Under the pieces are notes generated by a model. The model made no database searches. It saw only the letters and a program-made list of their open reading frames with translations, and had not been told where the DNA came from. A stretch of 64,000 nucleotides of DNA from Crocodylus rhombifer (Eukaryota; Chordata; Crocodylia; Crocodylidae), in NCBI GenBank assembly GCA_038503035.1, contig JAVSML010000983.1, positions 1 to 64,000 of the forward strand, read 5' to 3'. Below, piece after piece: positions 1 to 64,000 of this stretch. A program made the position numbers and the translations under genes. How positions within the stretch are numbered: the stretch's first letter is position 1; every line of letters starts with the position of its first letter.

Positions 1-1831
1 TCACCTGGTCATAGAAGGAAATGAGATTGGTCAAACAAGACCTACCCGCAACAAACCCATGCTGGCTGTCCCTTAGAATGTTAGCCTGGGCCAGTCCCTC
101 AAGGATGGCCTCCTTAATAAACTTTTCTAAGATCTTCCCCAGGATAGAAGTCAGGCTAATGGGCCTGTAGTTAGCCGGATCCACTCTCCTCCCTTTCTTG
201 AAGATCGGCACCACATTGGCCTTCTTCCAGTCTTCAGGCACTACACCAGAGTGCCAGGAGTTTTCAAAGATCCGTGCCAGGGGCTGGGCTATGACGCTCG
301 CCAGCTCCTTGAGTACCCTGGGGTGCAGATTGTCAGGGCCAGCTGACTTGAAGGTATCCAGCTTCTCAAGGTGTTCCTTCACGAGGTAAGCATTGATGGA
401 GGGTAGGGGATCCCCCTCACCCAGATTTCCCTGTCCCATAGCAGGCATGGGCATCCCGTGTGACTGATGAAAGACTGACACAAAGTACCTATTTAATAGG
501 TTGGCTTTTTCCTGGGTGTCAGTTGTCAGTTGACCCATCTGGTTTAGCAGGGGTCCAACATTCCCCTTGCTTTTCCTCCAGCTCCCCACATATCTGAAAA
601 AGGACTTTTTGTTGTCCTTGATGCCTGAAGCTAGTTGGAGTTCAGTTGCAGCCTTGGCTTTCCTGGTTTGGTCCCTGCAGGACCGGACCAGTGCGGAGTA
701 ATCCTCCTTGGAGGTGAATCCCATCCTCCATCCTTTGTAGGCTTTCCTTTTTAGCCACAGTAGGTCCGCTAGGTCTCTGGAGAGCCAGGGGGGCTGCTGT
801 GCCTTCTTGCTGCCTTTCCTCCGTGTTGGAATAGATTTAGATTGTGCACTGAGGATCGCTTCTTTGAGAAGCAACCACTCTTCTTGAACTCCCCTCTCCC
901 TGGGGTCATGGTCCCTGAGGGCCTGACCGACTAGCCTCTTGAGCTTATCAAAGTCGGCTTTTCTGAAGTCAAGGACTTTTGTGTTGCTGACTGACTTGCC
1001 AGCTTTACGGCGGATGGTGAAGGTGATCAGCTCGTGGTCGCTGTCACCCAACTTCCCATCAATCACTAGGTCGCCAATTAGGTCGTCCCCCGTAGCCAGT
1101 ACCAGATCAAGCAGCGCTTTGCCTCTCGTTGGCCCATAGACTTCTTGAGTCAGGTAGAGGTCATCCACGCATGAGAGAAAGCTTTGCGCCCGCTCAGATT
1201 TAGCTGAGTGATCTTCCCATGAGATGTCCGGGTAATTGAAGTCACCCATGACAACCAAGGTCCTGGAGCAAGTGGCCTCAGTCAGTTCCCGGGCGAACGC
1301 CTGGTCAAGCTCGGGACTTTGAGTGGGAGGTCTGTAGGAGACTCCCACCGTTGTGTCCCCTGTGCCGAATTCCCCACGAATTTTTACCAAGAAGGTCTCT
1401 AGCTGTCCATGCCGGTCGCCAACATCAGCTTGCAGGGACATGTAGCTTTCCTTCACATAGAGAGCTACACCCCCGCCCCTTTTGTCAACACGATCCCTCC
1501 TGTATAGGGTATAGCCCTCTAAACCCATGGTCCAGTCATGGGTGGAGTCCCACCAGGTCTCCGTTATCCCAATGACATCATATTTCTTTGCACTGAGCAG
1601 GAGGACGAGCTCGTCCTGCTTGTTGCCCAGGCTCCTGGCATTAGTGTACAGGCAGGCAAGTGTGCCCTTGGGGACTCTTGCCTTGCCCACAGATTGTGCC
1701 AGGGCTGGGGCAGAGGTGGTCTCCCTTAAGTGCCTTGGTCCGCTGGCTTTGCAAGGGCCGTTCAGCGGGCCAGCAGGGGCAGTAGTCCCCCCATCCCCCA
1801 GCGGGCTTAGTTTAAAGCCTGGTGGAGCAGG
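1..1831 (-). CDS. CR1 ORF2 (endonuclease plus start of reverse transcriptase), partial, open to the window edge
   Basis: I read this frame codon by codon from 1831 to 1 and found no stop, about 610 codons, and it continues past the window. It encodes an apurinic-type endonuclease: ITETWWDS near the start, then GDFN and GDSDHEL, which carry the metal-binding and catalytic Asp/His signature of the APE-like fold. A basic linker follows, and then the RT fingers with the PIFKKGRR and NYRPISL blocks. The catalytic YLDFKKAFD and FADD blocks lie outside the window. The first in-frame ATG (1528-1526) falls after the TETWW motif, so an ATG start would lose part of the endonuclease. The frame begins after a TGA at 1834-1832 and overlaps the end of ORF1 by 25 nt in the -1 frame. 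The product acts in target-primed reverse transcription in the nucleus. Confidence 0.9.
1804..1816 (-). promoter_or_regulatory. Candidate -1 ribosomal frameshift site joining ORF1 to ORF2
   Basis: On the minus strand the ORF1 codons end GCT TTA AAC TAA. The heptamer T TTA AAC is in register as X XXY YYZ, a canonical eukaryotic -1 slippery sequence, and the ORF1 stop codon follows at once. A one-base backward slip enters the ORF2 frame (CTA AGC CCG), which is then open to the window edge. About seven nucleotides downstream, GCTGGGG can pair with CCCCTGC across a G-rich loop, a plausible stimulatory hairpin. Sequence and frames are seen directly; use of the site is inferred. Confidence 0.6.
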
Positions 1832-2828
1832 TCAGCCAGCCTGGCTGAGACAAGCCTCCTCCCCGGGGGAGAGAGGTGGAGGCCATCTCTTCCCAGCAGC
1901 TCGCTGCCTCTCTCGCCAAAGAGCGGGCTGTGGTCATGGAAGCCAAAGCCTTCCCGATGACACCAGTGCCGCAGTCTTTGGTTCACTGCGTGGATCCTCC
2001 TCTCCCTCCTCAGCCCATAGCCCAAGACTGGGAGGATCGAGGAAAACACCACCTGAGCTCCCAGACCCCTAAGCCCCGCTCCCAACTCCCTGTAGTGCCT
2101 CATGACCTGGCTGGGGGTGCTCCGAGCCGTGTCATTGGTGCCCACGTGAATAAGGAGCATGGGGTAGTGGTCTGTAGGCCGGAGGAGCTGTGGGATCCTC
2201 TCCGCAATGTCTCGGATGCGGGCCCCCGGGAAGCAGCAGACTTCCCGGGCTAAGGGGTCGGGGCGCAGATTGCCCCCTCAGTGCCCCGCAGGATGGAGTC
2301 TCCCACAACAAACACCTTACGCTTTGTCTTGGGGAGAGTGGGGCCAGTAGCTGCGGTGAAGCCTGGGTTGCCTTCGGGAGCTGGCAACTGCATGGGCTCT
2401 GCTGGGGCTGCAAGAGGTGCGAACCTGTTGCTAAGCTCCGGTGGGGCAGGGGCCTTGGTGCAGCGGGCCTTTAGGCCCTTGACCACCTTGGTCCATGCCC
2501 CTGACTGGGCAGAGCAGGAGGTCCCTGAGTCCTCCTTAGTCACGGAGGGAGACAGAGCTCTCCCCTGCGGCTCCCGGGGGAGAAGGGCCTGGCAGTAGGA
2601 GTCTATCTCCTGCTCGCAGTCCCTGATGGCACGCAGTCTCTGAACTGTGGCTTGGAGCTCCTCCAGCTGGCGCGCCAGAGACCCCAGTAGGGAGCAGACC
2701 CCACAAGGGGAGGTGGCCATGCTCCCAGGCCCCAGAGCCTAAAAAAGGGACAGGCAGCCCCCGCAGCCAAGAGCCAGGGGCTCCATCTGCGTGGAGCCCG
2801 GAACCATGGGCTCCGTCTGGGTGGCCAT
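1807..2828 (-). pseudogene. CR1 ORF1 with coiled-coil start and SGNH esterase domain; one nonsense codon and one frameshift
   Basis: This is the RNA-binding/accessory protein of copy A, about 340 residues if undamaged. I place the start at the ATG at 2828-2826 (MATQTEP, G at -3 and G at +4). An in-frame TAG lies at 2741-2739 and a second possible ATG at 2720. The N-terminal part has CxxC pairs (CGGC, CGVC) and a leucine-rich heptad stretch (SLARQLEELQATVQRL) that looks like a coiled coil. The C-terminal half is an SGNH/GDSL-type esterase with GDS (Ser codon 2297-2295), GTND (about 2142-2131) and DGLH (about 1887-1876), so all catalytic positions remain. A one-base loss near 2261-2267 shifts the frame between GDS and GTND. 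An esterase domain in ORF1 is an established feature of CR1-clade LINEs. The two lesions mean this copy could not make the protein itself. Confidence 0.88.
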
Positions 2829-3054
2829 CTCTGAGGTGCCCGGTAAAGGGGCCGTAGAGCCCGAGGGAACCCGAGGGGTGCAGCGCGTGCCCATCCGTGT
2901 CATGCCTCTGGTAGGCTGGCTATGGCTGGGGCTGGCTATGGCTGGGGGGATCGCAGGCAGGGTCTCGTGCCCTCCCACGCCCTCCCCTGTGTGAACTCTG
3001 CGCTAACTCGAGCACCTGTTTACGCAGCCTGTTCGCGCGGCTCCGGTCGCGTGG

Positions 3055-3265
3055 CTCCCTGGGGGGCTGGGCCAAGTAGGGGCCTGGGCGGGGGCTTGAC
3101 CCGGCCCGGCACCAGGCAGTGGCCTCCTCCCAGGGAGCAAGGAGTTAACCCCTTCCCACCACGAGCCCGCTCACCTCCGGCTGTGCTGGGGGTGTCTAGG
3201 GGGCTTCGGGGGAGTGGGGGTGCAGCGGGCTTCACCCGCACGTCTCTCACCGCTCCAGAGCCTAC
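3055..3265 (-). repeat. 5'UTR unit, ORF1-proximal copy
   Basis: First of two near-identical GC-rich units in the CR1-A leader. The partner is at 3446-3680, with only scattered substitutions apart from one roughly 30-base indel. Confidence 0.8.
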
Positions 3266-3445
3266 CTGAGTGTGTTTTTTTTTTTTCTCCCCCTGTTTCG
3301 CGGGCCCTTTTAAACTATGCGCATGCACAGTGGGCCTGCCGTCGGGGAACGCTGGCTTCTCAGGCCAGGGGGGCCCTGCCCGGGATTTGGGGGTCCCTGC
3401 CCTACAGGAGGGGGACTGGTGAGTACCCCCTACTTCACTTCTCTC

Positions 3446-3680
3446 TCCCTGGGGGGCTGGGCCAAGTAGGGGCCTGGGCGGAGGCTTGACCCGGCCCGGC
3501 ACCAGGCAGCGGCCTCCTCCCAGCAAGCGAGGAGTTAACCCCTTCCCACCACGAGCCCGCTCACCTCCGGCTGTGCTGGGGGTCAGCAGGGGGCTCGGCA
3601 GATGCTGAGGGGGTGTCTAGGGGGCTTCGGGGGAGTGGGGGCGCAGTGGGCTTCACCCGCGCGTCTCTCACCGCTCCAGA
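3446..3680 (-). repeat. 5'UTR unit, distal copy, abutting CR1 copy B
   Basis: Second copy of the leader unit. It ends at GAGCGG (about 3680), after which the sequence is the 3'UTR of CR1 copy B starting TCATAGGATCCC. Confidence 0.8.
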
Positions 3681-3739
3681 GCGGTCATAGGATCCCAGCC
3701 AGATAAGCATCCAATTTACTCTGGAAGGTGTTCAATGTA

Positions 3740-6080
3740 GGTGCTTGAACCACCTCCGCTGGCAGACTGTTCCAGACCTTGGGGGCTCAGACAGTAAAGA
3801 AATTCTTCCTTATGTCCAGCCTGAAACGGTCTTGCAGGAGTTTGTGACCGTTCGACCTAGTCATCCCTTGGGGCGCTCTGGTGAACAGATGTTCCCCCAG
3901 ATCCTGGTGGTCACCCCTGATAAACTTATAGGTGGCCATCAGATCACCCCTGAGCCTATGCTTTTCCAGGCTAAAGAGTCCCATGTCTCTCAGCCTGTCA
4001 TCGTAAGATCTGTTTTTCTGACCTCTGATCATGCGCGTGGCTCTTCTCTGGACTCTCTCAAGCTTCTCCACATCCTTTTTGAATTGTGGAGCCCAAAACT
4101 GGACGCAGTACTCCAGCCGCGGCCTCACCAACGCCGAGTACAAGGGGAGAATGACGTCCCGGGATTTGCTCGAGAAGCATCTATGGATGCACGCCAGCAT
4201 TTTGGTCGCTTTACTAGCCGCAGCATTGCATTGCAGGCTCATGTTCATCTTCTGGTCAATGATGACCCCCAAGTCTCTTTCTTCTGTAGTGCTAGCCAGC
4301 GGAGCACTGCCGAGCCTATAAGGATGCTGCAGGTTTTTCCTCCCAAGGTGGAGAACCTTGCATTTTTCGGTGTTAAAACCATGAGGTTCTCGTCTGCCCA
4401 TTTGCTGAGCTTGTCCAGGTCAGCCTGGATCACCCGCCTATCTTCTGGCGTGGATGCTTTGCCCCAAAGTTTGGTGTCATCGGCGAACTTGGCCAGTCCA
4501 CTCCTGAGTCCAATGTCCACATCGTTAATGAAAATGTTGAACAGTATGGGTCCAAGGACAGAGCCTTGAGGGACCTCACCGGTCACAGGGCACCACGATG
4601 AGTGACTGCCATCAACTACAACCCTCTGGGTCCGACCACGAAGCCAATTTCCCAGCCAGCGGATCGTGGTGGAGCCAAGGCCACAACTGGGCAGTTTGGC
4701 CAAGAGGTGATCATGGGATACCAAATCAAAAGCTTTTTTGAAGTCAAGATATATGACATCAATCTCTTCTCCCTTGTCCAGGTGATAGGTTACCTGGTTG
4801 TAGAAGGAAATGAGATTGGTCAAACAAGACCTACCCGCAACAAACCCGTGCTGGCTATCCCTTAGGATGTTAGCCTGGGCCAGTCCCTCAAGGATGGCCT
4901 CCTTAATAAACTTTTCTAAGATCTTCCCCAGGATAGAAGTCAGGCTGATGGGCCTGTTGTTAGCCAGATCCACTCTCCTCCCTTTCTTGAAGATCGGTAC
5001 CACATTGGCCTTCTTCCAGTCTTCAGGCACTACACCAGAGTGCCAGGAATTTTCAAAGATCTGTGGTGGAGTTTTCAAAGATCGTGCCAGGAGTTTTCAA
5101 AGGGGCTGGGCTATGACGCTTGCCAGCTCCTTGAGTACCCTGGGGTGCAGATTGTCAGGGCCAGCTGACTTGAAGGTATCCAGCTTCTCAAGATGTTCCT
5201 TCATGAGGTCAGCATTTATGGAGGGTAGGGGATCCCCATCACCCGGATCTCCCTGTCCCACAGCAGGCATGGGCATCCCATGGGACTGATAAAAGACTGA
5301 CACAAAGTACCTATTTAATAGGTTGGCTTTTTCCTGGGCGTCAGTTGCCAGTTGACCCATCTGGTTTAGCAGGGGTCCAACGTTGCCCTTGCTTTTCTTC
5401 CATCTCCCCACATATCTGAAAAAGGTGTTTTTTGTTGTCCTTGATGCCTGAAGCTAGTTGGAGTTCAGTTGCAGCCTTGGCTTTCCTGGTTTGGTCCCTG
5501 CAGGACCAGACCAGCGCGGAGTAATCCTCCTTGGAGATTAATCCCATCCTCCATCCTTTGTAGGCTTTCCTTTTTAGTTGCAGGAGGTCCGCTAGGTCCC
5601 TGGAGAGCCAGGAGGGCTGCTGTGCCTTCTTGCTGGCTTTCCTCCATGTTGGAATAGATTTAGCGTGTGCATTGAGGATCGCTTCCTTGAGAAGCAACCA
5701 CTCTTCTTGAACTCCCCTCTCCCTGGGGTCATGGTCCCTAAGGGCCTGACCGACAAGCCTCTTGAGCTTGTCAAAGTCAGCTTTTCTGAAGTCAAGGACT
5801 TCTGTGTTGCTGACTGACTTGCCAGCTTTACGGCAGATGGTGAAGGTGATCAGCTCATGGTCGCTGTCACCCAGCTTTCCATCGATCACTAGGTCGCCGA
5901 TTAGGTCGTCCGCCTAGCCAGTACCAGGTCGAGCAGCGCTTTGCCTCTCGTTGGCCCATAGACTTCTTGAGTCAGGTAGAGGTCATCCACGCACGAGAGA
6001 AAGCTTTGCGACCGCTCGGATTTTGATGAGTGATCTTCCCACGAGATGTCCGGGTAATTGAAGTCACCCATGACAACCAA
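3740..6080 (-). pseudogene. Broken CR1 ORF2 (endonuclease end plus RT) of copy B
   Basis: The frame is broken into pieces (about 5889-5341, 5411-5097, 5078-4245 and 4401-3787). Lesions visible against copies A and E are a two-base loss near 5908-5915, an extra base in the T run near 5427-5435, a local duplication of about 45 bp at 5049-5105 where GTTTTCAAAG recurs three times, and a one-base loss near 4375. The RT blocks survive: YLDFKKAFDLVSH, PQGSVLGP and FADDTKLWG (catalytic Asp pair), followed by the CR1 C-terminal region with RRATRMIRGQ and RLRGDLMATYKFI. It cannot encode a full protein. Confidence 0.9.
5049..5105. repeat. Local short duplication inside copy B ORF2
   Basis: The block (A/G)TTTTCAAAG(A) occurs three times within 57 bp. 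Copies A and E have it once, so this is a private duplication of copy B. It disrupts the ORF2 frame. Confidence 0.75.
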
Positions 6081-6082
6081 GT

Positions 6083-6320
6083 ATTATACAGTGTTTTATC
6101 ACTCCTAACTGGTTTTTATTTAAAAGTAGGTAAGACTGATAAAAGAGGAACCTGCATGCATTTCAAAAGCTTTCTATGGTGTTTAATTTTGTGATTCAAT
6201 GCTGTTGTCATTGGAAAAGAAAAAAAAAAACCTGTCTGGTCTTCTAGTTTTGCACCAAATCCATATGAAAAATAAATTGTATTGTCCCAGAGCATGGCTG
6301 CAGAACAGCCTATAATTTAC
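6083..6320. other. Unassigned AT-rich spacer
   Basis: AT-rich DNA between CR1 copies B and C with an A-run near 6220. I see no gene or repeat signature. Confidence 0.5.
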
Positions 6321-6680
6321 AGATTCACAGAAGCTTAGAGCTGGAAGGGGCCTCGTTAGATCATCGGGTTCAGCCCCCTTGCTCTGGGCAGGAAAGACTG
6401 CTGGGGTCAAATAACTCCATCAAGGTGCGTGTCCGTTCTCCTTTTGAAGATCTCCAGGGTAGGTGCCTGCACCACCCACACTGGGAGTCTATTCCAGCAT
6501 CTGGCCACACAAACTGTGAAGAAGTTTTTCCTTGTATCCAGTGTGAAACCTTCTTCTAGGAGTTTATGATTGTTGCTTCTGGTTATCCCCTGGGATGCTT
6601 TGGTGAATAGCTGTTCACCTATCCCCTGATGCTCCCTGCTGATAGATTTGTAATCCGCCACCAAATCCCTCTGATTTGAA
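6321..6680 (-). mobile_element. CR1 LINE fragment C, older subfamily, 3' end
   Basis: Minus-strand 3' part of a CR1 from a more diverged subfamily. The peptide at 6664-6407 still reads like the ORF2 C-terminus (LFTKASQGITRSN, TRKNFFTV) and is followed by the GAGCTGGAAGGGGCC 3'UTR block near 6338-6352. It is 5'-truncated near 6680 and has no catalytic domain. Confidence 0.82.
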
Positions 6681-7299
6681 TCTTCCTTGTTGTTAATATA
6701 TAGCTGGAGAAAGTAGTAAGTCAGTCTAGGAATCTAAGGCCATGTGTAGATGAAACAAAGGGCATGTGTGCACAACACTTTTTAAAGCAGGCTAAATGCT
6801 TTTACACCACTTTAACACTCAGTATTTGCATGACTCAGTGGCATATTATGCATTAATTCCAGCCGCTGTAGGAAATTCGGTGGTGTAATGCACCTTAAAT
6901 GACTTGGGGTGCAAGAAACTAAAACTTCTTTGAAGAGTTTTAGTTTGCTACCCTTACAGCCACAGAATGAATTGCCAGGCTTTGTGTAGCTCTGCGGCTC
7001 TGCAGCAAGCCCTGCAGGCAGCCTGGCAGCATACTGGGAAAGCAGGCTCCACCCAAGAAAAGTGGTGAGCCTCATCTTCCCTCCCCTCAGAGCCTGCCTA
7101 CCTGAGCTGTATGGGGACCTGGTGCTTCCCTCCATGGCTCCAGTGCCTCCTGGACTCCCACCCAAGCCAGGTGCCTGTAGGTAGGTGCCACCTGGTGGGG
7201 GGTGGGGTCTGTCACTGCCATAGAGGGAAGCACCAGCCCCCCTCCCTCAGCCAACTTTTCTGTAGTCCACTGGTTCTGACTACTTTAACTCTCTCTCTC
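6681..7299. other. Unassigned; MITE-like AT-rich part then GC-richer part
   Basis: 6740-6960 contains GTGTAGATG and GGGCATGTGTGCAC words like the ends of the MITE family at 16485 and 45767, but I cannot pair two ends here. 6990-7260 is GC-richer with short frames on both strands and no recognisable protein. Confidence 0.4.
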
Positions 7300-7397
7300 A
7301 CCTTAACCTTCCCCCAAGTATCCCAGGTACCCCAAGCACACACATGCACACTGTACAATCCAAGTTAGGAACTTACCTGTGTGTATGTGTAGGTGGG

Positions 7398-7435
<38 letters not shown>

Positions 7436-7707
7436 ATATACATACCCACACACATATATATGTCATTGTGTGCATGATATACAAATTAGTGATCTGTGTC
7501 TAATTTTTGGGATGTATAGTGTATGTGCTTGAATTCGTGATAGGTATGCATGTGCCTAGACTGGTTTGGATGTGCATGTGCCTGAGCTGGTAGTGTGTGT
7601 GTGTGTGTGCACCTAATTGATTTGTGTGTTTGTATATGTGCAATTGTGTCACACCCTCCTGTCTAACAGTGCAATATTGAGATCCTGAGAGTTGGCCTGA
7701 CCTCACA
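7300..7707 (+). repeat. GT-rich dispersed repeat, copy 1
   Basis: Starts around ACCCCAAGCACACACAT and continues through AAGTTAGGAACTTACCTG and GTAGGTGGGT into GT-rich DNA. The end is GAGTTGGCCTGACCTCACAGGGCAACA. The same flanks and order recur at 36590-37007 (plus) and 63540-64000 (minus). The common 3' end (AACA) is sharp in all three copies; the 5' end is not resolved. Confidence 0.75.
7399..7434 (+). repeat. (TG)n microsatellite
   Basis: Uninterrupted TG dinucleotides within the GT-rich repeat. Confidence 0.97.
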
Positions 7708-9564
7708 GGGCAACAAAACTATAGCTAGGTGGAGCAAGCAGAGTACCCACTCTGGGAGTGCCAGGATCCGCCCATCCCAGAAGCCTTTGGGGTGGCAAGG
7801 GAAGCCATGGTAGCCAGACAGTGCAATACCATACCCAGCAGTGTATCTTGGGGGAGGAAGCCAGAGCCAGAGCCAGCGTAACTCTGCTCCCAATACGTAC
7901 ATGGGGGAGGGGAGTGAGTGGGACACAAGGATGCACTCTGAGGAAGCCCAGCCATAGGAGAGCTGACACTTCTGGTGCTGAGCAACAACAGCAGCCCAGG
8001 TAGGTTAAACTTCCCTTGCCTTCACATATGTCACTGTTCGCCCTCTCATCTACCATGGTTGCCATATCCTTTCTGTCCCCGTCCCACCCTGCCCCACGCC
8101 TTCAATAAGCTTGCTATAGCACTATATATGTATGTATGTATAGGTCGCTGTATAGACACACACACTGTCCATCATTATCTTCCACATTTTTTGTATTGTA
8201 TCTTTGTGAAGCACTGAACACAGCAGTTTTACTCATTACGTTATGAACCTGTTGTGGCAACCTAGGAGTCATAAAATTGTCAGTGTATATTTATAGAGGG
8301 TAGACTTTATTGAGGGTTTTCCTTCCACATCTTCTAGTAGCTGTACTTGATTCCTATTGAAATTCAGAACCATTTTGTATAAATGGATTTTTGTTTTCAT
8401 TGTTGAAATGCATGCATCTGTACTAGGTATGTGTCTTACAATACACTTATGCAAATTTATTTTAAAAAGATGACTAAGACCGTTTAAATTTCATGTAAAG
8501 TAAATACTCTTTTACTGAGACTTGCAGGCCAGATCTCAGCCAGAGAGAATTTTAATAAGTGAGTTACAAAACCCTCAGAAACAATACTTGTAATGGGAAT
8601 TCTGACAAGCACCTTCAGTATAGCAGTGAAAATAGCACCACTATAGTAAAAAAGAAATGATGATAAACAGAATACATTATAAAGTACATCCTGACAAATT
8701 TTTAGCCTTTACACTTGTCAAGAAACTAGTAACAGGTAGTGAAATGCAGAATAAATCTAAGCTTTTAAATAGGAAGACCCTGAGTGACCAAAGGTTTTCT
8801 GTATATGAAAAGTAACTGAGATAATTTATTTTAGAATATGCCTGCAAAATTCTTTTAAATAGAAATGAAGGGAAAATGTGACAAATACTGCATCGTTTTC
8901 AACACCCTCCTTCCCAAAAAATAGAATATTTCCTGGCCAGCTGTATTAAGATGTTTATTTCAAAACCTGTTTATGTGGGTTGGTGTTAATTTGATCTCTA
9001 CCAAAATTGATAGCCGAAAGATTATGGAGAGAGAAACTGGGGTATGGTACCACATCTTCTTGAAGATGCAGCCAGGGAAAGGTGAGGTGGTAGGAACAAG
9101 TGACTAGATTCTATGCTTCTGTGGTGGTAAGTGGAACCAGTGTCATAAATTACAGAAGCCCGAGTGGGTGGTACAATTTGCAGCAGCCTCTTGAAAGCTG
9201 TCTCTAGCTGTATAGTAGTCAGCACTACTGTAGCTGACAGCAAGCTTCTCTTCTCAGCCTTCCTGTCCATACTGTATACTCGGTAAACTCTTGAGAGAGG
9301 TAAGAATTTGTGTGTATGAGATTTTTTTTTAATGGATCACCTCTGCGGTGGGGATGGACATAAACAAGCTTTCAGGTATCACAGTACCATTCCTCAGGTC
9401 TCCGGGAGAGAATTAACAGATGGAACAAAAGCTTGTGTAAAACTCCATATAGAACTAAAAACAGGATATAAGAGAAACTAGGTAGTCAACAAAAAAAGGG
9501 ATGCAGCAAAAACCTGATAATGGAAGAATCAGACTGTACAAGGTCATTATCACCTGTGAAATGT
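7708..9564. other. Unassigned, mostly AT-rich
   Basis: 7710-8000 is moderately GC-rich with overlapping short frames on both strands. Beyond 8100 the DNA is AT-rich. I recognise no exon, RNA gene or repeat family. Confidence 0.45.
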
Positions 9565-9750
9565 TAGAGATGAGTTAGTGCAAAAATCTAGAATTCTTGA
9601 ATCAGAAATGATAGCTTTTATTAGACCAACTGAGAAACTGGAAAAAAAAAAAATCTTTTTTCTGCAAGTTTTCAGGCTCGCACACCCTTCACCAGGCTCA
9701 GGGAAAGTTAAAGGTGGTCAAAAGTCCCCATATATAGGAAATAAACTTAA
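9565..9750 (+). repeat. Dispersed repeat with CTTTTATTAGACCAAC core, copy 1
   Basis: Contains GATAGCTTTTATTAGACCAAC followed by an A run and a region with TTTCAGGCTCGCACACCC. A second copy with the same core and a similar following segment lies at 29815-29990. This resembles a widespread sauropsid non-autonomous repeat; I cannot name the family with certainty. Confidence 0.6.
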
Positions 9751-9904
9751 TCTTTGCACAGAGGAAGCAGAGATTAGCTAGTATCAAGTAGATTATAATT
9801 GACCATGAAGTCATTGTCTGTGTTAAAGCCCTGGTGCTTAGTGTCCAAGACTGCTTACAGATGTGAACCCCTCCCCCCAGAAAACCACCCAGAGCTTTAC
9901 TTTC

Positions 9905-10722
9905 CTAGATTTCATAGACATTTGGGCTGGAAGGGGCCTCAGAAGATCGAGTCCAGCCCCCTGCCCCAGGTGCAGGAAGTCAGCTGGGGTCATAGGATCC
10001 CAGGAAGAAAAACATCCAGGTTTCTCTTGAAGGTGTTCAGAGTAGGTGCTTGAACCACCTCCGATGACAGGCTGTTCCAGACCTTGAGGGCTCAGACAGT
10101 AAAGGAGTTCTTTCTTAAGTCCAGCCTGAAACGGTCTTGTAGGAGTTTATAACCGTTCAACCTTGTCATCCCTTGGGGCGCTCTGGTGAACAAACGTTCC
10201 CCCAGATCCTGGTGAACATCCCTGATAAACTTATAGGTGGCCATCAGATCACCCCTGAGCCTGAGCTTTTCCAGGCTAAAGAGTCCCATTGCTCTCAGCC
10301 TGTTGTCATAAGGTCTGTTTTCCTGACCTCTGATCATGTGGATGGCTCTCCTCTGCACCCTCTCAAGCTTCTCCACATCCTTTTTGAATTGAAGATCCCA
10401 AAACTGGACACAGTACTCCAGCTGCAGCCTCACCAAGGCCGAGTACAAGGGGAGAATGGTGCCCTGGGATTTGCTTGAGAAGCATCTATGGATGCACGCC
10501 AGGGTTTTGCTCGCTTTACTAGCTGCAGAATTACATTGAAAGCTCATGTTCACCTTGTGGTCAATTCTGACCTCCAGGTCCCTCTCGTCCATAGTGCTAG
10601 TCAGTGGAGCACTGCCAAGCCTATAAGGGTGCTGCAGGTTTTTCTTCCCAAGGTGGAGAACCTTGCATTTTTCAGTGTTAACCTCAGCAGGTTCTCGTCT
10701 GCCCATTTCCTGAGCCTGGGAA
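9905..10722 (-). mobile_element. CR1 LINE fragment D, 3' end with ORF2 C-terminus
   Basis: Same broad subfamily as B and E but more diverged. On the minus strand it holds the last 200 or so codons of ORF2 (frame 10706-10092 with VLHLGKKNLQHPYRLGSAPL, RRAIHMIRGQ and TYKFIRDVHQDLGE), the 3'UTR and a CTAGATTTCATAG tail at 9905-9919. It is 5'-truncated near 10722, just after the ADENL block, so all RT catalytic residues are missing. Confidence 0.9.
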
Positions 10723-10828
10723 ACCTGGGAACCTGAGCCTTCCTCAAATTCAGAGTTTTACTCAGTGCACCCCCACACCAAGTGCAGTGCATGCCTAGAA
10801 GAGGCATCATGTGACCTAGCGTGTCCAA

Positions 10829-10951
10829 TGTCTATATAGATTGGGTGCTTTAGTGGGGCTTTTGTCACTTTTATCTAAAAACTGATTGAATCAGCTTTTA
10901 GATAAAAGCACAAAAAATCCCCACTAAAGTGCCCGCTCTATACAGATACTG
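10829..10951. mobile_element. Foldback/MITE-like palindrome
   Basis: The left half (TCTATATAGATTGGGTGC, then CTTTAGTGGGG and CTTTTATCTAAAA) is mirrored by the right half (TTTTAGATAAAAG, CCCCACTAAAG, TCTATACAGATA). The arms are about 53 bp with few mismatches around a loop of roughly 16 bp. The outer word resembles the ends of the MITE at 45767. Confidence 0.7.
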
Positions 10952-11719
10952 GGGAGCCGGGCCAAACTAACATGCTTCCTGTTCCAGTAAAGTGCTGGGT
11001 CTTTTTGGTTTTTGTCTTTTTTTCCCCCTCACATATGTCAGGGGCCCAATGGGCTAATACATGTTTGTTCCCAGTCTCATCTTGCGAAGGTGGTTGATAG
11101 ACTGCCTTTAAGAATGAGAACTATGAGGTCATGTGGGGAGTGATTTTTCTGTGAAAAAATGTTCTCCTATCTGTGTTGTAGTGTCTCTGTGCTTTATCTT
11201 TTTTGGTGATCATTCATTCTAGTGCATAACTTTTGTCTAGTTTCACCACTATTTACAGAAGCCCTAAACTTTGTGCACTGGGAAAATTTTGTCTTCCACT
11301 CGGTAATACAAAAGCCAGAATTGTAATGCATGATACAGAAGACAAACTGTCATAGGATCAAAATCTGCTGTTGCTCACAGTAGCAAAAATCCAAAAGGAT
11401 CACCGTTAGCGAGTTTATTGCTGGTTTACAATGGTGAGGCTGGGAGTAAAAATAGTGAGGCTGGGAGTAAAAATATTCAGGGTTAGTTCTTCATTCTGTA
11501 TTAAGGACAGGTTGCTGTGAGACCACACAAAGACATGCTGTTACTATTTACCATAAACTGTTTGTTTTTGCAACGGTTGTAAAGGGAGTACCAGCCAACT
11601 AGGCAAGAAGTAATTTAGAAATTCACTGAAAAAAACAGATACATAACTTTATATCATTAACTTAATTTAACCCCAAAATTTTCACCCAGTGAATAGTTTT
11701 CTAGCACACATACTCAAAC
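10952..11719. other. Unassigned AT-rich DNA with a small tandem duplication
   Basis: The only structure I see is GTGAGGCTGGGAGTAAAAAT repeated twice in tandem at about 11434-11477. Confidence 0.5.
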
Positions 11720-12250
11720 ACCATGGCTGCAGACAGAAGTGCAGCTCCTTGCTGTAACTGAGAACACTTTGCTGGAAGTGTTTTGAGTTGCAACGATCCC
11801 CTGAAACCAAACAGAGGTTCACTGTTACTTCCAGGGCGGAGGGGAATCCAGCTGCTGCCTGGGAGCCTGCAGTTGGTTTCCTCTTGCAATGGCCCCTCCT
11901 CCCTGTGAGACTGCAAAGTTTTCAGACTGGGAGAGGGGAAATGGAGCAGAGGGAGCTCATTCTAGGGGTTCCCCAGCCAGTGCTGGCGGGTAGCGTGGGT
12001 GAATTAGAGACCCCACCTCCGGAAGGGGCTCCAATACACCTGCACCACCTTCCAGCAGAGGCCAACCTCCAACCCACCAGACTGAACTCGCTCCACTCCC
12101 TTTCCCCCTCCCATTTTGAAAACAGAGACAGGCTGGTAGGCAGCACAGGCACAAGTTACTGAAGATGCTCTGTTTTGAAATGTCTTCATCTGACTCTGCA
12201 TGCAATAATGGATCAGATTTTCACCTGATCAGCCATTTTTGAAGCAGGTT
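11720..12250 (-). repeat. GC-rich dispersed repeat pair, member 1
   Basis: Read on the minus strand it shares CAGTAACTTGTG, then a GTTTTCA(C/A)AATGGG block, then a GC-rich core with GGAGTGGA(A/G) and (C/A)C(C/T)C(C/T)AAAATGAGCTCCCTC-like words with 21250-21800 on the plus strand. Boundaries are approximate. The apparent frames across it (about 11788-12162 plus, 11922-12205 minus) overlap on both strands and show no domain. Confidence 0.5.
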
Positions 12251-14399
12251 GAAGCCATGCCCTTTTGCTTGGTCATGGCTATAGACTACATTCTGTGGCC
12301 AAATCGGTGAAAATTGTCACTTCTGTTTGTGTCCCAAATCGTATTTACCATTAGGGTTTTTAATGTTGCAACAAGTTTCGCTATATAACCCTTCTGCTCG
12401 GCACCAGCCGGCAGCGTAAGGGCCAGATTCACATTTTTGCAGTACCTCATACATTATAACCATGGCTTGAGCTAAGGAATGCTAAATTAATTCCTAGGGT
12501 GTCCCACATAAACAAAAACCCCTTCCTTGCAAGCAGTGTAAACAAAAAACAGATTTAATACAGAAAACAGGGAAAAATCCCACCAAATGCAATGTGAAAC
12601 ACTACTAACTACACAACATAGTCTATGGGCCAGGGGAAGCTACTTGAGAGCGCGGGTCCTTCAGCAGTGCAAGGGGCCCCTCACTGCTCTCAGAGGGATA
12701 GTGGTGTGGCAATCTTTGCTCCCATGGAGAGGCTGTACGTGTGTGCGGAGAGTAACTGCACCTCCAGACAGCATGCACACACCCCAAACTTCAGGGCTGG
12801 ATTATATGGCCTGCTGAAACAAAACCTGCAGGAAAACTCCAAAGCAACCAGGTTAATTAATGGTTACGGCCGGCCCAAACCTGGCAGGATTAGAAACACC
12901 CAGGCTTCAACCCTGTTTAAACGGCCAGACCTAAATCCTGGCCAGCAAACCCAAGGAACCAATACTTTCCCCCTCCCTCCCAAGTATTAATCCCTTAAAA
13001 CCTCAAAAAAGAAAAAGGGGAAGAAAAGGAGGGGGGAGTTTGCAGACACTGAGACAATTCTTCCTCTCTCCCCCCTCTACCTGAGCTTCCCCTATTGCTA
13101 TCTGCAACTCCTTCTCCCTTGGAGGAGACGTCACGCTTCACCAGCTGGTAGGAGCTTCTCCCCCCTCAGACCAGACTAGCTCCCTTTAAATCCCTTTACA
13201 TGACATTACCCTGGGCTAGTCCAGTCACGAGAGCCATACTTCAATTCCTCTCCCAACCAAGCAGCCTGAGGAATCCTTTGCTTCCCTTGGCCCATGAGGC
13301 CAGAGAGTTTTACATATTTCCCCCAGATACAGATGCCAGCTTGCCCTGTGGTGAGCACATGGCCAAAACACACGGCCACCTTGCCCACATAACACACACA
13401 CACACAACCATATAAAACCCTCTGTGACATTACAATAAGGTGCTACCTCTTAAAGACTACTGGCATACAGCATGCACATTTAGTCATGTTGAGGTAATAC
13501 AAAAATGTATATCCATTTTTAAGTCATTTTAGACAGATGTCAAGATTCAACCTATTATCCTATGCTATTCAACCTATTACAGTGGTCAGTTCTCTACCAA
13601 AAAATCCCACTTTACCTCTGTTGTTTTTTTGATTCTTCTGTATATTTTCTGTAACAGTAAAAGAAACCTGTAACAGCTCTTCTAAGTGTCCAAGTCTTCT
13701 CCCTCAGCTAGAAGTATAAGATTTTATGTGGTTGTGCTCACACATGCACACACATATCTATTTATATGTATCTATTACTGTTACCTTTTAAATGTTCCGG
13801 TCTAAAGGTTAAGCTGTATTTTAACTGCTCTGTGTAGTAGTTGTCTCACTTTCTAAAGATTGGAATAAACAGAGAAATTCTTCTTACCATTTTACCACTG
13901 TAACCTCAAATCTTTCAATCCGACTATTCCATAAAATAATTTTCAGGATCTGACCCAGTGGTCATTCTTTTCATATCAAGTATAGCAAAGCAATTCACAG
14001 AAAAACTCCATCTCTTTGAGTCCCTTTTCTACTAATAGAACAGAGTAATGATTACATGATCTAAAACTAGAATGAGTATACCCTGGGCATCGCTGTCTGT
14101 ATGTAAATGGAATGAGATTTAAAAAAATAATTGCTTCAACTATAATAGATGCATAAATATGTGACAAAATAATCATGCATTACCTCATTATTAAATATAA
14201 TAAAATTGTTGAGTGATTTAAACTGGAATACAAGTTATTCTAGGTAGGCACTAGGTCTTCCTGTATGCATTTGTACAGTACCATACACCAGATTATTTTT
14301 TATTAAGTAATGTACAGGAACTAATCATCATGTCTTTCTCCTTGGATGGATTCCTTTTCAGTATTTCTTACAAGCAACTTCCCAATGATGGCAATTGGA
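12251..14399. other. Unassigned; pyrimidine-rich and AC microsatellite stretches
   Basis: 12640-13440 is GC-neutral with polypurine and polypyrimidine tracts (around 13010-13080) and a short AC microsatellite at 13388-13406. 13440-14400 is AT-rich. I recognise no gene. Confidence 0.45.
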
Positions 14400-15239
14400 G
14401 CTCTGCTCTAGGCGGGTGCAAAGCAGCAAGTATTAGTTTAGGATTTGGATTCAGCCAATTCGGAGGGACAGTGATTTGATTTGGTGATTTGAATCACTGT
14501 CCTGATTCAATTCAGCCAATTCAGATCTGAAGTTTTGGTGCCGGTTTGGAAATTCAGCCATAGACTAAACAGGCAGCCGTCCTCACCGTGCTGGACACAA
14601 CTGCCTCCAGCTGGTAAGTCTGTTGTGGTTGGTGGAGGGGGGAGGGAAGGGATGTGGGGGAACAGATTAACACCCCCACAGTGAGGGAGGGATTGGGGCT
14701 GGGACTGGGACAAGCTGCCCAGCTGAGGTGAGGGGGTGCGGGACTCAGGGAGGGGGGCTCCTGCCACTGCACTGCCACATGCCACCAATCCAGGAGGGCA
14801 TGGGAATGGGCATGTGCCCCTGGATCTATGTGGGGCGGGCCGGGCTGGATGGTGCTTTGGATGGGCAGCGGAAGATGCTGGGAGTGAGGGTTATGCCCTC
14901 CTGCTGCTCACCCAGCCTCCAAGCCATGGCTTTGACCTGGCTGGGCGAGCAGCAGCAGGACATGGCGGCAGGTGCGGGCACCCAGATCAGGGAGGGGCTG
15001 GTGGGAGGGGCTATGGGGAATTTTAGTGTGGCTTCAGCCCCCCCATAGCCTCCACTCCACTGTGCTCTGTGGAGCAGAGAGAGCCAGGGCGGTGCTCCGG
15101 GCTGCCGCTGGGGCTAGCGACCCGGAACGCAGCCCTGGCTCCACCTGCCCATGAAGTGCAGCTCGGTGGCGAGTGGCTGGGGCTGGCCTCCTGGAGGGCA
15201 GCCTGGCCTAGCCCACACTACACAGATCTGGGGGCACAC
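14400..15239. repeat. GC-rich repeat with inverted-repeat front, running into the assembly gap
   Basis: 14450-14530 holds ATTCAGCCAATTC twice around an inverted pair, GACAGTGATT and AATCACTGTC. From 14700 the DNA is GC-rich and shares CCAGGAGGGCATGGG, GCATGTGCCCC and related words in the same order with the interior of the hAT-like element at 27561-28347. The overlapping frames here are composition effects. Confidence 0.5.
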
Positions 15240-15249
15240 NNNNNNNNNN
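15240..15249. other. Assembly gap (10 N)
   Basis: Ten consecutive N bases; the true gap length is unknown. Confidence 1.
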
Positions 15250-16484
15250 TGGGCTCTGTCTCACTTCTTTACATGTAGATTAAAAGGATGATCATATCTA
15301 ATAGAAACATAACAACCACAAGGTTATCTTAGCTTATAGACCCAAATCTTGAGAGGTGCTGAATGCTCACAGTAGGTTTCTCTGATTGGGTCGCCTGAGA
15401 ACACATTTAGTCTAATAACAGTGAAAGATGTGACTGCTTCCTAACTGGAACAGTGTTCTCATAAATTCCACTGAATAGCAATGCATTTGGCCAGTTCTAA
15501 TGCCAGAATTGGTGTTTAAGTTGATGCAATATAAAATTTCTAGCTCTGGTTAATACCAGAAAGAGTAAATAACCAAAAATAATAACTACAAAGAAAATGG
15601 ACTTAGGGTCATTTTGTTATTTATGGTTTTTCAGTACAATCAGCTAGTTAATTTTTAAGTCTTCTGAGGATGATTTTATTAAACAGAATAACTGCTTGTC
15701 CCAATTTATACAGTGGCTTAATTGGAACAATAGATTACATACTACATTAGCAAATTATCTTCCTCATTTCTGAAATGATTTCTGAAAGACTCAGAGTGTT
15801 AAAGTGCAATTTCATGTTGGTTTTGCATGGACCAGGGATCTCTTTGAGATACAGTCCCCCCCCCAATGATTTCACTGGGCAGTGCTTCCCCACACCATTC
15901 CTAGCATGCATCAACAGCTAGAAACCATTCCTGAGCCATGCAACCTTTGTTCTATATTCTAGTGCAAATAATGAGACAACTTTCTTTCTTTGTCCCAACA
16001 GATGCAGATGTTAAAAACGTGGCTTAACTCTGCATTTTTTTTTTATTTTCTTATCTTTATAGAAGCAAGTATCTCCTCACGCCTGGAGAAATTAAACTCA
16101 CAGAGGGAATTTACTGGCCTGCTCTTTTATATGCAAGGTTTTCCTGTTTCTCAATGTGACTGGCTTCCCAGTGGCAGAAGGATTATTTTGAAGCTCCCAA
16201 GGTTCTCAGTGAAAATAGGCTTAACTGTTTAGCATCAGATCCACCCACCCAGCTAAAAATCCCAGACAGTCAAAACACGTTAAGAGGACACTATCTATAA
16301 AATCACACATCTCTGAAAATCTTTTACCTTCTGTTGTTACAAGTGGCTTCTAAGGTCATATAATTGAAAGTTATTAAGACAGCACTTTTTGAATAGTATA
16401 TTTGTTTTCCTTGTTAAGACCTGATTTTGTAATGAGATCACTCATCCAGCCCCGCAATCAGCACAGATATCCTTTGACCTCAGT
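15250..16484. other. Unassigned AT-rich DNA
   Basis: No coding or repeat signature that I recognise, apart from weak similarity of 15330-15400 and 16418-16480 to old sauropsid repeats of the CAGTGGG type. Confidence 0.4.
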
Positions 16485-16756
16485 GGGTGCATCTACACTT
16501 GCCCCTACGGCACTTTTGTTACTTTGCTATCATAAGTACTTTTGGAAGTACTAAATGACGGCACAGTAACAGCCTGTACTGCGTCATGCCAGTGGTACAT
16601 GGTTATTTTTAGCCTCGATGTCACTGTAGTAATGCTCTGTATCGCGGGAGTGCATTGCTATGGTAATGTAGCAGTGGCATCACAGTTTTTGCCCACGGAT
16701 GCTACGTCACCGTAGCGCATTGCCATGGCAACATAGTGTCACATGTAGACTCGCCC
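16485..16756. mobile_element. MITE with GGGYG-TCTACA-type terminal inverted repeats
   Basis: The left end is GGGTGCATCTACACTTG and the right end, reverse-complemented, is GGGCGAGTCTACATGTG. The 272-bp interior is rich in short inverted words and has no coding capacity. I see no clear target duplication. Confidence 0.65.
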
Positions 16757-19700
16757 AATGAAACTAAGCAGAATCTGAAGCAACTTGTGCAGATATCATA
16801 GCAGAACCAGGTCCTGATGACTTGGTGTTTCAATAGTTTTTGTTGGTTTCTGAAATAGCAATGTAGGAAAAAAATAGTTAATTAGAATAAAGGATGTGTA
16901 AAGGCATACAAATTGACTTTGAAATGCAGGGCACACTTTTATCTCATTTTTGCAAGTGACTAGGCTTCAGATTGATGTCTTTGTAATATTTAAAACACAA
17001 AACTAGAGGGACTTTGACTCTTGTGGCACTAATGCAACTTTTTATAAGATAAAAATCAAAAAGATTTTTTTTAAAGAGGAAAAGAGTATACCCCTTTGCA
17101 CCCTCACTATGGGCTAAACACATTATGGGTTGAATTCTTGACTGCATTCTTGTTTCGCTTCTTGTTGAATGTCAGACTTTCTGCTATTATTCCTGGAAGT
17201 ACTACTTCTCAGGAATACCAGGTATTTTGAAAATGACATTAGAGCAGTAGGCAGACCAATTCTATTGCCTAGTAACAACATTAAAGAGGTAGCATTTGAA
17301 AAGTGATGTGGTAGCATAAAAGGTCAGTAAATATATGTGTGTCTGCAGGAAAAGAAGAAAATGGATTGCAGGAGGTGGTTGGAAACAAGAGGACAAGAAC
17401 AGCAACCCCAGTGGTGGGTGCAGGGCAGATAGGCTGGGATGTGTGGGCAACAGAGCCAGGTCTGGTGATGGCAGTAGTGGCAGCAACACTGACAGCAACA
17501 GTCAAAAGGAGCCACTGCCATGGGGACTGCCAGGAAGTGAGTCTGGCTACTGTGTTGCTCCGGCCCCACTGCACATGTTGGGTGGTAGGATCGGCTACAT
17601 GCACCACTGCCCCGGGCTGTCCTCCAAGCCTGTGCTGGGTGGGGCCAAGGGACCCACTGCAGGCTGGGTAAAATCCCTTGGTGGTTTGGTTCCGGCCTGC
17701 AGGCCATATTTTACTCACCCCTATTCTAGAGGGAAGGGGAACCAGGACTAGGGGGACAACAACACTGAAGGTTAGGTGGACAATAAATGAGAAAGGGGTC
17801 TTTTTGAAAAATAAGATGGAATGAAAAACCTGTGTCATAATTCCCATGGACAAGAAGCCTGAACTATGGTGGCAGAAGGCATGAAGTCTTAATTTTGGCA
17901 ATTCCCAACTTTTGATTGCTTGACTTTGCCAGCTTAACATTCTTTTAATAGAGGGTTTCATGTAATACTTATAGACTCTAGGTTAGTTGATTTGCTTTAT
18001 AAAAGCAATGTATAATTCTGGCTGACTCAGCTCTTCCTTTCACTTCCTTTGCATAGTTTAGGTTAGGGGAGTTAAATGAGAGTTTTTAGCAACATGAGAT
18101 CAAGCAAGCTCCCTATTCTTTGACTGCAAGGGAACATAAAACTTTGGCGTGGGAGATTTTTTACATCCTTTTTTTTTGCAAGAAGTCTTTAAAGTAGCAT
18201 TGAGACTGTCAGTTTATCTGAGAGGGTAACTTGAAAGTAGAACTGTGTGAACCACATGATACTTTAGTTCACCTCAGGCTTGGTGAATGGTACCAAAGCA
18301 TGCATAGTCTGCAGAGCTTCCAAAAATATCACAAAGAGAAGCAAAGATAGTTCTTTCAGCAGTATCAGAAACCACTAGACTCATCCAGGCTCTGCTCACT
18401 CAAGGGTTTATATCCATTTTTGTATATTGTCCCTTACTAAAAGGCAATAGTAATTTTACTATTGACTTCCAAGCAGGAAGCCATTGGTTCCTTCTACAAT
18501 TTGTAGGTGCTCTCTGAATGATCTTGTTCATTTATTATTTCTTGGAATTTTAGAAATTCTAGATGTGTTGTAAAACATTTATTAATCAAATATAGCTAGG
18601 GTCATGCTATCCTCATACTATTCCCTTCTATAAGGAGGTTCTTGTTTTGTAGGACATGGGGTTAGAAATTAATTGCATTGGATAAGTGCCCCCCTTTCTC
18701 AGTAATCACATTTCTACATTACAAATAGATATGTAAGTATTATAGAGAATTGAATAAAGGCTTTATCCTTCTGCTTTCATGTGCTAATTCTAATTAAAGA
18801 AGAAATCATTCAAAGAATAATGACTTGGTTAGGCAAAAGATGAAGATAGTTTCCTTTACTTAATTTATATGTATACAGAAATGTGTACCTATTTATTCTA
18901 CTGCCTTTTCTATCCACAGTTAATCACTTGTCTCCTTAAGCATCTTCAAATGACTAGCTTTATATGAGAACAGGCATATTGTACTTAATGGGACTAAACA
19001 CATGCATTAAGATTACTTACATAAGTAAGTGTTTTCAAGGTAAGGTTATTTTCCTACACCATGAGGAGCCTCCCACAAATTTGACTGGAGCCTCTGAGTA
19101 TCATTGCCACCACTATTATTGTTGCTTACATTGCCATCACTACTGCTATTGTTGTTTTTTAGTAATGGCATAGTTGTTAAATGATCTTATTTTCAGCTGT
19201 CATTATCATCATCATCATAAGTATACAAGGGAAGGTAATATTTGATTTCTAAGTAACATGATATATCAGTTCATGTTGCAGTAAGCATGTTAAATAACTT
19301 TATTAATAAAATAAGTTGTTTATGCTAGACAGTATTTACTGTTTGATAAGGTAGCAGTTGCCTTACTGCCTGATTTAAAACCCTTTGAAGTCCTGTTGAC
19401 TTCAGGGAGCTTTGGATCAGGCATCTACAGAGCTAGGCTCTGCTGGAAAATATATTTGAACAACAAATCCATTTGCCCAAATTCTTCCCTCAGTAACACT
19501 TGCACAACAATATTGAAATCAATGTGGGTGACAGAGGTGCAATGGAGGGCAGCATCTGGCCCATTTTCTCTGAAAGAAATCACTGAGCAATATACAAGAT
19601 CAGCAATGGCAAATTTAAGAGTGGTTAGGGTCAGAAAAATGACTGCAAAAATGGCACCTTCTTGCTTAGCAGATGAAATCTCTGTGTGTATTTGGAGGCA

Positions 19701-21249
19701 AATCACAAACTAAGCACCTACTTGCAAACTAAGCATATTTGCCTTGGAGTTGCTGAGTGATAATAAGAATGGAATATCTCAATGATTGTACCAAGTAAGT
19801 TTTCAGAGGTATTTTAATATTAATAATGAATTAACAAGTTTAAGGGGACCATAATGAGAAAGTTCAGGAAGCCATTATTATCTAAGTGGTTACATTTTCT
19901 TGTGTAAAGGGTCCTTCCATATTATGCTGACCTTGAGCTAGCAATGTATTACTCACTTGCAAACTCCCAAGAGCAGCTGGCCAAACACACACAAAAAAGC
20001 AAAGTACTGGAGCACAGCGTTTTGAAGTTTTAGGCATTACAGATGAAAGAGGACTCAGAGAAATATTTTCTGAGCTCTACGAGCACTAAGAAACATTTTA
20101 AATGGTCCAAAGAGATTTGAGAAGAATTCTGCTAGTTTTCTTGTTGCCATTTTTGTTGAAAGCATAAACTAAAGTAAATTAGGTTAATTTTAAAATTCTT
20201 TCCCTCTTGTGCTCTATTATGTTAGTAGTTTTGTTGATATAAAAATGGAACAAGTTCTAAAGTTTTGCTTTAGAGCCATTAGAATATATGGCAGTTTTGC
20301 AGCTAGTTAAAATCAGGCACTGAGTCACTAAGTAAGACCTAACTGTTGACATGTTTGATACGATGCTGAGTTACAGATAAAATTTATTGAAAAAAAAATT
20401 CCTTGTTTCTCCTTTCCTAACCTGGTGCTTGCAAAATAAGGGATAGATGTGATGCAAACTCAGGCTTATTTCCTGAGGGCTTGATCCAGAGCTAGTTATA
20501 TCAATAAAAAGACTCCTATTGGATAAAGTCTTTGCTAAGCTATTATTTTTATGCTGAACGTGCTATTATTTAGTTTTGTATTTCCATACATTACAATTTG
20601 TTCACATATGACTACAAACTGAGCTGTTGTGCCTGTTGTTTTCCCATTGTTTCTCACAAAAGAAATAACACGTGTCCTCAATCCTCACTACCAGATCAGT
20701 ACTCTGAGGTTTCAGACCACACACATCTCAGCCACTGTAACAAAATCACAAGGGAAATTCAAAGAAACAATGAATTGTAACAAGAATTTCTGGACTTCTT
20801 TTGCTTCCTTTTTTATTGGTTATACAAAGGAAAATAAAGAAAATGAACCAAGTATTTCATTTGAAGAATCAATAGTAGGACATGGGGGTAGATATCATTT
20901 GAAAGCATCTGAAAGTTATAACAAAGGCATTTTAGGAATGAAAAATCCAGCAAACAAAACAACCCTATATTGTTTAAACTTCCATTGAATGGTCTTTAAA
21001 CTGCCTCGTTACCCATATGATCAGGTCTAACCCACTGTGCTTTGAAATCAGTTGAAGTATCAACCTTAATGCTTTCTTTTCCGCCACAAGCTGCTGATAG
21101 TTTTTGAAATCTTATATCAGATTGTGTTATGTGTTCAATTCATAGTTTTGAATTACCTAGACAAGATGAAAAGGAAATAGCTCCAAACTCTGTACATTAT
21201 GCAGCATACATAAGATATCGAAGGGCAAAAGGGAAAGCAAAACACCAAG
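16757..21249. other. Unassigned; AT-rich with one GC-rich pocket
   Basis: 17330-17745 is a GC-richer island with long overlapping frames on both strands (226 codons minus at 17281-17961, 138 plus at 17335-17751). None has a recognisable domain, so I treat it as a non-coding repeat. The remainder is AT-rich, with a short TCA run at 19205-19218 and old repeat words near 19370-19420 and 20480. I found no splice-framed exon. Confidence 0.4.
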
Positions 21250-21800
21250 GCAATTTCAGGTACAGACAGAAGTGATAATTTTCACCTGATCTAGCCTGTG
21301 AAAATGTTGTACGACCATGTCCAAACATGGAGATGGACTCCATGAAAATCTGAACCCTAATAATGTGAGGGTCCAGATAAAGTCATGCCAAAGCAAAGCA
21401 CCCTCAGTAACTTGTGTCTGCATGTGCTGGGAGCAGGCCTGAACTGCTGTTTTCACAATGGGTGGATGGAAAGGGAGTGGAAGGAGTTCCTTCTGGGGGT
21501 TGCCCAGTTGGTGCTGGAGGGTGGGGTAAGGAGATTGAAGCCCTCACTAGGTGTTGCCCTCACATGGCTGGGCAACCCCCAAAATGAGCTCCCTCCTCTA
21601 CCTTCTCCACCTTCCCCATCCAGGCACAGCACCAGAGCTGTGAGGGGAGAGGCAGAGCTAGGGAAGAGATGCTGCAGAGGTGTGGCCTCTCTCCCTGGAT
21701 TGGCTCCAAATTGGAGCCTATCCTCCACCCTCCTGACACAACAGCTAGCATCTGTTGGTTTGGGAGGATCAGTCTAACTCATGGTGCTTTCTGCAAAGTG
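21250..21800 (+). repeat. GC-rich dispersed repeat pair, member 2
   Basis: Partner of 11720-12250 in opposite orientation, with shared words TTTTCACCTGATC, CAGTAACTTGTG and AATGAGCTCCCTC. Confidence 0.5.
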
Positions 21801-24800
21801 CCATGATTTAGACCAGGGAGCTGCATTTCTGTCTTCACCTTTCATTAAGCATCTAACACTTGCTATGTACTGTTGACAGCCAGCTTTGACAGTATTTTTT
21901 TTAATTGTGTTTTTATGTGTTTTGGTATGTGTGTTCAAACTGATTGGCTGGGCAAATTTTTAAAATCCTCAAACAATTTAAATTTATTATCATATTATTG
22001 AGCTAGGGTAGAGACGCAATTAATTGATCCAACAGATTGGCTTATTTTTATATTGATAGTGACAGTTTATTAAGCTATTTGCAAATAAAGTAAAATAGTA
22101 GTTTCTCCACTAGCTGCTTAAAATATTGAAATAACATATATAATCATAGAATACTTTAACAAAAGGGGCAAAATAAAAATTGTACATGCTGATGGAGGTG
22201 AAACTGGAGTGGGACACTGGATGGAAAGGATCTACTCTTCCGGTACTGAACAGTACTTTTTAATGAAAAGAGCCTTTTCTCAAAAATCTTTTTTTTATTA
22301 AAAAGTCTTTCAGAATTATTAAAAAATAAAAATTTGAGATAGAGGAAGAAAGAACAATCCCTTTCTCATCTGCTTTGTGACAAAATTACAAAAATGTAGA
22401 AAAATGTACACATTGCCAAGATTTTCTTTTGACTGCCACAGACCAAACCCTTCTGTGCAGGGATGAACGTAGAAGTAGCTCCAGAAGGTACATTCTGCAG
22501 CAATTTAGAAATACTTTCTTGCTTCCTGTGGGATATGTCACAGGAAAGGACAATTTATCCCTCACAGTTTAAGTCAGCAAGGAAATAATGTTTGATTAAT
22601 TTCAAAGAAATGCATTTTTCTTCAGTTTAAAAACGTGTTTTTTTCAAGATATAAGTAATATACAATAGCATTACAAATAAGATAGACCTTATGGAGAGAA
22701 GACAACCAATGCTATTAGTTATTTTTAAGAAATAAGAAATTACAAAGGGTAGTATGTTTATAGACAAACCGACTGAAGCATTTTATCCATTATTATAGTA
22801 ACATTTCCCTGTCTAAATATTCCATTTAGTAGTGTTATCATACACATTTTTCTATTCCTCAATATCAGAGATGAGCAAATAGAAAATAATTTGTGTGGCC
22901 AAGTTGTCTTAGCATAATTATGGGTAGAGCTAGGTCAATATCACACAATGAATAATTTGTTTGGCAATGTTTTCTTCTCATAGAATATCTGGAAAAAGAT
23001 CAGGACTTGCACCAATTTATTCATTTGTATAATTTGACAATTTTTCTTGATTTTTTCTTCATCCTTCATATGGCTCTTGGGTGTTTCTTTTAGTGTTTAA
23101 TTCTCAGTAACTGAGAAAAAGAATGGTCTGTTCACTGGTTGTCATAGTGTGCAACCTGAAAACCAGGCTTCAAGTTCTTGCTCTGCCGCTTATATATGTG
23201 CCTAGGTTCAGATTTTCAAGAGTATTTACACTCGTAGGAATTAGGCTATTTAAGTACCTTAGTTTGTTGCCATAGGAACTTTCTGGTTGAATAATCTGTG
23301 ATCAGATAAATTGCACGTGGTATTTGTGTTCCTTGGATAAGCATCCAAGACCTTTCAGTATGATCATTTATAATAAATTAAAGTATTGGGAACTAGATTG
23401 TGAGTCAGGTTCCATGTCTGCGTGGGGGAGAAGGAATTCCCCTTCAGGTCCAAATTTAGCAAGGTACTGAAGCATAGGTCTACCTTTAAGCCTCTGAGTT
23501 AATGCATTTACTCACACAGTTTAAATTAAGCACATGATAACTCATAACTCAGTAACTCATAGCTCTAGTCAGTTCTTGGGCTTAAATATGTAGCAGACAC
23601 ACCTGTTTACTGTCTTCCTGAAGCAACTGTGGAGGTAAAGAGTGAACTAGGGGAATGGATAGAGTATAGCCGAGAAGCAAATTAGAGTCCCTTGAGAGCA
23701 AAGAGGAAGCAAGGAGACACTGTGACTCAGAAGAGTGTTTGTGAGTTGAAAGCTGTAGGCAGGCGTCTCATTTGAGGGGGACCTGATTTTTTACATAGTC
23801 CTTCCAAGCTGCAATGCTGTTGCTCTGCCTGGAATGACCTGCAATCACCTTACAAATGCACAACAGATTGGAGAGAGGGGTAGCTGTCCCTGGCTCCAGC
23901 TTGGCAGGCGGTGGGAGAAGGAGGCAGAAAAAACAGCTGCCACCACAGCTGTACAGTTGTGATTGTGCGGCAAGGCAGTGACTGGACAGTTGGAAGCTGT
24001 GTACTTGAAGCAGTGTAATGGACTTGTATGTCTGAAGGACACACAGAATTGTATGTCTGAAGGATCCTAGGAGAAAAGGCTTTCTTCCATGAGGAATGTA
24101 ACTTTCATTTAAAGCCTCAGTGTCTACTGCAATATTCCTATGATAATAAAGCTTATGCGCTACCTCTTCTCCAAGGCTATGCTTATCAACAGAACCTACC
24201 CCTTCGTAATTGCTTTCCACAAGTACTTTAAAGTTTAAAAAGTGCCATAAGTAACTGATGTCTCAAATGTTTGTGGAAAGTTGATGCAAAATAGATGCAG
24301 ATTAAATGAATCCATTGAGGAAGTTGAGAGTGTATTCATTGAAAACACATAGCAGCATTCACTTTGCTATTTTCATGGAAAGTCCCTTTCACAGGGAACT
24401 AGGCCTATTATTTCTTCTTTTATCTAGCAGTAGTTGAATAAACACCTCTCTCTCCCTAGAGCATAATTATTCTACTGGCTGTTATATGCAACACACCTGA
24501 TGGGTTATATCTGCTTAAGTATTGAGTTTTATTCCCAAGAACTAGAATAGTGTCCAATATGCGTCATCAGGAAGTGCAGTGCACATTTCTTTCATTGGCT
24601 GGTTGATCTTTCTGCTCACAACCAATTGTTTAAACTGCTTCCATGTAATGCAGAATATCCTTATTTTATAGATGCTATTCCAACTGTCCTGAATGAAATG
24701 TATATCACTAACCTATTAAGTACAAATCGCTTAAAGATGTAAATTTTTTATGACTTGCTAAATGTTAATGTATGACTTGTGAAATGTTAAAGTAGTAAAT

Positions 24801-25694
24801 AGCTTCTTTGAGCTCATATGCACTATATATCACTTTGTAGCCCTGAGCATTTAAGATAACAGTCACAGGATATTAGAAAAAGAGAGATTTCTATACTCTC
24901 ATTGACATCAATTTATTATTGTTAAAAAAAGAATTATTATAATTAAGAGTTAATGTCAATAGAATACAGGAAGAGACCATTGTCACAGGATAATGGTTTA
25001 CAGGTGATAGCTGACTCCTAAGACATTCACTGAAAATATGTTATGGAATGTATAATATAATATAATATCATAATGTCCTGTTACAGTGGTAATATGTCAG
25101 CTATTCTGCATGACTAATATTGATGTTATCACCGCCCAGTAAATGTTACTGCATTTATTTGATAGTTATTGATATGTTAACCAGCTGGGAAAGAATCATC
25201 ATAAACATAATTTATTGGAAGATCACGTACAAATATAAACACATTGGTTTTGAGTTCGTAGACTATTTCCTGTTTTGTAAATGTTATCTGTATAAAAATC
25301 AGCCAGTATGCAAAAAAAAAGTTTGGCTGAACATGTCACTCTGGTAATATGTTTATTTACTTGGAAAGGGCGTGAGCCAGTGTCTGAAGGATGTGATGAA
25401 TGTCATCCAACCCAGATTATAATAGATGTAAAAAACAATTTACTGGCCTAAGTGGACATAAATGTGTTGAAGTTCATGCAGTTGTCCCTGCAAACAAGTG
25501 TGTTGATATACTTTGAAAATACCTAATATTTTTGTATAAATATGATCTTAGTCAAAAGGCCACAAATCATTACATAATGAACACAACCAGAGTATGGAAA
25601 AAACAGAGTATGTTTGCTGTACATTCACTATCTCCCTCAACATCTCAAGTATTTAAATATTACGGAACTGATTCTGATACCCATTATCCTGTTA
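21801..25694. other. Unassigned AT-rich DNA
   Basis: Long AT-rich stretch. The frame at 24220-23768 minus (150 codons) lacks any recognisable motif. A TATAA run lies at 25055-25075. No RNA gene or exon recognised. Confidence 0.4.
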
Positions 25695-25880
25695 AGACAA
25701 AATGCAGCCTGGGGACCAAATGCAGCCCACCAGGCCATTCTATCCAGCCCGTGGGGCCCCTAAAAAATTTAGAAAATTAATATTTATCTGCCCCTGGCTG
25801 CCTATCATGTGGCCCTTGATGGCTTGTCAAAACTCAGTAAGTGGCCCTCTGCCCAAAATAATTGCCCGCCCCTGTGTTAA
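25695..25880 (+). repeat. Dispersed repeat of the CAGCCC-GGCCATT-GGCCC type
   Basis: Contains AAATGCAGCCCACCAGGCC, CCAGCCCGTGGGGCCCC and TGTGGCCCTTGATGG, and ends ATTGCCCGCCCCTG. This looks like a common amniote non-autonomous DNA-transposon fragment; the family name is uncertain. Confidence 0.5.
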
Positions 25881-27560
25881 GAAATGCCTTACTTTATTGG
25901 CAACACTAACAAAGCCCCATTGTATCTTTATTTTGAGTAAACTAGGAATAAAAATACCAGGAATCTGGTTCTTAGTGAATATATGTACAATTTTTTTTAG
26001 CTTCTAGAAAACAGACATTTTAAAAAATGAAATAGTGTGGTATCTTGTACAAACAGAATTGATTTAAGTAAAAGTAGTCAATTTATCTGTCTTTTTTTTA
26101 AAAATCATTTGGGGCTAAACTCTTTTACCAGCTCTATATTTGGGGCTATATTCTGTGCTAATTTATACTCTGATTCTATTACTTCCTATTAAATTAAGTA
26201 AATTTGAACATACTGTAAATTAACAGCTGTTTGGCCCCTACAATCTCTGATAAGTGGTAAAAATTAAGAACGGAAAAACTCTGTTTCCTGTTAAAACCTC
26301 ATAAAGTTTAATACAAAACTGAGAACAGGAATCAGTTCAAAGTCTCTCAAAATTTTGAATGGGTTTCATGAGTCTTCCATACTTAGAGTTATGCTCTGAC
26401 CATATCTTGATTTTGTATTCCAGACTTATGCCATTTCCAAGCTGAATATAGCATAAAAGAGGTTTTGGCTCAAAGGGGATACCTTTAGTATTGTGTAATG
26501 CATTTCTAAATTAGATCCCAGCATTCCTGGCACAGATTTACACAAAGGTGAATTTAAGCAAAAACACAAAACCCCCAAAACAACAACAAAAAAGCAACAG
26601 CCAAAAAAACCCCAAACCAACCAAACAAACAGATTTTGTGTTTATATGGCTTAATTAATGCAGCAGCCTTCCCAGAGATTAGAATATTATTCTGAGGAAT
26701 TAACATATTAAAGTTAAGGCCTACTTGCAAATATCAGTACTCAAGATCATAAGGGAATATATGCAACATTTCACAGTAAGATAAGCAATCCAGCAATCTT
26801 TGGATACCTTGTACTTTCCATGTTTCTTGGAGAAAGGTTTCTGTACTGACGGTACAATGAATGACTGGTGCTTCTTGAGACTGGGAGGGCACCGTGGCGG
26901 TCAGCAGGGAGTGCCTGCAGCCACTGGTGTTGGCAGCGGGGGACAAGTGGGGATTGCCCACAGATGCCGCTGGCCACATTGGCAGCAAGGGAGGGGTGGC
27001 TGTGAACAGTGACCACCTGCAGAAGCCAGCAATGGCTTTGGCAGTGGCCAGTCTCAGAGGGGACATGTGCCCACCATTCCCCGCCTCCACATGTCGCCTA
27101 TGGTAATACCTGTTGTTTGATCCACCATCGAATCTTTATTGCTACACAGCCCAGCATTTGACAAATATTTTACTCTCTTTTGGTGATCAAAGACATTCTG
27201 GGCTGGTTCCTAACCAAGTTCTTTGTGCAGACTGCTACATTTTTGCAGGATAGGAGATGGCAATAATGTAGGTTTTTCTTAGGCGACGGGTATAGCCTTG
27301 TACATAGACGGACTCACAGTTATATTGGAGCTGATTGGACTTATCACATAAAATACAAATTCTGGTTTTTTTGGTCTATAATACATCAGTAACCTTTTCA
27401 GACATCACAAATCATCACAACCATTTTGTGTGTATAGATTATTATGTAGGATACCTGGCCAATACAATAATTCTGTAGCTTCAACATGATAACATTTCCA
27501 TGCTATATTCCATAGTGAACACAATGTCTTGATAACCTGATCTCTGATCATGGACTGGAT
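25881..27560. other. Unassigned; AT-rich with GC pocket
   Basis: 26550-26630 is A/C-rich simple-like sequence. 26830-27110 is GC-richer with frames on both strands and no domain. No gene recognised. Confidence 0.4.
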
Positions 27561-28347
27561 CAGGGGTTTTCAGCCTTTTTTAACAAGAGTACCCCTTCTG
27601 TCTCAAAGTTTCAGCTCAAGTACCCCTTTAATTTTTTTCCCTTGTTTTTAAGGGTGGGGAGGCAATTGAGGCCCCATGGTAAGAGAAGGAGTGGGGCAGG
27701 GGCAGGTGCTGCTCAGCCAGGGCAGAGCATGGGACAGTACCATGAGTAATTAATCTGGGGGGCATGGGGAGTGGGGGCACCTCCTGAACCCCAGGAGGGC
27801 ATGGGGGGCATGTGCCCCCAGATTTGCATGCAGAGTAGGGTGGAGCAGACTGGAGCTAGGGCTGTGCTGGGCTGTTCCTGGTGGGGGCTGGGCCAGGCTG
27901 TGCTTGGGGTGAGCAGTAGTCGCACTGGGAGGGAGCTACGGAGGGGACTGCAGCCACCCCAGAATTCACCATAGCCCCCCCAAATCCCCCTCCCAGCACA
28001 GCCTGGACCAGCACCCCAACCAGGAACAGCCCAGCGCTGCCCTAGCCTCAGCCCACAGCAGCCCATATCCCACCCTGCCCTGCATGCAGATACAAGGTGC
28101 ACATAGCTGCGGGAACTGGCCCCCCTGTGTGGCTCAGTCCCATACCCCACCCCGGCTGAGCAGCCCCAGTGCCAGCCCCACTCCCTCCCACTACAACAAA
28201 CTTACCAGCCGGACTGGGCTGCTCTCCACATGGCCAGGCTGTGCTCCTGGCCACCTAAGTGCTGCACTGAGGCCGTGTGCATGCAATCCCCCTATGACCC
28301 TTTTAAGTACCCCTACAGGTACGCGTAACCCCAGTTGACAACCACTG
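27561..28347. mobile_element. hAT-like non-autonomous DNA transposon
   Basis: The left end CAGGGGTTTTCA and the right end, reverse-complemented CAGTGGTTGTCA, match the hAT-type terminal pattern CAGNGGTTNTCA. Subterminal words are mirrored: GAGTACCCCT on the left, TTAAGTACCCCTACAGG on the right. The flanking 8-mers GACTGGAT and AACTAGGT agree at 5 of 8 positions and may be a decayed 8-bp target duplication. The roughly 790-bp interior is very GC-rich and carries no transposase. Overlapping frames on both strands (27713-28150 minus, 28084-28338 plus) are composition effects. Confidence 0.72.
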
Positions 28348-28964
28348 AACTAGGTGCATGTGGTCAGCAAAAATAATGCTCTACAAAAATACTGACTAGA
28401 AGCTATTGCTGAAGTATAGTGTGTACAGTGGCTTCTTTTAAGATATGTGATATGATCTAGTTAGTATCTATTTTATACCTTTTGCATGCAGTATATGTGC
28501 AGCAGTGATTCCTCCACAGCCAAACTAATGTGGAGTTTACATGCAGTAAGCTCACAAAATCAATGTAGCAAACCATGGAATCAGTCAAATGAGGAATGGG
28601 ATTGTGTCTTTTCCAAATAAAAGATCATAAGGCATAACAAGTATTTAAAGCAACATAATATATGATGCATATGAAATACCAACTCAAAAACCAGATATGA
28701 AGACTGAAATGACAGCTGTGAACTCTAATCTTGAGGATGCAGAGCAGTGGACTTCACTCTGACATAAGGTCATCAATATTTAAAACAAGTCATAGAAAAT
28801 ATTTCCCAAGAGCGCCTTATCTGTGGGCAGACAAAGCTGTTCATAGTGAGAAGAGGATGGGTGTGCATTCAGAGGACTAAGCTAGTTCTGGATTTTAAAG
28901 CCAGAAAATATGTCCTACAGATAAAAATCATCCCAGTGTAGAGGGACAACACAAGTCTTATGCA
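28348..28964. other. Unassigned AT-rich DNA
   Basis: I see no gene or repeat signature. Confidence 0.4.
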
Positions 28965-29075
28965 TTATACCCTTCCCCTTAGCATCAGCTCTGTGCCACT
29001 CTGAGATTCAAAGATATAAAATACTGGGCTAGATGAAGCTGTGGTCTGACCCAGTGTGGAATCTCTTATGTATTC
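28965..29075 (+). mobile_element. CR1-like 3' terminal fragment
   Basis: The words ATACTGGGCTAGATGAAGC, GTCTGACCCAGTGTGG and CTTATGTATTCTTAT are typical of the 3'UTR and tail of old CR1 subfamilies. No coding part is present. Confidence 0.65.
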
Positions 29076-29814
29076 TTATTTTGTGCCCTACTACTATTAT
29101 TTTGCATCTTGTATGTCCCACTGAGACATTAAGCTTAGTTTTTTTAACTATATCCATTTTTTCCTGGTTTCAAATATTTTTCTAAATTTGGCCTGACTAT
29201 CATGGGGCTGAACTTGGGCATGATCCAGATCTGAACTTATTTTAAGACAGTTCAATTTCTTAATTTCTAATTTGGACCAATATAAAATAAAAACATGTTG
29301 TATTGCTTGTTTTAGAAAAAGATATTACAAGAATCTTCTTTAGGTTACCTAGCTAATCATCTGAGATTTAGGAATTACTATAGGTAAGAAAGGCCTATAC
29401 TACATTAATTTCCTTCTGTTCTGAATGTGTATTATGGTACAATTTTAATTACATCATAATAGATTATGTTTTCAGTTTTACTGCTACCTCATTCAATGTG
29501 TAGAATGGATACAAAAATTCTCATTGTTCCTCCAAAGACATGATCCTCCTACCTATGCATAATCCCTAGTGATAGAATTAGTTACTGGAGTTGAATGGGG
29601 CTTCAGAGGAGAATCTGGCTCATATGTGGTGTTTGTGGGCAGAGAAAGGTGTGGGGGTGAGACACAATGGCTAAGTGCTGATCCAGGTTCATGTGATGAT
29701 TTTCAGAGTCCTCCTACTAATCTTGATTGAGTAGCATCAAACCACTTGACTTCCAAGTTGAGATGCATCTGCTGCCTGTATGACAACACATGCCTAATCT
29801 TGGGTTAGGTATCC
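29076..29814. other. Unassigned AT-rich DNA
   Basis: I see no gene or repeat signature. Confidence 0.4.
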
Positions 29815-29990
29815 AAGCCTATATTGTAGCCATATTGGTCTAGAGGAAAAGGCAATCAGGACTTGTAGTAGAGATGATATCTTTTATTAGACCAACAAGA
29901 TTTTTGCCAAAAATGTCTTTAATTGTAAGCTTTTGGGGACAAACACCTTTCATGAAGCACTGAAGAAAAGATTGAAAAGTTCTCCTGGGT
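29815..29990 (+). repeat. Dispersed repeat with CTTTTATTAGACCAAC core, copy 2
   Basis: GTAGCCATATTGGTCTAGAGG, then GATATCTTTTATTAGACCAAC and GTAAGCTTTTGGGG. Partner of 9565-9750. Confidence 0.6.
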
Positions 29991-30019
29991 AGAAATGAAA
30001 GTTCATATTCCATGGGATT

Positions 30020-31080
30020 TCCTGGGTAACCCCCAGATTCTTCTCTGCATAGCTGCTGCTTAGCCAGTCAATCCCCAGCCTGTACCTGATCATGGGATTG
30101 TTCTATCCTAAGTGAAGGACTTTGCACTTGTCTTTATTGGACCTCATGAAATTTCTATGGTCCAGTCCTCTAAATTGTTGAGGTCTCTATGAATCCTAGT
30201 CCTACCTTCCAGTGTATCTACCACTTCCTCCAGCTTGGCGTCATCTTCAAACTTGCTGAGAGTGAAATCCATCCCATCTTCCAGGTCGTTGAAGAAGATA
30301 TTGAAAAAAATCCATGCAGGGACTGACTTCTGGAGCACTCCACTTGAGATCAGCTGTCAATTAGCCATTGAGCCACTGATTACTACCCTGGGAGACCAAT
30401 AATCCAGCAGATATTCTGTACACCTTACAGCTCATTCATCTAACTCATGCTTCCTTAGATTGCAAAAACTTTGTGGGAGACTATATCAAAAGCCTTGCTA
30501 AAGTCAACAGCACATCCACTGCTTTCCCACAAGCTGACAGAGGTCATCAGGTTGTTAGGCATGACTTGTCCTTGGTGAATCCATGCTAACTGTCTGTAAT
30601 CACCTTCTTTTCCTATATTTATAAGTAGATTTTTTGAGGACCAGTTCCATGATTTTTCCAGGGACTACGGTGGGGCTGACCATCTGTAGTTCCCTGAATC
30701 TTCCTTCTTAACTTCCTTAAAGATGAACAATATATTTTTTCCTTTTCCAGTTGTCTGGAACCTCTCCCAATCACCATCAGTTTTCAAAGAAAATGGCTAG
30801 TGGCTCTGCAATTACATGAACCAACTCCCTTAGCATGCCCAGGTGCATCGTGTCAAGGCCCATGGACTTCTATACATCCAGTTTTTCTAAATAGTCCCGA
30901 ACCTGTTCTATCACCACTGTTGGCCTCTCACCTCCTCCACAAATTGTGCTGCCAGGTGCAGTAGTCGGGGATCTTTCTCTTGTTGTTGAATTCTAGAAAC
31001 CCTTCTTGTTACCCTTTATGTCCTTTACTAGCTACAGCTTCAGTTGCACTTTCACCTTCCTGATTTCATCCCTGCACAAA
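30020..31080 (-). pseudogene. Old CR1/L3-type LINE remnant, reverse transcriptase region
   Basis: A heavily mutated RT in several frames on the minus strand. The piece at 30338-30144 reads NIFFNDLEDGMDFTLSKFED-DAKLEE, which aligns with the RT block ending in the catalytic FADDTKL; here the motif is FEDD, so the Asp pair survives. Further 5' (30460-31080) remnants of the YLDFxKAFD neighbourhood and the finger region occur, with many stops and indels. It is far more diverged than copies A, B and E, consistent with an ancient CR1/L3 family. Boundaries are approximate. Confidence 0.72.
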
Positions 31081-31394
31081 AAGTGCATAAAAAGAGAACA
31101 CAAAACGAGTATCAGACGTCTTGTAGAGAGGAAAGAGTATTCCAGATCCTAGCTGACACAGGGCATATCTATATGTGCATTTAGGTGCACATAAATGTAG
31201 GTGATTTAGGCTTGCATTTACATGTATACACATTAAAGCACATTAATACTGTCTGCACAGACTGATGTAGGACTAAAATTAGTCCCAAGTCCATTCATAC
31301 ACAGCATTAATGCGCTTAAATGCACATGTGCGTTAATGTAATTTAGCTATCTTCACCTAAACCTCATACCTACTTTTGAGGTTTCAAATTTAGG

Positions 31395-32605
31395 TATAAA
31401 TAGCCTAAACATGCCTGTCCCGGGGCAAGGGGAAGACACAGACCCTGAAGGGTTAAAGGGGGACCCTGGGGGACAGCACACCCCAGGGAGAGTGAAAAGA
31501 AGGAAGAAATGAACAAAAACAGCGGCAGGAACCGTGGCGGAGCTGGAAGCAGTGGCTCATTAGCCATGTTTTTTTTAAAAGGGAAACAGCTGGGAAAGAG
31601 GGGGAGGAGAAACAACCCAGAAAGATAAGAAGGGGGAAGAACAGGGCAGAAGGGGAGGAGAGGTGGCGAGAGAGCATTGAGAGAAGAGCTCCTGGGTCCC
31701 CTAAGAAGGTGGAGGGGCTAGGAAACACTGCTCACTGCTCAGAAAAGGATCCTGAACTGTGACCAGGTAGAGACACTGCTGTAGAACTGAGGAAGACCCA
31801 GGTGTCCCGGCTCTATATAACACTCGGGCCACGAGGAGAGCCTACAGCAAGGACCCATCAACGGAGCCAAAGGCCGGCGGACCCACAGAGAAAGAGGTAT
31901 CAACACAAGGGGCCAGCTGAGACCCTCACATCTGGGACAGAGGACCCCGACGGGAGCCTGTTGGGGGATGGTTCCTTTACCAAGGGCACACGTACATGAG
32001 AGTATCCCATGGGCTCAGCAAGGCAGCCCTAAGGGGCATGGGTATTTGGTAAAGGGGAGAGCACAGTACTAAGCACTCCCAGGTAGTGTTCTAGGGAGTG
32101 CTGTAAAGGGGCGTATAATTGTGGTGCCTGTAGCTTTTCGTTGGAGCAGTTATTATTATTATTATTATTATTATTGTTATTAGTGTCTTGCACACCAAGT
32201 TTGGGTGAGTCAGGACCACCAAGGGCGCAAGAGTCAAAGGGGTCTGGGCTTACTGGACACTCCTCCAGGGTCTAGCTTGAATTAGAAGGAACCACTCACA
32301 AAGTGAGGGTTGGCCGCTGACAACTACTATAGCACACCGTTGAGGCTAGGTATAGGGCGAGGTACAGGGGAGGTTGGAGCCTCACAAAGAACATCACGCT
32401 TCGGCCTTGGGGCAGCCAGAATCAGATGGTCGGACCCCTCCACCACTAAGATATCATCAAAGTTGTGGCAAGTGGGACAGGAGGGGAGAAGACCACCTAA
32501 GGTGGGAGATCATGGCACAATACCCCTACGGGATGGAGCAAAAAGTTATCACCAAGTCCCTAGGCCGGGCGGCAAGGGACCATATGATCAAGGCCCGGCA
32601 TGTGC
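31395..32605 (+). mobile_element. LTR-like insertion inside the MITE
   Basis: A GC-rich block with a TATA-like CTCTATATAACAC near 31811-31823, a TTA microsatellite and, after about 32510, an ATG-initiated frame starting MAQYPYGMEQKV that runs to the edge of the block. The layout (promoter-like region, leader, short start of a frame) would fit an LTR plus leader and gag start of an LTR retrotransposon. I see no domain and no clear LTR ends, so this is tentative. Confidence 0.35.
32149..32184 (+). repeat. (TTA)n microsatellite
   Basis: About eleven TTA/TTG trinucleotides. Confidence 0.95.
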
Positions 32606-32711
32606 AATGCCATTTTTAAGGTGCGTTAAGGGCATGCACATTTAGCTGCATGCCCTAAATGTGCCTTAAATGGGGTTAAAGCACCATAAATCAGCACATG
32701 TACACGTGCCC

Positions 32712-33209
32712 ACAGGGGATCAGGGAGCTTGGATCAAGCCCATCCTGGGGGTCAGGATATCATGAAGAGGAAAGGAAAGGGGTCCTGAATTCTTATTGGG
32801 AAGCGGGGAGAGGAGTGCTTACTCAGGAGTGCTCACCCCACCAGGTCCCAATATACACCAACAGGACAGCTAATAAAGGAAGTACAACTGCCCCTACTCA
32901 TAATCTCTCCATCTACCTTTCCACTCACCTCCATTTCACCCCTGCCTTTCCACTCTCTCTCCTGATGCTTCTGATATAGATGTGACACATCTATAGGATG
33001 CTCTAAGATTCCATCTTGTCGAAATATATTTAGGGACTCTGGAGACATGATCTGTTTTTCTTCAATGTGCTCATGATAGACAATGCAGTTGTGCCTTTTT
33101 ATTTGAATTGACTCGAACGGTTAACTAAAGTTAGCTTGCAGGTTGTTCCCATTACGGATATGAATCAATGATGATGTCCTTGATACATCCTTGCTATCTT
33201 TCAAGAGCT
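32712..33209. other. Unassigned
   Basis: I see no gene or recognisable repeat. Confidence 0.4.
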
Positions 33210-34570
33210 TCTGAACTGAGATTCTAATGTGAATATTCTTATGTTGCAGAGAAACCCCATTAAGGACTGCCTTGCAGATCTACCAACTTATCAAGAGGTC
33301 TTGAAAGCCTTAAGTAGATAAAAAAAAAAACAAAGCATATGGTCCTGATAGAATACAAGCTGAAATTTACAAGTGAGTGGAAAAAAATCTCTCTCATCAA
33401 CTGCATGCCAGTATTCTTAAAATCTGGCAATATGAACAGATTCCCAGTGACTTGAAAGATACCAGAACCATAGCCGTATTCAAGAAAAGGAATCAGATTT
33501 CAGAAATTTCTGTGGTATTGCACTCCTGTACATAGCTGGGAAGATCCTCTTCTGCATTCTCCTCAATGGACACACTCTCCTAAGACCCAGTGTGGTTTCA
33601 GACCTCTCAGAGGTACAATAGCCATGATCTTTGTTCCAGGAGAAGTGCCATGAGGAACACTGAGATCTTGATGTGGCCTTCAATGACAGCATGACAGCAA
33701 CTGTTCTAAGCAATGACTCAAAAATAGATCCTGTCACTATTACAATTAGAGTCAAGCAGGAATGTGTGATTGCACCAACACTCTCTTCTATCTACATCTG
33801 TATTTCATTGCTAACAGTCTTCCATCCGGAGTCAGCATCTAGTATGACATAGATGGGAATCTCTTTGATATTAGCTGGTCGTATAATGTTCCAAATCCAA
33901 TACCTCCATTACTGATCTTCAGTATGCTTACAATTGTGTCTTGTGTGCCCATTCAATTGAAGAACTCCAGGTCCTTCTTAATTGCTTCTGTGATGCATAT
34001 GGAATGGTTGGACTCACCGGCAACTTCATGAAAACCAAGATACTTTACCATCCTATCCCTAACCAACCAGTTTCTCACCTATTATAATTACAGGGAAGTC
34101 CTTGGAGAATTTCCCTACCTAGTTAGCCACATGGCTCAAAAAGTAAAAGTAGATCATAATATTCAACTTCAGATAAAATCTGCCAGAGCTGTCTTTGGAC
34201 ATCTTCAAAATCATGTTTTCAATAATCAGAACCCATCAGAACTCCTTGTCTACCAGCCTGCTGTCATCCCTACCCTGTTGGATGGGGTGAAACTTGGATG
34301 ACATATCAAAAATACCTGAAAGCCCTACAATGTTATCATTAATGATATCTTTAGAAAATCCTCCATATCAACTGAAAGGACAAAAAAATGAATGCCATCA
34401 TTCTGGCTCAATCAAACACCATCAGCATCAAAGCCATGTTTATAGGGCACACGTTTTGTTGGACAGGACATGTCATAAACATGCTTGACAGCCAGCTCCA
34501 AAACAGTGCCTATACTCCCCGTTTACCAATGGTCACCAATTTAGAGGTGGGCTGAAGAAGAAATTGGCTG
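33210..34570 (+). pseudogene. Decayed non-LTR retrotransposon reverse transcriptase (not CR1)
   Basis: Plus-strand fragments in different frames line up in the order of a LINE RT. YGPDRIQAEIYK (33340) is the finger region, then a KRKGNQ-like block, then a TQCGFRPLRGTIAMIF-like palm-side block (33585), CVIAPTLSS (33765, the block after motif B) and YDIDGNLFDI (33845). KILYHPIPNQ (34050) and a C-terminal region (34150-34550) follow. Many stops and shifts interrupt it, so no protein is made. The motif set differs from CR1. It resembles LINE families whose pol keeps a (L/Y)KRKG(N/D) and GVKQGCVLAP signature; I do not assign the clade. Confidence 0.6.
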
Positions 34571-35436
34571 GCTCCGGGTGGAAAGGAAGGAGCTCCTTTT
34601 CCCGCTGCTCCTCCAAGGTCCTGGGCACTGGCTGCCAAGTGCTCCTCGGAGCCCTTGGAATTATGGGCTGCTTCCCTCTCTGGCATGGAGGAGGCTATCT
34701 TGGTGGTTGGCACACAAGGTGCTCTGCACTGTGCCTACTCCATGCTGCTCTATTCTCCACATCTGCCAGCACTGAATGTCTGGTTATACTGGCTGTCCAA
34801 GCAATGAGCATACACAGTGAGCAGTGAGCACACAGCTCTAAAGTGGAGCTGCCGCAGAAGGAAAAATCAAAATAAAATAAAATCAAAACGCAGTCCCTTC
34901 AAGCTCCAAAGAGCAGCCTTGCTCCTCAAGAGGGCTGATCTTGCCAGCTCTTTCCTTCCCCTTTCCTCATTTACTTCAGACTTAAGGCACCTGCCTGGCT
35001 GTATCTCACTGCTTCTGACTCCGGCAACAGTACTTTATCTCATGGAGGTCCTCCAACTTCCTTTGCTTTCTTTTCAGTGCCATGATGCTGCCCCACTCTC
35101 AGTAGTCCAGCATTGGAAGGAGAGTTTCCCGGCATCTCTGGCTGCTTGACATTAGGTCCCAGACTGCCCCATGTAGCAAAACTCCCAGTTTTTCTTCTTT
35201 TTCTTTTGAAATGCATTCCCTCCCTTCTGCAACTATTTCTGATTTTTTTCTCTCCTTCTCTATTCCCTATAGATAAGTATGAATAAGTTAAGACATAGGA
35301 TAAGCTTTACCATTTTTGTGGCAAGTTTTTTTTTCTTTTTTCTCTCTCCTTTGATCCACTGTTTTATATTGTATAATTATTATGTTTATACTGTTTTACT
35401 GATTTTTACTGTAGGCCTATATGATTTAGGAATACT
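34571..35436. other. Unassigned
   Basis: Mixed composition with overlapping short frames at 34510-34830 on both strands and no domain. A T/C-rich tract lies at 35170-35350. Confidence 0.4.
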
Positions 35437-36290
35437 TGTGTAAGTTAGCATAAGTAATGTCAAGTTATGTCAAGTTTCTATTTTGTATGTCAAACCTCCA
35501 TTTTGTGTCCTCTGTCCAGGTGTAACCTATCACTCATGTCTAACCAGTCTCATGTAAATTAGTTCCTGAATGAGTGGGGATTAATGAGTGTGCTTGAGAT
35601 ACAATGGTAGCAGGCCTCTACTGAATAATCAACTCAGTGACTAGACTGTCAGCTCAACGACCAGCCCATTGCCTTCCATTGACTCACCCAGGAAGCATGG
35701 ACCCAACATTTGAAAGACAAAGACCCTACAGGAATCAGCCAACCCACTATTGCAACACAGACACCTGGAGCTGCTCATCCCTGCTTGGAGTGCACATAGT
35801 CAGTACACCAGGGCTGACCCTTGTCTGAGCACACCCCTGCCACTAGGGTCATAGAAGGTCTGCCCCTATAAAAAGGGGTAGTGAAGACAGACCCAGTGGG
35901 ATGCCCTTTCCATATGGCCCAGCACCGTGCCAAACCACCTATCCACTGAAAGGCCCTGCCAGCAACCCCCTCTGGACAATACCTTGCTGGAGAAGATCCT
36001 GACTGGCCATCAAGGATTAACTCACAGCCCAGGATAGGTAGCTATCACCCACCTTCCTTCCCCAAGCAAAGGACCTAGACTCTGTCCCTATACACCTTGA
36101 CTTCAATCCCTCCACCAAGCCTTTTTCTCTCCTGCTACCATTGTGTGGTTGTGTATGTGAGTGCTTGTGTGTGTGTGTAGGAAGCAATAATTTTGTGGGG
36201 CTGTGCAGTATGTTGTCTGTTTAATAAACCAGTTATTTTGAAACCCCGAGTTGGGTTTTTGTCTTATTGACCTCCCGACCCTCCTCCTTG
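35437..36290 (+). mobile_element. Solo-LTR-like block
   Basis: It begins near TGTAAGTTAGCATAAG. It contains a TATA-box-like CCCCTATAAAAAGGGG at about 35864-35879 and a polyadenylation signal AATAAA at about 36221. A GT-rich segment precedes that signal and a GTTGGGTTTTTGTCTTATTG end region follows. U3, R and U5 order fits an LTR of an endogenous retrovirus-like or LTR element about 0.85 kb long. No partner LTR or internal genes flank it, and ends and target duplication are not resolved. Two earlier words, CAAGTTTCTATTTTG and CAAACCTCCATTTTG, form a local partial repeat. Confidence 0.5.
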
Positions 36291-36388
36291 ATTTCCCTGC
36301 TATCTCCCAGCTTTCTGCCTCTCTATGTCCTGGCTGTCTCCTCCTTGCCACCAGGCTTTTCCCCTTTCTTCCACCCTGGCACCAGGTG

Positions 36389-36479
36389 ACCCTGAGTAAC
36401 CCTGGGGCATATCAATCCTAAGTAACTCCAAGCCCCAGTTACCCTGAGTAACCCTGGGGTATTTGACCCTAAGTAACCA
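36389..36479 (+). repeat. Short tandem duplication, 52-bp period
   Basis: ACCCTGAGTAACCCTGGGG occurs at 36389 and 36441, each followed by an ATCCTAAGTAAC or ACCCTAAGTAAC word. Confidence 0.8.
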
Positions 36480-36589
36480 CAGCTTCCTCTCTAGCCTGCT
36501 GGTTCTAATCCCAGCCCTGGCAACTTTCACTTTCTTATTTTTCCCTCTCTCCTCTTAACACCATCCATCTTCATCCTTCCCCTCCTTCT

Positions 36590-37007
36590 GGAAATCTTTG
36601 ACCCTTGATTCCCCCTCCCATAGTCACCACACACCCTAGGTACTACAAGTACCCCAAGCACACACATACACACCATACCACCTAAGTTAGGAACTCACCT
36701 GTATGTATGTGTAGGTGGGTGGTGTGTATGTGAACTGGCAAATATATAAAATTATGTGCATGATTTATGAATTAGTGATCCATTTATGTGTATTGAATGT
36801 GTGCTTGTGCTTAGACTGGTAATCTTGGATATGTATGTGCCTGAGTAGGTAGTGTGTATATGCCTAGTGTGTGTGTGTATGCACCGTATCCGTGTGTGTG
36901 TATGTGTGCACGCCTAATTGATTTGTGTGTTTGTATATGTGCAATTGTCACACCGTCCTGTCTAAGAGCACAATTTTGAAATTCTGAGAGTTGACCTGGC
37001 TCCACAG
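36590..37007 (+). repeat. GT-rich dispersed repeat, copy 2
   Basis: Same order of words as copy 1: CCCCCTCCCATAGTCACCA, ACCCCAAGCACACACAT, AAGTTAGGAACTCACCTG and a GT-rich middle with ATTGATTTGTGTGTTTG. The end is GAGTTGACCTGGCTCCACAGGACAACA. Confidence 0.78.
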
Positions 37008-37638
37008 GACAACACCCTCTCTGGAGCTGGAAGTACCCAGCACAGCTCGGTATGCACCAATTTGGTATGCACTCCAAAAATGTAGTGTGCTGACACTCCA
37101 GTTGCCTGAGGTGAGTATGGGAGGGTTGAAGAGTTTTCCTGACTTTGACTTCCTTATCTTGACAGGCGGTGTCCTTCATAAGTTTCAAGAAGCAACTAGG
37201 GGACTGATTCCAGTGGCCTCAGATGGAACATATTCACATTCCATTTATGATTGAGCTTGCAGTTTGGTAGTCTGGCAATCCAGCCAGTTGCTATACATTG
37301 AGATAGTCTCTGTGAACTAAGTGTTCTTTTATCAAGTCTATATCTAACCACTAGGCTGCAATCTTCTTTTTTTCTGATATAAACCTGCCTCTGCCACTTT
37401 GACAGTAGACTATGTGCAAAGTGCTCTACATGGGACTACACCTTAAATCCATTTGGAAATTGAATCTGTTACAGAATTAACATGTTGGCTTGTTAAGTAA
37501 TATAGCTTGCTAGTAGTCCATGACAAAAGTGCTCCATGATTTATATAGGCTGTCTAATGGTTTCTGAGTGGAATTTGAAGTGGAATTTTATCATCTATAA
37601 AACTGTTAGTGACCTAGGACTTCTCTAAAGACTGCATC

Positions 37639-37667
37639 TTTTTTCTGTGACACTGCCACAGAAAAAA
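37639..37667. other. Perfect inverted repeat
   Basis: TTTTTTCTGTG and CACAGAAAAAA flank a 7-base loop. Confidence 0.85.
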
Positions 37668-38363
37668 ATAAGCAGAGGTGCTTGTAGCTCCCCACATTTA
37701 AATAGGAAATAATCCTTGCTTTTTCTAACTCAGCATGAAACAGCTCAAACTTGTTTACTATTAGGTCATGCTGCAAAATGCATTTGTTTTTCCGATCACT
37801 AAAGCATTGCTAATTAGAGTTTTCAATGCACAGTTTCCTGTGGAAGACAAGAACGTCTCTCCATGCACAAATAATTTTCTCATTGTCTGACACTTGTTGC
37901 TGTCATTTCAAGTGCTCATCCTCAACTAAACTGATTCTCATAACTTCCATGGTTTACAGCAATTTGTGACTAACTTAAATATATAAATGTACACCTCTCA
38001 GGTAACAGGAAGTGTTGCCCAACAGGGAATCCCTTATCTTGTTCTGATATGTCAGAAAGAAGCATCATTGATACCAAAATGATATTGCATCAATGTCTTA
38101 CTTCATCTTTAGCCCATAAGCCAAGCTAGTGGTATCTAATGGAAATTAAAGTATGGGTTACCCTGAAAGGAAGTTTGCCAAGTAACGGATTGACTGTTCA
38201 ATTTAACATCACCACCTCACTTTTTAATACTAACCTAGCACAAAATCTGTCTTTGGATGCACATGCAGGGTATCAGCTGAAGTCCATGACAACAGTATGT
38301 ATGAAACTGACGATGGCATTCGATCCTTAGAGCACAACATGCTCCTATCCTGTTTCGCCCATC

Positions 38364-38403
<40 letters not shown>
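38364..38403 (+). repeat. (AC)n microsatellite
   Basis: Twenty uninterrupted AC dinucleotides. Confidence 0.98.
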
Positions 38404-38405
<2 letters not shown>

Positions 38406-41137
38406 GATATTGCATGGCTCGAATAAGCAAGAAAATGAGCAACTGGATTGTTTTTCACTGTGACATCAGCTAACCATAAGGGGGAAAAAGTATGTAATTT
38501 AGTTAGAAGGGACAAAAATTTTGCATGCCACAAGTTCTCTATTTAATAGCTTTTGTAAAGCATCATCTCAATTCTGTTTCCAAAAAGCAATAAAGCAGAA
38601 GTTGTTTTCACAATGCAGACAGAAAATTGATTCACTGAATGTTGGTCATTTTCCAAGTGTAATTCAGTATTTCTGAATTGTTGCATATGGAATAATGGGG
38701 TTTTGTTTGTTGGTCTGCTTGTTTTTTTGAGTAAGGCTCTCAATAAATGGTGTATAGATGAACTTTGGTTATGATCTACTTATTGATGTTTTTTATTGTT
38801 TGATTCAACTATCTGTTATGTTGCTCTGATTGCTCATTATTTAAACGTCATACTTGAAGCATTTTGCCCTTCTTGATTGCACTTCTTTTTGCTCAGTCTT
38901 TATACAGTTGAAAATAAGAATCAGAATATAATGGCACATTATAGGCAACTCACTGCTGTACTTTACTTCTCATTTCAAAATTTTTCCAGTTCTTTGAAGG
39001 TAATGCAATTTGCATTTTACTCTTAATAGTAATAAGAAGTTGGACATTATAGGTATCGAAAACACAAGCCAATTTGGTTTGCCCTTCACAGAAAATACTC
39101 TAGTGTTAGGAGATTTGGCAGTTCTCTTTTAAAAGATTGATAGGTCTGGATGCTGAATTCTCTGTAACTGAAAGGTTACCAGCAGAGACCATTTATATTA
39201 AAACTAAGAATCTGATGCTACCTGAAGGGAAAAATGTACTGGATATGTGTGTGTGATTTTTAATTTTAAGTATTTCTGAAACAAACATGAATTTTAGCTA
39301 ATATACTCAATGTACAAAAGAGCTTAGAACTGGCAGCTCAAAGGGAATGCTATTAGTAAGGTGAGGAAACCAAAAAATGCAAAGAAAGAATAAGCCACAA
39401 GCAGAACAAACACAATCTGTTTAGGTGAAGTAATTTTTTATGCAATACATGTGGCAGGATTTTATAGCCAAGGTCACATAATTTAATAGATAATCAGTCT
39501 GCTACCTTGATGCCAGTCAAAAAATCTTCTCCTGTCTTCTGGAAAAAAAAAAAAAACATTCTGAAGAACTAAAGGCAAGTAAAAATATTTTTAAACACTT
39601 CAAAAGAAAAGGGGTTTTGTTGTTGTTTTTTTTTTTAATTCTTATACCTCAACAAGTAGACTGGGACAAAAAATAGTGTGTGTGAGAGAGACAAAGAGAG
39701 AGGAATGGATAGAACTAACGACAAAAGAATCTTCCTGAATCATCTTTTCTATGTTTTATTTTCCATATTTCCTTCCTTACCTTGGAGTATTGAATTTGAG
39801 TGGATGAAGGAGAGTGTCTGTGTTTTAATTCACCAGAGAATTAATGCCTCTTTTCCCTGTTAATGGAACCTCCTGTTCCATTCCTATCCTCCTCTCCTCT
39901 CTGTGAATAAAAAAGCTTACACATTCTGGATTCTCCACAGACAAAACAAGCGAATAAAAGCTATGGTCTGATTCTGCTCCTAGTATTAATAAGTGGTTTG
40001 ACACTGACTTCAGTGGGAGGGAGATTCTAACCAAGTGCTGAAATCGATTTTTGCTACTTGAATAAATAGGATTTTTAAAATATGGATTTGTATTCATTGA
40101 AGGAAATGTACCAGAGTTCCGTCGTGTGGGTGAAAATCAGATATTTTGCATGTGGCTATGCCTTATATACAAGTTATTGATAAGACAATATCCAGGCTTT
40201 CATATATTACAATGTGTGACAATGAACTGATCTATTAGGGGGAGAATTATTTTTATTAGATTAATATCCATGGAGAATTACAAAGGAATAGAAAGGAGAG
40301 ATGACACATATCCCTGTTAAAGTGGCTTTTTTTTTAAATGGAAAAATAAGGTCTCTCTCTTTAGAGCTTGGGGTTCATATGGTACTACTTGGTCTTATAT
40401 AACTGGCTCTGTTTCCTGCCTTCATAGGCTGTACTTCACTTCAAGGACAGAGCTAGAGAGGAGGCAACAGAATGATCCGATACTCAAGTAAGCAGAACAA
40501 TTTGGCTTGTTGTTTTGTTTTTCAATTTAATATAATTGCTACGTTTTTTTGTCAGGGTGACCCTGAGAGCCACCTCACTAGTCATGAAATCTGTCTGCCT
40601 AAATAAAGCTGCCTGATTTGAGGGGGGTGGGAATCTAGTTTCTCAGAATTCAAGAGTTATAAAGCCCTTCATACACTGATGATGCGTGTGCCCTGATTAC
40701 CAGCTCCTATTGGCCAGCAATCTTCATCACAAAAAGCACCAATGCTGCCTCTGTTACCTGTTAGAGAAGAGAAAGCAAGGAGTGCATTGTTGTGCTTTCT
40801 TCCATATTTTCCATGGTAGAACAATGCCAAAAAAAGGGTTATGAACATGGTTGTAGAAGAAAGGTGGTGAGACACTTGCTAAATCTAGTTCTACTTTTTT
40901 ACTGGGCCTTCTTTGCAATACATAGGTCATAGGATTTCCCTCTCGCTCCCTCCCATGTTTGACTTAGTTTCCCCTCTTCAAATATTCAGAAGTACCCAAC
41001 TACCTTCCACCTGCTTATGAACCTCCATTATGAACCTGCAGTGATTCCCATCTCTCCCATGTGTTGCTGAACCGCACTGTCTGCTGAAATGGACCAAGAA
41101 CAAAGGAAATGGAAAAAAAACTCTAACTTGGAACAAG

Positions 41138-42055
41138 TGTAACAGGGAATCCCTGGTAACTTTAGTGACTAAAGGGCTCGGGGTTTAGCAGGTCACAAGG
41201 TTATTGGTGGCACCAGGCCCAGGGGACTGAAGGAGGCTGGGAGGAGTGGGCTGAGTCATAGAAGATTGTTCCCTATGCTGGAGGTGGCAGAGGGACTGGT
41301 CTGGCTCTGCAGGCTGCCGGAGAGACAGCTCCAGTGCAAGGTAGCAGCAGTGCTGGAGTGACTGGTGCCTAAGCAGGGGTGGAGATTGAAAAGGACTCAG
41401 ACACTCATAGTTGTCAGAGAAGTCATCATAATCTAGGGTTGAAGGGATTTTGTTTCACAGCCAGTGGTCTGACATTTGTGGTTTTTTATAGCATGACAGG
41501 AGGATTGCTTTATGGGTGTAACAGAATGGAGTGGGCCATGGACAGGGTTGCTTGAAAAAGCCCTTTGGTAGCAAGCACTTAAAGTTAGCCCCCCAGGGGA
41601 GAAGGACAGGGACTGTAACAGTGCAGCCAGAGGAATTGTGAGCAAGGAATGGCTGCGCCCAGAGGCTGTGACACTGAATAATACAGCTAGTCAAAGACTA
41701 TGGCCAGAAGGGGTTGGGTTGGGTTGGGCCGAGTAAGACCCTGACAAGGACCCTGAAACGCAGGGCAGCGTCTCCTTAAAGGAGCAGCAGCTTGAGCGGG
41801 CACCGAAGCTCAGGTGTGATGGGGCAAATGGAGAGGTCTACATGCCTCACAGGGTGACCATAGATCAGTTAGGACTCCTGCAGGAACAGACCTAACATCA
41901 AAGTTGTGACAAGAAAATAGAGTGGAAGGTGGTTTGGAAGGTGACCAGCATGTGTAGAGACCCCAGTAGCTGGGCTACATAAGAGTACCCAATCTCTGCT
42001 TTGTTTCATAGGAAACAGTCAGCTGGAAGTAGATTAGAGGGAGCTAAGCATGGTA
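41138..42055 (+). mobile_element. LTR-like remnant starting TGTAACAGGGA
   Basis: Opens with TGTAACAGGGAATCCC, the same start as the LTR of the element at 56720-63535, followed by a G-rich, gene-free block. CAGGGCAGCGTCTCC and a GGGTT run (41717-41733) lie inside. There is no clear end, TATA box or internal genes, so the call is tentative. Confidence 0.35.
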
Positions 42056-44399
42056 GATGGGATGGTGGCTGATGTGTGTATGTGGTGCAAAGCCCCAGTG
42101 CCCAACCTTATTATTACCTCATCATAATTCCACAAGACATTCCTTAACCAGAAACCCTTCCAATGATTTTCTCTTCAGACCCTTTTTGTCTTTCCCTGAA
42201 GCACTAATAGAGGGCAGGATGTTGCTGTCATTAAAATCAATGAAAATTTTGCAGATGCCATCAATAGATGCTGCATCAAGCCTAGAATGAGCAATGAGTT
42301 ATTTTGCTGCACTAATGTTATTCCCAGTTTTCAATTTTCCATTGGGTTTTGTTAAGTTCAGCTACAATCAAGTTAGAATAAGAGCAAAGCAGATGTGTCG
42401 GCCTGACGGGTTTTCAAACATTCTGGCACTATCTGATATCTCACCTCTTTTAAAGGCAGGTAATGTGCAAAGTCTCTTTTCTATTACACTCCATCCACCA
42501 AATACCTCTGTATTAAAGTTCATCCACTAACTAATTTTTCAATATCAATCAGAAAAATAAAGCATAATAGGAATCTAAAAGTAGGAGTCGAGATTGTGAT
42601 TGACAGTGAATAGCAAATAATATTTCCAGCTCAATAAATGTCAGCGAGGGCCTGATAAGCAAGATAAACTATAATAATCTCTAGAGAAGAATATGGTACA
42701 AAAATAGCCAAAAAGAGGAAGGAAGAAAAGAAAGAAAGAAAAAAGTGCTTCAACACTCAGGTGAAAGAAGCAAACACCGCTTTTTGAAATGTGAAAAATG
42801 TAGCTCACATTTTCATCTTAATTTTAAGGGATGCATTTGAGATGTATTTTGAAAAAGTACAATGTTATGAGATTACATTTTCTTTAGCACTTAAGAAATA
42901 TTGAAATGAACTAAAATACATTTTTTAAAAGGTTTGGTTTGCCTCCCAAAATTAACTACTAGTTTATATAAATAGAACTATCAGGGGGAAAAAATAAAAT
43001 TATCACCAGGTAGACACAGGCTAAATGAAGCTATAATAAAGCACATTGGCAATGTTGAAAGATCATTTTCCAAAGCTACGTAGATAAAACATAAGAATAA
43101 AACACATTTTTTCCTTGCTCTTTCTTTAAGGATGGATAAATTTGCCAGCTGTAGACTGATACTTATTTTATATTTGTACATATGAAATATTGCCAAAACC
43201 TGTTAAAGTTTAGTGGTTCCATATTGCTTGGCTCATGATTCTTCCCTCCTGCTTTTTTGTTTTTTGGTACAAATATGTAACATTGATTTCTTATGCTCAG
43301 AAGGCATCATGTCATCTTTGAATTTATCAGGGCTATGCCCAGTCCTGGACACTTGAATATTTTAAAGTCTATCCTTACATCTTCTATCCCTGGAGAGATT
43401 CTCAGTGAGAACTGCAAATCAGCAATCAGTATTTGGATTTAGGCATACTTTGATTAATAAAGGGCATTGCTTTGTGCCTACTGAAATCTATAAGGCAATC
43501 CCAGAAATTTTCTATATAATACAGTAGAAAATTAAAGTATTTTCATATTTTTAAATTGTTTTAATTCTTTGACTTCTTTAGTTTCCTGAAGTTACCTAGG
43601 AAGCTCCCCATTTAAATAATGGATTGATATGCTATTTCCAGCTAAACAACTGTTTCTTTTTCTCCAATATGCCATAACAGATTGTAGACAGGGAGGACTG
43701 AAAATTCTCTGTGTGTATGTGTGTGATGAGGCTGGGAGGGAAGGATTGCTTGACTGACAGCCAATTTCTGATGACTAGCATAGTAACTTGTACAGATGAT
43801 TCTTCAGTGGAAATAAATTATTTATTTCCAGGTGGAACAGAACATTTGTTTTCGCAGTGCAAACAATGATATGATTTATCTGTCAGGTGAAAGTCCAGTG
43901 GGTATGAATATCTATGGTGAAATAATATTAATTAAGCTTAAGATGACAGGTTATTCTCCCTGTAGATTCAGAAAGGCACACCCCTTACTCCACAAGTCAG
44001 CATCTGAGGCAGTTTCCCCAGTTGCCCCACCATAGTTATACCACTGCATGGCCCTTGTGATTGCTGGTTACATTAAGTTATTACAGAAACTGCTCTGATC
44101 CCTCCCATAATCGGGCAGCCAGAAGAATAGTTCAGTACCATTTCTCTCAACATCAAAAGTGCCTTGGTCTCTGCTGAACACCTTTTCTGTCACTATTCTA
44201 GTTAATAGTCCTGTGACACGAGAAAGCATAATTATGTCCACTGTTCACATGGTGGACTGGTGTCTGGATGCACTTTCCAAAGGCTGTGGTATCACTTTGA
44301 GAAGGTATGAATATGGAATATGAAAGGACAAGCCCTTAGGCAGCCCAAGCACCCTGTAGGGGCCACCATAGTCCCACTCCCACTCCTTTATGTAACCAG
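42056..44399. other. Unassigned AT-rich DNA
   Basis: No gene or repeat recognised apart from a short GAAA-rich tract at 42718-42748. Confidence 0.4.
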
Positions 44400-45422
44400 C
44401 CCTGTTCATCTTTCCTACCACACCTTAATGTTGTTTTTCCGTATTGGTTGAGGCGCTGCCCCTGAGTCCTGGGGTGCTCTCATCGGCATCTAACCAATCT
44501 AACCGACTTCTTGGAGTCTCTGGGTCCTCTGCCCACAGAACCAAAACTTCACAGCCATAAGTATCACTTGTGTCCCAGGAGATCTAGTGGCACCTGGCTC
44601 GCACTACTCTGAGCCAGTGGACACCATCTGTGGCCTTTCTGACCTAAATTAAAACTTGGGGCTCTTTATCATGGCCTCCATTCTCCCCTATAGCCACATC
44701 CATGCCTTATGGAGTCACTCTGTCACCTTTTACCTTCCTGTATAGGCTTCAGCCTCCCTAGCTTCAGCTTACAGGTTACTCTGGCTATAGACCAGTAGCC
44801 TGAGCCCACTTTCTGTGGCCAGGCCTTTCAGTCTTAGCCTCTCATCAGCTATAGCCTGCCTGTGTTATCCTCTTGTGGCTACAGCTCTGGCCATCTTGGC
44901 CTTAGACTGCCTCTGTCACCCCTTCTGGGCTCAGGTCTGGCCTTCTCAGCCTCAACCTGCTTCTGTCTCCACCCCTGCCTTTGGCAGGGTTCAAAACCTG
45001 GCATGCCCACCAGGTGTCCCTATGGCCTCCTCTCCATCCCTACAGCCACCATCTGGTCCTCAGGTATAAAGTAAAACAGCAATACAAGCAACACAATTAC
45101 AAGCAGCTCCTCCCCACTCACTGGCAGGAGCTGTTTCCCTTATACAGTCCAGGGCTGCACTGGCCCCTCTGCCTCACGGACCCAGGCTTATATCCCCCAA
45201 ACTCCTGACCAGCCACAGGTGTGTCCCATCAGCCTCCAGAGTAGTTTACTGCTGTTTCTATGGGCAAACTGCAGTAGATCCCTTGCTGCCTTCCCAGGCA
45301 GCTAGCTACACAATGGACACCTGCAGCCTATGGCTCCCTGGCTGCAGATAGCCCAAATTCAAACGTCTTCACCTGCTGTGGTTTCTCCCTTAAAGTAACA
45401 GGAGTCCCTGGTCCCAGTTACA
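44400..45422 (-). mobile_element. LTR-like remnant on the minus strand
   Basis: On the minus strand it begins at 45422 with TGTAACTGGGACC, with GTTAC about 25 bases on, the hairpin-start pattern seen at 41138, 47625 and 57158. A TATA-like GGGGATATAAGCC lies at about 45199-45185. The rest is GC-rich without coding motifs. The lower boundary is not resolved. Confidence 0.4.
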
Positions 45423-45766
45423 GTAGGAAACAGATCACTGTGGGTTACCAGTTGACAAATCAAATTCCAAGCATGCTTTATTGGGGGACATAAACATTAT
45501 ATGAAGTGCTTCATGGTGAAGTGCTTCGAAGTTGTTCCTGGGTCATTCTTCATGTGGTTCAGGATGATTTATGGCAATCTGTGTTGTCATTTTTAAGGGT
45601 GCATTAAGGGCACTTGGAGTACTACAAATGTTGTATCTGTCTGTCCTCTGACAATGAAACTTTAGATGCCTCAAGATGCCAGCAGCACCCAAAATTAGTG
45701 GCCACATTTCATAACTTGGGTATAAGCTATTTTACTTACGAATCCTGAAGGACCATGCAACATAAC
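45423..45766. other. Unassigned
   Basis: I see no gene or repeat signature. Confidence 0.4.
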
Positions 45767-46064
45767 GGATGTCTATACACATGCTCCTGAATGAAGAGAA
45801 AGTAGGGAGTTTAATTAGAGCGGTTCTTGGAGTGCCCACAGCATCACGTGTATGCAGCATCCCGAGCTTCAAAATGGTGGCGGGGAAGCTTGAACTAAGG
45901 CTTGTTCGATGAGTTTTAGTTAAAGCGTCCCTGCTGTCATTTTGAAGTGCAGGGATGCTGAATAGATTAACTTAACACACTCTAGCAGACTCAGTTAATC
46001 AAGTCTGCTCCAACACATACAAATTAGCACATCGCACCAGACATCCAGCGTGTGTATAGATACC
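45767..46064. mobile_element. MITE with TCTATACACA terminal inverted repeats
   Basis: The left end is CGGATGTCTATACACATGCT and the right end, reverse-complemented, is GGGTATCTATACACACGCT. The 298-bp interior has no coding capacity. The ends resemble those at 10829, 16485 and 31161. Confidence 0.7.
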
Positions 46065-47624
46065 CAATGATGGGTGGCCCAGGGTATTTAAGTTTTGTGC
46101 TGTTGTTGATTATAAATATGGAGAATCTTCAGGACCCAATTATGTTCTCTGAAATGGATCAAATTGATTGCATATTTTGTGTTGATTTCATACCCGTAAT
46201 TTTCTTTTCTTCACACTGTAAAACCAGAGCTTGAAACAAAAGAAGTTTAATTCACAGATGAAATGGGAGGGTTAAAACTAGAAATATGAACAGTTGTGTT
46301 TTAAGTTCTGTGTTGCAAAATCAGTACCCAAGTGGCCATTTTACATGTTTGTGTCTACAAATGCTTCACACCACATTATCTGAGAGCTGGCTCCCTTTGT
46401 CTCTAGAACATTATAAGAATTTCTTATATGGTCCAACTGTCTCAGAATAGAACTAATGTTTTCTACCTAATCCTGCTCTTCAGTAGGCAATTTCAGTCTA
46501 GTCTAGAAGTTTTTCTCTGGCCAAAAATGTTTCTTCCAGGATCCCTCTAACATTATTTTGGCTCTCCTTTCCTAGAAGATTTTAGTCTGAATTTGCTTCT
46601 GTTAAATAAGTTTCTATCTGGCACCTTTCTTTCCATATAGTAGGCATGGGTGCCCTCATGATGTGCTAAGAATTCAACCTCACTCTTCATTAAGGAGAGT
46701 CCCAGGATGAAACAATCTTAGGTTCCTTTTTTCTACTCCAAAGTACTTTTTTTTAAGTTCATTGGAGTCTTCTTTATGAAATCCAGTGTGTTCATCAGAA
46801 GGAATCCTATAGTGTGATATAATATATGTAGCACAATATTGTGTAGCACAATATTTTTCCAACAAGTAAATCTAGAGGACTAAAACCTATTACATTTGTA
46901 TTTTTTTCTTGCCTCACTGCCTGGATACCTGGCTGGCTGTAATATTTGCTTGTTGTTATGAGCCTGGTATTGTTGGATGCCCCGATAACTGTAATTACAT
47001 AGTCTTTCCTCAACATTATGAAAGCCTGTTTCTGAAACAGAGTTGAGATTTGCAGCCTACTGATTATCCTGTCACCCCAACCTACATTCCTTCATTGCAC
47101 TTGTTTCTTTGCCATAGCATGATAAGCTGTTAAATGAGGTTGTGAAAAAAGGCAACTTTCTTGAATGCCTTTCCAGACCCTGCTCAATCTGTTCTTCTCT
47201 TCCAAGGATAAGATGATGACTATTAACTCTCCCTAGGCTACTCTTAATCACAGACATATGTGGCTGGTACACTTCCACCAAGACATTTTTATATGGGGAA
47301 TGCTAAAATGGCTATTTTAGCAGAGGCAATGAGAGGTCCTCAGGGAGGCCAAATAGGACAAGGATATGCTGGTGCTTCCATAGCTTCTATATCTTTTAGG
47401 CATGCTGTGTTTCACAGAACCAAAGTTCCTCATCAGAAATATATCCCACTTCTATAAACACGGCTATTTCTCATTAGTTAGTAAATGAAAACTGGCTCTG
47501 AACAATGTGGACAGGCCATAACTGGAAGAAACAGTTAGGTGACTGTTAAAGGTCCATCTATTGGCTCAAGAAGGAAGAAGTTATGTTTGATTATAAATGT
47601 CTCTAAGACAAAATGTGAGTTACC
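46065..47624. other. Unassigned AT-rich DNA
   Basis: I see no gene. A short duplicated TGTAGCACAATAT word lies at 46828-46855. Confidence 0.4.
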
Positions 47625-48480
47625 TGTAACAGGGAGTCCCTATCTCTGTTACTGCAAGGAATAGGGCAGAGAGGGGGAGAGGCAGTAGAGCAACCATAGC
47701 TTGCGGAGATGCAAAGGATAGTAAGATTAAATGGGCTTCAGACAACAGAACTCTGTGAGTTAGTAGACAGCTGGGTCAGATGACTGGAAAGGGGAGGAGA
47801 AAGGGGCCGTAGAAGCCTGAGCCTAGGGCTAGAGCCTCAGACTGGCCCAGACCTTCGGAAGAGGAAGGAACTCTGCTGAGAGCTTCACAAAGATAAGGAA
47901 TGTATGTCATGTTATCAATTCTTTTTTGACTTTTGCTGAACAAAGGACTGGGAGTGGCTATATGGGGTGGTTGGAAGCCATGGGGGTAGGGAAGGAAAAT
48001 GTCTTGGGAAGGCACTCCATGCTGTGAGCCCTGCAAGGGGCAGAGACAGTGAGGATGAAGTCCTGCAAGGGCTAGGGGGATGTGGACTGGGATGAGCTAG
48101 GGAGTAATACTTGTGAAGCCTGGGCATGGCCATGGAGGAAGCTGGAGGTCACTATTACAGCCATGGTGAGGGCCTGGAGGCCTTGTTTAGGGCCAACAGA
48201 TCCAGGGCCAGAGAGACAGGTGAGAGGCAGGAAGGGACCAGAAAGAGATGGTGCCAGAAGCGCTGGAGCTCTGAGGATATAAAAGTCCTTTGGGGCATAA
48301 AAGCCCTATGTTGAGAGGGAAGGCACCAAAGGAGCTACTCTAGCCTCTAGAAGCAGCCTTGCAAGTGCATCTTTATTAACATCAAACATCACACATGTTA
48401 GATGAAATGCAAGAGGTTAGGACAGAGAGTGCAGCAGGCAAGACTGACTGCCAGGGGGTGTCAGACACAGGGGTTGAAAC
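47625..48480 (+). mobile_element. LTR-like remnant with TATA box
   Basis: Opens with TGTAACAGGGAGTCCC and an internal CTGTTAC that can pair with the start. A TATA-like GGATATAAAAGTCC lies at about 48276-48289. Gene-free, G-rich. The end is not resolved. Confidence 0.4.
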
Positions 48481-48774
48481 CCCAAACCCACTTCATTAAT
48501 CACTGTCATATATCAGAAAAAAGAAAAGATAGCTAAAAGCTTTGGAAGAAAATGATGGTTTAGTCCTGGTGACTGGAAAAAGAACAAATTTACTCTATTT
48601 GTTCTTTATCAGCCATCAGAGGCAAAGCAGTAATAGAATGAGGCAGTTTTATTGGGTCAGTTTCCTGATTGCATTCTGTTTTCCACTTAATGACAACAAT
48701 ACGTATGTTGGCTGAAAAGAAAGACAGAGGAAGCTGGGGATCCACTGTAAAGTAGCCAGGGGGGACCCTTAACA
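48481..48774. other. Unassigned
   Basis: I see no gene or repeat signature. Confidence 0.4.
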
Positions 48775-50129
48775 GGAGATGCAATGCAGGTGGAGCTACT
48801 GAGCTCTTTGTCTCAGTCTTCTAAAAAAAATTAGGCAGCAACCAGGCATCTAATGGATAAGGAAGGGGACAAGATGAGGAATGGGATAAGAAAAAAGACA
48901 ATCAGAGAGCTTTTAATGGGCCTGAATGAATTCAGGTCAGCAGGGCCTGATGAACTTCATCCCAGAGTCCTGAAGGAACTGGCAGAGGAGATCTTGGCAC
49001 CCTTGGCAATAATATTCATGTAGTTGTGGGAAACAGGTGTGGTACTACAGGACTGGAAAAGAGCCAACATAGTGCCCCTGTTTAAAAGGCAAAAAGGAGG
49101 ACTTGGGGAAATATAGATTGGTCAACCTCTCCTCAAAACCTGGAAAGTTACTGGAGTGTATACTAAGAAAGTCCATTTGCAAGCATCTGGAGGAAGAAAG
49201 GTTGATCACAAGCAGCTAGAATGGATTTACTAGAAACAAATCATATCAAACAAACTTGATCTCCTTTGACAAAGTCACTGCTTGGGTAGGTGAAGGCGAT
49301 ATTGTGGATATAGTGTAACCTAATTTCATTAGGATTTTTTCAAGGTTCCACATGACCTTCTCATACATAATGTAACCTGAGTGTCATCAAAATGAGTGTC
49401 CCCCCGTGACAAATAGAAGGGGAGAGCCAGCAGAGCACATGGACTGGGGGTGGAAACTGAAGTCGCTTGCAGTTCTCTTCCACCTATTGTGTCTTGATAG
49501 AGGAGGGACAGAAAGCGATGTCTTAACTAGGTACTAGTTCAATATAGATATAAAAATGTAGTGAACTAAGGTGAGTATTTACAGGTTATAAATACATATG
49601 ACTGTAACTATATACACACCCAAATACAAACAGGTAAGCATAATGGTCCTAAATGATATGAACAGTTAAGTACTACAATAAATGGCGCTCTAAAATACAA
49701 GGCATACAATTAACAGTTAATAAAACACTCCAAATATTCACCATGTGTATCAAGCAATCAATACACACTCCAAAATATGAGATGCAAGAGTTCTCTAGTG
49801 GTTCACCTCCTCTAGGGGATCGCTTCCTTCTGTCTCTTTATTGAGGCTACCTTCCTCGAGTGTTACTCCCTGGTGGGAGACCCATTGTCCCACTGACTCA
49901 CATGGCCCAAGGACTGGTTGGGGCAGTGTTCATAAGCTCCCAGTGGCTCAATCCTTCTCAGGGGGAGTTGTGGGCCTGGGCCACCTCCTTCATGCCCAGG
50001 GCCATGCTGTTCTGAACGCTGCTCCCCGTGCTTAGGAACTGCTCTGTTCCTGGGGCCCCTGAGGACTCACTGCAGGGAATGGGCCGCAGACCACCCAAGC
50101 CCTCCTCCTCCAGGGCCTTATGCCCCTGC

Positions 50130-50460
50130 AATGACTCACCACATGGTAGCACTGGCTTCCAGGCTCAGTCTCATGCCAGGTTTGGAGACCTGAGCCACCT
50201 AGCTGTGGCTCCCAAGGGCCTGGTCTCTCGTGAACCCTCTGTGCAGCAATGCCTGCAACACAGCCCAGCTTTGTGCCGGGTTTGGAGACCCGGGCCGCCT
50301 TGCTGCGGCTCCCAGGGTCTTGATCCCCCATGGACCTTCTTTGCAGCAACACCTGCACTGCAGCCTGGCCTTGTGCCAGGGTTGGAGACCCAAGCCGCCT
50401 CGCTGCAGCTCCCAGGGCCTCGGACCCTCACGGACCCTCCGCAGGTAGGCCTGCACTGCC
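50130..50460. repeat. Tandem repeat, three 100-bp units
   Basis: The word CCAGG(T/G)TTGGAGACC or its variant recurs at 50176, 50276 and 50376, so the period is 100 bp. Each unit continues with GCCGCC, GGCTCCCAGGG and CCTGCA words. Because 100 is not a multiple of 3 and the DNA is GC-rich, it stays open in several frames on both strands (including a 189-codon frame at 50028-50597); I do not regard these as genes. Confidence 0.85.
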
Positions 50461-50901
50461 TACCACTTCCATCCAGCAACGAAATTTTTCAGGCTCTTCT
50501 GGGCAGCCGGATACACCCACTGGGCAGCTCTCCCAGCTCTTCTTGGCCCAGGGACCTCTTCCTTCTTTGTCCCTTGCCAACTGCCCCACATGCTTAGCAC
50601 ACAGCTGCTTATATCCTCTTCTGGGGCCCCACCCCTCAGATTGAAAATGAACCAATTAGTGGGGCTGCAACTGCATTTCCTAATTAAGTCCACACCTGAC
50701 CCCACCTTTGGAGTAGAGGGGGAGCAGACTGTCCTCCTGGCTCCTCCCCTACCTCTCTCTGATTGGTGGGATTTTCCCCACCAATCACATTCATGGCCTC
50801 CTAAGACCAGAGAGCGGGGTAAAGCCTGGCAAGCCTGCCTCAATAAATTGGAGAAATGTGGGCTAGACAAAACTAGTGATAGATTACTGGTTTAGTAGTG
50901 T

Positions 50902-51800
50902 GATGGGCTAGCTGGCAGTGACCTAGCCCAGGGGTTTTGAAAGGGCAAAAGATGATGGCAGGATTTGGGATTCCCTTTCCTCACCAATCAGACCCCAGAC
51001 ACTCACACTTCGTGTCCCTTTATTGGCCCCTTGGGTCATCTGGAGGGGGATAAAAGGGGCAGCGTGGCTGACTCGAAAGAGACCAGTGAGGAACCACAAG
51101 GAAGGAGCTTCAAAAAGCTGAGCCAGTGGGGCAGGAGCAGTACCCCAGAAGAGCCTGAAAGAGCAGGACCTGCAGGCAGCAGCGGGACCCTCAGCAGCGC
51201 GGCGTGCAGCCGGCAGGAGAGGCTCCCCGCTGGGCTCCAGGATCCCCTACGAGAGGCTGCAGCCAGCAGACGAGGCTCGCCACACTCCAGGAGGGATCTG
51301 AGCAGTGACCTGAGAGGTTCCCAGCTGTGCTTCCAGCTCCTCCAATCAGAGGCCAGATAGCTCAATGTGACGCTGGGGCTCCGGGAAGGTCAAAACCCCT
51401 ACCAGCCTGAAGTAATACCACCACTGGTGGCTCTGTGGCAGCTTCTCTACCTACCATGTGGGAGATCTGGGTTCAAGTCCCAGCTAAGTTTTTCCCCATC
51501 CAGGTACCAAGCCCCTCTAATTCCTTGTCATTCTGCATTTTGTTCCTTTTTATATTTCACCAACCCGTATTGTTTGTTCTGCTGTTTGTGTTTTATATTT
51601 TAATCCTGTCTTTTGTCAATGATTGTAAGTGTCTAATGTTTGTTGAATCCTGCCCCCTTGGGGCACTGTAGTGTCCACTATATCCTCTGATTTATGCCTT
51701 TTATGTTCCCAGTACTGTTCCCTCATTAAAAGGTATATGGTTAAGTCCCCATTGGCAGTCTGGCTCTGCTGTATAGGGGAAGGAGAGTCCCTACACCTCC
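50902..51800 (+). mobile_element. LTR-like block with TATA and polyadenylation signals
   Basis: Starts near TGTGATGGGCTAGC, with GGGGGATAAAAGGGG at about 51044-51058 as a TATA box and ATTAAA at about 51726. The order promoter, GC-rich leader and polyadenylation signal fits an LTR. No coding domain. Confidence 0.4.
51425..51490 (+). ncRNA. tRNA-derived segment (Pol III box A/B-like)
   Basis: GGTTCAAGTCC at 51470-51480 matches the Pol III B box and sits in a perfect CTGGG/CCCAG T-arm. TGGCTCTGTGGC at 51428-51439 resembles an A box with one poor position. The acceptor stem does not pair, so this is not a functional tRNA. It may be the head of a tRNA-derived SINE or a tRNA pseudogene. Confidence 0.5.
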
Positions 51801-52901
51801 CACAGTGCTTGTGCACCTGCTTTGATCCCTTCAATTGGAGAAGGGGTACCTCTTGGAGTTCCGCCTGGGTTACAGTAGCCACAACAAAGGGTAATGCTAA
51901 ACGGATCCATGTCAGAATGGCAAGAGGTTTCAAGCCCTAGAGGAATGTGTCCTGGGCCCAGTGCTGTTCAACATGTTTATTAATGATCTGGCTGCTGGCA
52001 TAGAAAGCTTCTTGAGAAAGTTAGCAGGTGACACAAAACCAGGAAGGACTATGAACATGTTGAAGGACAGGAGCACAATTCAGAAGGATCTCAACAGATT
52101 GCAAAGATGGGCTGGAGTTAAAAGAATAAAGGTCAATAATGACAAACACAAGGTGCTACACCTTGGGAAAAATAATTATAAATATAAATGCAAAATGGTG
52201 GCACTATGGAGAAGGATCTGGGAATCTTAGTATATCAGAGACCCAGCATGTAGCTTGATGACGCTGCATTTATGAAATGCATCAATAAAAGCATTAGGTG
52301 CAAGGCATGGGAGGTGATAGCCTCTCTATTCGGCACTGGTTAGTTGTCCTCTAGAGTACTATGTATAGTTTGGGCTCCATATTTTTAAAAGGACGTGGGA
52401 AAATCAGAAAAGGTCCAGAAGTGGGTGGCAAGTATGATAAAGGTCTGGGAAAGCAAATCCTAGAGGGAGAGTTTGAAGGGGCTAAGCATGTTCAGCTTGT
52501 GGAACAGGTGCTCAAGAGGGTACATGATACCAACTTTCAGATACTTGAAGGGATGCCAGAAACAGGGAAAACACTTTTTTTCTGTCTTGCTGCAGGGGAT
52601 AGGATGTGGACCAGTGGCTTGATGTTGCAGCAAAGTAGATTTAGATTGAATGTCAGAAAAAGCTTCTTCACTGTTATAAGAGTGAGGGCAGTAGAATAGA
52701 CTGCCCAGGAAAGTGGTAGAATTTCCATCACTGGAGGTGTTCAGGAAGAGGTTGGAAGCTAGTGGTCAGGGATGATAGCTATATCTGGGTTCTACTATGC
52801 ATGCCATGCTTTTGGGCTTTGCTGGTTGCCTCATGGGGTTTTGAGGGATTTTTTCCCCTGCTGCTGCTACGTATATAGCAGGGAGGGAGGGGGACTGTTC
52901 G

Positions 52902-52961
52902 CCTCTAAAGAAGGCACTGCAGTCAATACCCAGTGCCTTCCTTAGAGGACTGGGTATTGAC
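52902..52961. other. Two interleaved inverted repeats (mutually exclusive hairpins)
   Basis: Arm A (52902-52919) pairs with A' (52931-52948) at 17 of 18 positions. Arm B (52922-52933) pairs with B' (52950-52961) at 12 of 12. The order is A, B, A', B', so both stems could exist together only as a pseudoknot, and B overlaps A' by three bases. Confidence 0.8.
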
Positions 52962-53447
52962 GGCAGCCAAGGCTGGGAATTTTGTCTGGGGTGTGCCAGT
53001 GCTTCTCCTGGGACCTAAACCAAGAGGTTCTTGGCTAATGGGTCTTGCCACTCTTCTCAGGGTCAGCCCAATCAGCATAGCTGGGTTCAGAAAGGCATTT
53101 TGTTCCATGCTTAGATTGATGTGGAATATTGTATGTGTGTTGGGGGGGGAAGAAGGGGTGCCTTCTTCTGTAGCAGGGGACATAGCCCTTTTCTTGGGAC
53201 CTCTTGAAAGTATTTTTAACAAATATTGCAGGACACCGGCCTCCACAGTCCCCCTGCTTTAACTGTGGCAGATTACGGTGTTATATCTTGTGTTGTGTCA
53301 GTGTGGACTGTGTTCTTTTGCTAAGAGATTAGACAATGGATTTGTATGGAATGGTTTAGATGGGCATGATCCTACCTCAGGCAAGGGGTTCAACTAGCTG
53401 ACCTATAGAGGTCCCTTTCAGCCCTACTTCTCTACAATTCTATGAGG

Positions 53448-56400
53448 TATACTATAATTTAGAGCACCAACCCTTCCCCTCAGCAGGCCCAGGGGGACTA
53501 CTGAGTTAAGAAGGCAGGGAAGAGCCAGTACCTTATACTTCTTGGTAGTGATTCAGCTAAGCTTAACAATTAGAGGAAAAGAGAATGCTTCCATAATAGT
53601 TTTCCAAAAGAGTAGACTTGAAACTTTTGAGAATTCTGTAGCTGCACCTGGATATGTTGTTTACGTCAGATAGAAAATTCAACTTTTTTCTTCCATTGTG
53701 GTGATATTTGTGGAGTTCCTTGACAATTTTAGGGATTCAAACCATATGGTAAGTTTTAAACTTGACTCAGCTAATAAAGAGTCAGTGGCACATCTCCATA
53801 ATCTGTACAAGGCACTCATAGAATGGTGGCATGCTGCTTGCCTTTGTTGGAAAGAAGGTATATAGAAAAAATATTTCTAGCGCATACTGCAGGAAGGGTC
53901 TAAGAAACAGTGGAAAATTAAGGATGCGAACGATAACCAAACACTGCAGGTTTTTTATTTTAACAATATTCAAGAGGCTGTTTAATAACCATCATAATTA
54001 AAAAAAATAAAACATGTCTGAGTCTTAACTTAAAAATCAGTGCATTTTTATGAAGCAAAGAAAAAAGCATAATCTTTCACTGAAGCTAATAAATGTGAAA
54101 ATGAAAGGTTTTCACACAGATGACAACTACAAAAGCAATACTTAATAGCTCCCATATAATAGTATTGCTGCTACTGTTGCTGTTAGAGTTCTGTAAAAAG
54201 CTTTGGCACACGGAACAAAACAGATGTACTTTGGTTTCTTGCCAGTTTCATCATCAAAAAATAAAGAGAGAAAAAGAGAAGGATTGACTCAAACTACAAA
54301 ATTCAAATCTGAATTTGGATCTAGAATTCAAATACTCTACCTTCTTCTCTGTAGTTCCTCAGCTCAGGAGTGTTTGAATCTCAGGTTCTGGATCAACGTA
54401 TTAGAGCTTTGAAGGAGGACTGGAAGATATTTGTTAATATGCTACTACCATTTTTTCCATAAAAAAGATCTGGTATCATAACCACCCTCCCTGCTCCCAG
54501 TGATAGGAAATGATAGGAAAGTAGGTGTGAATAAATTGAATCAGGGCTTTTCCAGGGGCCACATACCCCATGCCTCATGAGCCACGACAGGGGCAACCAA
54601 CAGCACTAGCTGGGGCCACAGGTCCCCCGAGCAACACACCATACACATGTAGGTGAGCGCTCCCCTCCTCCCTGCTGTACTACATGTGTGGCACCCTGCC
54701 TCGCCTTCAGCTCCCTGCAAGTTCTCCCGTGGCACGCAGGCACTCCAGGTTGGCGGCTCCCATGGCACTGCAGACTGTGCCGTCCTGCCCCACCCCTGCA
54801 TGGAACAGAAGCCAGGGGATGGAGCGGGGTGACCCACCTGTTGCTGCAGCTACAGCAGTAGGTTCAGCAGTGTCCAGGTGGGATCCTGGGAGCCAGCTTT
54901 GCAGGCTGCCAATTGGACAACCACAAGCTAAATGTCAGAAGTTAAACCTTTGCTTTGAAAAGGAAGTATGAAATTTTTGCAGCTTTCTGAGACCATGACC
55001 CTTTTTTCATTGCTTTGACCCTTAAACCCTATTTAAATCTGACGATTACATTTATTCATCAGCACCACCCTGCATGAAATAGTCCAGCTTTGCTGTAATA
55101 TTTTGAAATTTAAATCATTAATTCCCCCCTTCTCTCTCACCAACTGTTAACTTACCTCAAAAAGATTCTAAAAGTGAGCACAACATGCTTGCACAAAATT
55201 GGGTTTATGGACAGGCCTAAGAACTGAAATCTTTATTTTCTTCCCCTGAGCAGTTATAGCATGGCCAGTGGCAGAACAAACTTTCTTCAAATCTCACTTA
55301 TCAGTGGCTCTCAGAAATGGTTTGGTAGGATCATCTCTGGAAGGGAAAAGATCATATAAATTTCATTCCTTTTAATCCCTTTCCCTCTCAGTTGAGATTG
55401 TCAACAAGGAAGGCAATTAGTGTTACTGTTTCATGTGATATAGACATGGGAATGGAAATGGGACGAGGCCATCTACTAGTCTGGAACAGTCAACAAATGG
55501 TAATACTGATTTTTTTGTCAGTAATAGCCTCTACTAGATTCAAACAAGTGACTTGGAGATGATTCCCATGCATAAAAGCTAAATATTTTAGAGTTAATCA
55601 CTTTAGATTATGTGAACAGAAAAAAAGAAAAACAGAGACAAAAATAAGAAAAAATAAAGACAGACAATAATTACATACTCAAAAGAACTGCTTGTTTTTC
55701 ACTGTTGAAAAAGGAAAAGTTACTGTGGGTTAGCTTCCCACCAGAACTGGTTATATACTGTAACTGTACGTGCCTACCTTTCTCCTCTGAGCACCTTGTG
55801 CCAGTGAAAATGCTCTTTGATGGGAAGTGATATAGTTAAGTGAGCTCTAGTGACTCTTTACCTAGCTACTAAATAAAGCTGAAATTAATATTGCTGAGTT
55901 AGCTTGTGATGACACAGGGTAAGACCAGCCAGAACTTTCAAAAATGGCCTGAAGATAGATCTCCTGAGCACTATTCATTGACACCAAACTGTGCAAAATA
56001 TTAAGTGGGGAATGAAGGGGGAGTGACACTATACAGGAAATGACATTTACCTATTGGGCATTTACAAAGGATGCCCAGTTAACAGACAGCTACTGATGTT
56101 CCACTGGGAGTATTTTATTTATCATTTTGGCATATAAAAGCTGATGGGTGGGCTGTTTTCCCCTTGCTAAGAGTTGACCCAGTTCCTCCACGTGCATTGT
56201 TTGAAAACAGCAAATATTACTTGTCAAGGGTTACCAAGAAAGCTAGTCTGCAATCACAACTTTCTGAATGGGGCTTGAGCTGGTGTGGGTTAATTTTAAA
56301 AGGGTTCCCAAACTATTTCAATGCAGACTTGGTTGTGTGACCTGGCAGAAGTATTACATGCATATAAAGTGACATATCTATGTTGGGCTTCCTATCTCCA

Positions 56401-56719
56401 GTAGTGATATTTTCTCATCCTTTTATCTGATAATGCTTTAATGCAAAGTGTCTACCCTTGTGAGCACAACATCTAGCATAATAGAGCCCTGAGTCTTTAT
56501 GCAACTTTTAGGTCCATGCAGATTACAAGTTATTAATATGTAATAATACTTATATATCATTATTTATTCCTGTTATAGTTTTAACAAGATTCTCTGAGAA
56601 ATTACCATGCAATTTGCAAATACTATTACTGATAACACTGCTGTCTACTCCACCAACCTAAACCTAATAAACTGTGTTGCTTAGTGTGAGCGGAGCTCCT
56701 GAATCGAGCACAAAACGAA
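53448..56719. other. Unassigned; AT-rich with one GC-rich pocket
   Basis: 54540-54930 is GC-rich with overlapping frames on both strands and no domain. The rest is AT-rich. I recognise no exon. Confidence 0.4.
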
Positions 56720-57158
56720 ATGTTAAGTCCTGCCTGCTCCCCCTTGCCCTGATGCCTGTCTTGCCTGCCACGACATGATGGGAGTTAATAAGGTGACACA
56801 AAATGTTGGGGGGCTCTACTGATTTTAATGAGGACTACTACACATTGCATCCTGCTCAACTATAGCTATTCTTGGCTGCCACAGGCTGAGGTATGCATGG
56901 CGAGAACAGAGCTCAGTGCGTCTATCCCAAGTCCTACTGGGTGAACTCTGGCCCCTCTACACTGCAACTCTGTCCCACCTCTGCCCGGGTGGGCAAACCA
57001 CAGCTGGCTGCCTGTTCACTGCCACACACTGTTGTTGGCTATTTTTGTTCATGCCTGTCTTCTCCCAGGCTGGGTTAAGCTGTCTAGTGAGAGGTAATTA
57101 AGGAATGGAGTGCTTCTCTCAGGTGGCTCTGTAACAGGGTCACTGGCTCCCTGTTACA
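56720..57158 (-). repeat. Putative 3' LTR of the gypsy-class element
   Basis: Starts at 57158 with TGTAACAGGG, two bases after the polypurine tract. The first 29 bases form an inverted repeat with perfect 10-bp arms (57149-57158 and 57130-57139). The end at about 56720 (GGACTTAACA) is a guess from the TG...CA rule; no second LTR is available for comparison. Confidence 0.45.
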
Positions 57159-57160
57159 TA

Positions 57161-57175
57161 CCTTTCCCTTTTTTT
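57161..57175 (-). other. Polypurine tract
   Basis: Minus-strand AAAAAAAGGGAAAGG immediately before the LTR start. It is the expected primer site for plus-strand DNA synthesis. Confidence 0.7.
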
Positions 57176-57243
57176 AGAGCATCCTAGTTGGTTTATCTAA
57201 CTGCAACATCTCTTTTAGGATTTTCTAGTTTCCTTCCAGCATC

Positions 57244-57660
57244 TTATGATATCTCATCCCTGTTTGTCATGGAACAGGACAGGAAGTCTGCTAACACATT
57301 CTTCTTTCCATCTTGGAATTCAACTGAAAGATGAAAAGGTTGTAATGCGAGGGTCCACTGCAGTATTTGCAAGTTATATGTCTTTACAGTTTGTAACCAT
57401 CTTACGGGGGCATGGCCCGTAATCAACACAAATTTTCAACCTAGTAAATAATATCTAAACTGTTCAATGCCCCACCTGATAGCCAAACATTCTCACTCTA
57501 TTGTTGAGTACCTGGTCTCCACCTTCACCAGTTTCTTGCTTGAATAGGTTATGGGCCGTTCTGTTCCCTGCTACTTTTGAAACAGCACTGCTCCCATTGC
57601 ACATCCGGACACATCCATCTGTAGGAAAAATAGTTCCTGGACAGGTGTACCCACACCAGC
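57244..57660 (-). pseudogene. RNase H domain remnant of the gypsy-class element
   Basis: The C-terminal part reads ITGHAPVRWLQ, then LALQPFHLSVEFQDGKKN and LADFLS. In active relatives the first block carries a catalytic Asp (TDHAPL), here replaced by Gly. The N-terminal part (57660-57464) is frame-shifted, with traces of the Asp-containing first block near 57610. It follows RT directly and precedes the polypurine tract, so it closes pol. Confidence 0.75.
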
Positions 57661-58372
57661 TCAAGCCCCATTCAGAAAGTTGTGACTGCAGACTAGCTTT
57701 CTTGGCGTGTATAGGACAGGTGTACTGCAGAGAGCTTGTCTGCTCCTCTCAAAGGCTCTCACCATGGATTCTGACCAATTTAACAGCTGGGGTTTCCTCT
57801 TCATCATGTCTGTCAGTAGGACCACAATTTCTGAAAAATGTCGACTAAACCTTCTATAGTAATTTGCAAACCCTAAGAATGACCTAAGTTGTTTTAAAGT
57901 CATGGGTAACCTGTAGGTTTTTATGGCTTCCACTTTATCAGCTAAGGGACACTGGCCTATCTGAAAACCTAGATATTTGGTCTCGTTCTGCCCCCAGATA
58001 CATTTCTTAAGGTTTGCCGTCATCCCTGCCTTCCTTAGTTCCTGCAAGACTGCCTGTAAATGTTGACAATGTTTCTCCCAGGTTTGTGAAAATATTATAA
58101 TGTTGTCAATGTATGCAGAAGCATAATTTTGATGAGTGGCCAACGTCTTTATTCATTAAGCATTGGAACAAGGTGGCCACCCTATGTAGGCCAAACAGCA
58201 TACATCTAAACTGAAATACACCCCAAGGTGTCCCGAAAGCCGTCTTTGCTTTATCCCGCTCATTCATGGGTATTTGCCAGTAACCCTTTGTTAAGTTCAG
58301 GATTGATATATATCTGGCCTGCCTGATCTTTTCCAACATCTCTTCTATCTGGGCATGGGGAAGGCATCAAAG
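57661..58372 (-). pseudogene. Reverse transcriptase of the gypsy-class element, main part
   Basis: On the minus strand it has EEMLEKIRQARYISIL, GYWQIPM, the FQFRCMLFGL block, then YIDNIIIFS and LRSFLGFANYYRRFS. The catalytic motif of active elements is Y-x-D-D; here the second Asp codon has become AAC (58104-58102), so the enzyme would be dead. Frames change near 58140 and 58340. The N-terminal remainder lies beyond the CR1 insertion at 61016-61300; the two halves join exactly at codon level across the insertion. Confidence 0.88.
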
Positions 58373-60916
58373 TCCCTGCAAGCTGATGCTGGCGACCAGC
58401 ATGGACAGCTAGAGACCCTCTGGGTAAAAATTCGTGGGGAATTCGGCACAGGGGACACAACGGTGGGAGTCTACTACAGACCTCCCACTTAAAGTCCCGG
58501 GCTTGACCTGGAGTTCGCCCGGGAACTGACTGAGGCCGCTTGCTCCAGGACCTTGGTTGTCATGGGTGACTTCAATTACCCGGACAGCTCGTGGGAAGAT
58601 CACTCAGCTAAATCTGAGCGGGCGCAAAGCTTTCTCTCGTGCGTGGATGACCTCTACCTGACCCAAGAAGTCTATGGGCCAACGAGAGGCAAAGCGCTGC
58701 TTGACCTGGTGCTGGCTACGGGAGACGACCTAATCGGCGACCTACTGATTGATGGGAAGTTGGGTGACAGCGACCACGAGCTGATCACCTTCACCATCCA
58801 CCGTAAAGCTGGCAAGTCAGTCAGCAACACAGAAGTCCTTGACTTCAGAAAAGCCGACTTTGACAAGCTCAAGAGGCTAGTCGGTCAGGCCCTCAGGGAC
58901 CATGACCCCAGGGAGATGGGAGTTCAAGAAGAGTGGTTGCTTCTCAAGGAAGCGATCCTCATTGCACAAGCTAAATCTATTCCAACACGGAGGAAAGGCA
59001 GCAAGAAGGCACAGCAGCCCCCCTGGCTCTCCAGAGACCTAGCGGACCTACTGTGGCTAAAAAGGAAAGCCTACAAAGGATGGAGGACGGGATTCACCTC
59101 CAAGGAGGATTACTCCGCGCTGGTCCGGTCCTGCAGGGAGCAAACCAGGAAAGCCAAGGCTGCAACTGAACTCCAACTAGCTTCAGGCATCAAGGACAAC
59201 AAAAAGTCCTTTTTCAGGTATGTGGGGAGCCGGAGGAAAAGCAAGGGCAATGTTGGACCCCTGCTAAACCAGATAGGGCAACTGACAACTGACACCCAGG
59301 AAAAAGCCAACCTATTAAATAAGTACTTTGCGTCAGTCTTTCATCAGTCACATGGGATGCCCATGCCTGCTATGGGACAGGGAAATCTGGGTGAGGGGAA
59401 TCCCCTACCCTCCATCAATGCTGACCTCGTGAAGGAACACCTTGAGAAGCTGGATACCTTCAAGTCAGCTGGCCCTGACAGCCTGCACCCCAGGGTACTC
59501 AAGGAGCTGGTGAGTGTCATAGCCCAGCCCCTGGCACGGATCTTTGAAAACTCCTGGCGCTCTGGTGTAGTGCCCGAAGACTGGAAGAAGGCCAATGTGG
59601 TGCCGATCTTCAAGAAAGAGAGGAGAGTGGATCCGGCTAACTACAGGCCCATTAGCCTGACTTCTATCCTGGGGAAGATCTTAGAAAAGTTTATTAAGGA
59701 GGCCATCCTCAAGGGACTGGCCCAGGCTAACATTCTAAGGGACAGCCAGCACGGGTTTGTTGTGGGTAGGTCTTGTTTGACCAATCTCATTTCCTTCTAT
59801 GACCAGGTGACCTATCACCTGGACAAGGGAGAAGAGATTGATGTCATATATCTTGACTTCAAAAAAGCTTTTGATCTGGTATCCCATGATCACCTCTTGG
59901 CCAAACTGCCCAGTTGTGGCCTTGGCTCCACCACAATCCGCTGGCTGGGAAATTGGCTTCATGGTCGGACCCAGAGGGTTGTGATTGATGGCAGTCACTC
60001 ATCATGGTACCCTGTGACCAGTGGGGTCCCTCAAGGCTCTGTCCTGGGACCCATACTGTTCAACATCTTCATTAATGATGTGGACATTGGAGTTAGGAGT
60101 GGACTGGCCAAGTTCGCCGATGACACCAAACTTTGGGGCAAAGCATCCACGCCAGAAGATAGGCGGGTGATCCAAGCTGACCTGGACAAGCTCAGCAAAT
60201 GGGCAGATGAGAACCTCATGGTGTTTAACACCGAAAAATGCAAGGTTCTCCACCTTGGGAGGAAAAACCTGCAGCACCCTTATAGGCTCGGCAGTGCTAC
60301 GTTGGTTAGCACTACAGAAGAAAAAGACTTGGGGGTCATCATTGACCACAAGATGAACATGAGCCTGCAATGCGATGCTGCAGCTAGTAAAGCGACCAAA
60401 ATGCTGGCGTGCATCCATAGATGCTTCTCGAGCAAATCCCGGGACGTCATTCTCCCCTTGTACTCGGCCTTGGTGAGGCCGCAGCTGGAGTACTGCGTCC
60501 AGTTTTGGGCTCCACAATTCAAAAAGGATGTGGAGAAGCTTGAGAGAGTCCAGAGGAGAGCCACGCGCATGATCAGAGGTCAGGGAAACAGATCTTACGA
60601 TGACAGGCTGAGAGCCATGGGACTCTTTAGCCTGGAAAAGCGCAGGCTCAGGGGTGATCTGATGGCCACCTACAAGTTTATCAGGGGTGACCACCAGGAT
60701 CTGGTGGAATGTCTGTTCACCAGAACGCCCCAAGGGATGACGAGGTCGAACGGTCACAAACTCCTGCAAGACCGCTTCAGGCTGGACGTAAGGAAGAATT
60801 TCTTTACTGTCCGAGCCCCCAAGGTCTGGAACAGTCTGCCAGCGGAGGTGGTTCAAGCACCTACATTGAACACCTTCAAGAGTAAATTGGATGCTTATCT
60901 TGCTGGGACCCTATGA
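58373..60916 (+). pseudogene. CR1 ORF2 of copy E, nearly complete RT with one nonsense codon
   Basis: The frame is open from 58373 to the TGA at 60914-60916 except for one TAA at 58490-58492 (CAA in copy A). The uninterrupted ATG-led part at 58553-60916 is 787 codons. Residue positions in that part: endonuclease GDFNYPD 5-11 and SDHEL about 72; basic linker 130-230; RT from about 345 with PIFKKERR and NYRPISL; catalytic YLDFKKAFD about 430; PQGSVLGP about 490; FADD about 521. The CR1 C-terminal region has RRATRMIRGQ and TYKFIRGDHQD. All RT catalytic residues are intact. The 5' endonuclease is truncated, so the copy cannot transpose by itself. The open frame reflects recent insertion rather than host use. 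Confidence 0.92.
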
Positions 60917-61015
60917 GCCCAGCTGACTTCCTGCCCTTTGGGCAGGGGGCTGGACTCGATGATCTCCTGAGGTCCCTTCCAGCCCTAATGTCTATGAAAT
61001 CTATGAAAATCTATG
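58373..61015 (+). mobile_element. CR1 LINE copy E, inserted in the gypsy RT gene
   Basis: A 2.64-kb, 5'-truncated young CR1 starting inside the endonuclease and ending with TCTATGAAATCTATGAAAATCTATG. It is in the opposite orientation to the host element. The 4-bp word AAAG flanks both ends (58369-58372 and 61016-61019), a possible target duplication, although the tail is A-rich so the length is uncertain. Removing it restores the gypsy RT reading across ...AAF|DAF..., which fixes the boundaries well. Confidence 0.93.
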
Positions 61016-61300
61016 AAAGGCCGCCACCTCATTAACCTTTCTACACAGACTTGTATGGTACCATCTGCTTTCAGAACTATCACAAGCAGGCTTCACCATG
61101 AACTTCAGGACTCCTATATAATTCCCACCTCTAGCATTTAAGTGATTTCTCATCTCACAGCTTTCCAGAAATGTTGGGGTAGCCTCCTCCTGTGGTCTGT
61201 GATCATGCACCCTTCAGGGGTCCTGATCTCATGTATTACCCCCTTGGTTCTCCATGGTCTGGCCTGAAATACATCGGGGAATTCCCTGATTAGTCGCATT
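61016..61300 (-). pseudogene. Gypsy-class RT, N-terminal part (split off by CR1 copy E)
   Basis: Minus-strand RELRKxL-like decay apart, the readable blocks are LIREFPDVFQARPW (about 61310-61270), VIHEIRTPEG, a RLPQHFWKAVR block and CRKVNEVAAF just before the insertion. These are the linker and finger region that normally precede the first catalytic block. Several stops are present. It follows the integrase with no change of frame. Confidence 0.8.
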
Positions 61301-61329
61301 AGTTCATCTTTCTGGGTTGTTTCTCCTCT

Positions 61330-62190
61330 TTTGGGGTGCCCCTTGGACCAGCCTTCAGAAATAATATCTATTTCCCCTCATGGCTTATGACCATAGACCA
61401 ACTTGAACAAGGTATACCCCATTGAGGCACATGGAGCTTCTCTGACTGCAAACAATAACAGAGATAACATCAACTCCCACTTTCATGGATCTCTCTGGAT
61501 AGAGGCCCAGAGCATGTCCTTCAAGGTTCTGTTAAACCTCTCTACTGATTCTTCCATCTGAGGATGATAAACAGAGGTTCTAAGCTGCTTTATTCTGAGC
61601 GTCTTACACACTCGCCTTAGTTCCCTCGACATGAATGTCTTGTCTTGATCAGTTAAAATTTTGCAGGGAATCCCTACCCTTGATACCCACTTCATTAATT
61701 CCCCTGCTACCTTTGGCACAGTAATATTTTGTAACGGTATCACTTTTGGGAAATGCGTTGCATAACCTATCTTAACCAGGACATACTGATACCCCACCAC
61801 ACTCTTAGGAAAAGGGCCTGCAATATCCAAGGCAATTGCCTCAAAGGGACCTTCTGCATGGGGCATCAGCAACACGGCAACCCATGCTAGTTTATACCTC
61901 TATACCCTCTGACACTCTGGGCATTCTTTGCAGTATCTCTTGACTAACTTATAAATCCCTGGCCAAAAAAACTCTTTGTTTCAACTGTGCCACCGTCTTA
62001 TCACAGCCCAAATGGCCTCCCACGGGCAGTGCATGGACTATTTCCAAAACCGTGATCAATAGTGTCTTGGAACCAAAATCGGTGCCACTTTTTCTTCTCC
62101 CTTGCCTTTATCTATCCGATACAGGATTCCATTCCTTACCTCAAACCAGGGTAGTGCCTCCACCAATTCCAGTCTGAGCACCTCTTCCTC
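61330..62190 (-). pseudogene. Integrase of the gypsy-class element
   Basis: The N-terminal zinc-binding region is partly readable (FEVRNGILYRID, a frame-shifted HALPVGGH-type block, then FWPGIYKLVKRYCKECPEC near 61960-61905). The catalytic core (61875-61486) keeps all three acidic residues: Asp in ALDIAGP (61827-61825), Asp in LTDQ (61650-61648) and Glu in VERFN (61542-61540). The last two are 35 residues apart, the D,D(35)E spacing. The C-terminal part is short: after VREAPCASMGYT and LVYGHKP it passes in frame to the RT linker within about 25 codons, so the usual GPY/F-type module appears lost. Two TGA codons (61485-61483 and 61380-61378) sit where Arg is expected, consistent with CGA decay. 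Confidence 0.85.
61540..61827 (-). other. DDE catalytic triad of the integrase
   Basis: Asp codon 61827-61825, Asp codon 61650-61648, Glu codon 61542-61540; spacing 58 and 35 residues, all in one open frame. Confidence 0.85.
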
Positions 62191-62399
62191 CGTTCGAGCT
62201 AGGTTCTTTTCATAGATGTTATGAAACAATGGCTCCCACTCTTGGTGCTCTCAAAAATGGCCTTCTCCTATTATTTCTTCGACGTCTATTTACTTCATCA
62301 GCCCCGGCCATTTCTGGGGCTACATCTCTGGCCCCAGCCAAAGCTACCACCCTGCCTACCACAATCTTGGGCACTTAGTTCCCCCATTACCTTTGTGTC
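62191..62399 (-). other. Protease-integrase spacer of the gypsy-class element
   Basis: Decayed pol sequence between the protease and the integrase zinc region, in several frames. Confidence 0.5.
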
Positions 62400-62660
62400 A
62401 ACTTCTTTTAAATGTGGCCAGTCAACAGCATAGGGCATGGGAGTGATTCAGCCAGACCCACTGCAATCTCTTCCATTTGGCTCAGAATTGTTAACCTCAT
62501 TCTCTTTCTTTGATAAGTGTAGGAGGCCCCGTGAATGTGACCATATTTACTGGGGTCATTGTCTCCCCCATTTCTGGGGTTACTAAATTGGCCCTTATCA
62601 TTGTCTGAGTGCACCCAGTATCAACCACCATGAGCACCACCAGATCCTCTATCCTTATTT
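62400..62660 (-). pseudogene. Aspartic protease remnant of the gypsy-class element
   Basis: The minus-strand peptide LVVLMVVDTGCTQTMI contains the DTG active-site motif (62622-62614). TPEMGETMTPVNMV and, after a frame change, VGLAESLPCPMLL and DWPHLKEVDTK follow, as in retropepsins near the end of the domain. It lies directly upstream of the integrase, which supports a protease-integrase-RT order. It is broken by at least one shift. Confidence 0.65.
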
Positions 62661-62686
62661 GGTGGTGCTCTCACCTTCCCTGGAAA

Positions 62687-63184
62687 TTCATAGATTTCAT
62701 AGATTTCATAGACATTAGGGCTGGAAGGGACCTCGGGAGATCATCAAGTCCAGCCCCCTACCCAAAGGGCAGGAAGTCAGCTGGGGTCATAGGATCCCAG
62801 CAACATAAGCATCCAATTTACTCTGGAAGGTGTTCAATGTAGGTGCTTGAACCACCTCCGCTGGCAGACTGTTCCAGACCTTGGGGGCTCGGACAGTAAA
62901 GAAATTCTTCCTTATGTCCAGCCTGAAACAGTCTTGCAGGAGTTTGTGACCGTTCGACCTCGTAATCCCTTGGAGCGCTCTGGTGAACAGACGTTCCCCC
63001 AGATCCTGGTGGTCACCCCGATAAACTTATAGGTGGCCATCAGATCACCCCTGAGCCTGCGCTTTTCTAGGCTAAAGAGTCCCGTGGCTCTCAGCCTGTC
63101 ATCGTAAGATCTGTTTCCCTGACCTCTGATCATGCGCGTGGCTCTCCTCTGGACTCTCTCAAGCTTCTCCACATCCTTTTTGAA
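62687..63184 (-). mobile_element. CR1 fragment F, 3' end, young subfamily
   Basis: Holds the TTCATAGATTTCATAG tail (62687-62711), the 3'UTR and the end of ORF2 (frame 63172-62912 with LERVQRRATRMIRGQGN). One base is missing near 63017, which shifts the frame. 5'-truncated at TTTTTGAA (about 63184). Confidence 0.9.
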
Positions 63185-63324
63185 GAGGAGACTGGATAGG
63201 CACCTGGCTGGGGTCTTATGGCCCCCATCACCCCCAGTGGCCCTCCCTCCTTTCTGCCTATGGCAGGTTGTTGGCCTAGATGATCTGTCTAGGTCCCTTC
63301 CAACTCATTGATTCTATGATTCTA
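63184..63324 (+). mobile_element. CR1 fragment G, 3' terminal piece
   Basis: From GAGGAGACTGGATAGGCAC to the tail ATTGATTCTATGATTCTA. It is a different, older-looking subfamily and opposite in orientation to F. Its 5' end meets the 5' end of F at TTTTTGAA. Confidence 0.82.
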
Positions 63325-63339
63325 CTTCCACAGTAGGCT

Positions 63340-63535
63340 TGGCCTTATGCCATGGCCCCTCATACCTCCCAAAACTGCAATCCATCTGCTCCTTGTGAGG
63401 GGGCTCATGTGCCCCTTCATTTCCTCCCCTTTTGTTGCAGTATCTGGCTATGTGCCCCCTCTCTCCACACATGAAACATACCACAACCCTGGCATCCCAG
63501 CTTCTGGTATTCCTAGCACTCAGTCTTTCTCCCTC
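63340..63535 (-). pseudogene. Gag nucleocapsid remnant with CCHC zinc knuckle
   Basis: The minus-strand frame contains CFMCGERGHIARYC (63478-63437), a C-x2-C-x4-H-x4-C zinc knuckle typical of gag nucleocapsid proteins that bind element RNA. Only about 60 codons remain. The upstream gag is missing where the GT-rich repeat begins, and the downstream link to protease is broken by CR1 pieces F and G. Confidence 0.78.
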
Positions 63536-63539
63536 ATTA

Positions 63540-64000
63540 TGTTACCCTGTGGGGTCAGGCCAACACTCAGGATCTCAATATTGCACTGTTAGACAGGAGG
63601 GTGTGGTATACAGTTGCACATGCACATGTTCAAAAATCAGTTAGGTGCATACACACACACTAGGTGCGTACTACACACACTACCAACTCAGGCACACACA
63701 CACATCCAAAATTACTAGCCTAGACATACACACCTATCACCAATTCAAGCACCTATACACTATACACACCAAAAGTTAGACAAAAATCAATTGTCAATAC
63801 CCATACACCCAACACACATACACGGATCACTAATTCATATATCACACACACAATGACATATATATATATTCATCAGTTCATACAAAAACCACCCACCTAC
63901 ACATACACACAGGTGAGTTCCTAACTTAGGTGGTGTGGAGTGTATGTGTGTGCCTAGGGTATTTGGGATACCTAGGGTGCTTGGTGACTATGGGAGGGGG
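63540..64000 (-). repeat. GT-rich dispersed repeat, copy 3, running off the window
   Basis: Reverse-complement arrangement of copies 1 and 2. The end TGTTACCCTGTGGGGTCAGG at 63540 mirrors their CCTGACCTCACAGGGCAACA end, the middle is AC-rich, and the far side has CCTAACTTAGG and TGGTGACTATGGGAGGGGG at the window edge. Confidence 0.78.

Follow-up and report, generated by a model that had tools for sequence, protein, structure and literature searches.

How does a CR1 retrotransposon translate its second open reading frame when that frame overlaps the first and no start codon stands ahead of its endonuclease? The question is raised by the first kilobases of the window, by which we mean the whole stretch of 64,000 nucleotides of Crocodylus rhombifer DNA that was analysed, where the first ORF of such an element stops directly behind the sequence U UUA AAC. 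In birds, crocodilians, turtles and snakes, no element family is more abundant than CR1 (PMC4316615). Few LINE families have been examined for how they translate a second ORF, and reviews name SART1 and L1, both of which use reinitiation (PMC2881922, PMC5972666).

Identification of the element and its reading frames

The first kilobases of the window contain, on the minus strand, a CR1 LINE whose ORF1 is of the esterase type. The C-terminal part of ORF1 (1807..2277, minus strand) carries an SGNH/GDSL esterase domain (PF13472, 50.1 bits against a cut-off of 32.9, E 5.9e-13) and ends in ...HQALN*; an alligator ORF1 protein, P0072, is 89% identical to the window ORF1 over 149 residues. Judging from the reading frames, the upstream part of ORF1 (2250..2738, minus strand) lies in a different frame, the break falling near 2250-2277. 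With its ORF1 broken across two frames, the window insertion itself is probably dead, and the argument leans on the CR1 family and not on the single insertion. The ORF2 frame (2..1831, minus strand) is bounded upstream by a TGA (1832..1834, minus strand) and leaves the window at its other end, beyond which the 3' end of the element lies. It encodes an APE endonuclease (PF03372 and PF14529, both above cut-off) and probably the start of a reverse transcriptase, for which the match to PF00078 reached 24.8 bits against a cut-off of 29.6 (E 2e-5) in an ORF2 that is cut by the window.

On the minus strand, the 3' codons of ORF1 read GCT TTA AAC and are followed by TAA. The initial annotation had described an in-register U UUA AAC with an adjoining stop codon, an ORF2 in the -1 frame overlapping ORF1 by 25 nt, and about 610 open ORF2 codons. 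The heptamer T TTA AAC is indeed found in register with ORF1 at 1810..1816 and the TAA at 1807..1809 (both minus strand), ORF2 is in the -1 frame relative to ORF1, and the overlap is 25 nt with the stop counted. The 610 open codons are cut by the window edge; among 140 listed relatives from the same genome, 21 have a frame of 982 codons. A heptamer of the form X XXY YYZ, in register and with an overlapping downstream ORF in -1, as expected of a programmed -1 site, is thus present in the window and in 20 sampled copies (see below).

Read in the ORF2 frame, the junction gives PAPPG FKL SPLGDGG and so on up to CLYTNARSLGNK. The linker between the heptamer and the endonuclease motif CLYTNARS (1655..1816, minus strand; FKLSPLGDGG...GTLA) is open and contains no ATG. 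The first ATG of the frame (1526..1528, minus strand) lies within the endonuclease and 3' of the TETWW motif, 96 codons past the first heptamer base, and the Met at this position is replaced by Thr in the majority sequences of two groups of related copies (groups A and B, described below). Codon use in the element (Ala GCT 18/56, Leu TTA 6/93, Asn AAC 11/22) gives a chance of approximately 0.010 for GCT TTA AAC given Ala-Leu-Asn (18/56 x 6/93 x 11/22), with the -1 phase of ORF2 not yet demanded. TTA is a rare Leu codon in this element.

Conservation of the junction

In the 2.2-Gb genome there are 1088 exact matches to the 16-mer CAGGCTTTAAACTAAG and none to its reversed control. Places containing the 16-mer were fetched (48 in all), and as they were chosen on the heptamer they are no test of its conservation. 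The heptamer was seen in 16-mer copies strongly diverged from the window family (L003, L007, L008 and L015). The -1 reading was open from the heptamer to the endonuclease motif in 21 of the 48 copies, including a family very unlike that of the window, and a Met was met with on the way to the endonuclease in two of these 21.

To sample copies without selecting on the heptamer, the ORF2 frame was used as a query from residue 1 to 276, and 140 of 60,927 first-look candidates were scored and listed. Being the best matches, these 140 relatives represent a single young group; FKL is part of the query. All 140 align from residue 1 or 2. In 20 of 20 copies spread along the list, TTTAAAC TAA, ALN* and PAPPGFKL were present and the ORF2 phase was -1; one further copy, whose start was read for a separate reason, agrees with this pattern. 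Three listed matches with ORF2 frames of 1970-2129 aa were considered as natural fusions and rejected, the one read (C13437) being a gap or some other run of N. In 20 unselected 10-kb stretches of one contig, no junction and one ORF2 fragment were found.

The opposite strand of L003 carries a copy of another CR1 family, which was not fetched through its own heptamer. This copy reads GGGC TTTAAAC TAGG, with an ORF1 ending in LLRWALN* and the -1 frame FKLGSSGEGEDEG (FKLGSSGEGED). The end of that frame can be aligned with the N-terminal 29 residues of an ORF2 protein, P0135 (62%, E 1.2e-4), which continues into CLYTNARS; the endonuclease of the L003 opposite-strand copy falls beyond the fetched piece. 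The match starts at a Met in both sequences, so this family has an ATG in its linker. The alignment of the linker Met with the start of P0135 makes frameshifting slightly less probable and reinitiation more so.

No relative was found in the viral, prokaryote, plasmid or phage DNA collections searched, and birds, turtles, lizards and frogs were therefore judged from proteins. The 133 listed ORF1 relatives (one search contributing the best 120 of 353) came from turtles, birds, alligator, lizards, a snake and frogs. A C-terminal LN was present in 106 of them (94 ALN, 6 TLN, 2 SLN, 2 ELN, 1 CLN and 1 VLN), the seed alignment for the search that gave the best 120 of 353 having LN at its end throughout; the two proteins ending in ELN are incompatible with U UUA AAC. 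In six more, the protein runs on past LN, as though the stop had been lost, and the remaining 21 are without it, many of them by eye truncated or fused to other exons. The ORF2 relatives (best 120 of 131) mostly start at a downstream ATG. FKL was found 35-99 residues upstream of the endonuclease motif in 18 of the 120 listed, which belong to 7 genera (11 from Mycteria, two from Limosa, and one each from Theristicus, Anas, Grus, Podarcis and Gopherus), and in 17 of the 18 it is preceded by Gly or Ser, as GGC or AGC would give. By enumeration, the only letters that give Leu-Asn-stop together with Phe-Lys-Leu in the -1 frame are TTTAAAC and TTTAAAT, each with a stop after it. From ORF1 and ORF2 protein sets matched by clade, not by element, we strongly infer that the heptamer is present outside the Crocodylus genome. 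The initial annotation had proposed that the heptamer and the -1 phase be checked in relatives, and both are widely conserved, the heptamer beyond what coding needs, as read from DNA in the same genome and as deduced from proteins elsewhere.

The linker and the start codons of ORF2

Majority sequences were made for four groups of copies related to the window: A (4 copies), B (7), C (24) and D (7). None of the four has a stop or a Met from the heptamer through TETWW. The first Met is at residue 129 in A and residue 125 in B, after TETWW, and the majorities of C and D have no Met ahead of their first stop (137 and 109, respectively). These quick majorities break on the ORF1 side in B and further down ORF2 in C and D; that of a further group, E (3 copies), is interrupted early in ORF2, and L007 on its own is open for 306 codons.

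The linker is 174 nt long in B, C and D and 12 nt longer in A, a difference of four whole codons. Codon position 3 accounts for 5/6 of the linker differences between B and C, 17/34 between B and D, and 13/29 between C and D, but nonsynonymous differences are in the majority in the wider comparisons (21/29 for C-D and 22/34 for B-D); these small numbers point only mildly toward coding. The pattern FKLxxxG(E/D)G recurs in the linkers of the window family, birds and lizard, and in birds and lizard the linker stays open 5' of any ATG. On the sequence evidence, the linker of the window's subfamilies looks translated.

The initial annotation had also stated that no ATG precedes the endonuclease. This holds in the window's subfamilies, where there is no Met up to and including TETWW, but not in general: an ATG stands approximately 10-60 codons ahead of the endonuclease motif in ORF2 gene models from turtle, lizard, waterfowl and other birds (an ATG before the endonuclease was seen in models from marine turtle, Podarcis, duck, goose and stork), as well as in the other CR1 family of the same genome. 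At least 10 of the 120 listed models, from alligator, Anolis, duck, stork and turtles, start only past the TNAR motif.

RNA structure downstream of the heptamer

The hairpin first suggested as a stimulator, GCTGGGG with CCCCTGC, is not supported. Six of its 7 positions pair, the seventh being a U-U mismatch; among older copies its pairing is at the level of a slid control: the mean was 4.4 pairs, versus 4.7 for a control slid by one base, in the 27 of 48 16-mer copies that were in register (the 21 out of register were dropped). In 21 young copies, namely the window and the 20 sampled, 5 or 6 of the 7 positions pair. Folding of the downstream RNA for a stem or pseudoknot, also suggested in the initial annotation, revealed no excess stability, since the RNA 3' of the heptamer was not clearly more stable than shuffled sequences in 13 copies at 3 lengths (z -1.9 to +1.6); the window has a z of +1.28, and the lowest value, -1.9, belongs to L007.

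A candidate long-range stem may be formed by a 5' arm CCGCTGG, 5 nt past the heptamer (1798..1804, minus strand), and a 3' arm CCAGCGG (1740..1746, minus strand), which is shared with a competing local hairpin, where it pairs with 1769-1776. Across 25 older copies the two arms form on average 5.5 of 7 pairs, and slid controls reach 3.4 at most, while the local hairpin on the CCAGCGG arm forms 7.4 of 8; L003, L007, L008 and L015 have different letters at this site. No conserved stimulator was found 3' of the heptamer in the copies folded or compared.

Expression of ORF2

We consider it probable, from the sequence comparisons above, that U UUA AAC is a site of programmed -1 frameshifting through which the ORF2 protein is made as an ORF1-ORF2 fusion. 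This proposal, put forward in the initial annotation, is strengthened by the wide conservation of the heptamer and of the phase and by a linker that is open and coding-like, whereas the hairpin is not supported and the absence of an ATG is specific to certain families. The efficiency ascribed to the heptamer agrees with the literature, which counts U_UUA_AAC as one of the heptamers most prone to shifting on mammalian ribosomes (PMC5009743). Ribosomes would read ORF1 up to U UUA AAC; the majority would terminate at the next codon and free the ORF1 protein, and a minority would slip one base back, from UUA AAC to UUU AAA. The slipped ribosomes would pass through the short linker and go on to translate the endonuclease and reverse transcriptase, so that a fusion of ORF1 and ORF2 would be made in a low and constant proportion, much as Gag-Pol is produced. 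The slippage itself, its frequency, its stimulator and the role of the fusion as the working enzyme are all parts of this scheme that we infer.

Under termination-reinitiation of the L1 or SART1 kind, ribosomes would scan on from the end of ORF1 and restart at an ORF2 ATG, and the heptamer would merely be a conserved ORF1 C-terminus. Such reinitiation is known for both of those elements (PMC2881922, PMC5972666), and it could act as well, or instead, where an ATG precedes the endonuclease, namely in ORF2 models from turtle, lizard and several birds and in the family on the opposite strand of L003. We nevertheless find it an unlikely account of the junction. An AUG at the ORF1 stop, as in SART1, is not seen, for there is no UAAUG and TAAG follows the heptamer in the window and the 20 sampled copies; an ORF2 AUG before the endonuclease, as in L1, is missing from the window and from majorities A-D, although other CR1 families have it. 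The first Met of A and B (129 and 125) comes after TETWW, and C and D have none before their stops at 137 and 109. The models that start only after TNAR, at least 10 of the 120 listed, also speak against a restart, as does a linker that, in birds and lizard, remains open above any ATG and preserves FKLxxxG(E/D)G. Readthrough of the stop would require ORF2 to share the frame of ORF1, but in the window, as in every one of the 20 sampled copies, ORF2 is in -1.

Initiation close to where the ORF2 frame opens, at a non-AUG codon or through an internal ribosome entry site, would suit the window's groups, which have no ATG ahead of the endonuclease, and the frame is open from just 5' of the heptamer. 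It is quite improbable, as it leaves the recurrence of the heptamer letters and of the -1 phase in diverged families unexplained, and the ORF2-frame residues just above the heptamer vary (PAPPG, PPPVG, PPPAG, HRQS). Motifs resembling GTAAG and TTTTCTTACAG were noticed by eye near the junction in L003, L007 and L008, which might suggest that splicing joins ORF1 to ORF2; they were not seen in the window family, splicing would not conserve the heptamer, and new insertions from spliced RNA would presumably not restore the junction, making this very hard to credit. Hardly any weight can be given to chance, or to conservation of Ala-Leu-Asn at the protein level alone. An LN C-terminus could serve the esterase, but a probability near 0.010 by codon use for one family (TTA being 6/93 of Leu codons), the same letters at the DNA level in an L003 family not selected on them, and the same letters in birds and lizard by the two-frame deduction all argue otherwise.

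Programmed frameshifting is thus our preferred reading for the window family, and it is likely more general than a reading of the single window could reveal. We lean toward the wider view that the esterase-type CR1 of tetrapods (crocodilians, birds, turtles, lizards, snakes and frogs) in general make their reverse transcriptase, as their ancestor did, by frameshifting at U UUA AAC, in a Gag-Pol-like ORF1-ORF2 fusion and unlike L1 and SART1 with their reinitiation. It would then have been kept through approximately 300 million years of divergence. If frameshifting is indeed used, control of enzyme dose in the gag-pol style also occurs in LINEs, and the real ORF2 protein carries the ORF1 esterase, which matters for biochemistry and for retrotransposition assays. 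It would also explain the many CR1 ORF2 gene models that lack a plausible start.

A full-text literature search, in the text that was available, gave no report of CR1 frameshifting; an earlier remark in the CR1 papers of 1993, 1997, 2001 and 2003 is possible. A study of intact avian CR1 counted a copy as intact if a single ORF carried both endonuclease and reverse transcriptase; the words ORF2, frameshift and start codon are absent from it (PMC8665684).

Comparison with other retroelements

A stop codon directly after a heptamer of the U_UUA_AAC type is found in a bovine retrovirus. Viral U_UUA_AAC sites have the same heptamer, register, -1 phase, overlap and gag/pol-like order of products as the CR1 junction (PMC5009743); the CR1 site differs in sitting in a LINE and in that no conserved stimulatory structure was found. 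Within CR1, elements with an esterase ORF1 make up subgroup 7, with an ORF1 of type IVB, and share with the window element this ORF1 and an ORF2 with endonuclease and, probably in the window copy, reverse transcriptase; the window element is a member by the domains tested, and the paper on this subgroup does not use the term frameshift (PMC4120745). SART1, with its UAAUG coupling, and L1, with its reinitiation, are likewise bicistronic LINEs in which the second ORF depends on the first being translated (PMC2881922, PMC5972666), but both restart on an AUG, whereas the window's subfamilies have no AUG before the endonuclease and their frames overlap with a slippery site. Animal LTR retrotransposons have pol in -1 in 28 of 51 surveyed and share heptanucleotide shift sites with the CR1 junction, but are not LINEs (PMC5009743). 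The Gag of HeT-A offers a case of frameshifting in a non-LTR element, as proposed here for CR1, with the difference that in HeT-A, which has no reverse transcriptase of its own, the shift is needed for Gag itself (PMC5009743).

CR1 sequences in the window and elsewhere in the genome

The CR1 family of the junction-bearing element is represented in the window by two more ORF2 fragments, one at 4792-6081 on the minus strand (92% identical) and one at 58372-59810 on the plus strand (97% identical), both without the ORF1-ORF2 junction. Upstream of ORF1, a GC-rich block is present as two direct copies (window positions 3055-3261 and 3445-3682) that are 84% alike; the element may thus have a 5' promoter unit in repeated form. 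On the minus strand of L003 (180-590), a stretch of the same genome, a CR1 copy from a different family adjoins the one for which that stretch was fetched; it has its own junction, TTTAAAC TAG, and a Met in the linker. ORF2 frames of about 2000 aa were seen in three rows of the genome search, and the one of the three that was checked, at L089 (C13437 19400-24600), proved to consist of consecutive N that had been taken for open frame.

Relatives among public proteins

P0050, filed under Klebsiella pneumoniae on a 2.9-kb contig, is related to vertebrate CR1 ORF1 (64% to a turtle ORF1) and is therefore probably host contamination. In P0237, a Gopherus evgoodei gene model, ORF1 continues straight into the ORF2 linker (...LAQLIR-VFKL...), apparently because the two ORFs are fused in the genome or because the gene model joins them as exons. 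Directly after the heptamer, the ORF2 frame encodes FKLxxxG(E/D)G, and this motif, whose conservation could reflect constraint on the protein or on the RNA, is shared by the family in the window and by CR1 elements of birds and of a lizard (P0134, P0160, P0182 and others).
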